A stretch of 64,000 nucleotides of DNA from Candidatus Binatia bacterium. GTDB lineage: Bacteria; Desulfobacterota; Binatia; UBA9968; JAJDTQ01. The notes below the pieces were generated by a model. It saw only the letters and a list, made by a program, of their open reading frames with translations, was not told the DNA's origin and searched no databases. A program made the position numbers and the translations under genes. This document shows, one piece after another, positions 1 through 64,000 of the stretch. The first letter of the stretch is position 1. Each line of letters starts with the position of its first letter. The stretch covers positions 1 through 64,000 of the forward strand of contig JAJEAI010000088.1 of assembly GCA_022824205.1 (NCBI GenBank), given 5' to 3'.

Positions 1-249
1 AGTTTCCTCGGTACCTCCCGCAATGCCGTCCTCACGCAACTCTGGATCGCCCTGTGTGTTTACCTCCTCGTCGCCTACATCAAGTTCCTCAATCGCTTGT
101 CCCTCTCCTTCTATCAGATCCTCCGCCTCCTCCAACTCAACCTCTTCGAGCGCCGACCACTCCTCGGTCTGCTCCTGCCACAGCCCCGCCCAGCCCACCC
201 CCTCAAATCCCCCTCCGATTCGCTTAAAATTTGTGGGACAGCAGTGATT
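1..249 (+). pseudogene. IS4-family DDE transposase, C-terminal remnant (runs off the left edge)
   Basis: Frame 1 (not the ORF-track frame) reads SFLGTSRNAVLTQLWIALCVYLLVAYIKFLNRLSLSFYQILRLLQLNLFERRPLLGLL, characteristic of IS4-family transposase C-termini. Confidence 0.8.
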
Positions 250-331
250 TGACTTTATCAGTTTCGAAGAAGGTATTGAACGCATACAGCGCGAAGTCGA
301 GCTCCTGGGCGACAAGTCAGCCGGTCAATCT

Positions 332-676
332 GTGATTACCTCCAGAGATGCAAGTTCGGTCCAATTGCGCGACCGCCTAAAACTATCCAAGACACCCGAG
401 GGTGTCTCCAAGTGGCAGTTGCCCGTCTACTGGGAGGGTGTAGGAGCGCAATTTTTTATCTCCGTCGCTCAACCAGGAACAGCGATCGAAGAACATAGCC
501 ACACCGAGGGCGATGGACTACGCCTGATTGTCGGCGGATCCGTCAAGCTCGGCGACCAAGAACTTGGGGTGGGAGACTGGATGTACATCCCGCAAGGTAC
601 TAGGTACTCTCTCGACGTGGGCGAGTTGGGCGCGATAATGTTTTATTGTTACCGCTGTTGTTGTGTCGCGCGATAG
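332..676 (+). CDS. cupin-domain protein, probably 5'-truncated
   Basis: HSHTEGDGLRLIVGGSVKLGDQELGVGDWMYIPQGTRYSLDVG cupin pattern. The reading frame stays open upstream to about 248, next to the IS4 remnant. Confidence 0.6.
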   Translation: MITSRDASSVQLRDRLKLSKTPEGVSKWQLPVYWEGVGAQFFISVAQPGTAIEEHSHTEGDGLRLIVGGSVKLGDQELGVGDWMYIPQGTRYSLDVGELGAIMFYCYRCCCVAR

Positions 677-763
677 TGTCATCACGGTAGGAACGACGGC
701 CTACGGCCTACGGCCTAGCGGCCCAGGCCGGGTAGGAGGACCGGGTCGCGTGCAGGACGGAAC

Positions 764-1588
764 ATGAGCACGGACTGTCTGCATCGTACGCTTCGGGTCG
801 GCGGCATCGAGACCCACTACCTGGAAGCGGGGGAGGGGCGCGACCTCGTGCTCCTTCACGGCGGCGAGTACGGCGCGTCGGCGGAGGCCACCTGGGGCAC
901 GGCCATGGCGAAGCTCGGGCGGAGCTTCCACGTGCTCGCTCCGGACATGCTGGGCTACGGCCGCACCGCCAAGATCTACAGCTTCTCCGACCCCTCGGGG
1001 TTCCGCCTGACCCACCTCTCCCAGTGGCTGGAGGTGGTGGGCGTCGGCGAAGCGTTCTTCGTGGGCAACTCCGCCGGCGGCGGCACGCTGCTGAGAAGCT
1101 CGGTGCGGAAACCTTCGCCCCTCAGGATGAAGAAGATGGTGACCATCTGCGGCAACGCCGGAGTGTTCAAGAGCGACTTCCAGGCCGACCTGGAGGACTA
1201 CACTCCGAGCCCGGAGAACATGCGCAAGCTCCTGAAGCTGCTGTTCCACGACGAGAAGTGGCTCACCCCGGAATGTGTCGAGTCCCGCTACAACGATTCC
1301 ATCGCGCCGGGCGCCTGGGAGGCCCTGTCCGCGGCCCGCCTGAAGCGTCCGGGATACGAGCGCGGCTCCACCATCGACGCTTTCGTGAAGCAACTGTCCA
1401 CCGTCACCGTGCCCTTGCTCATCATCGGCTGTGACCACGATCCCCTCAACCAGTCCGACTGGGACGAGCGGCTGCAACGCATCGTCCCCGGCTCCACGAC
1501 CCACCGCTTCCACGACTCGGCGCACGAGCCGCAGATCGAGGAACAGGACGCGTTCGTCGAGGTGGTCACGGATTTCCTGCTGTCTTGA
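764..1588 (+). CDS. alpha/beta hydrolase
   Basis: VLLHGG oxyanion motif, GNSAGG nucleophile elbow, catalytic-type Asp (GCDHDP) and His (DSAHEPQIE). Confidence 0.85.
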   Translation: MSTDCLHRTLRVGGIETHYLEAGEGRDLVLLHGGEYGASAEATWGTAMAKLGRSFHVLAPDMLGYGRTAKIYSFSDPSGFRLTHLSQWLEVVGVGEAFFVGNSAGGGTLLRSSVRKPSPLRMKKMVTICGNAGVFKSDFQADLEDYTPSPENMRKLLKLLFHDEKWLTPECVESRYNDSIAPGAWEALSAARLKRPGYERGSTIDAFVKQLSTVTVPLLIIGCDHDPLNQSDWDERLQRIVPGSTTHRFHDSAHEPQIEEQDAFVEVVTDFLLS

Positions 1589-1651
1589 CACGGCCGGGGG
1601 CCGGATTTACCTTCGAGAGAGAGGAGACGCGGCCCGGTCCGGTTTGACGAC

Positions 1652-2089
1652 ATGGTCATCTACGATCTCACCTGCGACAACGACCACGGTTTCGAGGGAT
1701 GGTTCTCGGGGCCGGACAATTTCCAGGAACAGCTCTCCCAGGGCCTGATCGCCTGCCCGGTGTGCGCTTCCACCGCCATCACGAAGGTCCCGCACGCATG
1801 CGCCGTGCACACGAAACAGGAGGAGCGGCCGGCGCTGCCCGCCCGGCGCGAGCCGGATACCGTGCCGACGCCGGAGCAGCTCAAGGAAGCGCTGATCCGG
1901 GTGCACCACTACATCGAGAACAACTTCGAGAACGTCGGCCATCACTTCGCGGACGAAGCCCGCCGCATCCACGCCGGCGAGGCCGAGGAGCGCCCCATCC
2001 ACGGCACCGCCACCGCCGAGCAAAGAGAAGCCCTCGACGACGACAGCGTCCCCTACATGATGCTGCCGAAGCCGGAACTCGACGGCTGA
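1652..2089 (+). CDS. DUF1178 family protein
   Basis: MVIYDLTCDNDHGFEGWFSG...CPVCAST...ITKVPHA. Confidence 0.85.
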   Translation: MVIYDLTCDNDHGFEGWFSGPDNFQEQLSQGLIACPVCASTAITKVPHACAVHTKQEERPALPARREPDTVPTPEQLKEALIRVHHYIENNFENVGHHFADEARRIHAGEAEERPIHGTATAEQREALDDDSVPYMMLPKPELDG

Positions 2090-2213
2090 ATCCACCCGCT
2101 TGCCTGACTCGCCCGACCTTGAGTCTTGCGGCTCACCCGGTGTCCGGCGCGGGCGCCCATGCACCCTCCACGGTGATTGACAACGCTCGGCCCCGTCTGT
2201 TAGGCCGTGCACC

Positions 2214-2690
2214 ATGGACCCGCGCGAGATCCGGCACGTGTTGGGGCACTTCGCCACCGGAGTGACCATCGTAACCACCAAGGATAAGGCCGGAGTTCCC
2301 ACGGGGATCACCGCCAACGCTTTCTCCTCCCTCTCCCTGAACCCGCCGCTGGTGCTGGTGTGCATCGACAAGAAGGCAAACTGCTACGATTGCTTCGAGG
2401 AGTCGGGCGTGTTCGCCGTCAACTTGCTGGGCGAACACCAGGAACAACTGGCCAACCGCTTCGCCACCAAGGGCATCGAGAAGTTCCAGGACACCGCCTG
2501 GCACATGAGCGCCAACGGCATCCCGCTCCTGGACCAGACCATCGGGTACATCGAGTGCACCGTCACGCAGGGCTACGAGGGCGGCGACCACACCATCTAC
2601 CTGGGCGAGATCATCCACGCCGACGCCGCGGGCGACCGCCCGCTGCTGTTCTACAAGGGCAAGTACCAGAGACTTCCGGAAGAGGGGTGA
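2214..2690 (+). CDS. flavin reductase family protein
   Basis: FATGVTIVTTKD..GITANAFSSLSLNPPLVLVCIDK; FAVNLL; GDHTIYLGEI. Confidence 0.9.
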   Translation: MDPREIRHVLGHFATGVTIVTTKDKAGVPTGITANAFSSLSLNPPLVLVCIDKKANCYDCFEESGVFAVNLLGEHQEQLANRFATKGIEKFQDTAWHMSANGIPLLDQTIGYIECTVTQGYEGGDHTIYLGEIIHADAAGDRPLLFYKGKYQRLPEEG

Positions 2691-2744
2691 GCCGACGCGA
2701 GCCCGGACTCGGTGCTGCGCCGCGCGGCGGCTGACGCCGCGAGG

Positions 2745-4349
2745 TCAGCGCAGCTTCACGACCACTTTTCGCGCGCCGGGCGACACCGGGTTCCCGTCGT
2801 AGGCGCCGGCCGGTTCGCCGGGCTCCCGTGTCATGGGGTCGCCGTCGCGGTCCAGGCGCGCCGTCAGGTTCATTGGCCCTTCGAAGGCCGTTCCCTGAAT
2901 CATCACGTCCCCTGGACCCAGTGAGAAGGCCACCGGGAAGGCCGGTGCGACGATGCGCTTGACCGCCAGGGGCGGGCCGCCCTGGGCTCCGGCGGGCCGG
3001 GCGATGATGTACAGGACGGCCCGTGCCCCCGCGTCGGATGCCTGTCCGGCTTCCAACTCGACGGTGCCCGCGATACTCGCACCGGCGGGGGCGCCGGGCG
3101 TTTCTCGTGCCTGCTCACCGATACGCGCGATGAGATCGCGGACGGCATTCCGTTGCTCGCCCTCGGGCAGAAGTGCTTCCAGCCGCTCCAGGTGCGCGCG
3201 CGCGCCGGCCGGGTCGCGCCCGTCCTGAAACAACACCATCCCCTTGGCCCACAGGGCCAGGGGGAAGTTGGGCGTGCGCGCGAGGGCGCGGTCCAGTGCC
3301 TCCAGGGCGGCGTCGACATGCCCGGCCTGGGCCAGGATCATTCCCATGTAGGCGTTGGCCGCCGGGTGGCCGGGGTCGTGGCGCAACACGGTCCGGAAGG
3401 CCGGGATGGCGGTCTTGAAGTCCTTGCGCTGGAAGGCATCTTGTCCTTGCTTCAGCGCGGCGGCGGGATTGCCGGCGCCGGGCTGCCCGATGCCGCCGGG
3501 ACCGGTTCCCGTGAGGAAATCGCCGGTCATGCTGTCCTCGGGAGACGTGCGCGGGCGCACCGACTGCCCCAACAGAAGCCCCAGGGTGACGCCCCCCGCG
3601 AGCAGCAGGGCGGCCCCGCCGGCCATCATCCACGACCGCTTGCTCCACCTGGAAAGTGTCGGCTGCGTCATCTCCGGCTCCGGCGCATCAGGCTCCTGGA
3701 TCGCCGCGGCGGCTTCACCGGCATGCCGCAGCAGTTCCACGGCTTGCCGTTCATAGCGGTGTTTCAGGGCTTCGTAATCGGCGTCCGACAGCTTTCCGGC
3801 CTGGTGGTCGAAGTCCAGCTCCCGAAGGTCCTGGTAGATGGGTAAGGGCGTGCTCTCGGGCGAGCCGGGTGTCTCCTCACCGGCGGCGACGGCGGCCCGT
3901 ACCCGCTCCAGGATCTCCGGGTCCGGGTGACCCTCCGGCTCGCGGGCGCGACGCCGGCTCCAGCGGCGCAGGAACCAGGCGGCCATGGCCAGACCGGCAA
4001 GGAGGACGACGAAGGGGAGTATCCAGACGGTCAGGTTGAAGCCCTGGGCCGTAGGCGCCAGCAACACCCACTCGCCGTACTTGGACACGAAATAGGCGCG
4101 CACCTCGTCCGGCGTCTTGCCGGCCTGGAGCTGCTCGCGCACGATGCCGCGCATCTGCACGGCCATCTCCGCCGGAGAATCGGCCACGGACAGGTTCTGG
4201 CACACCACGCAGCGCAGCTCCGAGGCGATGGCGCGCACGCGGTCCTCCAGCGCCTGGTCCGCGTGCGCATGAACGGCGAACGTGAGCAACAGCGAGAACG
4301 TGAGCAACAGCGCGCCGATGACGGCACGGTCATTCCCGCGAAAGTTCAA
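2745..4349 (-). CDS. ccmH: fused cytochrome c biogenesis protein CcmH-CcmI (TPR)
   Basis: N-terminal ELRCVVCQNLSVADSPAEMA (CcmH heme-ligation motif), then CcmI-like DLRELDFDHQAGKLSDADYEALKHRYE, TM, TPRs and CcmI C-terminal beta domain. The start is uncertain (TTG at 4349 or ATG at 4457). Confidence 0.85.
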   Translation of the reverse strand: MNFRGNDRAVIGALLLTFSLLLTFAVHAHADQALEDRVRAIASELRCVVCQNLSVADSPAEMAVQMRGIVREQLQAGKTPDEVRAYFVSKYGEWVLLAPTAQGFNLTVWILPFVVLLAGLAMAAWFLRRWSRRRAREPEGHPDPEILERVRAAVAAGEETPGSPESTPLPIYQDLRELDFDHQAGKLSDADYEALKHRYERQAVELLRHAGEAAAAIQEPDAPEPEMTQPTLSRWSKRSWMMAGGAALLLAGGVTLGLLLGQSVRPRTSPEDSMTGDFLTGTGPGGIGQPGAGNPAAALKQGQDAFQRKDFKTAIPAFRTVLRHDPGHPAANAYMGMILAQAGHVDAALEALDRALARTPNFPLALWAKGMVLFQDGRDPAGARAHLERLEALLPEGEQRNAVRDLIARIGEQARETPGAPAGASIAGTVELEAGQASDAGARAVLYIIARPAGAQGGPPLAVKRIVAPAFPVAFSLGPGDVMIQGTAFEGPMNLTARLDRDGDPMTREPGEPAGAYDGNPVSPGARKVVVKLR

Positions 4350-4445
4350 CCTCGACACGGATCGGGGGCGGGAATCCAGGCGGGACAGGGCTGCTGCGAT
4401 GTACGTCGCACCCCTCCACCCCTGGATTCCCGCTTTCCGGGCTGT
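4340..4445. repeat. degenerate REP-like fold-back element overlapping the ccmH 5' end
   Basis: cattcccgcgaaag...gggcgggaatccagg...cccctggattcccgctttc. Confidence 0.7.
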
Positions 4446-4474
4446 GTCAAGACTCATGAGGCAGAGACAGAATC

Positions 4475-5040
4475 TCATCGTATCGTCTGATGCTCGCCGC
4501 GGCCGCTCTCGGCACTGGCGCGGTCGTGGCGGGCGTCCTCCAGCCTGGCCGCCAGCACCGCGGGCGGGATGGCGCCCACGTGCTTGTAGGTGATCCTGCC
4601 GGCGGGGCTCACGAAAAAGGCTTCGGGAATACCCCACACGCCGTAGTCCACCGCGACCTTGCCGTCCGGGTCCTGCCCGTTGGCGAAGGTGATGCCGAAC
4701 TCTTCGATGAACTGTCGCGCGTCCGCCTCCTTGTCCTGGATGTTGATGCCGAGGAACACCACGTCGTCACCCTGACGCTTCCAGGCCGCCTCCAGGTCCC
4801 GCGCCTCCGCCCGGCAGGGCAGGCACCAGGAGGCCCAGAAATCCAGCATCACGGTCTTGCCGCGCAGCTCCGACAGGCGCACCTCCCGGCCGTCGAACAA
4901 GGTCAGGGAGAAGTCCGGGGCGGTGTTCCCCACCAGGGGCGAGGGGATGTAGCGCGGGTCGCGGTAGAAACCGTAACCCAGGAGGATCACCAGGGCGCCC
5001 ACCGCCATGAGGGTGAGCAGCAGTCTGCGCGCCGCCGGGC

Positions 5041-5044
<4 letters not shown>
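4475..5044 (-). CDS. ccmG: thiol:disulfide interchange protein CcmG/DsbE
   Basis: TlpA-like fold with FWASWCLPCRAEA active site. Lies in the ccm cluster. Confidence 0.9.
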
Positions 5045-7007
<1,963 letters not shown>

Positions 7008-7011
<4 letters not shown>

Positions 7012-7451
7012 GGACCGCCCGTGGGCCGCGCGGGCACGAAGCTGCGCACCGTGGAGGGATCTTCCCCTTCCTTGTGCGGGCTGTATTCCTCGGCGTGCTT
7101 GGCCATGACGGTGGAGGCCTGGAAGATGCCGTCCTTGCCGAGGCGTCCCTCCACCACGGCGCCCTTGCCCTCCGAGAAGAGGTCCGGGGGCACTCCCTGG
7201 AAGAACACGGCGATGGACTCCTGGCCGTCGGAGATCCTGAAGCGGAACGTGCGCCGGCCCAGGTCCTTCTCCAACGACCCGGGCAGCACCATCCCGCCCA
7301 CCCGCAGGAAGCGGTCCGGCGCTCCGGTCTCGGCGTGAAGCTCGCTCGGCGTGACGAAGTAGACCACCGCGTTCTGCATCGCCCCGTAGATGAGATAGGC
7401 CAGGGCGCCGACGATGACCAGGCCGCCGATGAGGAACCGCCTACGCTTCAT
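7008..7451 (-). CDS. ccmE: heme chaperone CcmE
   Basis: Single TM, RVGGMVLPGSL, HAEEY heme-binding His-x-x-x-Tyr region. Confidence 0.92.
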
Positions 7452-7590
7452 GGCCGTGGGCCTCCCTTCCGGTGTGTGGCTCCTCCATGGCCGCGGCCTT
7501 CCGAATGCGCCGCTTCAGCAGCACCACGTAGAGCAGGATGGCGCCCCACACGATGCCGTAAGCCAGAAAGACGAAGCCCCATTGTCCCAT
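7441..7590 (-). CDS. ccmD: CcmD small membrane protein
   Basis: MGQWGFVFLAYGIVWGAILLYVVLLKRRIRKA: short single-TM protein between ccmC and ccmE. Confidence 0.75.
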   Translation of the reverse strand: MGQWGFVFLAYGIVWGAILLYVVLLKRRIRKAAAMEEPHTGREAHGHEA

Positions 7591-7616
7591 GGTCTCGAAC
7601 CTCCGCGAAGCGTCAC

Positions 7617-8297
7617 TCAGTCCGCCGCGTAGAGCCGGCTCCGGCGCACCCGGTCCACCACCTCTCCGAGATGGATGCGCAACGACAGCAGGTAGAAGAA
7701 GAGCACGAGAAACGCCAGGAAATTGATCCCCAAGGGCCACAGCATCGCCGGGTCGATGTTGTCCCACGGCGCCTTGTCGGGGCGGAGGATGGAGGGCGGC
7801 TGGTGCAGGGTGCGCCACCAGTACACGGACATGTGGATGAGCGGGATGTCGAGGAAACCGATGATGCCCAGGATGGCGCCGGATACCGCGCCGCGCCGGG
7901 GGTCCTCGATGAGCGAGCGCAACAGCAGGTAGGCCGAGAAGATCAGCAGCAGGATGGCGGTGAGCGTAAGGCGCGCGTCCCAGGTCCACCACACGCCCCA
8001 GGTGGGCTTGCCCCAGATGGAGCCCTCCACGATGGTGAGAGCGGTGAACAGCACGCCGATCTCCGCCGCCGAGTGGGCCAGGTTGTCGTCCCGGCGTTCG
8101 CCTTTCCACAGGTAGAGGCAACTCCCCACGAACACGATGAAGAACGCCAGGTAGGCCACCAGGATGCTGGGAATGTGGAGGTACATGATGCGCTGGGTCT
8201 CGCCCTGGCGCGCATCGGGAGGCGCCTCCACCAAGCCCCAGTACAGACCCGTCAGGATGAGCAGCAGTGCCAGCGTGCCGAGTATTCGTCGAGCCAT
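7617..8297 (-). CDS. ccmC: heme exporter subunit CcmC
   Basis: Multi-TM protein with WGKPTWGVWWTWDARLT motif. Confidence 0.95.
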   Translation of the reverse strand: MARRILGTLALLLILTGLYWGLVEAPPDARQGETQRIMYLHIPSILVAYLAFFIVFVGSCLYLWKGERRDDNLAHSAAEIGVLFTALTIVEGSIWGKPTWGVWWTWDARLTLTAILLLIFSAYLLLRSLIEDPRRGAVSGAILGIIGFLDIPLIHMSVYWWRTLHQPPSILRPDKAPWDNIDPAMLWPLGINFLAFLVLFFYLLSLRIHLGEVVDRVRRSRLYAAD

Positions 8298-8404
8298 GGA
8301 CCATCAATGGGGGATCCCGCAACGGCGGGGCCGTCCGGAATACGTCATGCGCTACAAAATCGCACCGACACCCTGCGACCCGTGATTCCCCCTCCTCAAA
8401 TCTT

Positions 8405-8620
8405 CACTCCCGTTCCTCACATTCCCGCTCCTCACACCCTCATTCCCGCTCCTGCCCCCGTATCGTCATTCCCGCTCGTGCCCCCCGCATCGTCATTCCC
8501 GCGAAAGCGGGAATCCAGGAGTGGCGGGGTAGGGGTGCTCGGTCGTAACACCCCACGGCCGCCCCTGGATTCCCGCTTTCGCGGGAATGACGATGCGGGG
8601 GGCACGAGCGGGAATGACGG
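8405..8620. repeat. REP-like fold-back element with nested/tandem half-sites
   Basis: Repeated (t)cattcccgct(c) half-sites at ~22-28 bp spacing, then cgtcattcccgctcgtgccccccgcatcgtcattcccgcgaaagcgggaatccagg ... its reverse complement ending at 8620. Confidence 0.9.
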
Positions 8621-9375
8621 TGCGAAGCGTTCAGGATTCATTCATGATAGCACCCGCGCCCGAACTTCCCAATCAACCTCAACCGTCCCCAAGCGAACTC
8701 AACCGTCCAGCACCCATTCCAGCAGCAGAAAGCCTGCGGTGATGAAGATCAGGTCGAAGCCCACCAGGAGCCGGAACCAAGGCGTCAGCTCCGCGGCCAT
8801 GCCCGCACCCAGGATGATCTGCAGCGTGCGCACGGTGGCGAGGATCACCGGAATCATCAGGGGGAAGAGCAGCACCGGCAGCAGCAGCGCCCGTGCCCGC
8901 GCCCGCAACGTCACCGCGGCGAACAGAACCCCCACCACGGAGAAGCCCAGCGTCCCCAGCAGGGTGTAGAGCAGCACGTTCGGCAACAGATGCCAGAAGT
9001 CCAGCCGGAACAGGATGCCGAATAGCGGTAGAATGCAGACTTCCAGCAGAAACATGAGGGAGAAGTTGAAGAAAACCTTGGCCAGGTAATAGGCGCCCCG
9101 GTCCAGAGGTGCGAGCAGCAACGCGTCGAGGCAGTCGTTCTCGCGGTCTCCCTGGAAGAGCTGGTTCAGCGCCAGTGTGCCGCTGAACATGAACGCCAGC
9201 CACAGGAGCCCGGGGGCCATGCGCGAGACGTTCTCGCTGGAGATCTCGAAGGCGAAGGAGAAGAGGAAGAGCAGCGAGAGGCCGAAAAAGAACATCGACA
9301 ACAGGTTGTCGCGGCGGCGCGCCTCCAGCAGGAGGTCCTTCCACAGGAGCCAGTAGATCTGTCCGAGCGCGCCGC

Positions 9376-10151
<776 letters not shown>

Positions 10152-10155
<4 letters not shown>

Positions 10156-10703
10156 AACCCACCGCGGCGGACCGTGTCGATGGCGATGAACATTCTCAGG
10201 GGCCGACTCGGCAACGGCTGAAAGCCCATCTTGGCGTAAAACGCGCGCCGTTTCTCAGTGTCCTCCGGACCCCCATCCTCGATCACGTCCAGAACCACCA
10301 CCTTCACTCCCACCTGATCGGCGGCCGCGACCGCACGGCTCAGTGCGTCGGCGAGAAGGACGCGCCCCAAGCCTTGTCCCTGTTGGCGATGGTCCACCGC
10401 GATCATGGAGAGATAGATGGCGGGAATGCCGCCGAACCGGGGTGCGTTCCTTGCAAGGTTGTCCGGAAGGTCATCGCCTTCCAGTGAATGCGCGTTTACC
10501 GCACAGTAGCCGAGAATGTCGGTCCGACCCTTGGGCGTGGCAACCCAGACTCGCGTGAAATCTCCTGCCTGGTGCTTCCTTGCCGTACGTTTGAGGAAGT
10601 TGTCGAGTCGCTCGGTTCCACAAGAGAAATTCGTTCGATCATGTTTTCTCGGGTCGAGGGGCTCGATGGATATTCTGGGTGGAGCGGAAGTATCAGCCGC
10701 CAC
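10152..10703 (-). CDS. GNAT-family acetyltransferase toxin
   Basis: IEPLDPRKHDRTNFSCGTERLDNFLKRTA...YLSMIAVDHRQQGQGLGRVLL...FYAKMGFQPL. GTG start at 10703 is likely. Overlaps the end of the upstream antitoxin. Confidence 0.85.
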
Positions 10704-11004
10704 GGTCCACCCTCGCCCGGTGTAGAGCCATGGCCTGTCGCAACGCGTCCGTGGGCTCGGGGGGTGCATCGAGAGCGGCCAGGATCGCGTCACGGTCATC
10801 AGCCGAAAGCACCGTCCGCTCATGCTCGGCAATGGTGGCCTGGGCCCGCTCCAATGCCGCGCCGGTGACGAAGCTCGTCTCGTCCACACCCAACAAAGCC
10901 GCCGCCTGCTGGATCTGCTCCTTTACGTGCGGTTTGGTGCGCTGTTCCATACGCGTCGTCTTTGGCTCGTCGATGGCATCCGCCGGGTTCCGGAAAGTCA
11001 ACAT
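10693..11004 (-). CDS. DUF1778 family antitoxin
   Basis: HVKEQIQQAAALLGVDETSFVTGAALERAQATIAEHERTVLSADDRDAILAALD. Confidence 0.85.
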   Translation of the reverse strand: MLTFRNPADAIDEPKTTRMEQRTKPHVKEQIQQAAALLGVDETSFVTGAALERAQATIAEHERTVLSADDRDAILAALDAPPEPTDALRQAMALHRARVDRGG

Positions 11005-11323
11005 GGTACCGCCTCCTCGAAGTTACCTCACGTTCAGTGTACGGAAGCTTACCGGACAATGCAACGCGCTGCCGTACCTGTTTCCCTGTTTCCCGTCTCC
11101 CCCACCTGTGGAGCGCTCTTACCTGGAATGCCCTCGGTATGGCTTGACTCACCGCGGGAGATTCGTTAATCACTAGCAAGTCGGTACGCTGGGACCCGGT
11201 CCCGCGTACACCCCCCCATGACCTGACCCGGATGGGTGGCACCGCGGAATCCAAGGCCACCGCCCGGATTCAGGCCTCCGAGACCGGAATCCAACGTCAG
11301 GAACAATCGACCAGAGGAGAGCC

Positions 11324-12586
11324 ATGGCAGACTATCTACACGTGAAAGTGCCGGAACAAGGCGAAAAGGTTACGCTTTCGGACGGCAAGGTGCAGGTTCC
11401 CGACAATCCCATCATTCCGTTCATCGAGGGTGACGGCATCGGGGTGGACATCTGGGCGGCGGCGGAGCGGGTGTTGGACGGCGCCGTGGCCAAGGCCTAC
11501 GGCGGCAAGAAGAAGATCTCCTGGATGGAGGTCTACGCCGGCGAGAAGGCCGAGGCGGTGTACGGCGACGACTGCCCGCCGAGCCTGCTGCCGCAGGAGA
11601 CCGTGGACGTCATCCGCGAGTACCTGGTGGCCATCAAGGGTCCCCTGACCACACCCGTGGGCGAAGGCTTCCGCAGCCTCAACGTCACGCTGCGCCAGGT
11701 GCTGGACCTGTACGTCTGCCTCCGGCCCGTGCGTTATTTCAAGGGCGTGCCCTCGCCGGTGGTGCGGCCCCATCTCGTGGACATGGTGATCTTCCGCGAG
11801 AACACCGAAGACATCTACGCCGGCATCGAATGGGAGACCGGCACTCCCGAAGCCGAGAAGGTGGTGAAGTTCCTGCGGGAGGAGATGGGGGTCAAGAGCA
11901 TCCGTTTCCCCGACACGGCCAGCATCGGCATCAAGCCCATCTCCATCGAAGGCTCCGAGCGCCTGATTCGCGCGGCCATCCGCTACGCCGTGGACCACAA
12001 CCGGCGCAACGTGACCCTGGTGCACAAGGGCAACATCCAGAAATACACCGAGGGCGCCTTCATGCGCTGGGGCTACGCGCTGGCCAAGCGCGAGTTCGGC
12101 GACAAGGTGGTGTCGTGGGAAGACTGCGGCGGCCGGCCGGAAGAAGGCCAGATTCTCATCAAGGACGCCATCACCGACGCCTTCCTGCAGCAGATCCTCA
12201 CCCGGCCGGACGAGTTCGACGTGATCCCCACCATGAACCTCACCGGCGACCTCATCTCGGACGCGCTGGCGGCGCAGGTGGGCGGCATCGGCATCGCGCC
12301 CGGCGGCAACATCAACTACGACAGCGGCCACGCCCTGTTCGAGGCCACCCATGGCACCGCGCCCAAGTACGCCGGCCAGGACAAGGTCAACCCCGGCTCG
12401 GTGATCCTCTCCGGCGAGATGATGCTGCGGCACCTGGGCTGGGACGAGGCCGCGGACCTGGTAATCCAGGGCCTCGAGGAAACCATCGCGCAGAAGACCG
12501 TCACCTACGATTTCGAGCGCCTCATGACCGGCGCCAAGCTGCTCAAGTGCTCGGAGTTCGGCGACGCCATCGTGGCCAACATGTAA
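11324..12586 (+). CDS. icd: isocitrate dehydrogenase (NADP+)
   Basis: [62 protein letters not shown]. Confidence 0.97.
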
Positions 12587-12598
12587 CGCAAGGGAACC

Positions 12599-13549
12599 AT
12601 GAGCATTTCGAGACGCAAGATCGCACTTATCGGAGGCGGCAACATCGGCGGCACCATGGCGCACCTGTGCGCCATGAAGAAGCTGGGCGACGTGGTGCTC
12701 TTCGACGTCATCGACGGGCTGCCCCAGGGCAAGGCGCTGGACCTGCTCCAGTCCGCGCCCGTGGAGGGTTTTGACGCCAGCATCGTCGGCACCACCAGCT
12801 ACGAGGACATCGTCGGCGCCGACGTCTGCATCATCACCGCCGGCATCGCACGCAAGCCGGGCATGAGCCGGGACGACCTCCTGGGCACCAACGCCAAGAT
12901 CATGTCGCAGGTGTCCGAGAACATCAAAAAGTACGCGCCCGACGCCTTCGTCATCGTCATCACCAACCCGCTGGACGCCATGGTGACCCTGTGCCAGCGG
13001 GTCACCGGCTTCCCCAAGAACCAGGTGGTGGGGCAGTCGGGAATCCTGGATTCGTCGCGTTACCGCACCTTCATCGCCCAGGAATTGAACCGCTCGGTGG
13101 ACAGCGTGTCCGCCATGGTGCTGGGCGGCCACGGCGATGACATGGTGCCGGTCCGGAGCACCTGCCAGGTGGGTGGCGTGCCGGTGGAACGGCTGATCGC
13201 ATCCGAGCGGCTGGACGAGATCGAGCAGCGCGTGCGCATGGCCGGGGGCGAGATCGTCGCGCTCCTGAAGACGGGCTCGGCGTTCTACGCGCCGGCGTCG
13301 GCCGCCGTGCGCATGGCCGAGGCCTACCTTCTCGACAAGAAGGAAGTGCTTCCCTGTGCGGCCCTGCTCGAAGGCGAGTACGGCGTCCAGGGATACTACT
13401 TCTGCGTGCCCGTGCTGATCGGCGCCGGCGGCGTGGAGCAGGTCATCGAAATCGACCTGTCGGCCGGCGAGAAGGCCCAGTTCGACGAGTCCCTGTCCCA
13501 CGTGGAGGAGATCGTGGGCGCCATGGACCGGGTGCTGGGACAAGCCTAG
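12599..13549 (+). CDS. mdh: malate dehydrogenase
   Basis: [42 protein letters not shown]. Confidence 0.97.
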
Positions 13550-13580
13550 GAACAGTCCTTGAGTATTTCCAGGGGTAGGG

Positions 13581-13680
13581 GAGTGCGTCCTTCGACTTCG
13601 CGACGCTTCGCGTCGCTACGGTCAGGACGAACGGCAGATGCTCCCGTTTCTTCCGTTCGTCCCGAGCGTGTCGAGGGTCC
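13581..13680. repeat. second intergenic repeat family (aggacgaacgg / ccgttcgtcc arms)
   Basis: ccttcgacttcgcgacgcttcgcgtcgctacggtcaggacgaacgg...ccgttcgtcccgagcgtgtcgaggg between mdh and sucC. Confidence 0.7.
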
Positions 13681-13737
13681 CCGAGTCGGGATTGCGACGG
13701 ATGAACCTGCCTTCTTCCTGTTGAACACCGCCGTTTC

Positions 13738-14913
13738 ATGAATATCCACGAATACCAGGCGAAACAGTGGCTCGGGCGGTTCGGCGTGCCCGTCCCCCAG
13801 GGCCGGGTGGCGGCCACCGCCGGCGAGGCGCGGGCGGCGGCCCGGGAGATCGGCTTCCCGTGCGTCGTGAAGGCGCAGATCCATGCCGGCGGCCGGGGCA
13901 AGGCCGGCGGCGTGAAGTTGGTCCACGACGAGGACGAGGCGGCCGCGTTCGCCGAAGGCCTCCTGGGGAGGTCGCTGGTGACCCACCAGACCGGACCCGA
14001 GGGGCGCATCGTCCGGCGCGTGTGGGTGGAAGAGGCGTCGCGTATCGCCCGGGAGCTCTATTGCAGCATCGTGCTCGACGCCAGCGCCGGCGGCCCCGCC
14101 ATCATCGCCTGCCGCGAGGGCGGCATGGAGATCGAGGAGGTGGCGCGGGAGACGCCCGACGCCATCATCATCGAGGTGGTGGACCCTCTGGTGGGCGTGC
14201 AGCCGTTCCAGGTCCGGCGCGTCGCGGGCCGGCTGGGTTTGACCGGCAAGGAGGTGTCGGCCTTCGGCGCGCTGGTCAGGAGCCTGTACGACGCCTTTCT
14301 CAAGTCCGACTGCATGCAACTGGAGATCAATCCGCTGGCGCGGTTGGAGGACGGGCGCCTTCTGGTCCTCGACGCCAAGATGAACTTCGACGGCAACGCG
14401 CTCTTCCGCCACGCCGACGTGGTGGAGCTGCGCGACATCACCGAGGAGGATCCCAAGGAGGTCAAGGCCTCGGACCTGGGCATCTCGTACGTGGCGCTGG
14501 ACGGCAACATCGGCTGCATGGTGAACGGCGCCGGCCTGGCCATGGGCACCATGGACATCATCCAGCAGTACGGCGGCATGCCCGCCAATTTCCTCGACGT
14601 GGGCGGCGGCGCCAGCAAGGAGATGGTGGGGCAGGCGTTCCGCCTGCTGCTTTCCGATGACAAGGTGCGCGGGGTGCTGGTGAACATCTTCGGCGGCATC
14701 ATGCGCTGCGACGTCATCGCCGCGGGAGTCATCGATGCCGCCCGGGAGATCGGCGTCAGCGTGCCCCTGGTGGTGCGCCTGCAGGGCACCAACGTGGAGC
14801 AGGGCCGGGAGCTGCTGTCCAAGTCCGACCTGAGCATCATTCCGGCGGACACCATCGCGGACGCCGCGCAGAAGATCGTCGAGGCGGTACGGGCGGCGGA
14901 GGGGCGCGCATGA
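13738..14913 (+). CDS. sucC: succinyl-CoA synthetase beta subunit
   Basis: [47 protein letters not shown]. Confidence 0.97.
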
Positions 14914-15779
14914 GCATCCTCGTCAACGCCGAAACGCGCGTGCTCACCCAGGGCATCACCGGCGCCACCGGCCAGTTCCACACCCGTACGTGCAAGGAGT
15001 ACGGCACCCGGATGGTGGCCGGCGTCACTCCCGGCAAGGGCGGCACCGACTTCGAAGGCATTCCCGTTTTCGACAGCGTGGAGCAGGCGGTGCGGGAAAC
15101 CGGCGCCAACGCCAGCGTCATCTACGTGCCGCCGCCCTTCGCGGCGGACGCCATGATGGAATCGTCGGACGCCGGCGTGCCGCTGGTCATCTGCATCACC
15201 GAGGGCGTTCCGGTCCAGGACATGATGCGCGTCAAGCGCTACCTCGCCGACCGCGCCACGGTGCTCGTGGGACCCAACTGCCCCGGCGTCATCACTCCGG
15301 GCGAGTGCAAGATCGGCATCATGCCCGGCCACATCCACAAGCGCGGGCGCATCGGCGTCATCTCCCGCAGCGGCACCCTGACCTACGAGGCCGTGGACCA
15401 GCTCACGCGCCTCGGCATGGGGCAGTCCACCTGCGTCGGCATCGGCGGGGATCCCATCCGCGGGCTCAACTTCGTGGACGTGCTCGCCTTGTTCAACGAG
15501 GACGACGAAACCGAGGCCGTCGTGCTCATCGGCGAGATCGGCGGCAGTGCCGAGCAGGACGCCGCGGAATGGATCCGTGCGCACATGAAAAAGCCCGTGG
15601 TGGGTTTCATCGTGGGGCAGACGGCCCCGCCGGGAAAGCGCATGGGCCATGCCGGCGCCATCATTTCCGGAGGCAAGGGCACCGCCGCGGAGAAGGTCGA
15701 GGCATTGCGCGCCGCGGGCGTGAGCATGGCGCCAACCCCGGCGGACATCGGCCGGACCATGAAGGAGAGGTTGGGATAA
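14910..15779 (+). CDS. sucD: succinyl-CoA synthetase alpha subunit
   Basis: [47 protein letters not shown]. Confidence 0.97.
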
Positions 15780-15782
15780 CCC

Positions 15783-16208
15783 ATGGAGCGAACACTGTCG
15801 ATCGTCAAGCCGGAAGCCGTGCAGGGCGGCCACATCGGAGACATCCTGAGCCGCTTCGAGGGCGCGGGACTCAAGGTGGTGGCGGCGAAGCTCACCCGCA
15901 TGGACAAGCAGCGGGCGGAGTCCTTCTACGCCGTGCACAGGGAGCGGCCGTTCTTCAACAGCCTGACGGACTACATGTCCACCGGGCCCATCTTCGTGTC
16001 CGTCCTCGAAGGGGACGGGGCCATCGCCCGCAACCGCGAGATCATGGGCGCCACCGACCCGGCCAACGCCGTGCCGGGAACCATCCGGAAAGACCTGGGC
16101 ACCAACGTGGAGGCCAACGCCGTGCACGGCTCCGACGCCCCCGAGACCGCCGCCGCGGAGATCGCGTTCTTCTTCAACGCCGACGAGATCCAGTCGCCCA
16201 CGGTCTGA
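15783..16208 (+). CDS. ndk: nucleoside diphosphate kinase
   Basis: [13 protein letters not shown]...[20 protein letters not shown]. Confidence 0.96.
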
Positions 16209-16233
16209 GGTTCCCAAGGCGCCGAGCACGTCA

Positions 16234-17337
16234 TTGATTAGTGGCGGCGATTCAGCGGATCTCCGGCGGCCGATCGAGGGCCTCGGCCACGCGGAGTTGA
16301 CCGCGTGGCTGGACGCGCGCGGGCTTCCGGCCTACCGGGCCGACCAGATACGGCGCTGGCTGTTCCAGAAGTGCGCGACCGCGTTCGAGAGCATGACGGA
16401 CGTGCCCAGGGAGCTGCGGCAGGCGCTTGCGCGGTCGTTCGTCATCGGCACCGTGACCGTGCAGCACCAGAGCCGTTCCGAGGACGGCACCGTCAAGTAC
16501 CTGCTGCGCTTGCGCGACGGCAACGTCGTAGAGACGGTGTACATCCCGGAGGAGGACCGGGTGACGCTGTGCGTGTCGACGCAGGCAGGGTGCGGTCTGG
16601 GGTGCGCGTTCTGCGCCACCGCGCGCATGGGACTCAAGCGCAACCTCACCCGGGCGGAGATCGTGGACCAGATCCTCGAGGTGCAGCGCGGGTGCCCCGA
16701 GGAGCGGCGGATCTCCAACCTGGTGTTCATGGGAATGGGCGAGCCGCTGGCCAACTACGACGCCACGCGCGGAGCGCTGGAAGCCATCACCGACGCCCAC
16801 AGCGGCATGGCCATCTCGCCGCGCAAGATCACCGTCTCGACGGTGGGATTGCTGCCGCAGATGCGCCGGCTCATGGAGGAGACCCGGGTGAACCTGGCCA
16901 TCTCGCTCCATTCCGTGCGCGACGAGGTGCGCTCGGAGTTGATGCCGGTCAACCGGAAGTACCCGGTGGCGCGGTTGCTGGAGTGCTGCCGCGCTCTGCC
17001 GGTACCGCGGCGCAAGCGCATCACCTTCGAGTACCTGCTCCTGCGCGGCGTGAACGACCTCGCGGCGGACGCGGCGGAACTGGCGAAGCGGCTTCGCGGA
17101 ATCCGCTGCAAGGTGAACCTGATACCCTTCAATCCCCACGAGGGGAGCGGTTTCCACCGGCCATCGGAGGACGCCATCGAACGTTTCGGAGAAGCGCTGC
17201 GGGCCCGGGGGATACAGACCCACGTCCGCCGTCCCCGGGGCGAAGACATCCAAGCGGCCTGCGGGCAGTTGTACCACGTGGCGATGGCGCCGGAGGACGG
17301 AGCGGGGAACGGCCACGTCGCGGTCACCACGGAATAG
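16234..17337 (+). CDS. rlmN: dual-specificity RNA (A2503/A37) methyltransferase RlmN
   Basis: CVSTQAGCGLGCAFCATARMGLKRNLT radical SAM CxxxCxxC; VFMGMGEPLANYD. Confidence 0.96.
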   Translation: MISGGDSADLRRPIEGLGHAELTAWLDARGLPAYRADQIRRWLFQKCATAFESMTDVPRELRQALARSFVIGTVTVQHQSRSEDGTVKYLLRLRDGNVVETVYIPEEDRVTLCVSTQAGCGLGCAFCATARMGLKRNLTRAEIVDQILEVQRGCPEERRISNLVFMGMGEPLANYDATRGALEAITDAHSGMAISPRKITVSTVGLLPQMRRLMEETRVNLAISLHSVRDEVRSELMPVNRKYPVARLLECCRALPVPRRKRITFEYLLLRGVNDLAADAAELAKRLRGIRCKVNLIPFNPHEGSGFHRPSEDAIERFGEALRARGIQTHVRRPRGEDIQAACGQLYHVAMAPEDGAGNGHVAVTTE

Positions 17338-17380
17338 CCGGTCGAGGGTTTCCGAGCAACCCGGCGAACTGGACAAGGAC

Positions 17381-18244
17381 ATGGAACAGAACACGACCCT
17401 GGGCGTCATCGGCGGCACCGGCCTGTACGAGATGGAAGGACTCGACGGGGTGCGCGAGGTGGAGGTGGAAACCCCCTTCGGCGCGCCCTCCGCTCCCTTC
17501 GTGACCGGCACCCTGGCCGGAGTGGACATGGTCTTCCTGCCGCGTCACGGCAGGGGGCATCGCCTGTTGCCCTCCGAGGTGAACAACCGCGCCAACGTCT
17601 TCGGCATGAAGAAGCTCGGCGTCGGACGGATTCTCTCGGTGAGCGCGGTGGGCAGCCTCAAGGAGGAGATCGAGCCGGGTCACGTGGTGCTGCCGGACCA
17701 GTTCATCGACCGCACCTACCGCCGTGCGAGCACGTTCTTCGGCGACGGCATCGTTGCCCACGTGCAGTTCGCCGACCCCTTGTGCAACGACCTGCGCGCC
17801 GCGGTGGCGGCGAGCGCGGCCAACGAGGACATCACGGTGCACGGCCGCGGCACCTACGTGTGCATGGAAGGGCCGCAGTTCTCCACCCGCGCCGAGTCGG
17901 CGCTGCACCGGAGCTGGGGCGCCGACGTCATCGGCATGACCAACCTCCAGGAGGCCAAGCTCGCCCGGGAAGCCGAGATCTGCTTCGCCACCATCGCCAT
18001 GGCCACGGACTACGACTGTTGGAACGAGGCCGCCGGCGACGTGGACATCGAGGAGGTCATCGCCGTGCTGCAAAGGAACGCGGACGTGGCCAAGCGCATC
18101 GTCCGGGGCACGCTGGAGGGGCTGTCCGCCGAGCGCGCCTGCCCCTGCGCCACGGCCCTGGCCATGGCCATCGTCACGGACCGCGCGCTGATCCCGGACG
18201 AGGCCCGGAAAAGGCTGGGACCGCTGGTGGACAAGTACTTGTAG
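17381..18244 (+). CDS. mtnP: S-methyl-5'-thioadenosine phosphorylase
   Basis: GVIGGTGLYEMEGL; LPRHGRGHRLLPSEVNNRANVFGMKKLG; CMEGPQFSTRAES. Confidence 0.93.
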   Translation: MEQNTTLGVIGGTGLYEMEGLDGVREVEVETPFGAPSAPFVTGTLAGVDMVFLPRHGRGHRLLPSEVNNRANVFGMKKLGVGRILSVSAVGSLKEEIEPGHVVLPDQFIDRTYRRASTFFGDGIVAHVQFADPLCNDLRAAVAASAANEDITVHGRGTYVCMEGPQFSTRAESALHRSWGADVIGMTNLQEAKLAREAEICFATIAMATDYDCWNEAAGDVDIEEVIAVLQRNADVAKRIVRGTLEGLSAERACPCATALAMAIVTDRALIPDEARKRLGPLVDKYL

Positions 18245-18257
18245 CCGTCCATCTCCG

Positions 18258-18290
18258 GATCGTCATTCCCGCGAAGCGGGAATCCAGGGG
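18258..18290. repeat. single REP-like hairpin arm between mtnP and pfkB-type kinase
   Basis: cgtcattcccgcgaagcgggaatccagggg. Confidence 0.75.
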
Positions 18291-18347
18291 TTGGGGGCCA
18301 AAGGTGCGTGGAATACCGTTGAACAGTAGAGGAGGAGGTTTGCTGCC

Positions 18348-19253
18348 ATGAATGTTCTGGTGGTGGGCTCGATGGCCTTCGATTCCATCGAGACCCCGCA
18401 CGGCCGTGCCGACCGGATCCTGGGAGGCTCCGCGGCCTATTTTTCCCTGGCCGCCGCGTTTTTCGCGCCGGTGCGCATCGTCGGCGTAGTGGGCGAGGAC
18501 TTTCCGGACGAGCACGTGACCGCGCTGTCGCGCAGCGGCGTGGACCTGGAGGGGTTGCAGCGCGCTCCGGGCAAGACCTTCTACTGGCACGGGCGCTACC
18601 ACGAGGACCTCAACGTGCGCGACACCCTGGAGGTCCAGCTCAACGTGTTGGAAGAATTCGTCCCACGGCTCCCCGCGGGCTACGAAGACACGGAGTACGC
18701 CTTTTTGGGCAACATGCACCCGGCGGCACAATTGGAGGTGCTGGCGCGGCTGAAGCAGCCACGGCTGGTGGCCCTCGACACCATGGACCACTGGATCCAC
18801 GAGACCCCGGAAGAGTTGCGCAAGGTCCTGGAGCGGGTCGAGACCGTGGTGATCAACGACTCCGAGGCGCGCATGCTGAGCGGACAGCACAACATCGTAC
18901 GCGCGGCCCGCGCCATCCTCAAGATGGGGCCGCGGGTGGTGCTCATCAAGCGCGGCGAGTACGGCGTCTTCCAGTTCTCCGACGCGGCGACCTTCGTGGT
19001 GCCGGCCTATCCGCTGGAAGAGGTGCTGGACCCCACCGGCGCGGGCGATTCCTTTGCCGGCGGCTTCATGGGATGCTTGGCCGCGGCCGACGCCGGGGGC
19101 GAGGATGGGCTACGTCGCGCCATCGTGTACGGCAACGTCACCGCCTCTTTCACGGTAGAGGATTTCGGCCCCCGGCGCCTGATCGCGCTGGACCGCACGG
19201 AGATCGAAGAGCGTTACCGGCGTTTCGTGGACTTGACCCGCTTTCACGACTGA
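18348..19253 (+). CDS. PfkB-family sugar/nucleoside kinase
   Basis: GGSAAYFSLAAAFF; DPTGAGDSFAGGFMG PfkB signature 2. Confidence 0.9.
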   Translation: MNVLVVGSMAFDSIETPHGRADRILGGSAAYFSLAAAFFAPVRIVGVVGEDFPDEHVTALSRSGVDLEGLQRAPGKTFYWHGRYHEDLNVRDTLEVQLNVLEEFVPRLPAGYEDTEYAFLGNMHPAAQLEVLARLKQPRLVALDTMDHWIHETPEELRKVLERVETVVINDSEARMLSGQHNIVRAARAILKMGPRVVLIKRGEYGVFQFSDAATFVVPAYPLEEVLDPTGAGDSFAGGFMGCLAAADAGGEDGLRRAIVYGNVTASFTVEDFGPRRLIALDRTEIEERYRRFVDLTRFHD

Positions 19254-19271
19254 GGACGCCGGCCGGGATCC

Positions 19272-20576
19272 ATGAACATCGCAATGATCGGTACGGGTTA
19301 CGTCGGTCTGGTCACGGGAAGCTGCTTCGCCGAGACCGGGAACGACGTAGTCTGCGTGGACATCGACGAGGCCAAGATCGCGCAGCTCGAACAGGGGCGG
19401 GTGCCCTTCTACGAGCTGGGGCTGGAGGAGTTGATCCTGCGCAACACCCGCGAGGGCCGCCTGTCCTTTTCCACCGATCTGGCCGAAGCCGTACGGCGCG
19501 CGGAAACCATCTTCATAGCGGTAGGCACGCCCCAGGTGTCGGCGGGCGGCGCGGACCTGACCCAGGTGTTCGCCGTGGCCGAGAGCATCGCCGGGGCCAT
19601 GAACGGCGCCAAGATCGTGGTGACCAAGAGCACGGTTCCCGTGGGCACGGCGGCGCGCGTCCGGGCGATCATCGAAGCGCGCGCGGAGCATCCCGTGGCA
19701 GTGGTGTCGAACCCGGAGTTCCTCAAGGAAGGCGCCGCGGTGGAGGACTTCATGAAACCCGACCGGGTGGTGCTGGGTGGCGAGGACGCCGCCTCCCTCG
19801 AACTCCTCAGCCGGCTCTACGAACCCTTCGTGCGTACCGGCAAGCCCATCATCCGCACGGACTCACGCAGCGCCGAAATGAGCAAGTACGCGGCCAACGC
19901 CATCCTCGCCACCAAGATCTCATTCATCAACGAGACCGCGCGCCTGTGCGAGAAGGAGGGGGCGGACATCGAGCAGGTGAGGCGCATCGTCGGCCTCGAC
20001 CACCGCATCGGCCCGCATTCCATCTATCCGGGCATCGGCTTCGGCGGCTCCTGCCTGCCCAAGGATATCCGCGCGATGATCGCCATGGGCGGCGACGACC
20101 TGGAGATGCCGCTGTTGCGGGCGGTGGACCGGGTCAACGAGAGCCAGAAGGGGCTCTTGGTGGAGAAGGTACGGGAGCACTTCGACGGTGTGCTGGCGGA
20201 CCGGACGCTGGCCGTGTGGGGTCTGGCCTTCAAGGCGCGCACCGACGACATGCGCGAGTCCCCGGCCATCCGGGTCATCGACGGCCTCCTGGACGCGGGT
20301 GCGCGCGTGCGCGCCTTCGATCCCGAGGCCATGGACGAGGCGCGCAAGCGCTACGGCGAGCGCATCACCTGCGGCGACAACAACTACGAGGTAGCCGACG
20401 GCGCCGATGCGGTGCTCGTGCTGACGGAATGGAACGAGTTCCGCAGCCCCGACTTTCCGCGCCTGAAGACGCTCCTGCGCCGGCCCGTGCTGTTCGACGG
20501 GCGCAACCTCTACGATCCGGCGGTCATGCGGCGGCACGGCTTCACCTACTACTCCATAGGACGGGACCGTGGATAG
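19272..20576 (+). CDS. UDP-glucose 6-dehydrogenase
   Basis: [46 protein letters not shown]. Confidence 0.95.
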
Positions 20577-22362
20577 CAGCCGCATCCGCAACTTCTGCAT
20601 CATCGCCCACATCGATCACGGCAAGTCCACCCTTGCGGATCGGCTGCTGGAGCACACCGGCGCCTTGAGCGAACGCGAGAAGACCGACCAGTTCCTGGAC
20701 AAGATGGAGCTGGAGCGCGAGCGCGGCATCACCATCAAGGCCAGCCCGGTGCGGCTCGAGTACCGCTCCCGGAGCGGGGAGGACTACGTCCTCAACCTCA
20801 TCGACACGCCCGGCCACGTGGACTTCACCTATGAGGTTTCCCGGAGCCTGGCGGCCTGCGAGGGCGCCATCCTGGTGGTGGACGCCGCCCAGGGCGTCGA
20901 GGCCCAGACCGTGGCCAACGTCTACCTGGCGCTGGATCACGACCTTCAGGTGTTCCCGGTGGTCAACAAGATCGACCTGCCAAGCGCGGACCCGGAGCGG
21001 GTCAAGGGTGAGATCGAGGACATCATCGGGATGGACAGCGCCCAGGCCATTCTCGCCAGCGCCAAGCAGGGCGTGGGCACGGAGGACGTGCTGGAGGGCA
21101 TCATCGCCAACTTCCCGCCGCCCCGGGGGGAAGAGCAGGCGCCGCTGCGCGGCCTGATCTTCGATAGTTGGTTCGACCCGTACCATGGCGCGGTGATCCT
21201 GCTGCGCGTGTTCGACGGCAGGGTGAGCACCGGCGACTCCATCCGACTCATGTCCACCGGAGGCGTGTTCGAGGTGAACCGCCTGGGGGTGTTCGCGCCG
21301 GGCCCGGTGGAGGTGGACAGCCTCGGTCCGGGCGAGGTGGGCTTCCTCATGGCCTCCATCAAGAACATCCGCGAGGCGCGCATGGGCGACACCGTCACCA
21401 GCCACAAGCGCCCCACGAGCGCACCCATGGAGGGTTTCCGGCCGCTCAAGCCCATGGTGTTCAGCGGGCTCTACCCCACCGACTCCGGTCGGTACCAGTC
21501 CTTGAGGACGGCGCTGGAGAAGCTCAGCCTGAACGATTCGTCCTTCACCTACGAGCCGGAGACGTCCCAGGCGCTGGGCTTCGGCTTTCGCTGCGGCTTC
21601 CTCGGACTGTTGCACCTCGACATCGTGCACGAGCGGGTGGAGCGGGAGTTCGACCTCTCCCTCATCACCACCGCGCCCACGGTGGTCTACCAGGTGACCA
21701 CGCACGGCGGGGAGGTGCTGGCCATCGACAACCCGGTGGCCTTTCCCAACGAGGCCGACATCGAGACGATCGAGGAACCCTTCATCCGGGCCACCATCCA
21801 TCTGCCGCAGGACTACCTCGGAGCAGTCCTCACACTGTGCGAGGAAAAGCGCGGCGTCCAGCAGGAGTTGCGCTACGCCGGTCTCAACCGCGCCATTGTG
21901 ACTTACGAGCTGCCGCTGAACGAAATCGTGTTCGACTTCTACGACCGCCTCAAGTCCCTGAGCCGGGGCTATGCCTCCATGGACTACGAGATGGTCGGCA
22001 TGCGGGCGTCCAAGCTGGTGAAGCTGGACGTGCGCATCAACGGCGACGTCGTGGACGCCATGTCGCTGATCGTGCACCGCGACAAGGCCTACGTGCGCGG
22101 CCGCGACATGGTGCAGCGCATGCGCGAAATGATCCCGCGGCAGCTTTTCGAGGTGGTGATCCAGGCGGCCATCGGGAGCCGGGTCATCGCGCGGGAGTCG
22201 GTGAAGGCGCTGCGCAAGAACGTCACCGCCAAGTGCTACGGCGGCGACATCACCCGCAAGCGCAAACTCCTGGAACGGCAGAAGGAAGGCAAGAAGCGCA
22301 TGAAGTCGGTGGGGCGGGTGGAGATCCCGCAGGAGGCATTCCTCGCCGCCCTCAAGGTCTGA
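20569..22362 (+). CDS. lepA: elongation factor 4
   Basis: [56 protein letters not shown]. Confidence 0.97.
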
Positions 22363-22446
22363 TTCAAAGTTCAGGGTTAAGGTGTTAAATTCAGTAACGG
22401 TTTCACAAGACCCGCGCCAAAGCCGGAAAGACATCAAGGACCTCGA

Positions 22447-23124
22447 GTGACCAGATTTTCAAAGCCTCGGAAATCCGTGTTCCGCGAATACACGGAAGCC
22501 ATCGTCATCGCCCTGATCGCGGCGCTGTTCCTGCGCGCGTTCGTGGTGCAGGCGTTCAAGATTCCCTCGGGCTCCATGATTCCCACGCTGGTCATCGGCG
22601 ACCATATCCTGGTCAACAAGCTGTCCTACGGCGTCCGCCTCCCGGACCTGAACTGGGTGCCTTTCGCCGGGTGCGTCGACATGGCCAGGGGGTCCCACGT
22701 CATGAACTGGGACGCTCCGGAACGCGGCGACGTGGTGGTCTTCATCTACCCGCAGGACCGCTGCAAGGACTTCATCAAGCGGGTGGTGGGGGTGCCCGGC
22801 GACGAGGTCCTGATCCGGGACAAGAAGGTTTTCATCAACGGAGAGCCGGTGGAGGATCCGCACGCCCACTTCGAGGACAGGGGCATGACCCTGGGCGCGG
22901 GCCATCTGCGTGACAACCTCGGTCCCGTCAAGGTGCCTGAAGACCACGTGTTCGTCATGGGCGACAACCGCGACCGCAGCTTCGACAGCCGCTTCTGGGG
23001 CTTCGTGCCCATCGACGACGTGCGCGGTCGGGCCTTCGTCAAGTACTGGTCCTGGGACTCGGACGCCGAGAAGGCTTGGTCGCAACGGTTGCGCTGGTGG
23101 CGCATCGGCATGCTCATCTACTGA
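22447..23124 (+). CDS. lepB: signal peptidase I
   Basis: IPSGSMIPTLVIGDHILVNKLSYG; GDVVVF; FIKRVVGVPGD; MGDNRDRSFDSRFWG. Confidence 0.96.
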   Translation: MTRFSKPRKSVFREYTEAIVIALIAALFLRAFVVQAFKIPSGSMIPTLVIGDHILVNKLSYGVRLPDLNWVPFAGCVDMARGSHVMNWDAPERGDVVVFIYPQDRCKDFIKRVVGVPGDEVLIRDKKVFINGEPVEDPHAHFEDRGMTLGAGHLRDNLGPVKVPEDHVFVMGDNRDRSFDSRFWGFVPIDDVRGRAFVKYWSWDSDAEKAWSQRLRWWRIGMLIY

Positions 23125-23154
23125 CCTTCACGACAGTATTCACTTCGTCACACC

Positions 23155-24273
<1,119 letters not shown>

Positions 24274-24274
24274 G

Positions 24275-27616
<3,342 letters not shown>

Positions 27617-27707
27617 CCGAACGAAACGCGCGAACACCCCGGAATCGTCATTCCCGCGGAACCGCCTGTACAAGACTCCACTCGGGAGACGCAACAAACC
27701 CCTGAAT

Positions 27708-28029
27708 CGTCATTGATATGAAAATAGGATCTTGTTCAATGATTTCTGGTAGTTACGGAATCCCGCTACACCCCGATGAGTCATTCCCGCGAAAGCGGGA
27801 ATCCAGGCGGGGTGGGGCCGGGCAATGAGGCCGCCACCCCCACCCCTGGATTCCCGCTTCCGCGGGAATGACTCATTGGGGGGCCGAAGTCTCTTTTCAT
27901 CTCCCTGTGTGTCGGCCGAAAGCCGACATGGGTGATTCCCGCAATTGCGGGAATGATTCGTTGGAGTGGAGCGGGATTCCGTAACCGACAGAAATCATTG
28001 AACAAGATTTCATTTTCATATCAATGACG
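27708..28029. repeat. ~322-bp composite fold-back element (MITE-like), copy 1
   Basis: Outer inverted repeat cgtcattgatatgaaaat...ttgttcaatgatttctg / cagaaatcattgaacaa...attttcatatcaatgacg, enclosing the cattcccgcgaaagcgggaatccagg / cctggattcccgcttccgcgggaatgac inverted repeat. Confidence 0.85.
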
Positions 28030-28052
28030 GTACGGGTTGCCTTTGCCATTTC

Positions 28053-30338
28053 GTGGCCAACCGGTACCATTGCGTCGTGGCCCACTCTTATCGCGCCAAC
28101 CCCGCCGATCCCGCCCACTGCCGCGAGGCGCTACAGCTTCCTCTGAGCGTTCTGAGGGGCATCGGCCCGGTGCGGGCGGCGCAGCTTGCCGCGCGCGGAC
28201 TCGCCACCATCGAGGACTTGCTCTACCATCTGCCTTTCCGCTACGAGGACCGGCGCGGCGCGGTGGCCGTCGCCGATGCGGTGGCCGGGGAAAGCGGCGC
28301 CTTCGTCGGCCGGCTGGCGAGTCTCAGGGCCGGGCGGTTGCGCGGCCGGCGCCGCATCCTTACGGGCACATTGACCGACGACACCGGCAGTCTGGACCTG
28401 GTGTGGTTTAATTCGGCGCGTTACCTCACCGACACTCTGCGGGCGGGCCAGCGGCTTTCGGTATACGGGAGGGTCGCGGGCGAACGGGGCGGGCGCCTCA
28501 GCCTGCCCCATCCGGAGTTCGAGGTCCTCGACGCCGACGCGGAGCGGGAGCCGGAGGTGCGTCCTGTCTACACGAAGCCCGGCGACGTGCCGCAATCGAG
28601 TCTGCGCGCGTGGATCGCCCAGGCGCTGGAGCGTTTCGGCGGTTTCCTGCCCAGCTTCTTGCCGCCGGAAGTGGCGCTACGGCAGGATCTCATGGATCTG
28701 GAGCAGGCGCTGGAGACGCTGCATCGACCATCCCCGCGCAACGAGGACGTGCCGCGCGGGGCGAGACGAGGACTCCCGCCCGCCGGCGGCGTCCCGGAAC
28801 CCCCGTCCCTGGAAAAAGACCGGACCGCCAAGCCGGACCCGACCGTCGCGGAGGAGGCCCGCGTCCCGGCACACCGCTCCCTGGCCTTCGACGAATTCTT
28901 CTACTTCCAACTGGCCTTGGCGCTGCGGCAACGGCAGCGCCTGGACACGCCGGGCTTCTCCTTTCCCGCGCGGGCAGGCTCCCGCGTCGACCGCATGCGG
29001 GAACTGCTGCCGTACCGCCTCACGGGAGGGCAGGAGCGGGTGCTGCGCGAGATCCACGCGGACATGGAGTCGCCGGGTCCCATGCGCCGTCTGCTGCAGG
29101 GCAACGTGGGTTCGGGCAAGACCGTCATCGCTTGGCTGGCCGCCCTGCGGGCCATCGAGAACGGCCGGCAGGCTCTGCTGCTGGCGCCCACGGAGTTGCT
29201 CGCGGAGCAGCACTACGAAAGGCTCCGTCCCTATGCCGAGAGGCTCGGAGTGCGCGCGGGCTTGCTCTCGGGTTCGCTCCCTGCGGGCTCCAGGAGGGAC
29301 CTCGTCGAGCGCATCCGCGACGGTGCGGTGGATTTCGTCGCAGGTACCCACGCCCTGTTCCAGGAGGGCGTCTCGGTGCCGCGCATGGGGCTGGGCATCG
29401 TCGATGAGCAGCACCGCTTCGGAGTGGGCCAGCGCACGGCGTTCGCACGGCTCGGCGCGCGTAACTCACCGGACGCCGCCGCGCCCGAACCGGACCTGCT
29501 CCTGATGAGCGCCACGCCCATACCACGCAGTCTCGCCATGGTCCTTTCCGGCGACCTGGAGGTCTCGCTCCTGGACGAGGCGCCGCCGGGCCGCACGCCG
29601 GTGCGCACCGTGGTGGTGCAGGAGGACCGAAGACGGAGGGTCTACGAGCGCGTCCGCGCCGCCGTGGCGGACGGACGCCAAGCCTATCTCGTTTACCCGC
29701 TGGTGGAGGACTCCGGGAAGCTGCCCTTGGCGGCCGCCGAGACCATGGCACGGGAACTGTCCCGAACCGTCCTGCGGGGCCTTCGCCTGGGTCTGGTTCA
29801 CGGGCAGATGCCCGCCGCGGGACGGGACCAGGTGATGCGACGTTTCCGGCAGGGCCAGATCCAGGTGCTGGTGGCCACCACCGTGATAGAGGTGGGCATC
29901 GACGTGCCCGGTGCCACCCTCATGGTGGTCGAACATGCCGAACGGTTCGGGCTCGCGCAGTTGCATCAGCTCAGGGGCAGAGTAGGGCGCGGGCGGGACG
30001 AGTCCCACTGCGTGCTGATCCACCACGGTCCCCGGGACCAGGACTCCCGGCGCCGGCTGGAAGTGCTGGAAGGGGTCGCCGACGGGTTCGAGGTGGCCGA
30101 AGCCGATCTCCGCTTTCGCGGCGCCGGCGAGATCCTGGGCACCCGGCAGGCCGGCTTTCAGGGTTTCCGGGTGGCGCATCTCGTGCGGGACAACGAGGTG
30201 CTACAGGCCGCTCGCGGCGAGGCCCGTGACTGGCTCTCGCGGGATCCGGGCCTGCGCGGCGCGATTTCCCGGCGCCTCCGGGAGGTGCTGCAATACCGCT
30301 GGGGCGACGGCATGCAGTTGGGGGCGTGGGCGGACTGA
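28053..30338 (+). CDS. recG: ATP-dependent DNA helicase RecG
   Basis: LLQGNVGSGKT Walker A; DEQHRFGVGQR; MSATPIPRSLAMVLSGD; QLRGRVGRGRDESHCVLIH. Confidence 0.95.
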   Translation: MANRYHCVVAHSYRANPADPAHCREALQLPLSVLRGIGPVRAAQLAARGLATIEDLLYHLPFRYEDRRGAVAVADAVAGESGAFVGRLASLRAGRLRGRRRILTGTLTDDTGSLDLVWFNSARYLTDTLRAGQRLSVYGRVAGERGGRLSLPHPEFEVLDADAEREPEVRPVYTKPGDVPQSSLRAWIAQALERFGGFLPSFLPPEVALRQDLMDLEQALETLHRPSPRNEDVPRGARRGLPPAGGVPEPPSLEKDRTAKPDPTVAEEARVPAHRSLAFDEFFYFQLALALRQRQRLDTPGFSFPARAGSRVDRMRELLPYRLTGGQERVLREIHADMESPGPMRRLLQGNVGSGKTVIAWLAALRAIENGRQALLLAPTELLAEQHYERLRPYAERLGVRAGLLSGSLPAGSRRDLVERIRDGAVDFVAGTHALFQEGVSVPRMGLGIVDEQHRFGVGQRTAFARLGARNSPDAAAPEPDLLLMSATPIPRSLAMVLSGDLEVSLLDEAPPGRTPVRTVVVQEDRRRRVYERVRAAVADGRQAYLVYPLVEDSGKLPLAAAETMARELSRTVLRGLRLGLVHGQMPAAGRDQVMRRFRQGQIQVLVATTVIEVGIDVPGATLMVVEHAERFGLAQLHQLRGRVGRGRDESHCVLIHHGPRDQDSRRRLEVLEGVADGFEVAEADLRFRGAGEILGTRQAGFQGFRVAHLVRDNEVLQAARGEARDWLSRDPGLRGAISRRLREVLQYRWGDGMQLGAWAD

Positions 30339-30491
30339 ACCGCCTCGGCGCGTGTTGCAAACCCTCCTGGAATACGTCAATAACGTATAACGGCGAAGGA
30401 ACACCTTGAGATCGGAGCGGAACGGCCTGACAGGAACGGTTTTGATACCACGGCGTCAGCCAGCGGCCGGACCCGCGGAAGTGGTGCTGTA

Positions 30492-30896
30492 ATGCCTGCG
30501 CGTCACCTGGACTGGCTCCGTCAGGCGGAAGCGGACCTGCGGCATGCTCGCCATGCGCGCGACTCAGAGGATCACGAATGGGCCTGTTTCGCGGCGCAGC
30601 AGGCGGCGGAGAAATCGCTCAAGGCGGTCATCACAAGCCGCGGCATGGATGCTTGGGGCCACACCGTGACCGCCCTGCTGGGATTGGTGACGACCGCGGA
30701 GGATGCCGGGGACGAGTTGGTGGAGTGCGCCAAGAGCCTCGACAAGCACTATGTGCCCACGCGCTACCCCAACGGATTCGACACCGGGGCGCCGACCGAT
30801 TTTTATACGAAGAAGGACTCTGATGATGCCATTCCATGCGCCGAGAAGCTCGTCGAGTTCGCTCGCCGTCAGATCCAACAACCAGGCGATGATTGA
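30492..30896 (+). CDS. HEPN domain protein
   Basis: WLRQAEADLRHARHA...WACFAAQQAAEKSLKAVI...DKHYVPTRYPNGFDTGAPTDFYT. Confidence 0.88.
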   Translation: MPARHLDWLRQAEADLRHARHARDSEDHEWACFAAQQAAEKSLKAVITSRGMDAWGHTVTALLGLVTTAEDAGDELVECAKSLDKHYVPTRYPNGFDTGAPTDFYTKKDSDDAIPCAEKLVEFARRQIQQPGDD

Positions 30897-31215
30897 GGCT
30901 CGCGTACGGCACTGGGCACGGCACGTCGCCGAGACCAGGCCCGAGGTCCGGCGGATCATCTGGTTTGGCTCGCGCGTGAACGGCATTGCCGCCCCGGGCA
31001 GCGACGTCGATGTTTGTCTGGTGATCTCCGGTTCCGATCGGCGTCCTCGGGACCGGATCGGCGACTACCTGCCGTTCGGGTTCCCGGTGGGCATGGATCT
31101 GTTCCCCTATACCGTGGTGGAGTTCGAACGACTCCGGTCCGAACACCCGTCGTGGCACGAAGCGATCACGTCGGGGATCGATCTCCTGGCGCCTGGTGAC
31201 GCTCCTCCGTCGTGA
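30889..31215 (+). CDS. minimal nucleotidyltransferase (MNT)
   Basis: [24 protein letters not shown] GSx...DxD motif. ATG overlaps the HEPN stop (gATGAttga). Confidence 0.85.
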
Positions 31216-31260
31216 TCCCACGAATTTGCCGCGACGAACGGGACGAGAGGTACCACAGAG

Positions 31261-32438
31261 TGGAGTTCAACCGAATCAAGAGGCTGCCGCCCTACGTCTT
31301 CAACACCATCAACGACCTCAAGCAGGAGGCCCGGAGAAGGGGAGAGGACATCGTCGACTTCAGCATGGGGAACCCGGACATGGCCACTCCGGCGCCCATC
31401 GTCGACAAGCTCATCGAGGCGGTGGAGAAGCCGCAGAATCACCGCTATTCGGTGTCCCGCGGCATCTACAAGCTGCGCGTCGCCATCTCGGACTGGTATC
31501 AGCGGCGCTACGGCGTGACCATCGACGCGGACGACGAGGCCATCGTCACCATCGGCTCCAAGGAAGGGCTGGCGCACATGGTGCTGGCCATGATCGATCC
31601 CGGCGACGTGGTGCTGTGCCCGAGTCCCACCTATCCCATTCACCAGTACTCGGTGGTCATCGCCGGCGGCGACCTGCGCAGCATCCCGCTGGTTTCCAGC
31701 GGAGGATTCATGGAGCAGCTCGAGGAGGCCATCAAGCAGACGTGGCCGCGCCCCAAGCTGCTGATCCTGAACTTTCCCCACAATCCCACCACCGAGGTGG
31801 TGGACCTGGAGTTCTTCGAGCGCATCGTGGAGTTCGCCAAGCAGAACGAGATCCTGGTGATCCACGACCTGGCGTACGCGGACCTCACCTTCGACGGCTA
31901 CGAACCTCCCAGCTTCCTGCAGGCCGCGGGCGCCAAGGACGTGGGCGTCGAGTTCTTCACCATGTCCAAGAGCTACAACATGCCGGGTTGGCGCGTGGGC
32001 TTCGCCGTGGGCAACGCCACCATGATCCACGCCCTGGCGCGGATCAAGAGCTACCTGGACTACGGCATTTTCCAGCCGGTCCAGATCGCGTCCATCCATG
32101 CCCTCAATCACCAGGATGACGACGTCCACGAGATCTCCGAGAAGTACCGGAGCCGCCGCGACGTGCTGGTGGACGGCCTCGCCCGGCTCAACTGGATGAT
32201 CCGCAAGCCCAAGGCCACCATGTTCGTGTGGGCCGAGATACCCGCTCCCTACCGGTCCATGGGGTCGGTGGAGTTCTCCAAGTTCCTGCTCAACGAGGCC
32301 AAGGTGGCGGTGTCCCCGGGCATCGGCTTTGGCCAGTACGGCGACCAGCACGTGCGCTTCGCCCTGATCGAGAACGAACACCGCACCCGGCAGGCGATCC
32401 GCACCATCCGCAACGTCATGGGCATCCTGCCCGAATAG
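31261..32438 (+). CDS. class I/II PLP-dependent aminotransferase
   Basis: [44 protein letters not shown] (PLP lysine). The ORF track starts at 31212; the start given here is a likely GTG. Confidence 0.92.
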
Positions 32439-32447
32439 CGCGCAGTC

Positions 32448-33824
32448 ATGGGGTCTCCGGTCCGCATCGGCATCCTCGGCGCCGGCACCGTCGGCGGCGC
32501 GGTGCATGAACTGGTCGTCAACGGGCACCTCGCGCGTTTCGGCGTGGATGCCGAGGTGGTCAAGGTGTTCACGCGCAGGCCCGAGGGTAAACCCGGGTAC
32601 GCGGCGTCGCCGGCACTGTTCACCACCGATCCGGGCGCGGTCACGGGTCACCCCGAGGTCGACGTCGTTGTGGAAGTGCTCGGCGCGGGGGGCCCCGACG
32701 ACCTGCGCGCTCAGGCGGAATGGGTGGTCGACGCGCTGCGCCACGGCAAGCCGGTGGCCACCGCCAACAAGGCGCTGCTCGTGGCCCACGGCCCGGAGAT
32801 CTGGGCCGCGGCCCGGGAAAACGGCCGGGCGGTACGCTTCGAGGCCTGCGTCGGCGGCGGCATCCCCATCATCGGACCGCTGACCCAGAGCCTGGGCGCC
32901 GAGCGACCCGCGGCCGTCTACGGCCTGTTGAACGGCACCAGCAACTACATTCTGTCGGAGATGGCACAGCGGGGCCGGTCCTACCAGGACGCCCTGGCTT
33001 CCGCCCAGGCGTTGGGTTACGCGGAGGCCGATCCGGACGCCGACGTGAGCGGCCGCGACGCCGAGGCCAAGCTGCTGCTGCTCGCCTCCATCACTTTCGG
33101 CGCACGCCTGAAGGCCGGCGTCATCCACCGGAAGGGCATCGAGCGCATCCACGCCATCGATTTCCTCTACGCGGCGCGCAAGGGCCGCGCCACCATCAAG
33201 TCCGTGGCCCTGGCGCGCGGCGCCGGCGGCGCCCTGGAGGCCATGGTAACCCCCATGGTGGTGCCGGAACGCCATCCCATCGCGAGCATCGACGGCGTCA
33301 CCAACGCGTTGTTCTTCAAGGGGGAAGTCAGCGACGGCGGAGCGCCCGGCGCGGGTGACTGGGACTACGTGTTCGCGGGGCCCGGGGCGGGCGGCGGCGC
33401 CACCGCCGTGGCGGTCCTCGGCGACGTCCAGGAGTTGGTGGCACGCTCGGGTGATGCGCCCTTTCTGCCGGTGGAGAGCATCGTCTCCGGGGTGGACGCG
33501 GTGCGTCCGCAAGCGGACCTCAGGGCCTCCTTCTACGTTCGCTTCGTGGTGCGGGACCAGAGCGGCATCGTCGGCGAGCTTTGCCAGATTTTCGGGGACC
33601 AACGGATCAACGTATCCGAGATCTGGCAGCTCCAGCACTCCGGGGATGAGTTGGAGTCGCTCGTGGGAGCCGGGAAGGGCGGAGCCGCGGCCCGCGAAAT
33701 CCTGCCGTTCGTGATTACCCTGGAGGAGACCAGCGTGGGCCAGTTAGGCCAGGCCCTGGAGCGTATCGCGCAAAAAGACTACGTGCTGGCGGAACCCTTG
33801 TGGCTGCCCATATGGAAGGCGTGA
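32448..33824 (+). CDS. hom: homoserine dehydrogenase
   Basis: GILGAGTVGGAV; VATANKALLVAHGPEIW; GLLNGTSNYILSEM; DADVSGRDAEAKL; C-terminal ACT domain. Confidence 0.95.
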   Translation: MGSPVRIGILGAGTVGGAVHELVVNGHLARFGVDAEVVKVFTRRPEGKPGYAASPALFTTDPGAVTGHPEVDVVVEVLGAGGPDDLRAQAEWVVDALRHGKPVATANKALLVAHGPEIWAAARENGRAVRFEACVGGGIPIIGPLTQSLGAERPAAVYGLLNGTSNYILSEMAQRGRSYQDALASAQALGYAEADPDADVSGRDAEAKLLLLASITFGARLKAGVIHRKGIERIHAIDFLYAARKGRATIKSVALARGAGGALEAMVTPMVVPERHPIASIDGVTNALFFKGEVSDGGAPGAGDWDYVFAGPGAGGGATAVAVLGDVQELVARSGDAPFLPVESIVSGVDAVRPQADLRASFYVRFVVRDQSGIVGELCQIFGDQRINVSEIWQLQHSGDELESLVGAGKGGAAAREILPFVITLEETSVGQLGQALERIAQKDYVLAEPLWLPIWKA

Positions 33825-33904
33825 AGGTGGAAGCCCTGAAGGGATGGACCGCTTGAGCGGGTCTCCCGCCCCCGAACGCCGGGGCAGGCTGGGGTTGCGG
33901 CTCG

Positions 33905-34579
33905 ATGCCCACGGATGAGCGGGGCGCCCGGGTCGGGCTGGTGGCCGTGCGCGACAGCCCTCGCTTCGGGCTCCAGGTGCTGTTGTCGCGACCATCCGCG
34001 GCGGCCGTACGCGCCGGCAGTGGCAACCTGTCGTTTCCCGCGGGCTGCAGCGACAGCGGCGACCACGCGCCCGCGACCTTGCGGCGGTGCCACGGCTTGG
34101 GCGCGGCCACCGCGCGCCGGCTGCTGGGATCGGAGATGACTCCGGCGTACGCCATGGGTTGCTGGGTCGCCGCCGCCAGGGTGCTCCTGGTCGCCACGGG
34201 CCTTTGTTTCGCCGTCGAGGGAGAAAACCGGGCTCCGGTGCAACGAAGGGTGCCGCCCCGTGAACGTCAAGCCTTGAGCGGCGGGGGAGCCGAGTTCGCC
34301 GAGTTCCTGACCCGGCAGCAACTCCATTGCGATCTTGACCGGCTTTCCTTCTTTACCCAATGGATCGCGCCGGATTCGGAGGACGCGACGAAGTTCTTCC
34401 TCGTCAAGGTCCCCGACGACCTGCGCGGCGCCGGTTCCGTCTGGCACGCACCGGACAAGGCGTTGCTGCTGTGGCGCGACGGTGCCTTGACCCTGGACTT
34501 CGCCACCTTCGCATGTCTGCGCATCCTGACGGATTTCTCATCCTGTAGTAGTCTTCTTTCCGAATACCGAGCCCCGTGA
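33905..34579 (+). CDS. NUDIX-like protein with degenerate catalytic box
   Basis: SGNLSFPAGCSDSGDHAPATLRRCHGLG...AMGCWVAAARVLLVATGLCFAV aligns by eye with NUDT7/19-like proteins (FPGG..D...AAARE..EETGL). Confidence 0.6.
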   Translation: MPTDERGARVGLVAVRDSPRFGLQVLLSRPSAAAVRAGSGNLSFPAGCSDSGDHAPATLRRCHGLGAATARRLLGSEMTPAYAMGCWVAAARVLLVATGLCFAVEGENRAPVQRRVPPRERQALSGGGAEFAEFLTRQQLHCDLDRLSFFTQWIAPDSEDATKFFLVKVPDDLRGAGSVWHAPDKALLLWRDGALTLDFATFACLRILTDFSSCSSLLSEYRAP

Positions 34580-34652
34580 GGCATTCAGGTAAGTTGCAGA
34601 AGCACATCATCGTCATTCCCGGCTTCCCAACACGTCATGCCGCCCCCCAATA

Positions 34653-34965
34653 CGTCATTGATATGAAAATAAAATCTTGTTCAATGATTTCTGGTAGTTA
34701 TGGAATCCTGCTACACTCCAGCGAGTCATTCCCGCGGAAGCGGGAATCCAGGGGTGGGGGGTCTGGCGGCCTCATTGCCCGGCCCCACCCATGGATTCCC
34801 GCTTCCGCGGGAATGACTCTTTGGGGGGCCGGCGCCCCATTTTCATCCCCCTATGTGTTGGCTGTAAGCCGACATGGGTGATTCCCGCGAAAGCTTGCCT
34901 TCGACCCCGATCCGGGGCGGGAATCCAGGGGCGGGGTCGGGGGGAGGCTTTTCGGGGAAATGACG
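34653..34965. repeat. composite fold-back element, copy 2 (right outer arm missing or replaced)
   Basis: cgtcattgatatgaaaataaaatcttgttcaatgatttctggtagttatggaatcc, the same inner inverted repeat and the same ctgtaagccgacatgggtgattcccgc tail as copy 1, then divergence. Confidence 0.8.
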
Positions 34966-35020
34966 ATTTGCGCAGTCGAAGGACGACAACATCGCGACCC
35001 AAAAAGAAGGAGCATTCAAT

Positions 35021-36001
35021 ATGGCAACAGAATTGACCATCGCGCTCGAGCGATATGACCGGCACGTCCCGTTTTTCATGGGAATGGTCTCGCCCCCGGA
35101 GGGCATCGACCTGAAGGTGCTGGAGGTGGGCATGGCGCCGCCGCGCCGGGACGGCATCGACCGGCACAAGCGCTTCATGCTCGGTAACGAGTTCGACATC
35201 TGCGAGATGTCGGTCTCATCCTATCTGACGGCCAAGAGCCGCGGCCTGAACTACACGGCGACGCCCGTGTTCCCGCGCCGCCTCTTCAGCCAGAACCATA
35301 TGTTCGTCAGCACCGCCGCCGGCATCGAAAAACCCACCGACCTGATCGGGAAGAAGGTCTGTTGCCGCAGCTTTCAGACCACCATGTCGGTGCTGGCAAA
35401 GGGCGACCTGGCTTTCGAGTACGGCGTGCCCTGGCAGGAGTTGGACTGGCAGACCATGAGCACCGAACTCGTCGACTGGCCGGGCCGCGAGGCAGCCAAC
35501 CTGACCACCATCGACGAACCCAGCGCCCCGGACGCCCTGATCGCCGGCGAACTGGCCATGATGATCCATCCGCATCCGCCCGAGAGACTGCTGGAGGGAG
35601 TGCGCGAGGGATCGGTGCACCGGCTGTTCCCCGACACCAAGGCCGAATGCGCCCGCTACTTCAAGAAGTACGGCGATTATCCGATCATGCACGTGCTGGT
35701 CTACAAGCAGGAAATCGCCGACCGTCACCCCGACCTGCCGCGCGCGCTCATGGACATGTGGGAAGACTCCAAGACCCAGGCCGCGGGATTCTACGACGAC
35801 CCGGGCTATTCCGAGCTGGCGTTCGCGCGCAACGAGTTCGAGGAGGAACGGACCCTGTTCGGCACCGACATCTGGCCGTCCGGCCTTGCCGCCAACCGCG
35901 CCAGCATCGAACGCTTCATGAAGTACCTCACCGACCAGACGCTGATCGAGGCGCCGTACCCGGTGGAGGAGCTTTTTCATCCGAGCGTGCTGGATACCTG
36001 A
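35021..36001 (+). CDS. periplasmic-binding-fold protein of the 4,5-dihydroxyphthalate decarboxylase-like family
   Basis: LTIALERYDRHVPFFMGMVSPPEGIDLKVLE; RHKRFMLGNEFDICEMSVSSYL. No obvious signal peptide. Confidence 0.7.
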   Translation: MATELTIALERYDRHVPFFMGMVSPPEGIDLKVLEVGMAPPRRDGIDRHKRFMLGNEFDICEMSVSSYLTAKSRGLNYTATPVFPRRLFSQNHMFVSTAAGIEKPTDLIGKKVCCRSFQTTMSVLAKGDLAFEYGVPWQELDWQTMSTELVDWPGREAANLTTIDEPSAPDALIAGELAMMIHPHPPERLLEGVREGSVHRLFPDTKAECARYFKKYGDYPIMHVLVYKQEIADRHPDLPRALMDMWEDSKTQAAGFYDDPGYSELAFARNEFEEERTLFGTDIWPSGLAANRASIERFMKYLTDQTLIEAPYPVEELFHPSVLDT

Positions 36002-36098
36002 AGCGTGCTGACATCCCCATGGTTCCCGACGGACTGTTGCCATTTCCGGCGAGAACCTGTCGGGCGGCCTCGACGTTCAAGGTGTCCGGATGGGACCT

Positions 36099-36385
36099 CT
36101 ATCCCGTCGTCGCCCCGAACCGGGAGCCGGCGAGGAAGTGCCGGGCGGCCTCGATGCGCAAGCCGTCGGGATAGGACTTGTTCTGCGCCAACTCACCGAC
36201 GACCTGCAGCCGGTGAAGTGCCTCACCGGTCAGAAAGCGTTTGAAGTTCGCGCTTGGCGCGGCATCGCTCCATTTCACTTCTATCATGGTCGACGACTTC
36301 CGATCCCGTGTGATCAGGAGATCGATCTCGCGGCCGTCCTTGTCGCGTATGTAGAGTCCTTTCGAGGTCCGGTCGGCGTACTGGC
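36099..36385 (-). pseudogene. C-terminal remnant of a DUF4143-type AAA ATPase
   Basis: QYADRTSKGLYIRDKDGREIDLLITRDRKSSTMIEVKWSDAAPSANFKRFL. Stop codon just upstream in frame; no ATPase domain. Confidence 0.65.
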
Positions 36386-36798
36386 AGGATCAGAGTCGGA
36401 CAATTTGGCAGGCAAGTGATAAAAGGTCACGACTTTGACTTTTCAGCACCCGACAAACATATGGTCGGACAGATGGGTACATCTCGATCCCCCCAAGCGT
36501 CACGGGTGTTTCGGCGATACGTCGATGTCCTCGACGTCGAGCACGCTCCCGAACGTGGGTGCCGGGCGACGCGTAGCTCTTCCTTGGTGCCGGCACAAGT
36601 CGTCGCGACAGCAAGCAGGCGTTGGCGGAGGGGACAGCGCCCGATTCGAGGACAGAGGGAGGATTACACCGGTGACCACGGGACAGGCGATGGCGAAACC
36701 CCCCGAGATGTGGGATACTTCATGCACGTTAGCGGAGGAATGATGCGTGCGATCAATCCATCCTTTCTCCCGTCGCACCCTGCGAAACCGTCGACGCC

Positions 36799-38133
36799 AT
36801 GAAACTCTACGTGCAAACCTGGGGCTGCCAGATGAACCAGCTCGACTCGGCGAGGATCGTCCAGCTCATGAAGTCCGCGGACTATGAGCCTACGGACAGC
36901 GTCGAAGAGGCCGACCTGATCATCCTGAACACCTGCAGCGTGCGCGACAAGGCGGAGCAGAAGGTGTACAGCGCGCTGGGGCGGTGGCGGAAGCTCAAGG
37001 AAGAGAAGGGGACCGTTCTCGGCGTGGGTGGCTGCGTCGCGCAGCAGGAAGGGGAGGCCTTGCTGCGGCGGGCGCCGCACCTGGACTTGGTCTTCGGCAC
37101 CCACAACATGCACAAGCTGCCGGGGATGGTGGCGGAGGCGCGGGAGGCGGCCCGGCGCTCCGTCGAAACGGCTTTCTACCGCGATCCGTTCTATCTGGAG
37201 GATCCCTCGGGGCCGCCGGAGGTGGACGGCGCCAAGGCCTACCTCACCATCATGCAGGGCTGCAACAAGGTGTGCAGCTTCTGCATCGTGCCTCGGACCC
37301 GCGGGCGCGAGGTGAGCCGGGCCAGCGAAAACATCGTCCGGGACGTGGAAGAGTTGGTGCGCCGCGGCGTCAAGGAGGTGATGCTGCTGGGCCAGAACGT
37401 CAACTCCTACGGCCGCACGGCGGCAGGGGAGATGTCCTTTCCCGAGTTGCTGGAGCGGATCAACGAAGTCCCGGGGATCCAGCGTATCCGGTTCACCACG
37501 TCCCATCCGCAAGATCTCTCCCCGGAGCTGGTGGATGCCTTCGTCCGGCTCGAGAACCTGTGTGAACACCTCCATCTGCCGCTCCAGTCCGGCTCCGATG
37601 CCGTGCTTTCGCGCATGCGCCGGGGCTACCGGTTCGGAGAGTACATGGAGCGCATCAAGGAACTGCGCCGGCGCCGGCCCGAGGTCGCCATCACGACGGA
37701 CATGATCGTCGGCTTTCCGGGCGAGACCGAGGAGGAGTTCGAGGAGACCCTGTCCGCCGTCCGCGACATCGAGTACGACGACATGTTCACGTTCACGTAC
37801 TCGCCCCGGCCGCACACGGTGTCCGCCAAGGTCTATCGCGACGACGTTTCCGAGGAGGTCAAGGCGGACCGGTACCGGCGGCTGCAGGAGTTGCAAAAAG
37901 GCGTTTCCCTCGGGAAGAACCGTCGCCTGATCGGTGCGGAACAGGAGATCCTGGTGGAAGGACCTTCGCGGCTGGGTCGCGACCAGCTCATGGGACGCAC
38001 CCGGACCAACCGGATCGTGAACTTCACGCCCAACGAAACCACCGTGCCGGCGGAGATGACGCGCGTACGGGTGGTGGACGCGACGCCGAACTCCCTGGTC
38101 GGCGTGGCCATCGAAGCAAGGGAGACCATGTGA
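36799..38133 (+). CDS. miaB: tRNA-2-methylthio-N6-dimethylallyladenosine synthase
   Basis: VQTWGCQMNQLDS; NTCSVRDKAEQKVYSALG; GCNKVCSFCIVPRTRGREVSR; C-terminal TRAM domain. Confidence 0.95.
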   Translation: MKLYVQTWGCQMNQLDSARIVQLMKSADYEPTDSVEEADLIILNTCSVRDKAEQKVYSALGRWRKLKEEKGTVLGVGGCVAQQEGEALLRRAPHLDLVFGTHNMHKLPGMVAEAREAARRSVETAFYRDPFYLEDPSGPPEVDGAKAYLTIMQGCNKVCSFCIVPRTRGREVSRASENIVRDVEELVRRGVKEVMLLGQNVNSYGRTAAGEMSFPELLERINEVPGIQRIRFTTSHPQDLSPELVDAFVRLENLCEHLHLPLQSGSDAVLSRMRRGYRFGEYMERIKELRRRRPEVAITTDMIVGFPGETEEEFEETLSAVRDIEYDDMFTFTYSPRPHTVSAKVYRDDVSEEVKADRYRRLQELQKGVSLGKNRRLIGAEQEILVEGPSRLGRDQLMGRTRTNRIVNFTPNETTVPAEMTRVRVVDATPNSLVGVAIEARETM

Positions 38134-38648
38134 TGAAGAGTCCGGAAGTCATTGAAATGACGGTCGCGGGGCTGACGCTCGATCAGGTGACCCGGACCCC
38201 CATCGTCGTGTTGAAAGACTCGGAGAACAAGCTGCAACTGCCTATCTGGATCGGGCTGCTGGAAGCCACGGCCATGGCCACCGAACTGGAAGGGATCAAG
38301 ATGGCTCGGCCCATGACCCATGACCTCATGAAGAACCTGCTGGGGGAATTGGGTGGGAGGGTGAAGCGGGTCGCCATCACCGAGCTCAAGGAGAATACCT
38401 ACTACGCGATGATCACGCTCATGGTGGGCGATCGCGAGGTCACCATGGACTCGCGCCCGAGCGACGCCATCGCCATGGCCTTGCGCAGCAAGACCCCCAT
38501 CTACGTCGCCAAGGAAGTGCTGGAACAGTCCAGCGTGCTGCAGCAGACGGACGAGGGGAAGGACCCGGATTTCGCCAACGTTTCCAAGGAAAAGTGGGGC
38601 GAGATACTGGACAAGATGTCGCCCGACGACTTCAAGTACAAGATGTAA
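38130..38648 (+). CDS. bifunctional nuclease (DUF151) family protein
   Basis: LPIWIGLLEATAMATELEG..RPMTHDLMKNLL; DSRPSDAIAMALRSKTPIYVA. Confidence 0.9.
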   Translation: MMKSPEVIEMTVAGLTLDQVTRTPIVVLKDSENKLQLPIWIGLLEATAMATELEGIKMARPMTHDLMKNLLGELGGRVKRVAITELKENTYYAMITLMVGDREVTMDSRPSDAIAMALRSKTPIYVAKEVLEQSSVLQQTDEGKDPDFANVSKEKWGEILDKMSPDDFKYKM

Positions 38649-38672
38649 CGAAGTACTGGAGAATTTGTCCGA

Positions 38673-39344
38673 ATGGCCACGCCGAGAAAACGAATTCTGC
38701 GAAAGGAAATCCGCCAGCCGGATCGGTTCATGGTCTGGACCGGCTTGGTCCTGGATTGGATCAAGGCCTACAGGAACCAGTTGATCGGCGCGGGTGTGGC
38801 AATCGTCGTGGTGGGTACCTCCGTCGCCGGTTGGCAGTACTACCGTGGCTACCGGCAGGACCTGGCGGCACGGGCGTACAACAGGGCTTTTCTCGAATAT
38901 CAAGAAGGTCGCTATGAGGCCGCTCTGGAAGCCTTCCAGGACCTCCGGGAGGAAGGCGAGGCGCCATACGACAAACTGGCGGACCTTTATCTGGCCAACA
39001 GCTACATTGCCCTGGAACAGCCCGCGAAGGCCGTGGAGGTGCTGGGCAGCGTCGCAGGCACGGGGGGCGATGGCTTCGTGGACCAAGTGATGCTGGTGAC
39101 GCTCGGGCTTGCGCAGGAGATGGACAACGCCTGTGACGAGGCCATCACGACCCTGAACCGGGCTCTGGATCGAGCGGGGCCGTTACGCCAGGAAGCCATG
39201 CTGGGAAAAGCACGTTGCAGCGCCCGTCTCGGCAACAATCAAGACGCGGCGGAGACTTACAAGGCCTACCTCAAGGAATTTCCCGACGGTGAGACCGTGG
39301 AGATCGCTCTCCGGTTGCAACAGTTGGAAGGCAATTCCAACTAG
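38673..39344 (+). CDS. TPR-containing membrane-anchored protein (YfgM-like)
   Basis: N-terminal TM, then AFLEYQEGRYEAALEAFQDLREEGEAPYDKLADLYLANSYIALEQPAKA. Confidence 0.75.
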   Translation: MATPRKRILRKEIRQPDRFMVWTGLVLDWIKAYRNQLIGAGVAIVVVGTSVAGWQYYRGYRQDLAARAYNRAFLEYQEGRYEAALEAFQDLREEGEAPYDKLADLYLANSYIALEQPAKAVEVLGSVAGTGGDGFVDQVMLVTLGLAQEMDNACDEAITTLNRALDRAGPLRQEAMLGKARCSARLGNNQDAAETYKAYLKEFPDGETVEIALRLQQLEGNSN

Positions 39345-39559
39345 CCAGTCCGCCAACATCCCACCCAAGGCTACCCAGAGCCTACCTCATCGAACCTCTC
39401 GCGCTGTGCACTGGCCGCTGCAAGGGCCAGCGTTCCAATCCGGACACCCTCGATTCCGCCGGCCAACTCTCGGTGTGGCGAAACATCCGCGCTTTCGGCC
39501 GGAGCCCGGTCACGACCGGCGGCAGAAACCCACACACACCAACAACGTCCGATAATGTA

Positions 39560-39615
39560 TATTATGTCAACTTCCGTATTGGCGCGAATGCGCCACTGCG
39601 GAAGCTGACATAATA
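39560..39615. repeat. 56-bp near-perfect hairpin
   Basis: tattatgtcaacttccg / cggaagctgacataata 17-bp stem with one mismatch, plus an inner tggcgc/gcgcca. Confidence 0.85.
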
Positions 39616-39743
39616 CCGGCGGAGCTTCCGGGCCTCGGTGTGGCACCGAACGGATGGCGGGAACTGGCCCCTCTTTTCGGGCTCCCGCACGGGGAGTTTT
39701 TTCACGGCCTGGAAAGCGGGAATCCGTGAGTGGGGTTGAGGGG

Positions 39744-40085
39744 TCAGGTCATTCGTTTCTTGGCGGGAGTTTCTTTTTCGGGTTCCTGCGATTGGGGTTT
39801 GGCGCGCCCGCCCTGGACGAGAAACAGGCGGGTTCGAATGCGCTGGCGGCGACGGTGGTAGCTCCAGGAGCCGTAGGCGTTGTTGTTGAGCGTGTAGATG
39901 CCATCCGCCAGGGGTTGGGCGCTCATGTCGCTGCACGTGCTGAACGCGGAGCGCTGGATCCATTGACGGTGGTAGGTACAGTTGCCGGAACCGGCGCTCC
40001 CGGGTGCGGGTTGGAGGTATAGACAGTAGTTGCAGGTGTTCTCCCACTCGGGATGACGGCGGCGGTTTTTGGACTGCTTGGGCAT
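39744..40085 (-). CDS. small Cys-rich protein (CxxC...C...C), unknown function
   Basis: MPKQSKNRRRHPEWENTCNYCLYLQPAPGSAGSGNCTYHRQWIQRSAFSTCSDMSA: spacing resembles small metal-binding CxxC proteins. Confidence 0.5.
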   Translation of the reverse strand: MPKQSKNRRRHPEWENTCNYCLYLQPAPGSAGSGNCTYHRQWIQRSAFSTCSDMSAQPLADGIYTLNNNAYGSWSYHRRRQRIRTRLFLVQGGRAKPQSQEPEKETPAKKRMT

Positions 40086-40146
40086 GATCGACCGGGTGCT
40101 TGGAGGGGTTGGAGGAGGCGTCTTTCGACCATCAAGCGGCGGCCTG

Positions 40147-40356
40147 CTAGTGTCCTGTCCCGTACAAAACGTCGTGAAGATGCGCAGGACTTTTTGCCGT
40201 CGGCAAGGAGCGACGACTGTAGGGGCGACCCGCGGTCGCCCCAGTGGCCCCTACCACGCGAGGATGACCCCGGGTCAAGCCCCGGGGTGACGTAACGCAG
40301 CCGACTGCGAAAAGGACAAGCAGATTCATGGCGTTTTATACGGGACAGGACACTAG
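40147..40356. mobile_element. 210-bp MITE with CTAG flanks
   Basis: ctagtgtcctgtcccgtacaaaacg ... cgttttatacgggacaggacactag. Inner palindromes ggggcgacccgcggtcgcccc and accccgggtcaagccccggggt. Confidence 0.85.
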
Positions 40357-41390
40357 CGTTCAACCGGCAGGCCCGCCTCATTCCAGGCGACGAGACCTCC
40401 GGCCAGATTGGAGACGTCCGTGAAACCGGATTTGCCGAGGATGGCCGCCGCGGTGGCGCTGCGCATGCCGGCGCGGCAGACCGTCACCACCGGAGCTTCC
40501 TTGTGTTCGTCGATGTCCTCCAGGCGGTTGATGAGTTCGCGGAGCGGCAGCAGGATGCTGCCGGCCAGATGGCCGAGCTCGCCCGAGTATTCCCCTGGCT
40601 CGCGCACGTCCACCAACAACGGCGGCTTGTCGGAAAGGAGCATTGCCTGAAGGCCTTCGATGTCAACCAGTCGCACCTGCTTGAGCTCGCTCCAGTCCGG
40701 GAAGCTGATCTCGTCCCTTCCGAGGGCGGACTGGTTGGGCTGCAACACCTCCTGGATGTTCTGGGGCGGCGAGAGATTGAGGTTGTTCATCAGGTGGATG
40801 AAGTCGGGCCGCGTGCGGTTGGCGAGACGGGGATTGGTGCGCTTTTCCGCGTCGATGGTGGAGGTGGTGTTGCCGCGGTAGTCGTGGCCGGGGTGGACCA
40901 CGGTTTCATCCGGCAAGGTGAAGAGTTTCCGAGTGACGGAATCGTACTGAGAGCCGGCATCGCCGCCCGCAAAGTCGGTGCGTCCGCAACCGCCGATGAA
41001 CAGGGTGTCGCCGGTGAGGACGTGCCCTTCCACCACGAGGCTCATGCCGTCAGGGGTGTGCCCGGGGGTGTGCAGGACCCGCACGGTGAGGTCGCCGACG
41101 GAAAACTCTTCGCCGTCTTCCAGGTGGATGTCGACGGCCGGGCTGGGCGCCCACTTGTGCATGGCGAACGGCGCACCGACCAGGAAACGCAACTGCGGGC
41201 AGCCGCTCAGGTGGTCGGCGTGGGTGTGCGTGTCGATGGCCATATCCAGTTCCAGGCGGTGGTAGGCAAGCACGGCGAGATACCGTTCCACATGGGTCCA
41301 GAGGGGGTCTACCAGGACGGCGCGTCCCCTGCCCTCGTCCGCTATGAGGTAAGTCTTGCTGCTCTCGCCGTTCAGTTCGCGCAGGATCAT
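40353..41390 (-). CDS. MBL-fold persulfide dioxygenase fused to a C-terminal rhodanese domain
   Basis: THTHADHLSG; LHTPGHTPDGMS; HPGHDYRGNTTSTI; rhodanese loop CRAGMRSA. Confidence 0.92.
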   Translation of the reverse strand: MILRELNGESSKTYLIADEGRGRAVLVDPLWTHVERYLAVLAYHRLELDMAIDTHTHADHLSGCPQLRFLVGAPFAMHKWAPSPAVDIHLEDGEEFSVGDLTVRVLHTPGHTPDGMSLVVEGHVLTGDTLFIGGCGRTDFAGGDAGSQYDSVTRKLFTLPDETVVHPGHDYRGNTTSTIDAEKRTNPRLANRTRPDFIHLMNNLNLSPPQNIQEVLQPNQSALGRDEISFPDWSELKQVRLVDIEGLQAMLLSDKPPLLVDVREPGEYSGELGHLAGSILLPLRELINRLEDIDEHKEAPVVTVCRAGMRSATAAAILGKSGFTDVSNLAGGLVAWNEAGLPVER

Positions 41391-41477
41391 GGCCGTCGTC
41401 TCCGCTTCGCCATGCTTGTCCCGAGCCCGTCGAAGTTCCTGGCCTGAAGTCGTCCGGGGTTCAGGGCAGGACTTGGC

Positions 41478-42635
41478 TCAGAAATATCGCCATAGCCACC
41501 ATTTCTCGAACAGGACCTTGCTCCAGTAGATCATCCGGGACGGTCCCCAGGAGCGCGAGTCGGTGACGCCGAAGGGCGGCCATCCTTGGGGATACGTGGT
41601 GCGATTGGCGGCGGCGCGTCCCGCGCCGCAGGAGAGCAGTCATATGGTGTGCAGGTGCAGGGTCGACAACTCCCCTTCCCCGGTGATCTCCGCCACCAGG
41701 TTGTCCGCCACCACGTCCGCCTCCTGGTGCGCCACGCCGCCGGCCTTGGACGCCGGCATGTTGGCGCAGTCACCGATGGCGTAGACGTTCTCCCACTTGG
41801 TCTCCAGGGTGTCGTAGTCCACCTGGATGCCGGACTCGTTGTCCACCAGTCCGCAGTCGTAGAGCACACTGGAGGGTCGGTGCGGCGGCACCATGAAGAG
41901 CAGGTCGTAGGAAAGCTCGTAGCCGTACAGGCCGTGGACGCGCTTCTTCTCCGGGTCGATGGACTGTATGACGAAGTCGTAATGGATCGTAACGTCGCGT
42001 TTCTTGCTCTGGGCGTCCATCCATACCGACGGCATGTGTTCTTCGCCGGCGGGCTCGGGCTCGCGGGTAAAGTACTGAATGTCCACGAGATCGCGGATAT
42101 TGCGTTCCTTGAAGTAGCTGTCCAGCATCCACTGGGCTTCGTACGGGGCCGGCGGACAGCGGTAGGGACCCAGCGGCACGCCCACGACGACGCGCCCCTC
42201 GCGGAAGCTCTCGAGCGTGGTTTTCAGCCGCAACGCGGCGTCCATCTCCCAAGGATGGTGCGCTCCTTCCGCGAAGCCCGGCAGCAGGTCGGGTCTTACT
42301 TCCAGACCCAGGGACACCACCAGGTAGTCATAGGGGATGGCCGTGCTATCGAGAATCACTTGCTGGCGGCCGGGATCGATACCCAGGATCTCCGCCTGAA
42401 GGACCCGGATGTTGCGCTTCTCGAGACGTTTCAGTTTCCGGGAAATGTCCTCGGGACGGCGCTGCCCGACCATGAGAAACAGGAAAGCGGGCATGAAGAT
42501 GTGATCGGTCCGGCGGTCGATGAGCGTGATGTCGTGGTCCGCCCCGAGGGCGCGGCCGAGTTTTGTGGCCGCCACCACGCCGCCGCTCCCGCCTCCGAGC
42601 ACGACGATCTGTTTCCTGCCGTTGTGGTAGTGCAT
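41478..42635 (-). CDS. sulfide:quinone reductase-like FAD oxidoreductase, candidate read-through of an internal TGA (ORF track stops at 41640)
   Basis: GGGSGGVVAATKLGR FAD site; PYRCPPAPYE second SQR Cys; NVYAIGDCAN. After TGA 41640-41642 the same frame continues LLSCGAGRAAANRTTYPQGWPPFGVTDSRSWGPSRMIYWSKVLFEKWWLWRYF*, which looks like an SQR C-terminus. Confidence 0.7.
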
Positions 42636-42662
42636 CCCTGAACCCTGTCGTCCCCGTCGCCG

Positions 42663-42872
42663 TCAGGAAGCTTCCCGCTGCCGCCGCTTGGCGCGCAGGG
42701 CGAGGCCCTTGAGATTGCGCATGCGCCGGTCGCGCCACATGCGCTGTTCCTGCCGCCCCTCGTCGGTCAGCTCGGATTCGAATCGTGAAGTGCCGCGGAT
42801 CAGGCGCAGCACCAGATAGTCGGAGCACTCCTTGACCCGCTCCGCAAACCATGTGAAGAGTCCGCCGGACAT
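42663..42872 (-). CDS. small basic hypothetical protein upstream of SQR
   Basis: MSGGLFTWFAERVKECSDYLVLRLIRGTSRFESELTDEGRQEQRMWRDRRMRNLKGLALRAKRRQREAS. Same strand, short gap to SQR. Confidence 0.45.
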   Translation of the reverse strand: MSGGLFTWFAERVKECSDYLVLRLIRGTSRFESELTDEGRQEQRMWRDRRMRNLKGLALRAKRRQREAS

Positions 42873-42879
42873 GGCCTTG

Positions 42880-43845
42880 TCAACGCAGGAAGGTGTCTTC
42901 CTGGGCAAGCTGGACCGCGGCCTGGTCGAAGGCGGCTTCGTCCGGCTCTCCGTCGCCCAGGATGCCGATCTGGCTCAGGAACTGCCCGATCTGGGCGTGG
43001 TCCCGCGGACTCACCGGCGCGTACGGCCGGCCCGGGTCGCCGATGTCCACGCCGAAGTGCTTGAGGGCCGACTTCATGATCGGCGGCAGCCCGTAGGCGC
43101 CCCACTTGCCCGGAAAGAGCGTGAAGCAACGCTGCCAGTAGCGTGCCCTGTCGATGTCGCCGTCCCGGAATGCACGCACCACGCGCGCGCCGATGCGGGT
43201 GCCCGGCGGCGGCATGGTGGCGCCCGCGCCTCCCATCATGAGCGTGGTCAGCAGGGGCTGCATGGTGGTGAAGTAGTTGGCCTTGCCGGCGAGCTGTATT
43301 TGCTCGATGAGCCGGGTGATCTTGGTGATGTCCCTCGAGCTTTCCTTGAAGTAGTCGACCTTGTTCAACTCGCTCAGACGCACGAACGCGTCGAGGGGTG
43401 GGTCCGCGCCGGGACCGGGGTTGTGATAGGCGACGATGGGCAATGGACTCGCCGACGCCACCTCGGTGAAGAACTGTACCAGATCCGAGATGGTCGGTTG
43501 TCCGCCCCACGGCCGGATGGGCATCAGCACCTGGATGAGGTCGCCGCCCACGGCCGCGGCATGCTCCGCCAGATCCAGGATCGTGTCGATGGAGTGGCTC
43601 GACGCCCCGAGGATGACGGGCACGCGCTTGTTGACGATCTCGGTGGCGCGCCGCATCACTTCCTTGCGGTCCTCGAGCGAGAGCACCGTGTATTCCGACG
43701 CTTCCACCGCGGCGATGGAAACGGCGTCGCAGTCGGTCACGAGAAACTCGATCTCGCGCGCGAGGGCGTCGTAGTCCACCCGTCCATCGTCCGTGAACGG
43801 GGTCAGTGCCGCGCCGATGATTCCTCTGATGGGGCTAGCCAGCAT
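42880..43845 (-). CDS. dihydrodipicolinate synthase (DapA) family protein
   Basis: GIIGAALTPFTDDGRVDYDALAREIEFLV; YHNPGPGA; DYFKESSRD (Schiff-base Lys region). Confidence 0.88.
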   Translation of the reverse strand: MLASPIRGIIGAALTPFTDDGRVDYDALAREIEFLVTDCDAVSIAAVEASEYTVLSLEDRKEVMRRATEIVNKRVPVILGASSHSIDTILDLAEHAAAVGGDLIQVLMPIRPWGGQPTISDLVQFFTEVASASPLPIVAYHNPGPGADPPLDAFVRLSELNKVDYFKESSRDITKITRLIEQIQLAGKANYFTTMQPLLTTLMMGGAGATMPPPGTRIGARVVRAFRDGDIDRARYWQRCFTLFPGKWGAYGLPPIMKSALKHFGVDIGDPGRPYAPVSPRDHAQIGQFLSQIGILGDGEPDEAAFDQAAVQLAQEDTFLR

Positions 43846-43862
43846 CCCTTACTCCAGATCTC

Positions 43863-44516
43863 TCACTGCAACTCCGCGACGATCCTCGCGTGCGCCGCGT
43901 CGCTGCCCTGCACCTTGAGGGGCAACGCCATGATGCGGCAGTTTTGGCCCGCGATGGCGCCGAGGTTGGTGACGTTCTCCGCGATCAGCACGTCGTTGCC
44001 CAGCAGGGTGCGGTGCACCGGGAAGTCGAACCCCTTGGGGCGCAGCGGCGTCGGCAGGTCCACCGTGATGCAGTCGATGCCGAAGAGCTTCACCCCGCGC
44101 TCCACGATCCATTCCGCCGCATCGACGGACAGATAGGGATGCATATTGTATTCTTCGCTTTCGAACTTCTCGTCCCATCCGGTGTGCAGCATCAGGATGT
44201 CGCCGCCGTTGACCGCCACCCCGGACCCTTCGAGGTCCGCGGCCGTGACCTCCTCGCCGCCGCCTGTCCGCACCGAGATGACCGCGCCCGGGCCGACGAA
44301 GGCGTCGAGGGGCAGTTCCTCGATGGACTTGCCGTTGGGCACGATGTGCACCGGCGCGTCCACGTGGGTGCCGGCGTGGCACGGCAGGTTGATCTCGGTG
44401 ACGTTGAGCGGGTGTCCCTTGCCGAGGTCGAAGAACCGCTGCACGTGCACGTCCGGCAGCACCGGAATCTTGGGCATGCCGTCGTAGATGAGCCGTGAGA
44501 GATCGATGATGGACAT
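43863..44516 (-). CDS. cyclase family protein (kynurenine formamidase-like)
   Basis: IIDLSRLIYDGMPKIPVLP; LPCHAGTHVDAPVHI (HxGTHxDxPxH). Confidence 0.92.
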   Translation of the reverse strand: MSIIDLSRLIYDGMPKIPVLPDVHVQRFFDLGKGHPLNVTEINLPCHAGTHVDAPVHIVPNGKSIEELPLDAFVGPGAVISVRTGGGEEVTAADLEGSGVAVNGGDILMLHTGWDEKFESEEYNMHPYLSVDAAEWIVERGVKLFGIDCITVDLPTPLRPKGFDFPVHRTLLGNDVLIAENVTNLGAIAGQNCRIMALPLKVQGSDAAHARIVAELQ

Positions 44517-44556
44517 GGGTCGTGTTCCTGACGGTTGAGAGGTCCCTTGCGCCGGA

Positions 44557-45303
44557 TCAGGCGGTGCCGTTGCGCCACGCGGCGTAGATGGGGTCCTTGT
44601 CGACGAAGGCGCGCTTGATGCCGTCGAACGCCAGCCAGAACTGGTCCAGGGTCTTCTGCACCGACTGGCGCACCACTTCCTGCTGCTGGTCGGTGACCGC
44701 GTACCGGCTCACTGCCAAGGGACCCACCTTCATGTGCTCTTCGTCCACCCCCATGTGGAGCGTCCAGTAGCGGATGTCGTCGCTTTCCCGGTCGAAGCCG
44801 TAGTGGGTGGTCAACCCGGTGACGATGCGGCTCATGCGCTCGCTGGCGGTGCCTTCCAGACAGAAACCCTGGCAGGCGTAGAGTTCCAGCCACGAGCGCT
44901 GGTACATGAGCAGGTCGCGCCAGTCGAGGAACGCCGAGGTCTCGGGCAGGGGTTGCACCGCGTCCAGCTCCTCCTTGGAGCCGTAGCCGCAGGCCATGGC
45001 GAAGCGGATGAAGAGGCCGCGGTGGCTGTCCGTGCCGGAGATCTCGCCGGTGCCCTCTTCCACCACGTTCTCGATCCACATTCTCTCCAGCTCCGCGTCC
45101 TCGGGGCAGCGCCCGAGCATGGTCGCGATGGGCTTGGGAAAGGGCTTGGGGAAGAACAGGTAGAACTGGCCCACGAACCCCCTGAGCGCCGCGCGATCCA
45201 GTTCTCCCCTCTCGATCATCCCGATCAGCGGGTTGTCCTTGGAGTGCTTGTCGCGCACGGCGGCGTGTATCTCGTTGACGAACTCTTCGCCGGAAAGTGC
45301 CAT
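44557..45303 (-). CDS. TenA/PqqC-like iron-containing redox enzyme family protein
   Basis: LRGFVGQFYLFFPKPFPKPIATMLGRCP; IENVVEEGTGEISGTDSHRGLFIRFA; HMGVDEEHM. Confidence 0.8.
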   Translation of the reverse strand: MALSGEEFVNEIHAAVRDKHSKDNPLIGMIERGELDRAALRGFVGQFYLFFPKPFPKPIATMLGRCPEDAELERMWIENVVEEGTGEISGTDSHRGLFIRFAMACGYGSKEELDAVQPLPETSAFLDWRDLLMYQRSWLELYACQGFCLEGTASERMSRIVTGLTTHYGFDRESDDIRYWTLHMGVDEEHMKVGPLAVSRYAVTDQQQEVVRQSVQKTLDQFWLAFDGIKRAFVDKDPIYAAWRNGTA

Positions 45304-45466
45304 CGAATATGCTCCCTCGTTCGTTTGATTTCCCTTTGAATGGCCGATCCCGATGTCGCGGACGGCAACATCGGGATCGACGCTAACGCTTCGACGAAAT
45401 AGACTAGTTAGTGGAAAGCGGCCGGCATCGCAACCGTTCGCGGCGACCGGCGCGCGTTCGCCTCCC

Positions 45467-46489
45467 TCAGTCGAGGCCGTAGAAGCGCCGGGCATTGTTG
45501 CCCAGTATGTTCTCCTTGGCGTCCCGCGTCAGGTCGTCCCGCCCCCAGATCAGCGAGCCCGATTCCGGCCAGCTCATGTCCCAATGGGGATAGTCCGAGG
45601 CGTACATGATGGTCTCGGAGCCGATCTCCCCCACCACGTAGCCGATGGTCTTCTCGTCGGGCTCGCAGCCGTAATAGACGTTCTTGCTGGTGATGTAGTG
45701 GCTGGGCTCGTGCTTGCACTCGGGGGCTTCCACCGCGCCGCGTTTCTCCCACTCCTCGTCCATCCGGTCGGACCAGTACGGTATCCAGCCGCAGCCGATC
45801 TCGAGAAACCCGAGCTTGAGGTCCGGGTACATCTCCGGAATGCCCGCGAAGATCATGGCCGTGAGCTGGCGCAGCACCGGGAACGGGTGGCCGGTGGTGT
45901 GGATGGAGATGAACTGGTCGAAGATCTCGCTGCCAGGCTCGTCGCCGCCGAAGGCGTGGATCGCCAGCGGCGTATCGAGCTTCTGCGCTTCCTCGTACAG
46001 CGGAAAGAACTCGGCCGAGCCGAAGTTCTTGCTGTGGGCCTGGGCCGCCATCATGCCGCCCACGAGTCCCAACTCCTGGACCGCGTAGCGCAACTCCTCG
46101 GCCGCGGCCGCCGGGGCGTTGACGGGCAGGTTCGCCACCGCCTTGAGGCGCGGCGACGCCTTGCAGTAGTCCGCGATGAACTCGTTGTACGCGCGGCACA
46201 ACTGGGTCTGGTAGTTGGGCTCGCGGATGTGTCCGATGCCCAAGCCACTGGTCGGGTACATGACCGCCGTGTGGATCTCCTGCGTATCCATGGCCGCCAG
46301 GCGTTCCTCGTGCTTGATGCCGGAGTGTCCCAGCGTTCCGCCCAGGTTGCGGTCGTAGGTTTCCCGCGGAATGAACGGCGGACGCCGGTTCTGGAATGCC
46401 TCGCCCAGGAAGGGCTTGACGAGATCGTCGTTGTCGCGCGCGTGCGCGTCGGCGTCGATCACCTTCACGGACGGATCGATCTTACCCAT
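45467..46489 (-). CDS. amidohydrolase family protein (ACMSD-like)
   Basis: KVIDADAHARDND; GFLEIGCGWIPYWSDRMDEEW; MYASDYPHWDMSWP. Confidence 0.9.
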   Translation of the reverse strand: MGKIDPSVKVIDADAHARDNDDLVKPFLGEAFQNRRPPFIPRETYDRNLGGTLGHSGIKHEERLAAMDTQEIHTAVMYPTSGLGIGHIREPNYQTQLCRAYNEFIADYCKASPRLKAVANLPVNAPAAAAEELRYAVQELGLVGGMMAAQAHSKNFGSAEFFPLYEEAQKLDTPLAIHAFGGDEPGSEIFDQFISIHTTGHPFPVLRQLTAMIFAGIPEMYPDLKLGFLEIGCGWIPYWSDRMDEEWEKRGAVEAPECKHEPSHYITSKNVYYGCEPDEKTIGYVVGEIGSETIMYASDYPHWDMSWPESGSLIWGRDDLTRDAKENILGNNARRFYGLD

Positions 46490-46625
46490 GTTCTTCTCCC
46501 TTGATCTTGGGTTGTCGGCACGTCTTTCAACAGGGGAAACTAACACCTTCGGCCCGGAATGCCAATTCACCATGCGAAGCGGGCGGGTTCGAAACCCGCC
46601 CGCGAAACGTCCGGCCTCCCTCCTG

Positions 46626-48767
46626 TCACGCCTGCGGGGCCGCGGGCGCCTCCAGGTCCCGGTCCGGGATCGTGATCACCGGCTCCACCTCGCGCAACTC
46701 GTCCAGCGGAATGTGGCAGGCGATGGAGTGGTCGTCGCCGTCGAGCTGGACCGGGGGCGGCTCGTCGTCGCAGATGCTGCCGACCTTGCGTTGACAGCGG
46801 GTGGAAAACGGGCATCCCTTGGGCGGGTCCAGGGGGCTCGGGAGATTGCCTTCCAGCACGATGCGGCGCTTTTCCACCTCCGGGTCGGCGATGGGCACAG
46901 CCGAAAGCAGCGCCTCGGTATAGGGGTGGTACGGAGGCGCGAAGACCTCGTCCGTGGTGCCCCGCTCCATGATCTGGCCCAGGTACATGACGACGATCCG
47001 GTCGGCCAGGTAGCGCACCGCGGACAGGTCGTGGCTGATGAACAGGAGCGTGGTGCGGTGCTCGCGCTGGATGTCCATCAGCAGCTCGGTCACGGCGGCG
47101 GCCACGGACACGTCGAGGGCCGAGATAGGCTCGTCGGCGATGACGGTCTTGGGGTTGCCGGCGAAGGCGCGCGCGATGCCCACCCGCTGCTTCTGTCCGC
47201 CCGATAGCTGACGCGGTTTGCGATTGACGAAGTCGCGCGGGAGCTTCACCGTGTCGAGCAGCTTGTGGACCCGTTCCTGGATCTTCGCCGGATCGGACTC
47301 GATGCCGAAGCGCTTGATCACGCGGCCGATCTGGTAGCCGATACTGTGGGACGGATTGAGGGTGTCGTTGGGGTTCTGGAACACCATCTGCAGCGACGCG
47401 AGCTGCTCGGGGGTGCGTTTCTTGACCTCGATGCTGCCCAGGTCGGTGCCGTCGAGGCGCACCTCGCCTTCCGTGGCGGTCTCCAGCCCCATGAGCACCT
47501 TGGCGAAGGTGGACTTGCCGCAGCCCGACTCGCCCACGATGGCCACGGTCTCCCCTTCCCCGGCGTCGAAGCTGATGCTCTCGTTGGCCTTCACCTGGCG
47601 CACCGAGCCGCCGGAGACCATGGCCGCCAGCGTGCTCTCCTTGACCTCGTAGTACTTGCGCATGTTGTCGACTTCGAGGACCGTGTCGCCCACCTCGATG
47701 GGATCGCGCGTCGTCTCGACGGTGCGCGCTTCGTCGTGGTCGATCTCGTTCCAGCGCAGGCAGCGCACCCGGTGGGCGTCGTCGTCGTCGGTGAAGACTT
47801 CCTCCATGGGTATGTGGTCGCTGTCGCAGCGCCCGGTCTGGAAGAACTCGCAGCGCGGTCCGAAATAGCAGCCCTTGGGGCGCTGGTGCGGCAGCGGAAG
47901 TTGGCCCTTGATGGCGTTCAGCGGCCGCGCGTTCTTGTCCGCGTGGGGCAGCGGGATGCAGCCGAACAGGCCGTGGGTGTAGGGGTGCTTGGGCCAGGAG
48001 AAGATGGAGCTGATGTGCCCCTCCTCCACCACCTCGCCGGAATACATCACGCAGATGCGGTCGCACACCTCGAGCATCAGGCCGAGGTTGTGGGAGATGT
48101 AGAGCAGCGAAGTGCCCGACTCCTTGCTGAGCTCCGCGATGAGCTCGACGATGCCCGCCTCCACGGTCACGTCCAGCGCCGTGGTGGGCTCGTCCAGCAG
48201 CAGCAGCGCCGGCCGCGACAGGAGCGCCATGGCGATGACCACGCGCTGCTGCTGACCGCCGGAAACCTGGTGCGGGTACGAATCCATCAGGCGCTTGGGG
48301 TCCGGGATGTGCACGGCGGAGAGCATGTCGTAGGCGCGCTGGAATGCCTCCTCCTCGCTCACCTCCTCGTGGATCATGGGCACTTCCATGAGTTGGGCGG
48401 CGATGGTCAGGCTCGGGTTGAGCGCGGCCATGGGCTCCTGGTAGATCATGGCGATGTCCTTGCCGCGCACCCGCCGGACCTCCTCCTCGGACATCTCCGC
48501 CATGTCCCGGCCCTGGAACTTGATGGTGCCGCCGACGATGCCGCCGTTCTTGCCCATGTAGCGCATGATGCCGTTGGCCACCGTGGACTTGCCGCATCCC
48601 GACTCGCCCACCAGCCCGACGGATTCGCCCTTGGCGATGGTGAGGTCGAAGTCCATCACCGCGGGGATCTCCCCGGCGCGTGTATAGTAGCTGAGCCGGA
48701 GGCCGGAGATATCGAGGACCGGCGCCTCGCCGTTTCCGTTGTCCTTGCCGTTGTGATCAGCCATCAC
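46626..48767 (-). CDS. fused dipeptide/oligopeptide ABC transporter ATP-binding protein (two ATPase domains)
   Basis: Two Walker A (GESGCGKST) and two signature motifs (VSGGQQQRV, LSGGQKQRV), each followed by an Opp/Dpp C-terminal Cys cluster. Confidence 0.93.
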   Translation of the reverse strand: MMADHNGKDNGNGEAPVLDISGLRLSYYTRAGEIPAVMDFDLTIAKGESVGLVGESGCGKSTVANGIMRYMGKNGGIVGGTIKFQGRDMAEMSEEEVRRVRGKDIAMIYQEPMAALNPSLTIAAQLMEVPMIHEEVSEEEAFQRAYDMLSAVHIPDPKRLMDSYPHQVSGGQQQRVVIAMALLSRPALLLLDEPTTALDVTVEAGIVELIAELSKESGTSLLYISHNLGLMLEVCDRICVMYSGEVVEEGHISSIFSWPKHPYTHGLFGCIPLPHADKNARPLNAIKGQLPLPHQRPKGCYFGPRCEFFQTGRCDSDHIPMEEVFTDDDDAHRVRCLRWNEIDHDEARTVETTRDPIEVGDTVLEVDNMRKYYEVKESTLAAMVSGGSVRQVKANESISFDAGEGETVAIVGESGCGKSTFAKVLMGLETATEGEVRLDGTDLGSIEVKKRTPEQLASLQMVFQNPNDTLNPSHSIGYQIGRVIKRFGIESDPAKIQERVHKLLDTVKLPRDFVNRKPRQLSGGQKQRVGIARAFAGNPKTVIADEPISALDVSVAAAVTELLMDIQREHRTTLLFISHDLSAVRYLADRIVVMYLGQIMERGTTDEVFAPPYHPYTEALLSAVPIADPEVEKRRIVLEGNLPSPLDPPKGCPFSTRCQRKVGSICDDEPPPVQLDGDDHSIACHIPLDELREVEPVITIPDRDLEAPAAPQA

Positions 48768-48774
48768 GTTCCTC

Positions 48775-49674
48775 CTAATCCCTCAGAGACACTTCCCGCA
48801 GCCCGTCCGCCAGCAGGTTGAACCCCAGCACCAGCAGGGACACCGCGCACGCCGGCATGATGGCCATGTGCGGGAACCCGCCGGTGACGAAGGCGCGGGT
48901 CTCGGTGATCATGCCGCCCCAGTCGGGGTCCGGCGGCGGCAGGCCCAGGCCCAGGAACCCGAGCGCGCCGATGGTGATGGTCGTGTAGCCCATGCGCAGG
49001 CAGAAGTCGACGATGAGCGGGCTGCGCGCGTTGGGCAGGATCTCCACCAGCATGATGTACCAGGGGCCCTCGCCGCGGGTCTGGGAGGCGGCGATGTAGT
49101 CGCGGGTGGCGATGTCCATGGTGACGCCGCGCACGATGCGCATGATGCCCGGGGAGGACGCAAACACCACCGCGAAGACGATGTTGAGTCCCGAGGCGCC
49201 CAGTTTGGCGATGATCAGCACGTAGAGCACCATGATCGGAAACGACAGGATCACGTTGGCGAAGAACGAGATGATCTCGTCCAGATAGCCGCGGAAGTAG
49301 CCTGCCGCCAGTCCCATGAGGATGCCGACGATGTACGCCGAGATCGTCGCGACCGTGGCGTAGAACAGCACCCGCTGGCCGCCCCAGATGATGCGCGAGA
49401 GGATGTCGCGGCCCAGATGATCGGTGCCGAACAGGAACACGCCGCCGTCCGGCGCGGCCGTGCCCGGAAACGCGAACGGGAGCATCGTGGCATTGGGATC
49501 GTAGGGCGACACCAGCGGCGCGAAAATCGCCAGCAGGACGAAGAAGAGGACGATCAACGCGCCCACCATGCCCACTGGGCTCTCGCGCAGGAGGGCCATG
49601 GCCTTGACCGCGTTCAGGATCGTCGAATCCGGTCTTACGAGAGGTGTGCTGTCGGAATTCGTGGCCATGCTCAC
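48775..49674 (-). CDS. peptide-type ABC transporter permease (DppC-like)
   Basis: PYDPNA...FLFGTDHLGRDILSRIIWGGQ; GEGPWYIMLVEILPNARSPLIV. Confidence 0.93.
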   Translation of the reverse strand: MSMATNSDSTPLVRPDSTILNAVKAMALLRESPVGMVGALIVLFFVLLAIFAPLVSPYDPNATMLPFAFPGTAAPDGGVFLFGTDHLGRDILSRIIWGGQRVLFYATVATISAYIVGILMGLAAGYFRGYLDEIISFFANVILSFPIMVLYVLIIAKLGASGLNIVFAVVFASSPGIMRIVRGVTMDIATRDYIAASQTRGEGPWYIMLVEILPNARSPLIVDFCLRMGYTTITIGALGFLGLGLPPPDPDWGGMITETRAFVTGGFPHMAIMPACAVSLLVLGFNLLADGLREVSLRD

Positions 49675-49678
49675 CTCC

Positions 49679-50611
49679 TCACTTGAACCGGATCCTCGGG
49701 TTCAGGTACGTGTACCCGAGGTCGCCGATGGTCTGGGTGAAGACCGCCACGAACACCGCCGCCAGGCCGCAGGCTTCGATGACGAAGATGTCGCGCCGCA
49801 GCGCCGCCTCCAGCAGCAGCGCGCCGAACCCCTTGTAGCCGAAGGCGAACTCGGTCACCACAACCCCGGACAAGAGCCAGTTGATCTGCAGCATGATGAC
49901 CGTGAACGGCGCGATGAGCGCGTTCCGCAGCGCGTGCTTCATGATGATGTGCCGGTACGGCAGCCCCTTGAGCATGGCGGTGCGGATGTAGTGGTTGGTC
50001 ATCACCTCCGCCATGGAAGCCCGGGTCATCCGCGCCACGTAGCCGAATCCGTATAGTGTCAGCACCATCACCGGCAGTATCAGCTCGACGACGTTGAAGC
50101 CCCCTGTCATGGCCGAGGTGCCCGGCAGCCAGCCGAGCCCGAATACGAAGATCCAGGCGAGCAGCACCGCGCTGGCGTATTCCGGAATCGATGTGGTGGT
50201 GATGGAGAAGACCGAGATCACCCGGTCCTGGGCCGAGCCTTCCTTCATGCCCGCCAGTACACCCAGGGTCAGCGCCACCACCACCATGACCACGAAGGTC
50301 ACGCCGGCGAGGATGCCGGTGTTGCCAAGCCGGTCCCAGAAGATCTCGTTCACCGGCCGCTTGTAGATGATGGAGTCGCCCAGGTCGCCGGACAGTACCC
50401 GTCCGATCCAGTCGAAGTAGCGGACCATGATCGGCCGGTCGTAGCCGTGCTGGGCGATCCAGGCGTCGAGTTGCTGGTCCTGGGCGTAGGGCCCGAGGAC
50501 GCTGCGCGCGATGAGCCGGGGATCGCCCTCGTTCATGAGAAAGAGAAGCAGCGCCACGACCAGCATGATGAGGATCATCATGCCCACGCGCCGCAGAATC
50601 AGTTGTGACAT
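49679..50611 (-). CDS. peptide-type ABC transporter permease (DppB-like)
   Basis: LRRVGMMILIMLVVALLLFLM; YVARMTRASMAEVMTNHYIRTAMLKGLPYRHIIMKHALRNALIAP. Confidence 0.93.
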   Translation of the reverse strand: MSQLILRRVGMMILIMLVVALLLFLMNEGDPRLIARSVLGPYAQDQQLDAWIAQHGYDRPIMVRYFDWIGRVLSGDLGDSIIYKRPVNEIFWDRLGNTGILAGVTFVVMVVVALTLGVLAGMKEGSAQDRVISVFSITTTSIPEYASAVLLAWIFVFGLGWLPGTSAMTGGFNVVELILPVMVLTLYGFGYVARMTRASMAEVMTNHYIRTAMLKGLPYRHIIMKHALRNALIAPFTVIMLQINWLLSGVVVTEFAFGYKGFGALLLEAALRRDIFVIEACGLAAVFVAVFTQTIGDLGYTYLNPRIRFK

Positions 50612-50721
50612 GTCCGTCTCCGCTGCTCAGCAGGGCGAGTCGGCCGGCGTACGCGCTCCGGCCGGGGAAGGCAGGGGCGACCAGCCGGCCGCCCCTGCCC
50701 AAGCCACCGCGGCGTAGCCTG

Positions 50722-52503
50722 TCAACCTTCCAGCCACACGTTGTGAAACTGGTGGTACAGCGTCGGATGGGTTTGGTGCCCCTTGACCCGCTTGTTGGCC
50801 GCCTTGAAGACCGAACGCCAGAAGGGCTGCGGGATGATGGCGTCGTCCTGGAGGATCTTCTCGCAGACGGCCATCTTCTTCTTGCGCTCGTTGACGTCGA
50901 GGGTGGCCTCGGCGTCGTCGAGAGCGGCGTCGAACTCGGGATTGTTGTAGGCCGTCTCGTTCCAGGGCACGCCGGAGCGGTAGCCGAGGCCCAGAACCAT
51001 GGTGCCCAGCGGACGGTGCGTCCACGCCGTGTACCCCCAGGGCGCCTTGTCCCAGACCTCCCAGTACTGGTTCGCCGGCATCTTGTTGATCTTCAGGTTG
51101 ATGCCCGCGGGGGCGAGCTGGTTCTTGAAGATCGCGCAGACGTCGGTCATCCACGGGCCCTCGGTATCGCCGTTGGCGATCTCGACGGTGATGCCGTCCT
51201 TGTAGCCCGCCTCGGCCAGGAGCTTCTTGGCCTTTTCGACGTCTCGCTTGAGCGGCGGCAGCGCCGCGTAGTCCGGATGGATCGGGCAGACGTGGTGGTT
51301 CTCGGCGATTTGGCCGAGGCCCTTGAACGCCTTGTCCAGGAGTTCCTTGTGGTCCATGCAGGCGGCGATGGCCTGACGCAGCTTGACGTTGTCGAAAGGC
51401 TTCTCGGTGACGCGGAAACGCATGACCGCCGTCTGTGCCGTGGTCGCCTCGTGAAGCTCCACGAAGGGAAGCCGCTTGACGGTCTCGATGGCGTTGTTGG
51501 GCAGGCGGAAGACCATGTCGACCTGCTGCGACGCCAGCGCCGCGATCCAGGCATTGGTATCCTCGCCATGATCGAAATAGTGGATTTCGTCCAGGTGGAA
51601 CGGCCCGGCCCACCAGTCCCGCGCCTTCTTGAGGATCGCCCTCTCGCCGACGGCGAACGCCTCCAGCTTCATCGGGCCGGTGCCGATGGGGTTCTTGGAA
51701 AGGTCGGCCTCGTAGTCCTTGCCGAAGCCCCGGTGCACGATGGCGGCAGGATAGTTGTAGAAGTTCTCCGGCATGGCCAGGGCGGCCTGTCGGAGGTTGA
51801 ACTTGATGGTGTGGTCGTCGATGACCTCCACCGCGTTGGCGATGCCCCGTTTCAGCGGCTTTCCGTCGGCACCCTTCACGGTCTCCACCATGGCGGCGAA
51901 CAGCCCCAGGTTGGAAGAGCCGGTTTTCGGATCGAGCCAGCGGTTGACCGTGTGCGCGACGTCGGCGGCAGTGAACTTGTCGCCGTTGGACCAAGTCACG
52001 TCATCCCTGAGATGGAACACCCAACTCTTGAGATCGTCCGACGCCTCCCAGCTCTTGGCAAGGTAGGGGACCGTTGTATTGTCGGCCTTGGTCCGCGTCA
52101 GGTGCTCCACGAGGAACCGGGCGACGTTGGACTTCTCCGTCCAGTCGAATATCGCCGGATCGGTCACCTCCTGGATGCGCATGGACACGCGCAGGGTTCC
52201 GCCGGGCTTCGGCGTTGCCGCCGCCACGGTTGGCGTGAACGCCCCGCCGATGAGCTTGTCGGCGGTGGCATAGGCCGCGCCCACGGTCATGCCCAACAGC
52301 GCCGCCTGGCGCAGGAAATCCCGGCGGGTGATCTTGCGGACGCGGAGTTGATCGCACAACTCCGGCAGGTAGCTGTGGGTCTCGGCGCCCAGGGCGCGTT
52401 CGGACGGCAGCAGATAGCGCCGCTTGTCCCGACTCAGTATCTTCTTGTCACTCACGACGGTAACCTCCTGTTGGACTCGACTGTCAGGTGGGTCGCCGCA
52501 CAC
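50722..52503 (-). CDS. peptide-type ABC transporter substrate-binding protein (Tat-type leader)
   Basis: SBP_bac_5 family: GGTLRVSMR; VWSFHL-like WVFHLRDDVTWSNGDKFTAADVAHTVNRW; ITRRDFLRQAALLG Tat motif. The real start may be GTG near 52455. Confidence 0.9.
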   Translation of the reverse strand: MCGDPPDSRVQQEVTVVSDKKILSRDKRRYLLPSERALGAETHSYLPELCDQLRVRKITRRDFLRQAALLGMTVGAAYATADKLIGGAFTPTVAAATPKPGGTLRVSMRIQEVTDPAIFDWTEKSNVARFLVEHLTRTKADNTTVPYLAKSWEASDDLKSWVFHLRDDVTWSNGDKFTAADVAHTVNRWLDPKTGSSNLGLFAAMVETVKGADGKPLKRGIANAVEVIDDHTIKFNLRQAALAMPENFYNYPAAIVHRGFGKDYEADLSKNPIGTGPMKLEAFAVGERAILKKARDWWAGPFHLDEIHYFDHGEDTNAWIAALASQQVDMVFRLPNNAIETVKRLPFVELHEATTAQTAVMRFRVTEKPFDNVKLRQAIAACMDHKELLDKAFKGLGQIAENHHVCPIHPDYAALPPLKRDVEKAKKLLAEAGYKDGITVEIANGDTEGPWMTDVCAIFKNQLAPAGINLKINKMPANQYWEVWDKAPWGYTAWTHRPLGTMVLGLGYRSGVPWNETAYNNPEFDAALDDAEATLDVNERKKKMAVCEKILQDDAIIPQPFWRSVFKAANKRVKGHQTHPTLYHQFHNVWLEG

Positions 52504-52637
52504 GCTTCATGGGGCGACGTGGATGGGGAGGCCGCTTGTTCCATCCCCATGCCCCGACAGACCAAAGCATGGAAAGCCGCTAGCCTAAGCCACCTTTACT
52601 ATGGAATGCAAGCCGGTTTTCTGCGATTCTGGGTGGA

Positions 52638-54908
52638 ATGGCCAGAACCGTAAGCGATAGTACACCTCACACCATCGGGCGTTCCACTCCCGCCGTGGAG
52701 GGGGCCGCCAAGGTCGCCGCCGAAGCGCGGTACCTGGAGGACCTCCAGGCGTCAGGCATGCTCTACGGCAAGATCTGCCGCAGTCCCCTGCCCCATGCCC
52801 GCATCCTCGACGTCGACACATCCCGAGCCGAGCGGCTTCCCGGGGTGGTGGCGGTCATCACCGCGCGGGACATGCCCGACATCAAGTTCAGCTTCGTGCC
52901 GGAGTTCGCCGACAAGACACCGCTGTGCGCCCCGGGCCGCACCGTGCGTTACGCCGGCGACGAGGTAGCGGCGGTGGCCGCCATCGACGAAGCCACCGCG
53001 GAGGAGGCCGCGCGCCTCGTCGAGGTGTCGTACGACCCGCTGGAGCCGGTGTTGGACGTGGAGGCGGCCCTGTCTCCGGATTCCCCCGCGGTCCACGACG
53101 GCGGCAACCTCGCCTATGAAGTGCACAAGGCCGAGGGCGACCTGGACGCCGCCTTCGCCGGCTGCGACCTGGTGCTGGAGGAGGAGTTCGAGACCGCGCG
53201 CCAGTCCCACGCGGTGATGGAAGCGCGCGGCTGCATCGCCCGGTACGGCGCCGCCGGCGAGCTCACGGTATGGCACCAGACGCAGGCGCCCCACACCCTG
53301 CGGGCCGAGATCGCCCGGACCCTCGGCATCCCCGAGCGGCGGGTGCGGGTGATTCAGCCCGAGACCGGCGGCGGCTTCGGTTCCCGCCTGGTGATGAACG
53401 TCATGGTCCCCATCGCCGCGGTGCTGTCCCGGAAGGCGGGCGGGCGGGCGGTGCGCATCGTCAACACCCGGGACGAGGAGTTCCGCTGCGCCGGCGCGCG
53501 CTATTCCTACCGTTTCAAGCTCAGGCTGGGCTGCACCCGGGACGGAGTCATCCGCGCCAAGAGCCTGGAGGTCCTGGGCGACAACGGCGCCTACAACGAC
53601 AAGGGCATTTCCACCGTCAACTTCATCACCATGACCTTCTTTTCGAGCTATCACCAGCACCATCCCGCCACGTCGGTGGACGCCAGGCTGGTCTACACCA
53701 ACAAGCCGCCGGGAGGGGCCTTCCGTGGCTTCGGCCACGCCGAGAAGACCTTCGCCTTCGAGTCGCTCCTGGACACCATGGCGGAACGCCTCGACATCGA
53801 TCCGGTGGAGATCCGCTTGAAGAACCTGCATCGTCCGTGCGAGCGCGCCTGCGTGGAGCGGGCCACCGCGGTGATGCGGCCGGGCAAGGGAAGCCCGAAA
53901 CGCACCGCGGGCACGACGCGCACGGGCATCGGCATGGCCGTCCTGTCGGAGACCGGGGCCGGGCTGCGCTACTACCGGCAGAACTCCACCGAGGCCATCG
54001 TCAGGGTCGATCGCGACGGCACCGTGGGCATCATTGCCACCATCGCCGACACCGGCACCGGCACCCGCACGGTGATGGCGCAGATCGCCGCCGAAGAGCT
54101 GGGGGTGTCCGTGGACCGGGTGCGCATCTTCCACAACGACACCGACGTGATTCCCTTCGACCTCGGCACCTGGGCGAGCCGCACCACGTTCGTGTGCGGC
54201 AACGCCGTGGCCGCCGCGGCGGCGGACGCGCGCCGGCGCCTGGCGGAGGTGGCCGCCGGCATGCTGCGGGCCGTTCCCGAGACGTTGGCGTTCGGCAACG
54301 AGCGTGTGGCCGCCACGGTGGAACCCGGCGGCGACGTGAGCTTCGACGAGGTGGTGCGGGAGGCCTACGACCGGCGCGGCCTGCTCATCATCGGCAAGGG
54401 CGCCTTCGTGGACGAGGAGGCCACCCGGTTCGTCACCAACGACTACGCGGCGGCGGCCCCGGTCATCGCCGCCTGCTGCCACGTGGCCGAGGTGCGGGTG
54501 GACATCGAGACGGGCGCGGTGGAGTTGCTCCGCTACCTGGCGGTTCACGACGTGGGCAAGGCCATCAACCCCCTGGGCATCCAGGGCCAGATCGAGGGCG
54601 GTCTCACCCAGGGACTGGGCTTCGCCCTCTACGAGGACCTGGTGGTGGACGGCGGGCAAGTGTTGAACCCGAACTTCGTGGACTACCGCCTGCCCACCTT
54701 CCGCACCATGCCACGGAGCCTGGAAAGCGAGTTCCTGGAAGGCGACCCCTCCGATGGCCCCTACGGCGCCAAGGGGATCGGCGAACTGCCCTTCGGCCCG
54801 GCGGCCCCGGCCATCGCCAACGCCATCTACAATGCCGTGGGCGTGCGCCCGAGGACCTTGCCCATGACGCCGGAGCGGGTCTGGCGGGAGTTGAAGGAAC
54901 GCGGATAG
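52638..54908 (+). CDS. xanthine dehydrogenase/CO dehydrogenase-type molybdopterin-binding subunit
   Basis: QPETGGGFGSRL; KPPGGAFRGFGHAEKTFAFES; HDVGKAINPLGIQGQIEGG; YGAKGIGELPFGPAAPAIANAI. Confidence 0.93.
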   Translation: MARTVSDSTPHTIGRSTPAVEGAAKVAAEARYLEDLQASGMLYGKICRSPLPHARILDVDTSRAERLPGVVAVITARDMPDIKFSFVPEFADKTPLCAPGRTVRYAGDEVAAVAAIDEATAEEAARLVEVSYDPLEPVLDVEAALSPDSPAVHDGGNLAYEVHKAEGDLDAAFAGCDLVLEEEFETARQSHAVMEARGCIARYGAAGELTVWHQTQAPHTLRAEIARTLGIPERRVRVIQPETGGGFGSRLVMNVMVPIAAVLSRKAGGRAVRIVNTRDEEFRCAGARYSYRFKLRLGCTRDGVIRAKSLEVLGDNGAYNDKGISTVNFITMTFFSSYHQHHPATSVDARLVYTNKPPGGAFRGFGHAEKTFAFESLLDTMAERLDIDPVEIRLKNLHRPCERACVERATAVMRPGKGSPKRTAGTTRTGIGMAVLSETGAGLRYYRQNSTEAIVRVDRDGTVGIIATIADTGTGTRTVMAQIAAEELGVSVDRVRIFHNDTDVIPFDLGTWASRTTFVCGNAVAAAAADARRRLAEVAAGMLRAVPETLAFGNERVAATVEPGGDVSFDEVVREAYDRRGLLIIGKGAFVDEEATRFVTNDYAAAAPVIAACCHVAEVRVDIETGAVELLRYLAVHDVGKAINPLGIQGQIEGGLTQGLGFALYEDLVVDGGQVLNPNFVDYRLPTFRTMPRSLESEFLEGDPSDGPYGAKGIGELPFGPAAPAIANAIYNAVGVRPRTLPMTPERVWRELKERG

Positions 54909-54988
54909 AGCCGCTTCTTCAGGTTTCTTGTCAAGTAGGGTAGTGGTGTGCGGAAGTAGTGTGCGGAATTGCGCCAAACCCCAGAGGC

Positions 54989-55088
54989 GTCATTCCCGCG
55001 AAAGCGGGAATCCAGGGGTGGTGGTGGGGCACTACAGCGGCGTTTTCCCGCCTCGCCACCTGGATTCCCGCTTTCGCGGGAATGACGT
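54989..55088. repeat. ~100-bp fold-back REP-like element
   Basis: cgtcattcccgcgaaagcgggaatccagg ... cctggattcccgctttcgcgggaatgacg (near-perfect arms). Confidence 0.9.
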
Positions 55089-55176
55089 TCTGTGGCGTGG
55101 GTGCCTTGGGAGGCTTGACACACGCTGTCTCGCGGGAATGAGCAACGGCGATTGGCGAAGTTGGCAACGGTGATCG

Positions 55177-56169
55177 ATGATGCGTGATCTGCCTACAAGA
55201 TGGGGACTCAGCCTCCCCAACCGCGGCGTCTTGTTCGGCCTGACGACGGTGGAGGACCTTTTTGCCTCCGCCGCCCTCGCCGAGGAGTGCGGCGTCTTCG
55301 AGTCGGTGTGGGTGGGCGACAGCTTCATCCACAAGCCGCGGCTCGATTCCATCGTGATGCTGTCCAACCTGGCCGCGCGCACCAGCCGCGTGCGGCTGGG
55401 CACCATCTGCATGGCCACGTTCCCGCTGCGCCACCCGGTGGAGCTGGCGATCCAGTGGGCCAGCCTGGACCACGTGTCCGGCGGCCGCACCGTCCTCGGC
55501 GCGTGCATCGGCGGCGGCCACGAGCCCGAACTGCGCGCCTTCGGACAGACTTCCAAGGAGCGGGCGCCGCGGCTGGAAGAAGGCATCGCCCTGTTGCGGG
55601 CGCTGTGGAGCGACGGCAAGGTGCATCATCGCGGTCGTTTCTACACCCTGGAGGACTACGACATCCTGCCCAAACCGGCGCAGCGCCCTTGCCCCATCTG
55701 GATCGCCGTCAACCCGAGACGCCCCCTGGAGGGGAGTCCGCTGGTGCAGCGCGCACTGGAGCGCGTGATCCGGCTGGGCGACGGCTACATGACCGACGTG
55801 GTGGCGCCCGACGAGTTCCGCCGCCGCTGGGACTTCATGCAAGCGGTGGCGCAACACCAGGGCCGCGACCTGAGCGGCTTCGAGACCTGCATCCACGGCA
55901 TGATCAACATCAACGAAGACAAGCGGGTGGCCTACGAGGAGTCGAAGCACTATTTCCAGGAATACTACCCGCTGGCACCGCCCAGCGACGAGGTCATCCG
56001 CACCTGGCTCGCCTACGGCGCGCCGGAGGAGTGCGCGGTGCTGCTGCGGGAGTGGCTGGACATGGGCATCAGCACGCCGGTGCTGCGCTTCACCGGACAC
56101 GACCAGTTGGCGCAGATCCGCCGTTTCGTCGAGGAGGTCCTGCCCCTGGTGCAGGAGGACACCCGATGA
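55177..56169 (+). CDS. LLM-class flavin-dependent oxidoreductase
   Basis: LARTSRVRLGTICMATFPLRHPVELAIQWASLDHVSGGRTVLGACIGGG. Confidence 0.92.
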   Translation: MMRDLPTRWGLSLPNRGVLFGLTTVEDLFASAALAEECGVFESVWVGDSFIHKPRLDSIVMLSNLAARTSRVRLGTICMATFPLRHPVELAIQWASLDHVSGGRTVLGACIGGGHEPELRAFGQTSKERAPRLEEGIALLRALWSDGKVHHRGRFYTLEDYDILPKPAQRPCPIWIAVNPRRPLEGSPLVQRALERVIRLGDGYMTDVVAPDEFRRRWDFMQAVAQHQGRDLSGFETCIHGMININEDKRVAYEESKHYFQEYYPLAPPSDEVIRTWLAYGAPEECAVLLREWLDMGISTPVLRFTGHDQLAQIRRFVEEVLPLVQEDTR

Positions 56170-56182
56170 AGGAGACAGTCTT

Positions 56183-57568
56183 ATGAACCCCGATCTGCGG
56201 ACTTTCCTTCAGGCCGTGCGGGAGACCGGACCCGACAACTACGTCGAGGTGACCCGGCCGCTGGACCCCTACCTGGAGATCGGCATCATCCAGCACAAGC
56301 TCGCGGCCGAGGGCCGCAACCCGGTCATCTACTGCCCCGAGATCAAGGGCAGCGCGCTGCCGCTGGTCACCAACATGTTCGGCTCCTTCGACCTCCTGGC
56401 CTGGGGACTGGGCTGTGACCCGCGCCGCATGACACGGGTGGAGATATACGACGTGCTGCGCAAGAAGCTGGCGCAACGCGAAGACCCGGTATGGGTGGAC
56501 GACGCCCAGGCTCCGATCAAGGAGAAGAAGTTCATCGGCGACGATGTGGACCTGGGAATGCTGCCCATCATCCACAACTCCAAGCTGGACGCGGGGAAAT
56601 ACGTCAGCGCCGGCTTCATGATCGCCCGGTGGCCGGATACCGGGGTCCCCAACGCGGGCATCTACCGCCACATGGTCATGGGCCGGAACCGCCTCGGCTG
56701 CATGATCAACCCCGGAAACGACGGCGCCTACATCGCCCGGCGCTGCGCCGAGCTGGGCCGGCCCATGGAGGTGGCGCTGGTCATCGGCCACCACTCGGCG
56801 GTGCTGCAGGCGTCCCAGGCCAAGGGCGTGGTGGAGTTCGACCTCATGGGCGGTTACCTCGGGGAACCCCTGGAAGTGGTCAAGGGCGAGACCGTGGACG
56901 TGCCGGTGCCGGCGCAGGCCGAGATCGTCATCGAAGGCACCATCGATGCCGCCACCATGTCCACCGACGGCCCCTACGCCGAGTACCTGGGTTACTACGG
57001 CGTGGGCGACAAGCCCTGCTACGTCATCGAGGTCAGCGCCATCACCATGCGCCGGGACGCCATCTACCATCACCTGGACTCCGCCCACGTCGAGCACAAC
57101 CTGGCGCCCAACGTGAGCGCCGAGATGAGCATGTACGACCGCCTGCGCTCCCAGTTCCCCACCCTCAAGGCGGTGAACATCATGGGCTGGCTGGGCACCT
57201 ACGTCTCCTTGCAGCAACGCGTCCCCGGCGAGGGCAAACAGGCGGGCCTGGTGGCCGTGTCCACAGACAACTACGGCAAGACCGCGGTGGTGGTGGACGA
57301 CGACGTGGACGTGTTCAACGAGCGCGAAATGGCCTGGGCCATCAGCACGCGCATGGTCGCCGACCAGGACCTGCTGATCATGCCCGGGGTCAAAGGGGCG
57401 CACCTCGACCCCGTGTCCTACAACGAGGCGCGCACGGGCCGCGGACCCATGACCACGCACCTGGTCATCGACGCCACCCGCACGGTGGAGAAGGAGTTCG
57501 AGACCCGGATCGAGCCGGACCCGGAACTGTGGCGGAAGATGGCGTTGAAGGACTACCTGAAGCCGTGA
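56183..57568 (+). CDS. UbiD family decarboxylase
   Basis: NPVIYCPEIKGSALPLVTNMFGSFDLLAWGLG; NAGIYRHMVMGRNRLGCMI; EIVIEGTID; DGPYAEYLGYYG. Confidence 0.94.
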   Translation: MNPDLRTFLQAVRETGPDNYVEVTRPLDPYLEIGIIQHKLAAEGRNPVIYCPEIKGSALPLVTNMFGSFDLLAWGLGCDPRRMTRVEIYDVLRKKLAQREDPVWVDDAQAPIKEKKFIGDDVDLGMLPIIHNSKLDAGKYVSAGFMIARWPDTGVPNAGIYRHMVMGRNRLGCMINPGNDGAYIARRCAELGRPMEVALVIGHHSAVLQASQAKGVVEFDLMGGYLGEPLEVVKGETVDVPVPAQAEIVIEGTIDAATMSTDGPYAEYLGYYGVGDKPCYVIEVSAITMRRDAIYHHLDSAHVEHNLAPNVSAEMSMYDRLRSQFPTLKAVNIMGWLGTYVSLQQRVPGEGKQAGLVAVSTDNYGKTAVVVDDDVDVFNEREMAWAISTRMVADQDLLIMPGVKGAHLDPVSYNEARTGRGPMTTHLVIDATRTVEKEFETRIEPDPELWRKMALKDYLKP

Positions 57569-57599
57569 CGAAAACGCGGTTCGAGACCCCCATCCGGCA

Positions 57600-57628
57600 T
57601 TGACAAAGAACCGGGCACACTCTAGTAT
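57600..57628 (+). promoter_or_regulatory. sigma70-like promoter upstream of the SsuA/TauA-type transporter operon
   Basis: TTGACA - 17 nt - TAGTAT, about 79 bp before the SBP start. Confidence 0.5.
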
Positions 57629-57706
57629 TCGGGGTTTTAATGTTGCACCGGAATCGAAGGCTCTCGTTGCCGGCCGCCGGGCGGCAACCGTCAAAGGAGG
57701 CAAGAC

Positions 57707-58693
57707 ATGCGACGCTATACATGGACAGCATTGGTGGCTTTTGCCCTCGCGGGTTTTCTGGCCAGCGAAGCCGCGGCTCAGAACAAGATCACCGTGACGG
57801 CCGGGCGCAACAGCATTATCTCCCTGGTCTATCTCGCGGGCAACATGGCCGGGATCTTCCAGAAGGCGGGCATGGACGTAACCGTGGACGTGCGCCCCTT
57901 CGCTGGCCATATGGCGGCGCTGCCGGCCAAGGAAGTCCCCTGTTCCTCCTATGCCGGCACAGCGGCCATCGCCAGGATCACCAAGGGGATCGACTTCGTC
58001 GTGATCGGCGGCGGGCTCACCGTGATGCAGGAGGTCTTCGTCAGGAAGGACAGTCCGGTGAAGTCCATCGGGGACATGCGCGGGAAGAAGTTCGGCACCT
58101 GGTCCACCGGCGCGGGCGCCTTCAAGGCCACCCAGGCTGCCCTCATCGACGGCCACGGCATGAACGTGACGGACAAGAACGACGTGGAGCTGGTTCAGGC
58201 CGCGGCCCCGGCACTGCTGGCGCTGCTGGATCGGGGCGACGTGGACTCGATGTTCAACATCAGCTCCCTCACCGTCCGCGCGGCCTCACAGCCCGAGAAG
58301 TACCGCTCGGTGTTCGTTCCCAACGAGTACTGGAAGTCGAAGACCGGCCAACCCATCGTGTGGTCCGCTCCTCTGGTATGCTGGCGTGAGTGGGTGGACG
58401 CGGACAAAGACCGCGCGGCCAAGTTCGCGGCGGCCGTCATGGAGTCCATGAACTGGCTCGCCGATCACAAGAACTTCGATGCGGCCGCGGCCAAGCACGG
58501 CAGGATCGCCGGCATCGTCAACGACCGGGAGAAGGCCGTGTACCGGGACTGGATCCACACCGGCAAGATGTTCCTGGCCAAGTGGGACAAGGAGACGGTG
58601 GACGCCCAGTGGGAGTTCCTGGAAATGGCCAAGCGGCGCGGGGTCCTGGACTTCGTTCCCGACAAGAAGAAGCACGGGCTGATTCTCAACTAG
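57707..58693 (+). CDS. NitT/TauT-type ABC transporter substrate-binding protein
   Basis: Signal peptide MRRYTWTALVAFALAGFLASEAAA; NSIISLVYLAGNMAGIFQKAGMDVTV SsuA-like pattern. Confidence 0.88.
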   Translation: MRRYTWTALVAFALAGFLASEAAAQNKITVTAGRNSIISLVYLAGNMAGIFQKAGMDVTVDVRPFAGHMAALPAKEVPCSSYAGTAAIARITKGIDFVVIGGGLTVMQEVFVRKDSPVKSIGDMRGKKFGTWSTGAGAFKATQAALIDGHGMNVTDKNDVELVQAAAPALLALLDRGDVDSMFNISSLTVRAASQPEKYRSVFVPNEYWKSKTGQPIVWSAPLVCWREWVDADKDRAAKFAAAVMESMNWLADHKNFDAAAAKHGRIAGIVNDREKAVYRDWIHTGKMFLAKWDKETVDAQWEFLEMAKRRGVLDFVPDKKKHGLILN

Positions 58694-58778
58694 CTCGAAT
58701 CACCGGGGGACCGGTCCTCGCGGCGGCGGTCGCCGCCCGGGGACGGTGCCCCATTTTCCCACCCTACAGGCTCTCCTC

Positions 58779-59543
58779 ATGAACAAGGGCAAGCCCGGCT
58801 TCTTGGCCGGTGGCCTCACGCTGCTGGCTTTCGTCCTGTTGTGGCAGGTGGCGTCGATGCTGGCCCCGCCAGCCACCGTGCCGGGGCCACGGGAGCTCCT
58901 GGAACGATCCATCACGGTCTACTCCGAGCCCGACAGCTACGTCGTGGTGTGGGATACGCTTCGGCGGATCATTCTGGGCCTCACCCTCTCCATGATCGTC
59001 GGCGGCATCGCCGGAGTGATGATGGGACTCCACCGTCACGTGGAGGCCTTCCTCGATGGCTGGATCATGGTGTTGCTGACGTTCCCGGCCATCTGCTGGG
59101 CCTTTGTAGCCGTGCTCACGTTCGGCATTTCGGACGTGGGCCCGGTGTTCACCACGGTGCTCATCGTCTTCCCCTTCGTGGCCCTCAACGTATGGGAGGG
59201 GACCAAGGCCATCGACAAGGAAGTCATCGACATGGCCAAGGTCTACAAGGCGAACCGCCACCTGATCATTCGCAAAGTGGTCGTCCCGCAACTCATGCCG
59301 TACCTGTTCTCGTCGTTGCGGATCGCCCTCTCGCTCTCCTGGAAGATCGTCCTGGTGGGGGAGGCCTTCGCGGTAGGGAGCGGGGTCGGACGGATGCTGT
59401 TGTTCCATTTTCAGGACACCCGCGTGGACCTGATGCTGGCCTGGGGCGTGAGCTTCATGGTGTTCATGGTCCTGATCGACGTGCTGATTTTCCGGTCCTG
59501 GGAGCGACGCGCTTTCCGCTGGCGGCATCAGGTGGCCACCTGA
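58779..59543 (+). CDS. ABC transporter permease (SsuC/TauC family)
   Basis: WEGTKAIDKEVIDMAKVYKANRHLIIRKVVVPQLMPYLFSSLRIALSLSWKIVLVGE. ORF track starts at 58746. Confidence 0.92.
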   Translation: MNKGKPGFLAGGLTLLAFVLLWQVASMLAPPATVPGPRELLERSITVYSEPDSYVVVWDTLRRIILGLTLSMIVGGIAGVMMGLHRHVEAFLDGWIMVLLTFPAICWAFVAVLTFGISDVGPVFTTVLIVFPFVALNVWEGTKAIDKEVIDMAKVYKANRHLIIRKVVVPQLMPYLFSSLRIALSLSWKIVLVGEAFAVGSGVGRMLLFHFQDTRVDLMLAWGVSFMVFMVLIDVLIFRSWERRAFRWRHQVAT

Positions 59544-59612
59544 ACGCACGCCGCGGCCCGGCCCGCTATTACTATCGGCCAACGCAATCCATTAGAGGTA
59601 CAGGTATCGTTC

Positions 59613-60392
59613 ATGGCTTCGACGGTCGTACACGTAGACAAGTTGACGAAGAAGTTCCCCGTCCCAGGCGGCGGTGAAGAGTTCGTGGTGCTCGACGCCG
59701 TGAGTCTGGACGTCAAGGAAGGCGAGTTCGCGAGCCTCGTCGGGCCGTCCGGTTGCGGGAAATCCACGCTCTTGAACGTCATCGCGGGCATCGAGGAAGA
59801 GAACAACGGCAGCGTGACTGTTTATCCTTCGGCCCAGTCCACCGACGGCACCGTGCACGTGGGTTATGTCTTCCAGAGCGCCCGCCTGCTCAACTGGCTC
59901 ACGGTGGAGGACAACATCCGCTTCGCGCTGGAGGCCCAGGACGTGCCGCGGGAACAGTGGCGCGACCGCGTGGGCAAGTACCTCGACATGGTGGGTCTGG
60001 CGGGCCAGGAGCCCAACTATCCGCTCAACCTCTCGGGCGGCATGCAGCAGCGTGTAGCCATCGCCCGCGCGCTGGCCATCGAGCCCGATATCCTGCTCAT
60101 GGATGAGCCTTTCAGCCACCTCGACGAGATCACCGCACGCAAGATGCGCATCGACCTGATGGAGATACTCGAACGGGCAAAGACCACCATCCTGTTCGTC
60201 ACCCATGACCTGCGCGAGGCGGTCTACCTTTCCGACGACGTGTACATGATGAGCACCAAGCCGGCGCGGATCTTCAGGCACGTCAAGGTGGACTTGTCGC
60301 GGCCCCGGCATCCCGAGGACCCGCGGCTGTTCGACATGGAGAAAGAGTTGGTGCAGGAGTTCTTCGCGGTGGTGGAGCAGCAATCACAATGA
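59613..60392 (+). CDS. ABC transporter ATP-binding protein (SsuB/TauB family)
   Basis: GPSGCGKSTLLN; LSGGMQQRVAIARALAIEPDILLMDEPFSHLDE. Confidence 0.94.
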   Translation: MASTVVHVDKLTKKFPVPGGGEEFVVLDAVSLDVKEGEFASLVGPSGCGKSTLLNVIAGIEEENNGSVTVYPSAQSTDGTVHVGYVFQSARLLNWLTVEDNIRFALEAQDVPREQWRDRVGKYLDMVGLAGQEPNYPLNLSGGMQQRVAIARALAIEPDILLMDEPFSHLDEITARKMRIDLMEILERAKTTILFVTHDLREAVYLSDDVYMMSTKPARIFRHVKVDLSRPRHPEDPRLFDMEKELVQEFFAVVEQQSQ

Positions 60393-61168
60393 GCATGCGC
60401 TTCTACATGCGCGCGGCGTCCATGGTGACGCTGGTGGCGATCTGGTGGATCGCTTCCCTTTTCTCCTCACCGGAGGTACTGCCGAATCCGATCCGCATCG
60501 TCGCGGCCATGGTACAGATCCTGACCGAAGCCGGTCCGGAGGGCAATTCGGCCTTCTTCCACATCGGCATCACGCTATTGCGCATTTTCATCGCCTTCGC
60601 GGTCGCCATGCTGGCGGGCGTCGGCATCGGATTGGCCATGGGGCTTCGCCGGACCGTGGAGCACGCCCTGATGAGCCTGATCCCGCTGTTCCTGACCATC
60701 CCCACGATCCTGATGGTGTTCCTCGCGGTGCTCTGGTTCGGCTTCAGCGAAACCGGAAGCCTGGTGGCGGTGATGGCGGTGGTCACGCCGTTCGTGACCG
60801 TGAACATGGCCGAAGGCACCAAGGCCATGGACAAGAGCCTGATGGACATGGGCAAGGCATTCAAGGCCGGCAAGCGGATGATGGTGCGGAAGGTCTACAT
60901 TCCCCAGCTCATGCCCTACCTGATGTCCGCGTTCCGCTACTCCTTCGGCATGACCTGGAAGATCGTCGCTCTGGCCGAGACTTTCGGCATCAAGTTCGGC
61001 ATCGGCTACATGTTCTTCTTCTGGTTCGAGAGCTTCGACATGGAGCAGATGCTGGCGTGGGTCCTGCTCTTCGTGATCCTGATGCTGATCATCGAGTACG
61101 GCGTCATTGCCCGCTTCGAGCAGCGCGCCTTCGCCTGGCGGCGCTCCGTCTCGGCGGCCGCGTTGTAG
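60389..61168 (+). CDS. second ABC transporter permease (SsuC/TauC family)
   Basis: AEGTKAMDKSLMDMGKAFKAGKRMMVRKVYIPQLMPYLMSAFRYSFGMTWKIVALAETFG. Confidence 0.92.
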   Translation: MSMRFYMRAASMVTLVAIWWIASLFSSPEVLPNPIRIVAAMVQILTEAGPEGNSAFFHIGITLLRIFIAFAVAMLAGVGIGLAMGLRRTVEHALMSLIPLFLTIPTILMVFLAVLWFGFSETGSLVAVMAVVTPFVTVNMAEGTKAMDKSLMDMGKAFKAGKRMMVRKVYIPQLMPYLMSAFRYSFGMTWKIVALAETFGIKFGIGYMFFFWFESFDMEQMLAWVLLFVILMLIIEYGVIARFEQRAFAWRRSVSAAAL

Positions 61169-61173
61169 CTTGC

Positions 61174-61485
61174 CTACCGCCCCTGCGCCTTGATCTCCGC
61201 CATGGAGAACGGCCCGGCACCCATCACCTGGTGCAGTTCCCACTCGATCAGCTCGAACGTGCAGAAGCCCGCGGCGGTGTAGGGGTCGCTGCCGGCGACC
61301 TTCTCCGCCTCCTCCCGTGAATCCGCGCGTATGAGGTAGATGCCCAGCTTGCGGTCCGGCGTCGGCCCGGACATGACGATCTTCCCCGCCGTGTGCTGGC
61401 GCTTCATCCAGGACAGGTGATCGTCCAGCGTTACCGTCCACTCATCCCTGGGCTTGACCGCGCTCCTCAGTCCGATGAACCACAT
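61174..61485 (-). CDS. YciI-like protein
   Basis: HLSWMKRQHTAGKIVMSGPTPDRKLGIYLIRADSREEAEKVAGSDPYTAAG. Confidence 0.85.
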   Translation of the reverse strand: MWFIGLRSAVKPRDEWTVTLDDHLSWMKRQHTAGKIVMSGPTPDRKLGIYLIRADSREEAEKVAGSDPYTAAGFCTFELIEWELHQVMGAGPFSMAEIKAQGR

Positions 61486-61520
61486 GTTCTACTTCTCCCC
61501 TGTCGTCTGTGTCAGGCGCC

Positions 61521-62357
61521 TCAGCGGGCGGCGCAGATGTCCCACCAGTTCCGGTCGAGATCGCTGAACACGAACGAAACCTCGCCGTCGTCCTCTTGCA
61601 GGTCCCGCACCTCGCCGATGCCCACGTCCCGGCCGGACGTGCGGAACGCCCGGTGCGCGTCCACCACCTCTTGCTCCGTTTCCACCTCCAGGGTGAACCG
61701 GTTCAACTCGGAGACGTAGTGACGCTTGCGGCCCGGCAGCACCACCACGTACCAAGGCGTGTCGAAATGCTTGATGTACACCGACATCCGACCCCCGCCC
61801 AGGATCTCCAGGCCCAGCACCTCGCTGTAGAACTTCGAGCTGACCGCCTTGTCGTCGCATTCCCGCGTGCCGTGACTCAGCGCCTGGGGCAAGTAGCCGC
61901 GGCCCGGAAACCGATCCTCCGTCATCTTCTCGGTCCACGGGTTGATGGCGTTGCGCTGGCCGCGCACCACCGCCTCGTGGTCGTAGTACTCGATCTCCCA
62001 GTCGTTGCCGCCGGGCTCGCGGAAGTACACCGAATGGGCGAAGTGGTTCTCGTGCGGACGGCTGACGCGCATGAGCTTGTAGCGCTCCTTCCGCGACTGG
62101 AGGTAGTCGTAGGCCGCGTTGACCTCATCGAGGCTCTCCACCCGCACGCCGTAATGGTGCAGGTGCGGCTTGTCCACCGCCTCCGGCGCACCCTCGTGCA
62201 CCACCAGTTCCCAGTCGGTGTTGGGGTGCTTCACGGTCGCCTGCCCCGCGCCCTGCCGCACGACGTCGAACGCCAGCAGGTCCGTGAGCACCGGCAGCGT
62301 GTCGTCCAGGGACTTGCATTCATAGTGGCCGCGCTTGAGCGCGGTGGGCTTGATCAT
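61521..62357 (-). CDS. VOC-family (extradiol dioxygenase-like) protein
   Basis: KRGHYECKSLDDTLPVLTDLLAFDVV...HLHHYGVRVESLDEVNAAYDYL...HSVYFREPGGNDWEIEYYD. Confidence 0.88.
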   Translation of the reverse strand: MIKPTALKRGHYECKSLDDTLPVLTDLLAFDVVRQGAGQATVKHPNTDWELVVHEGAPEAVDKPHLHHYGVRVESLDEVNAAYDYLQSRKERYKLMRVSRPHENHFAHSVYFREPGGNDWEIEYYDHEAVVRGQRNAINPWTEKMTEDRFPGRGYLPQALSHGTRECDDKAVSSKFYSEVLGLEILGGGRMSVYIKHFDTPWYVVVLPGRKRHYVSELNRFTLEVETEQEVVDAHRAFRTSGRDVGIGEVRDLQEDDGEVSFVFSDLDRNWWDICAAR

Positions 62358-62565
62358 GTCGACTTCCTCCCTGAGAGATTGTCGCACGGCGTGTTCCGTA
62401 AGCGGCCCGCGGGCGTGATGCGCGCGGGTTGCCGGCCAACTTAACGCATTTCCGGCGGTTGATGAAGTGCTGTCCCGGGCTGGCCGTCTCCGCTTGCGTT
62501 TTACCCCTCTCCCTGTTTCCATCGACATGTACCCTGCGGCCGTTTCGAGAGACACGGGAGGCCAG

Positions 62566-63117
62566 ATGACGACCGAAGCCAGCCATACCCGATACACCTA
62601 CAAGGATTATCTCAAGACTTCCGATGACATCCGGTATGAACTCATCGAAGGAGAACTGCTGGTCATGGAGCCGGCACCCACCACGTCACACCAGCGGGTC
62701 TTGATCCATCTCGCTGTTCTCCTGGCACCGTTAGTGGAGGAACACCGTCTGGGCGAGATACTCATCGCCCCTACCGATGTCTACCTCTCCGACACCAACG
62801 TGCTGCAGCCGGACCTGCTCTTCGTGTCCGCGGCGCGGGCGTCGATCATCACCGAACGCGACGTCCACGGAGCTCCGGATCTGGTCGTCGAAATTGCTTC
62901 GCCGTCTACCCGGCGGCGCGACCGTGGCATCAAGATGGATCTCTACGCCCGCCACGGCGTGACGGAGTACTGGCTGGTGGACCCGGCTACCGCTATCGTC
63001 GAGACGCTCCGGCTGAAGGACGGGCAAATGATACCTGCCGGGCGCTACGGGCGGGAAGAGTGTTTCACCACACCCTTGTTCCCAGGCCTGGCCGTGGACC
63101 TGTCGAGGGTTCTCTGA
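62566..63117 (+). CDS. Uma2 family (PD-(D/E)XK-like) endonuclease
   Basis: YELIEGELLVMEPAPTTSHQRVLIHLAVLL...VLQPDLLFVS...PDLVVEIASPSTRRRDRGIKMDLYARHGVTEYWLVDP. Confidence 0.92.
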   Translation: MTTEASHTRYTYKDYLKTSDDIRYELIEGELLVMEPAPTTSHQRVLIHLAVLLAPLVEEHRLGEILIAPTDVYLSDTNVLQPDLLFVSAARASIITERDVHGAPDLVVEIASPSTRRRDRGIKMDLYARHGVTEYWLVDPATAIVETLRLKDGQMIPAGRYGREECFTTPLFPGLAVDLSRVL

Positions 63118-63132
63118 AGGAAGTTCCCATTC

Positions 63133-64000
63133 ATGTTGACCCATTTCCTCATCCGCCGCAGGCAGCCGTTCGCCGATGGTCACGCGTTCGGGGCCGCGGG
63201 CGCATACGAGATCGTGGCGGGCGAGGTCCACGGCGAAGTGGCCCCGGACGATCCCCGCAACGCCGGCATCGTCAATCTCGCCAAGGCGCCGCGAAACGAG
63301 CGTGGCGCCGTGGAATACCGTTGCGACGTCCACATCCTGCGGCCCAAGGACATGGCCAAGGGCAATCGGCGGGTGCTGTACGAGGCCCCCAACCGAGGCA
63401 GCAAACGCGGCTTGATGTTCCTGAACGACGCCCAGGAATGCAACGAACCGGTATCCCTGGAACACGCCGGTAACGGCTTCCTGATGCGCCACGGTTATAC
63501 CTGGGTCACGTCCGGCTGGCAGGGAGACCTCGTTGCCTGGAAGGACGGCATGGTGCTGGACGTCCCCGTCGCCACCGACAACGGGCAAGCGATCCAGCGG
63601 CCGGTGCGCACCGAGGTCTGCGTGAACCGCCCGGGTGTCCACAGCCAGCCCCTGAGCGGCGATCCGCGCGTCCGCAGCTACCCCGCCGCTACCCTGGACA
63701 CCTCCCATGCCGAACTGACCGTGCGGATGCAATCCTACGGCGAGCGCCAAGCCATACCCTCCTCCGACTGGGCGTTCGCAACCGAGAGCAAGGCGGATGC
63801 CGGCGGCGCACCAACGGTGACCCCGAGCGCTTCGCATCTCTACCTGCCCGGAGGGTTCATTCCCGGCGCCATCTACGAACTCGTGTACACCGCCCGGGAC
63901 CCGCTCGTGCTGGGCCTGGGGTTCGCCGCGGTGCGCGATCTGGTTTCGTTTCTGCGCTTCCGGAAGGACGACGGCGCCGGTAGTCCCAACCCGCTGGCGG
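63133..64000 (+). CDS. alpha/beta hydrolase domain-containing protein, partial (runs off the right edge; absent from the ORF track)
   Basis: MLTHFLIRRRQPFADGHAFGAAGAYEIVAGEVHGEV...YRCDVHILRPKDMAKGNRRVLYEAPNRGSKRG...LGFAAVRDLVSFLRF, open to the window end. Confidence 0.75.
   Translation, partial: MLTHFLIRRRQPFADGHAFGAAGAYEIVAGEVHGEVAPDDPRNAGIVNLAKAPRNERGAVEYRCDVHILRPKDMAKGNRRVLYEAPNRGSKRGLMFLNDAQECNEPVSLEHAGNGFLMRHGYTWVTSGWQGDLVAWKDGMVLDVPVATDNGQAIQRPVRTEVCVNRPGVHSQPLSGDPRVRSYPAATLDTSHAELTVRMQSYGERQAIPSSDWAFATESKADAGGAPTVTPSASHLYLPGGFIPGAIYELVYTARDPLVLGLGFAAVRDLVSFLRFRKDDGAGSPNPLA

Follow-up and report, generated by a model that had tools for sequence, protein, structure and literature searches.

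The minus strand of the window, the 64,000-nucleotide stretch of Candidatus Binatia DNA analyzed here, carries an ORF (42635..41640) whose translation ends in ...LSTLHLHTI and is followed by a TGA at 41640-41642. The same frame continues for 53 codons past this TGA, up to a second TGA at 41478-41480, giving a read-through product of 385 residues in which the first TGA is residue 332. The first-pass annotation had proposed that this codon specifies selenocysteine (Sec) in an enzyme resembling sulfide:quinone reductase (SQR), with an SQR-type tail beyond it. The tail proved to be real coding sequence, conserved in orthologs, and on comparative sequence evidence the gene (41478-42635, minus strand) almost certainly encodes a selenoprotein. 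It is the last gene of a conserved operon whose upstream part spans 42663-45495 on the same strand. The features of the locus, in the direction of transcription, are:

44557-45495, minus strand: haem-oxygenase-like diiron protein, start codon uncertain (PF14518; closest relatives of known structure are CADD 4-aminobenzoate synthase and PqqC)

43863-44516, minus strand: PF04199 cyclase, a kynurenine formamidase-like metal hydrolase (Pfam, PDB matches, synteny)

42880-43845, minus strand: DHDPS/NAL-family lyase (PF00701; position shared by 17 of 17 relatives and by three MAGs labelled Acidobacteria)

42663-42908, minus strand: orf81, a small conserved protein just upstream of the SQR-like gene, candidate partner or membrane anchor (position kept in 16 of 17 operons; fusions)

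41478-42635, minus strand: putative Sec-containing SQR-like flavoprotein, 385 residues, Sec332, terminal stop TGA 41478-41480 (frame kept in 29 orthologs; Pfam; AlphaFold2; PDB fold match with SQRs, TM 0.85)

42156-42158, minus strand: codon for Cys160, the catalytic partner of residue 332, within the motif PYRCPPAPYE and corresponding to human Cys201 (117 of 118 homologs have Cys; invariant in A2)

41643-41645, minus strand: Ile331 codon ATA, directly before the TGA, rare and fixed (codon counts in orthologs)

41640-41642, minus strand: TGA predicted to encode selenocysteine at residue 332, in the position of the catalytic Cys379 in human SQOR (ortholog TGA, homolog column, alignment)

41612-41628, minus strand: SECIS-like hairpin, stem CGGCGC/GCGCCG, loop NGGNC, 17 nt between TGA and loop (alignment folding and synonymous constraint)

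40353-41390, minus strand: persulfide-dioxygenase-like MBL protein fused to rhodanese, downstream of the SQR-like gene (Lactamase_B and Rhodanese)

An ORF at 41461-41643, joined to the truncated reading by an ATGA overlap and already called spurious, was rejected as a real gene: its frame is without conservation and breaks in relatives after as few as 12 codons.

The SQR-like protein contains the Pfam domains Pyr_redox_2 and FCSD_central. An AlphaFold2 model built from a 62-sequence alignment (pLDDT 93.2, pTM 0.91) superseded a shallow first structure model (pLDDT 69). Its best PDB matches are the human, Aquifex and Acidithiobacillus SQRs (TM 0.83–0.86 by query length), and also FCSD. The model places residue 332 in a strand (residues 329–337), the first of the C-terminal domain, in the same place as the cysteine in known SQRs; the tail comprises strands and an 18-residue helix. 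An alignment of 118 homologs drawn from many phyla shows Cys 88 times, TGA 29 times and Gly once in the residue-332 column, in agreement with the expectation that homologs would carry Cys there, and the Cys160 column is Cys in 117. The single Gly belongs to a Bacillota homolog (locus L111, 2947-4044), possibly a case of loss of the catalytic residue. Sequence alignment puts residue 332 and Cys160 on two cysteines of human SQOR, which we take to be Cys379 and Cys201, respectively. In the human enzyme, Cys379 and Cys201 form a catalytic trisulfide (PMC11039317), which serves as a mechanistic precedent, and in published SQRs the first β-element of the C-terminal domain carries a conserved cysteine with residues of the quinone site on either side (PMC9666304).

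The human, Aquifex and Acidithiobacillus SQRs have the fold, the Cys201/Cys379 positions and a C-terminal helix in common with the window protein; human and bacterial SQRs are, however, only 20–26% identical to it, and the window protein has Sec for the second Cys and, in the model, one C-terminal helix. The flavin subunit of FCSD shares FCSD_central, the CPPxPYE motif and the fold, but the window protein is distinguished by Sec and a conserved aromatic tail, WWLWRYF. No cytochrome partner gene, as for FCSD, is present among the neighbor genes examined. The fold, with its two catalytic Cys (or Sec) positions, places the protein in the SQR superfamily. The three redox cysteines of type I SQRs, on which the first-pass annotation had drawn, are represented in part: Cys160 and the TGA column have counterparts among them, but the first cysteine is absent, which fits a type III or FCSD-like enzyme rather than type I.

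The order diiron-oxidase-like protein, cyclase, DHDPS-like lyase, (orf81,) Sec-SQR on one strand is found in all 17 relatives whose upstream sequence is long enough. In MAGs labelled Acidobacteria, orf81 forms an in-frame N-terminal extension of the Sec flavoprotein, clearly so in L054 (4818-5978) and apparently in L051 (3964-5268); in some other relatives it has a hydrophobic N-terminus. Together, the fusions and the hydrophobic N-terminus suggest that orf81 may be a membrane partner of the flavoprotein. The persulfide dioxygenase-rhodanese gene adjoins the SQR-like gene in five of five genus relatives, but does not lie beside it in the order's other family, so that a sulfide role is plausible in the window's genus and not secure for the protein family.

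The Sec flavoprotein probably performs sulfur/flavin chemistry of the SQR type; that sulfide itself is the main substrate is an evenly balanced proposition. The designation “sulfide oxidase” can accordingly be kept only in part: it was drawn from the fold and catalytic residues, which fit, but the conserved operon does not look like known sulfide oxidation, to which it has no obvious link. It is possible, if doubtful, that the protein is instead an obligate, lineage-specific selenoenzyme whose substrate contains sulfur or selenium but is not sulfide, and that it carries out the redox reaction of an undescribed pathway for which the operon codes (CADD/PqqC-like diiron oxidase, PF04199 cyclase, DHDPS-like lyase, orf81). 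Such a role would suit an order of four enzymes kept in 17 of 17 relatives, when the persulfide dioxygenase-rhodanese neighbor is confined to the window's genus, and the separation of the family from other SQRs by a long branch (1.39 changes per site). It sits less well with both catalytic residues, the fold and the C-terminal tail, all of which are those of sulfide-oxidizing enzymes, and with the persulfide dioxygenase-rhodanese gene lying directly downstream in that genus.

Whichever the substrate, the reading of the TGA as selenocysteine is strongly supported by its conservation, the Cys column, the SECIS-like hairpin and the Sec machinery of the host. Among 58 relatives searched, 26 genomes of the order to which the window belongs, counting its own, have an ortholog; three MAGs labelled Acidobacteria (67–70% identity) bring the set to 29. 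With the exception of fragments stopping short of the site, the matches reported a single internal TGA, and each of the 27 orthologs whose tail is readable has TGA at codon 332. The terminal stop of the same genes differs (TGA, TAA or TAG), so the constraint to TGA applies to codon 332 alone. Searching 148 genomes across the class recovered the same 26 carriers and no Cys version of the ortholog. The tail is near-invariant (...GAGRAAANRTxYPxGWPPF...IYWxKxxFEKWWLWRYF), and its pairwise differences at codon positions 1, 2 and 3 are 13%, 10%, and 49%. This substitution pattern is that of a translated frame and, on these figures, the tail is under strong purifying selection.

It is most improbable that the TGA is a true stop, whether of a 331-residue truncated SQR or through a recent nonsense mutation or sequencing error. 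A plain ORF caller does end the gene there, but both the TGA and the downstream frame are kept in the orthologs covering the site, the tail is selected as described and modelled as a confident C-terminal domain, and in two of the 29 genomes with the same TGA the gene lies on a contig longer than 4 Mb. Conservation across the 29 genomes refutes nonsense mutation and sequencing error.

Beginning at nucleotide 12 after the TGA, with its loop from nucleotide 18, a hairpin of the form CGGCGC-NGGNC-GCGCCG forms in all 27 ortholog sequences, one with a mismatch. The stem, whose arms are codons 337, 340, and 341, had already been seen in the fold of the window's own sequence. Minimum-energy folding of 56 nt of a single sequence gives a stability that is not unusual (z −0.6), and synonymous constraint and alignment folding were therefore used instead. 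Of 1108 windows of 30 nt scanned along the aligned CDS, the one with this hairpin has the best conserved structure (−11.3 kcal/mol, where the windows average −0.5 with an sd of 1.7). Among 88 codons with an invariant residue of four-fold type, the third base is fixed only at Gly337 (GGC) and Arg340 (CGC), with the next lowest synonymous variation at Ala341 (GCC), tied with Ser210. The bSECIS model has 16–37 nt between TGA and loop; the 17 nt observed here fall inside this range, and the loop contains a G. On spacing and constraint, the hairpin is a predicted bacterial SECIS element. No compensatory base change was found in its arms among the 27 sequences, where covariation is not demonstrable because the arms hardly vary, and no Rfam family matched at the TGA.

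Where the residue before the TGA is Ile, its codon is ATA in 19 of 19 rows, whereas elsewhere in the same genes ATA makes up 25 of 423 Ile codons (6%). The base preceding the Sec TGA is A or G in all orthologs and, with ATA, may constitute a context signal for Sec insertion.

The host genome holds the machinery for which the first-pass annotation had suggested a search: one strong tRNA-Sec (73 bits; anticodon TCA by ARAGORN), and selA (576 bits), selB (385 bits), and selD (373 bits) clustered on contig C39. The host selD (G000 contig C39:8365-9291, locus L044) has one in-frame TGA itself and probably encodes a Sec-containing SelD, as known elsewhere. Within the order, tRNA-Sec was detected in 23 of 26 carrier genomes versus two of nine non-carriers (Fisher p 0.0005, uncorrected for kinship); the three carriers in which it went undetected are two MAGs 67–80% complete and an assembly in 790 contigs. 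That the TGA is read as another amino acid, such as Trp through genome-wide recoding, or bypassed by readthrough has a negligible probability: the frame would be open either way, but TGA is a terminal stop in the same genes and Trp does not occur in the column among the 118 homologs (on which grounds Trp was rejected), and the host has the complete Sec machinery and the gene a SECIS-like hairpin. Overall, the best explanation, and a very likely one, is an SQR/FCSD flavoprotein whose second catalytic Cys has been replaced by a SECIS-decoded Sec.

The first-pass annotation knew of no description of a selenium-dependent sulfide oxidase, but a Sec-containing SQR is on record. NCBIfam NF049943 is a “type III sulfide quinone reductase, selenoprotein subtype,” tabulated in a review (PMC13188914) with deep-Sep (PMC12013277) as its source, and deep-Sep reported a selenoprotein “NAD(P)/FAD-dependent oxidoreductase” of Desulfosediminicola in 2025 (PMC12013277). 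The NF049943/Desulfosediminicola protein belongs to the same superfamily, with Sec or Cys in the same alignment column, and the HxxU motif given for Sec-SQR in the review (PMC13188914) matches HTIU in the window protein. However, the window protein scores 262 bits against the NF049943 cut-off of 525, no better than Cys homologs do, and no protein in the host genome lies above that cut-off. The hairpin of NF049943 also differs from that of the window type, and its members in the same phylum mix Cys and TGA, whereas no Cys members were found in the window's lineage.

In the tree, a single clade (SH-aLRT 100) unites the window's 22 Sec rows and leaves out the Sec rows of NF049943; nearest to it is a clade of Thermoproteota and Thermoflexus relatives (support 86), on a long branch. 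Five Cys/Sec changes are needed, of which at least three are forced. A single clade for all Sec rows is rejected (p-AU 2e-11), as is one for the window and NF049943 groups (p-AU 0.004), values that are optimistic because the groups were defined only once the tree was known. Membership of NF049943 was rejected on the bit score and the joint-clade test, and the two together mark an independent Cys/Sec exchange in the window's lineage. This Sec-SQR lineage appears to be undescribed, though another Sec-containing relative was reported in 2025. Two further homologs, from Chloroflexi (L094, 4664-5764) and Clostridia (L095, 4345-5352), have an isolated TGA at the same column and are candidate Sec-SQRs outside both Sec groups; their source genomes have strong tRNA-Sec.

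We propose a membrane-associated flavoprotein of the SQR/FCSD superfamily, in which TGA 41640-41642 would be decoded by host SelB and tRNA-Sec via the downstream SECIS hairpin. At the FAD, Cys160 and Sec332 would be linked by a (poly)sulfide or selenenylsulfide bridge, to be opened by a sulfur nucleophile, either sulfide or another thiol-type substrate. Cys160 may pass electrons through an FAD adduct to quinone, and Sec332 would carry the sulfane sulfur and release it, probably at a higher rate than Cys.

Any plain ORF caller will cut each Sec-SQR gene short. No Cys version is known among the orthologs of the lineage, so Sec seems indispensable to it, and the conserved operon suggests a pathway that, to our knowledge, is not described. 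Selenium apparently reached the same catalytic site in SQR-like enzymes on several independent occasions, making this position a natural test of what selenocysteine adds to persulfide chemistry.
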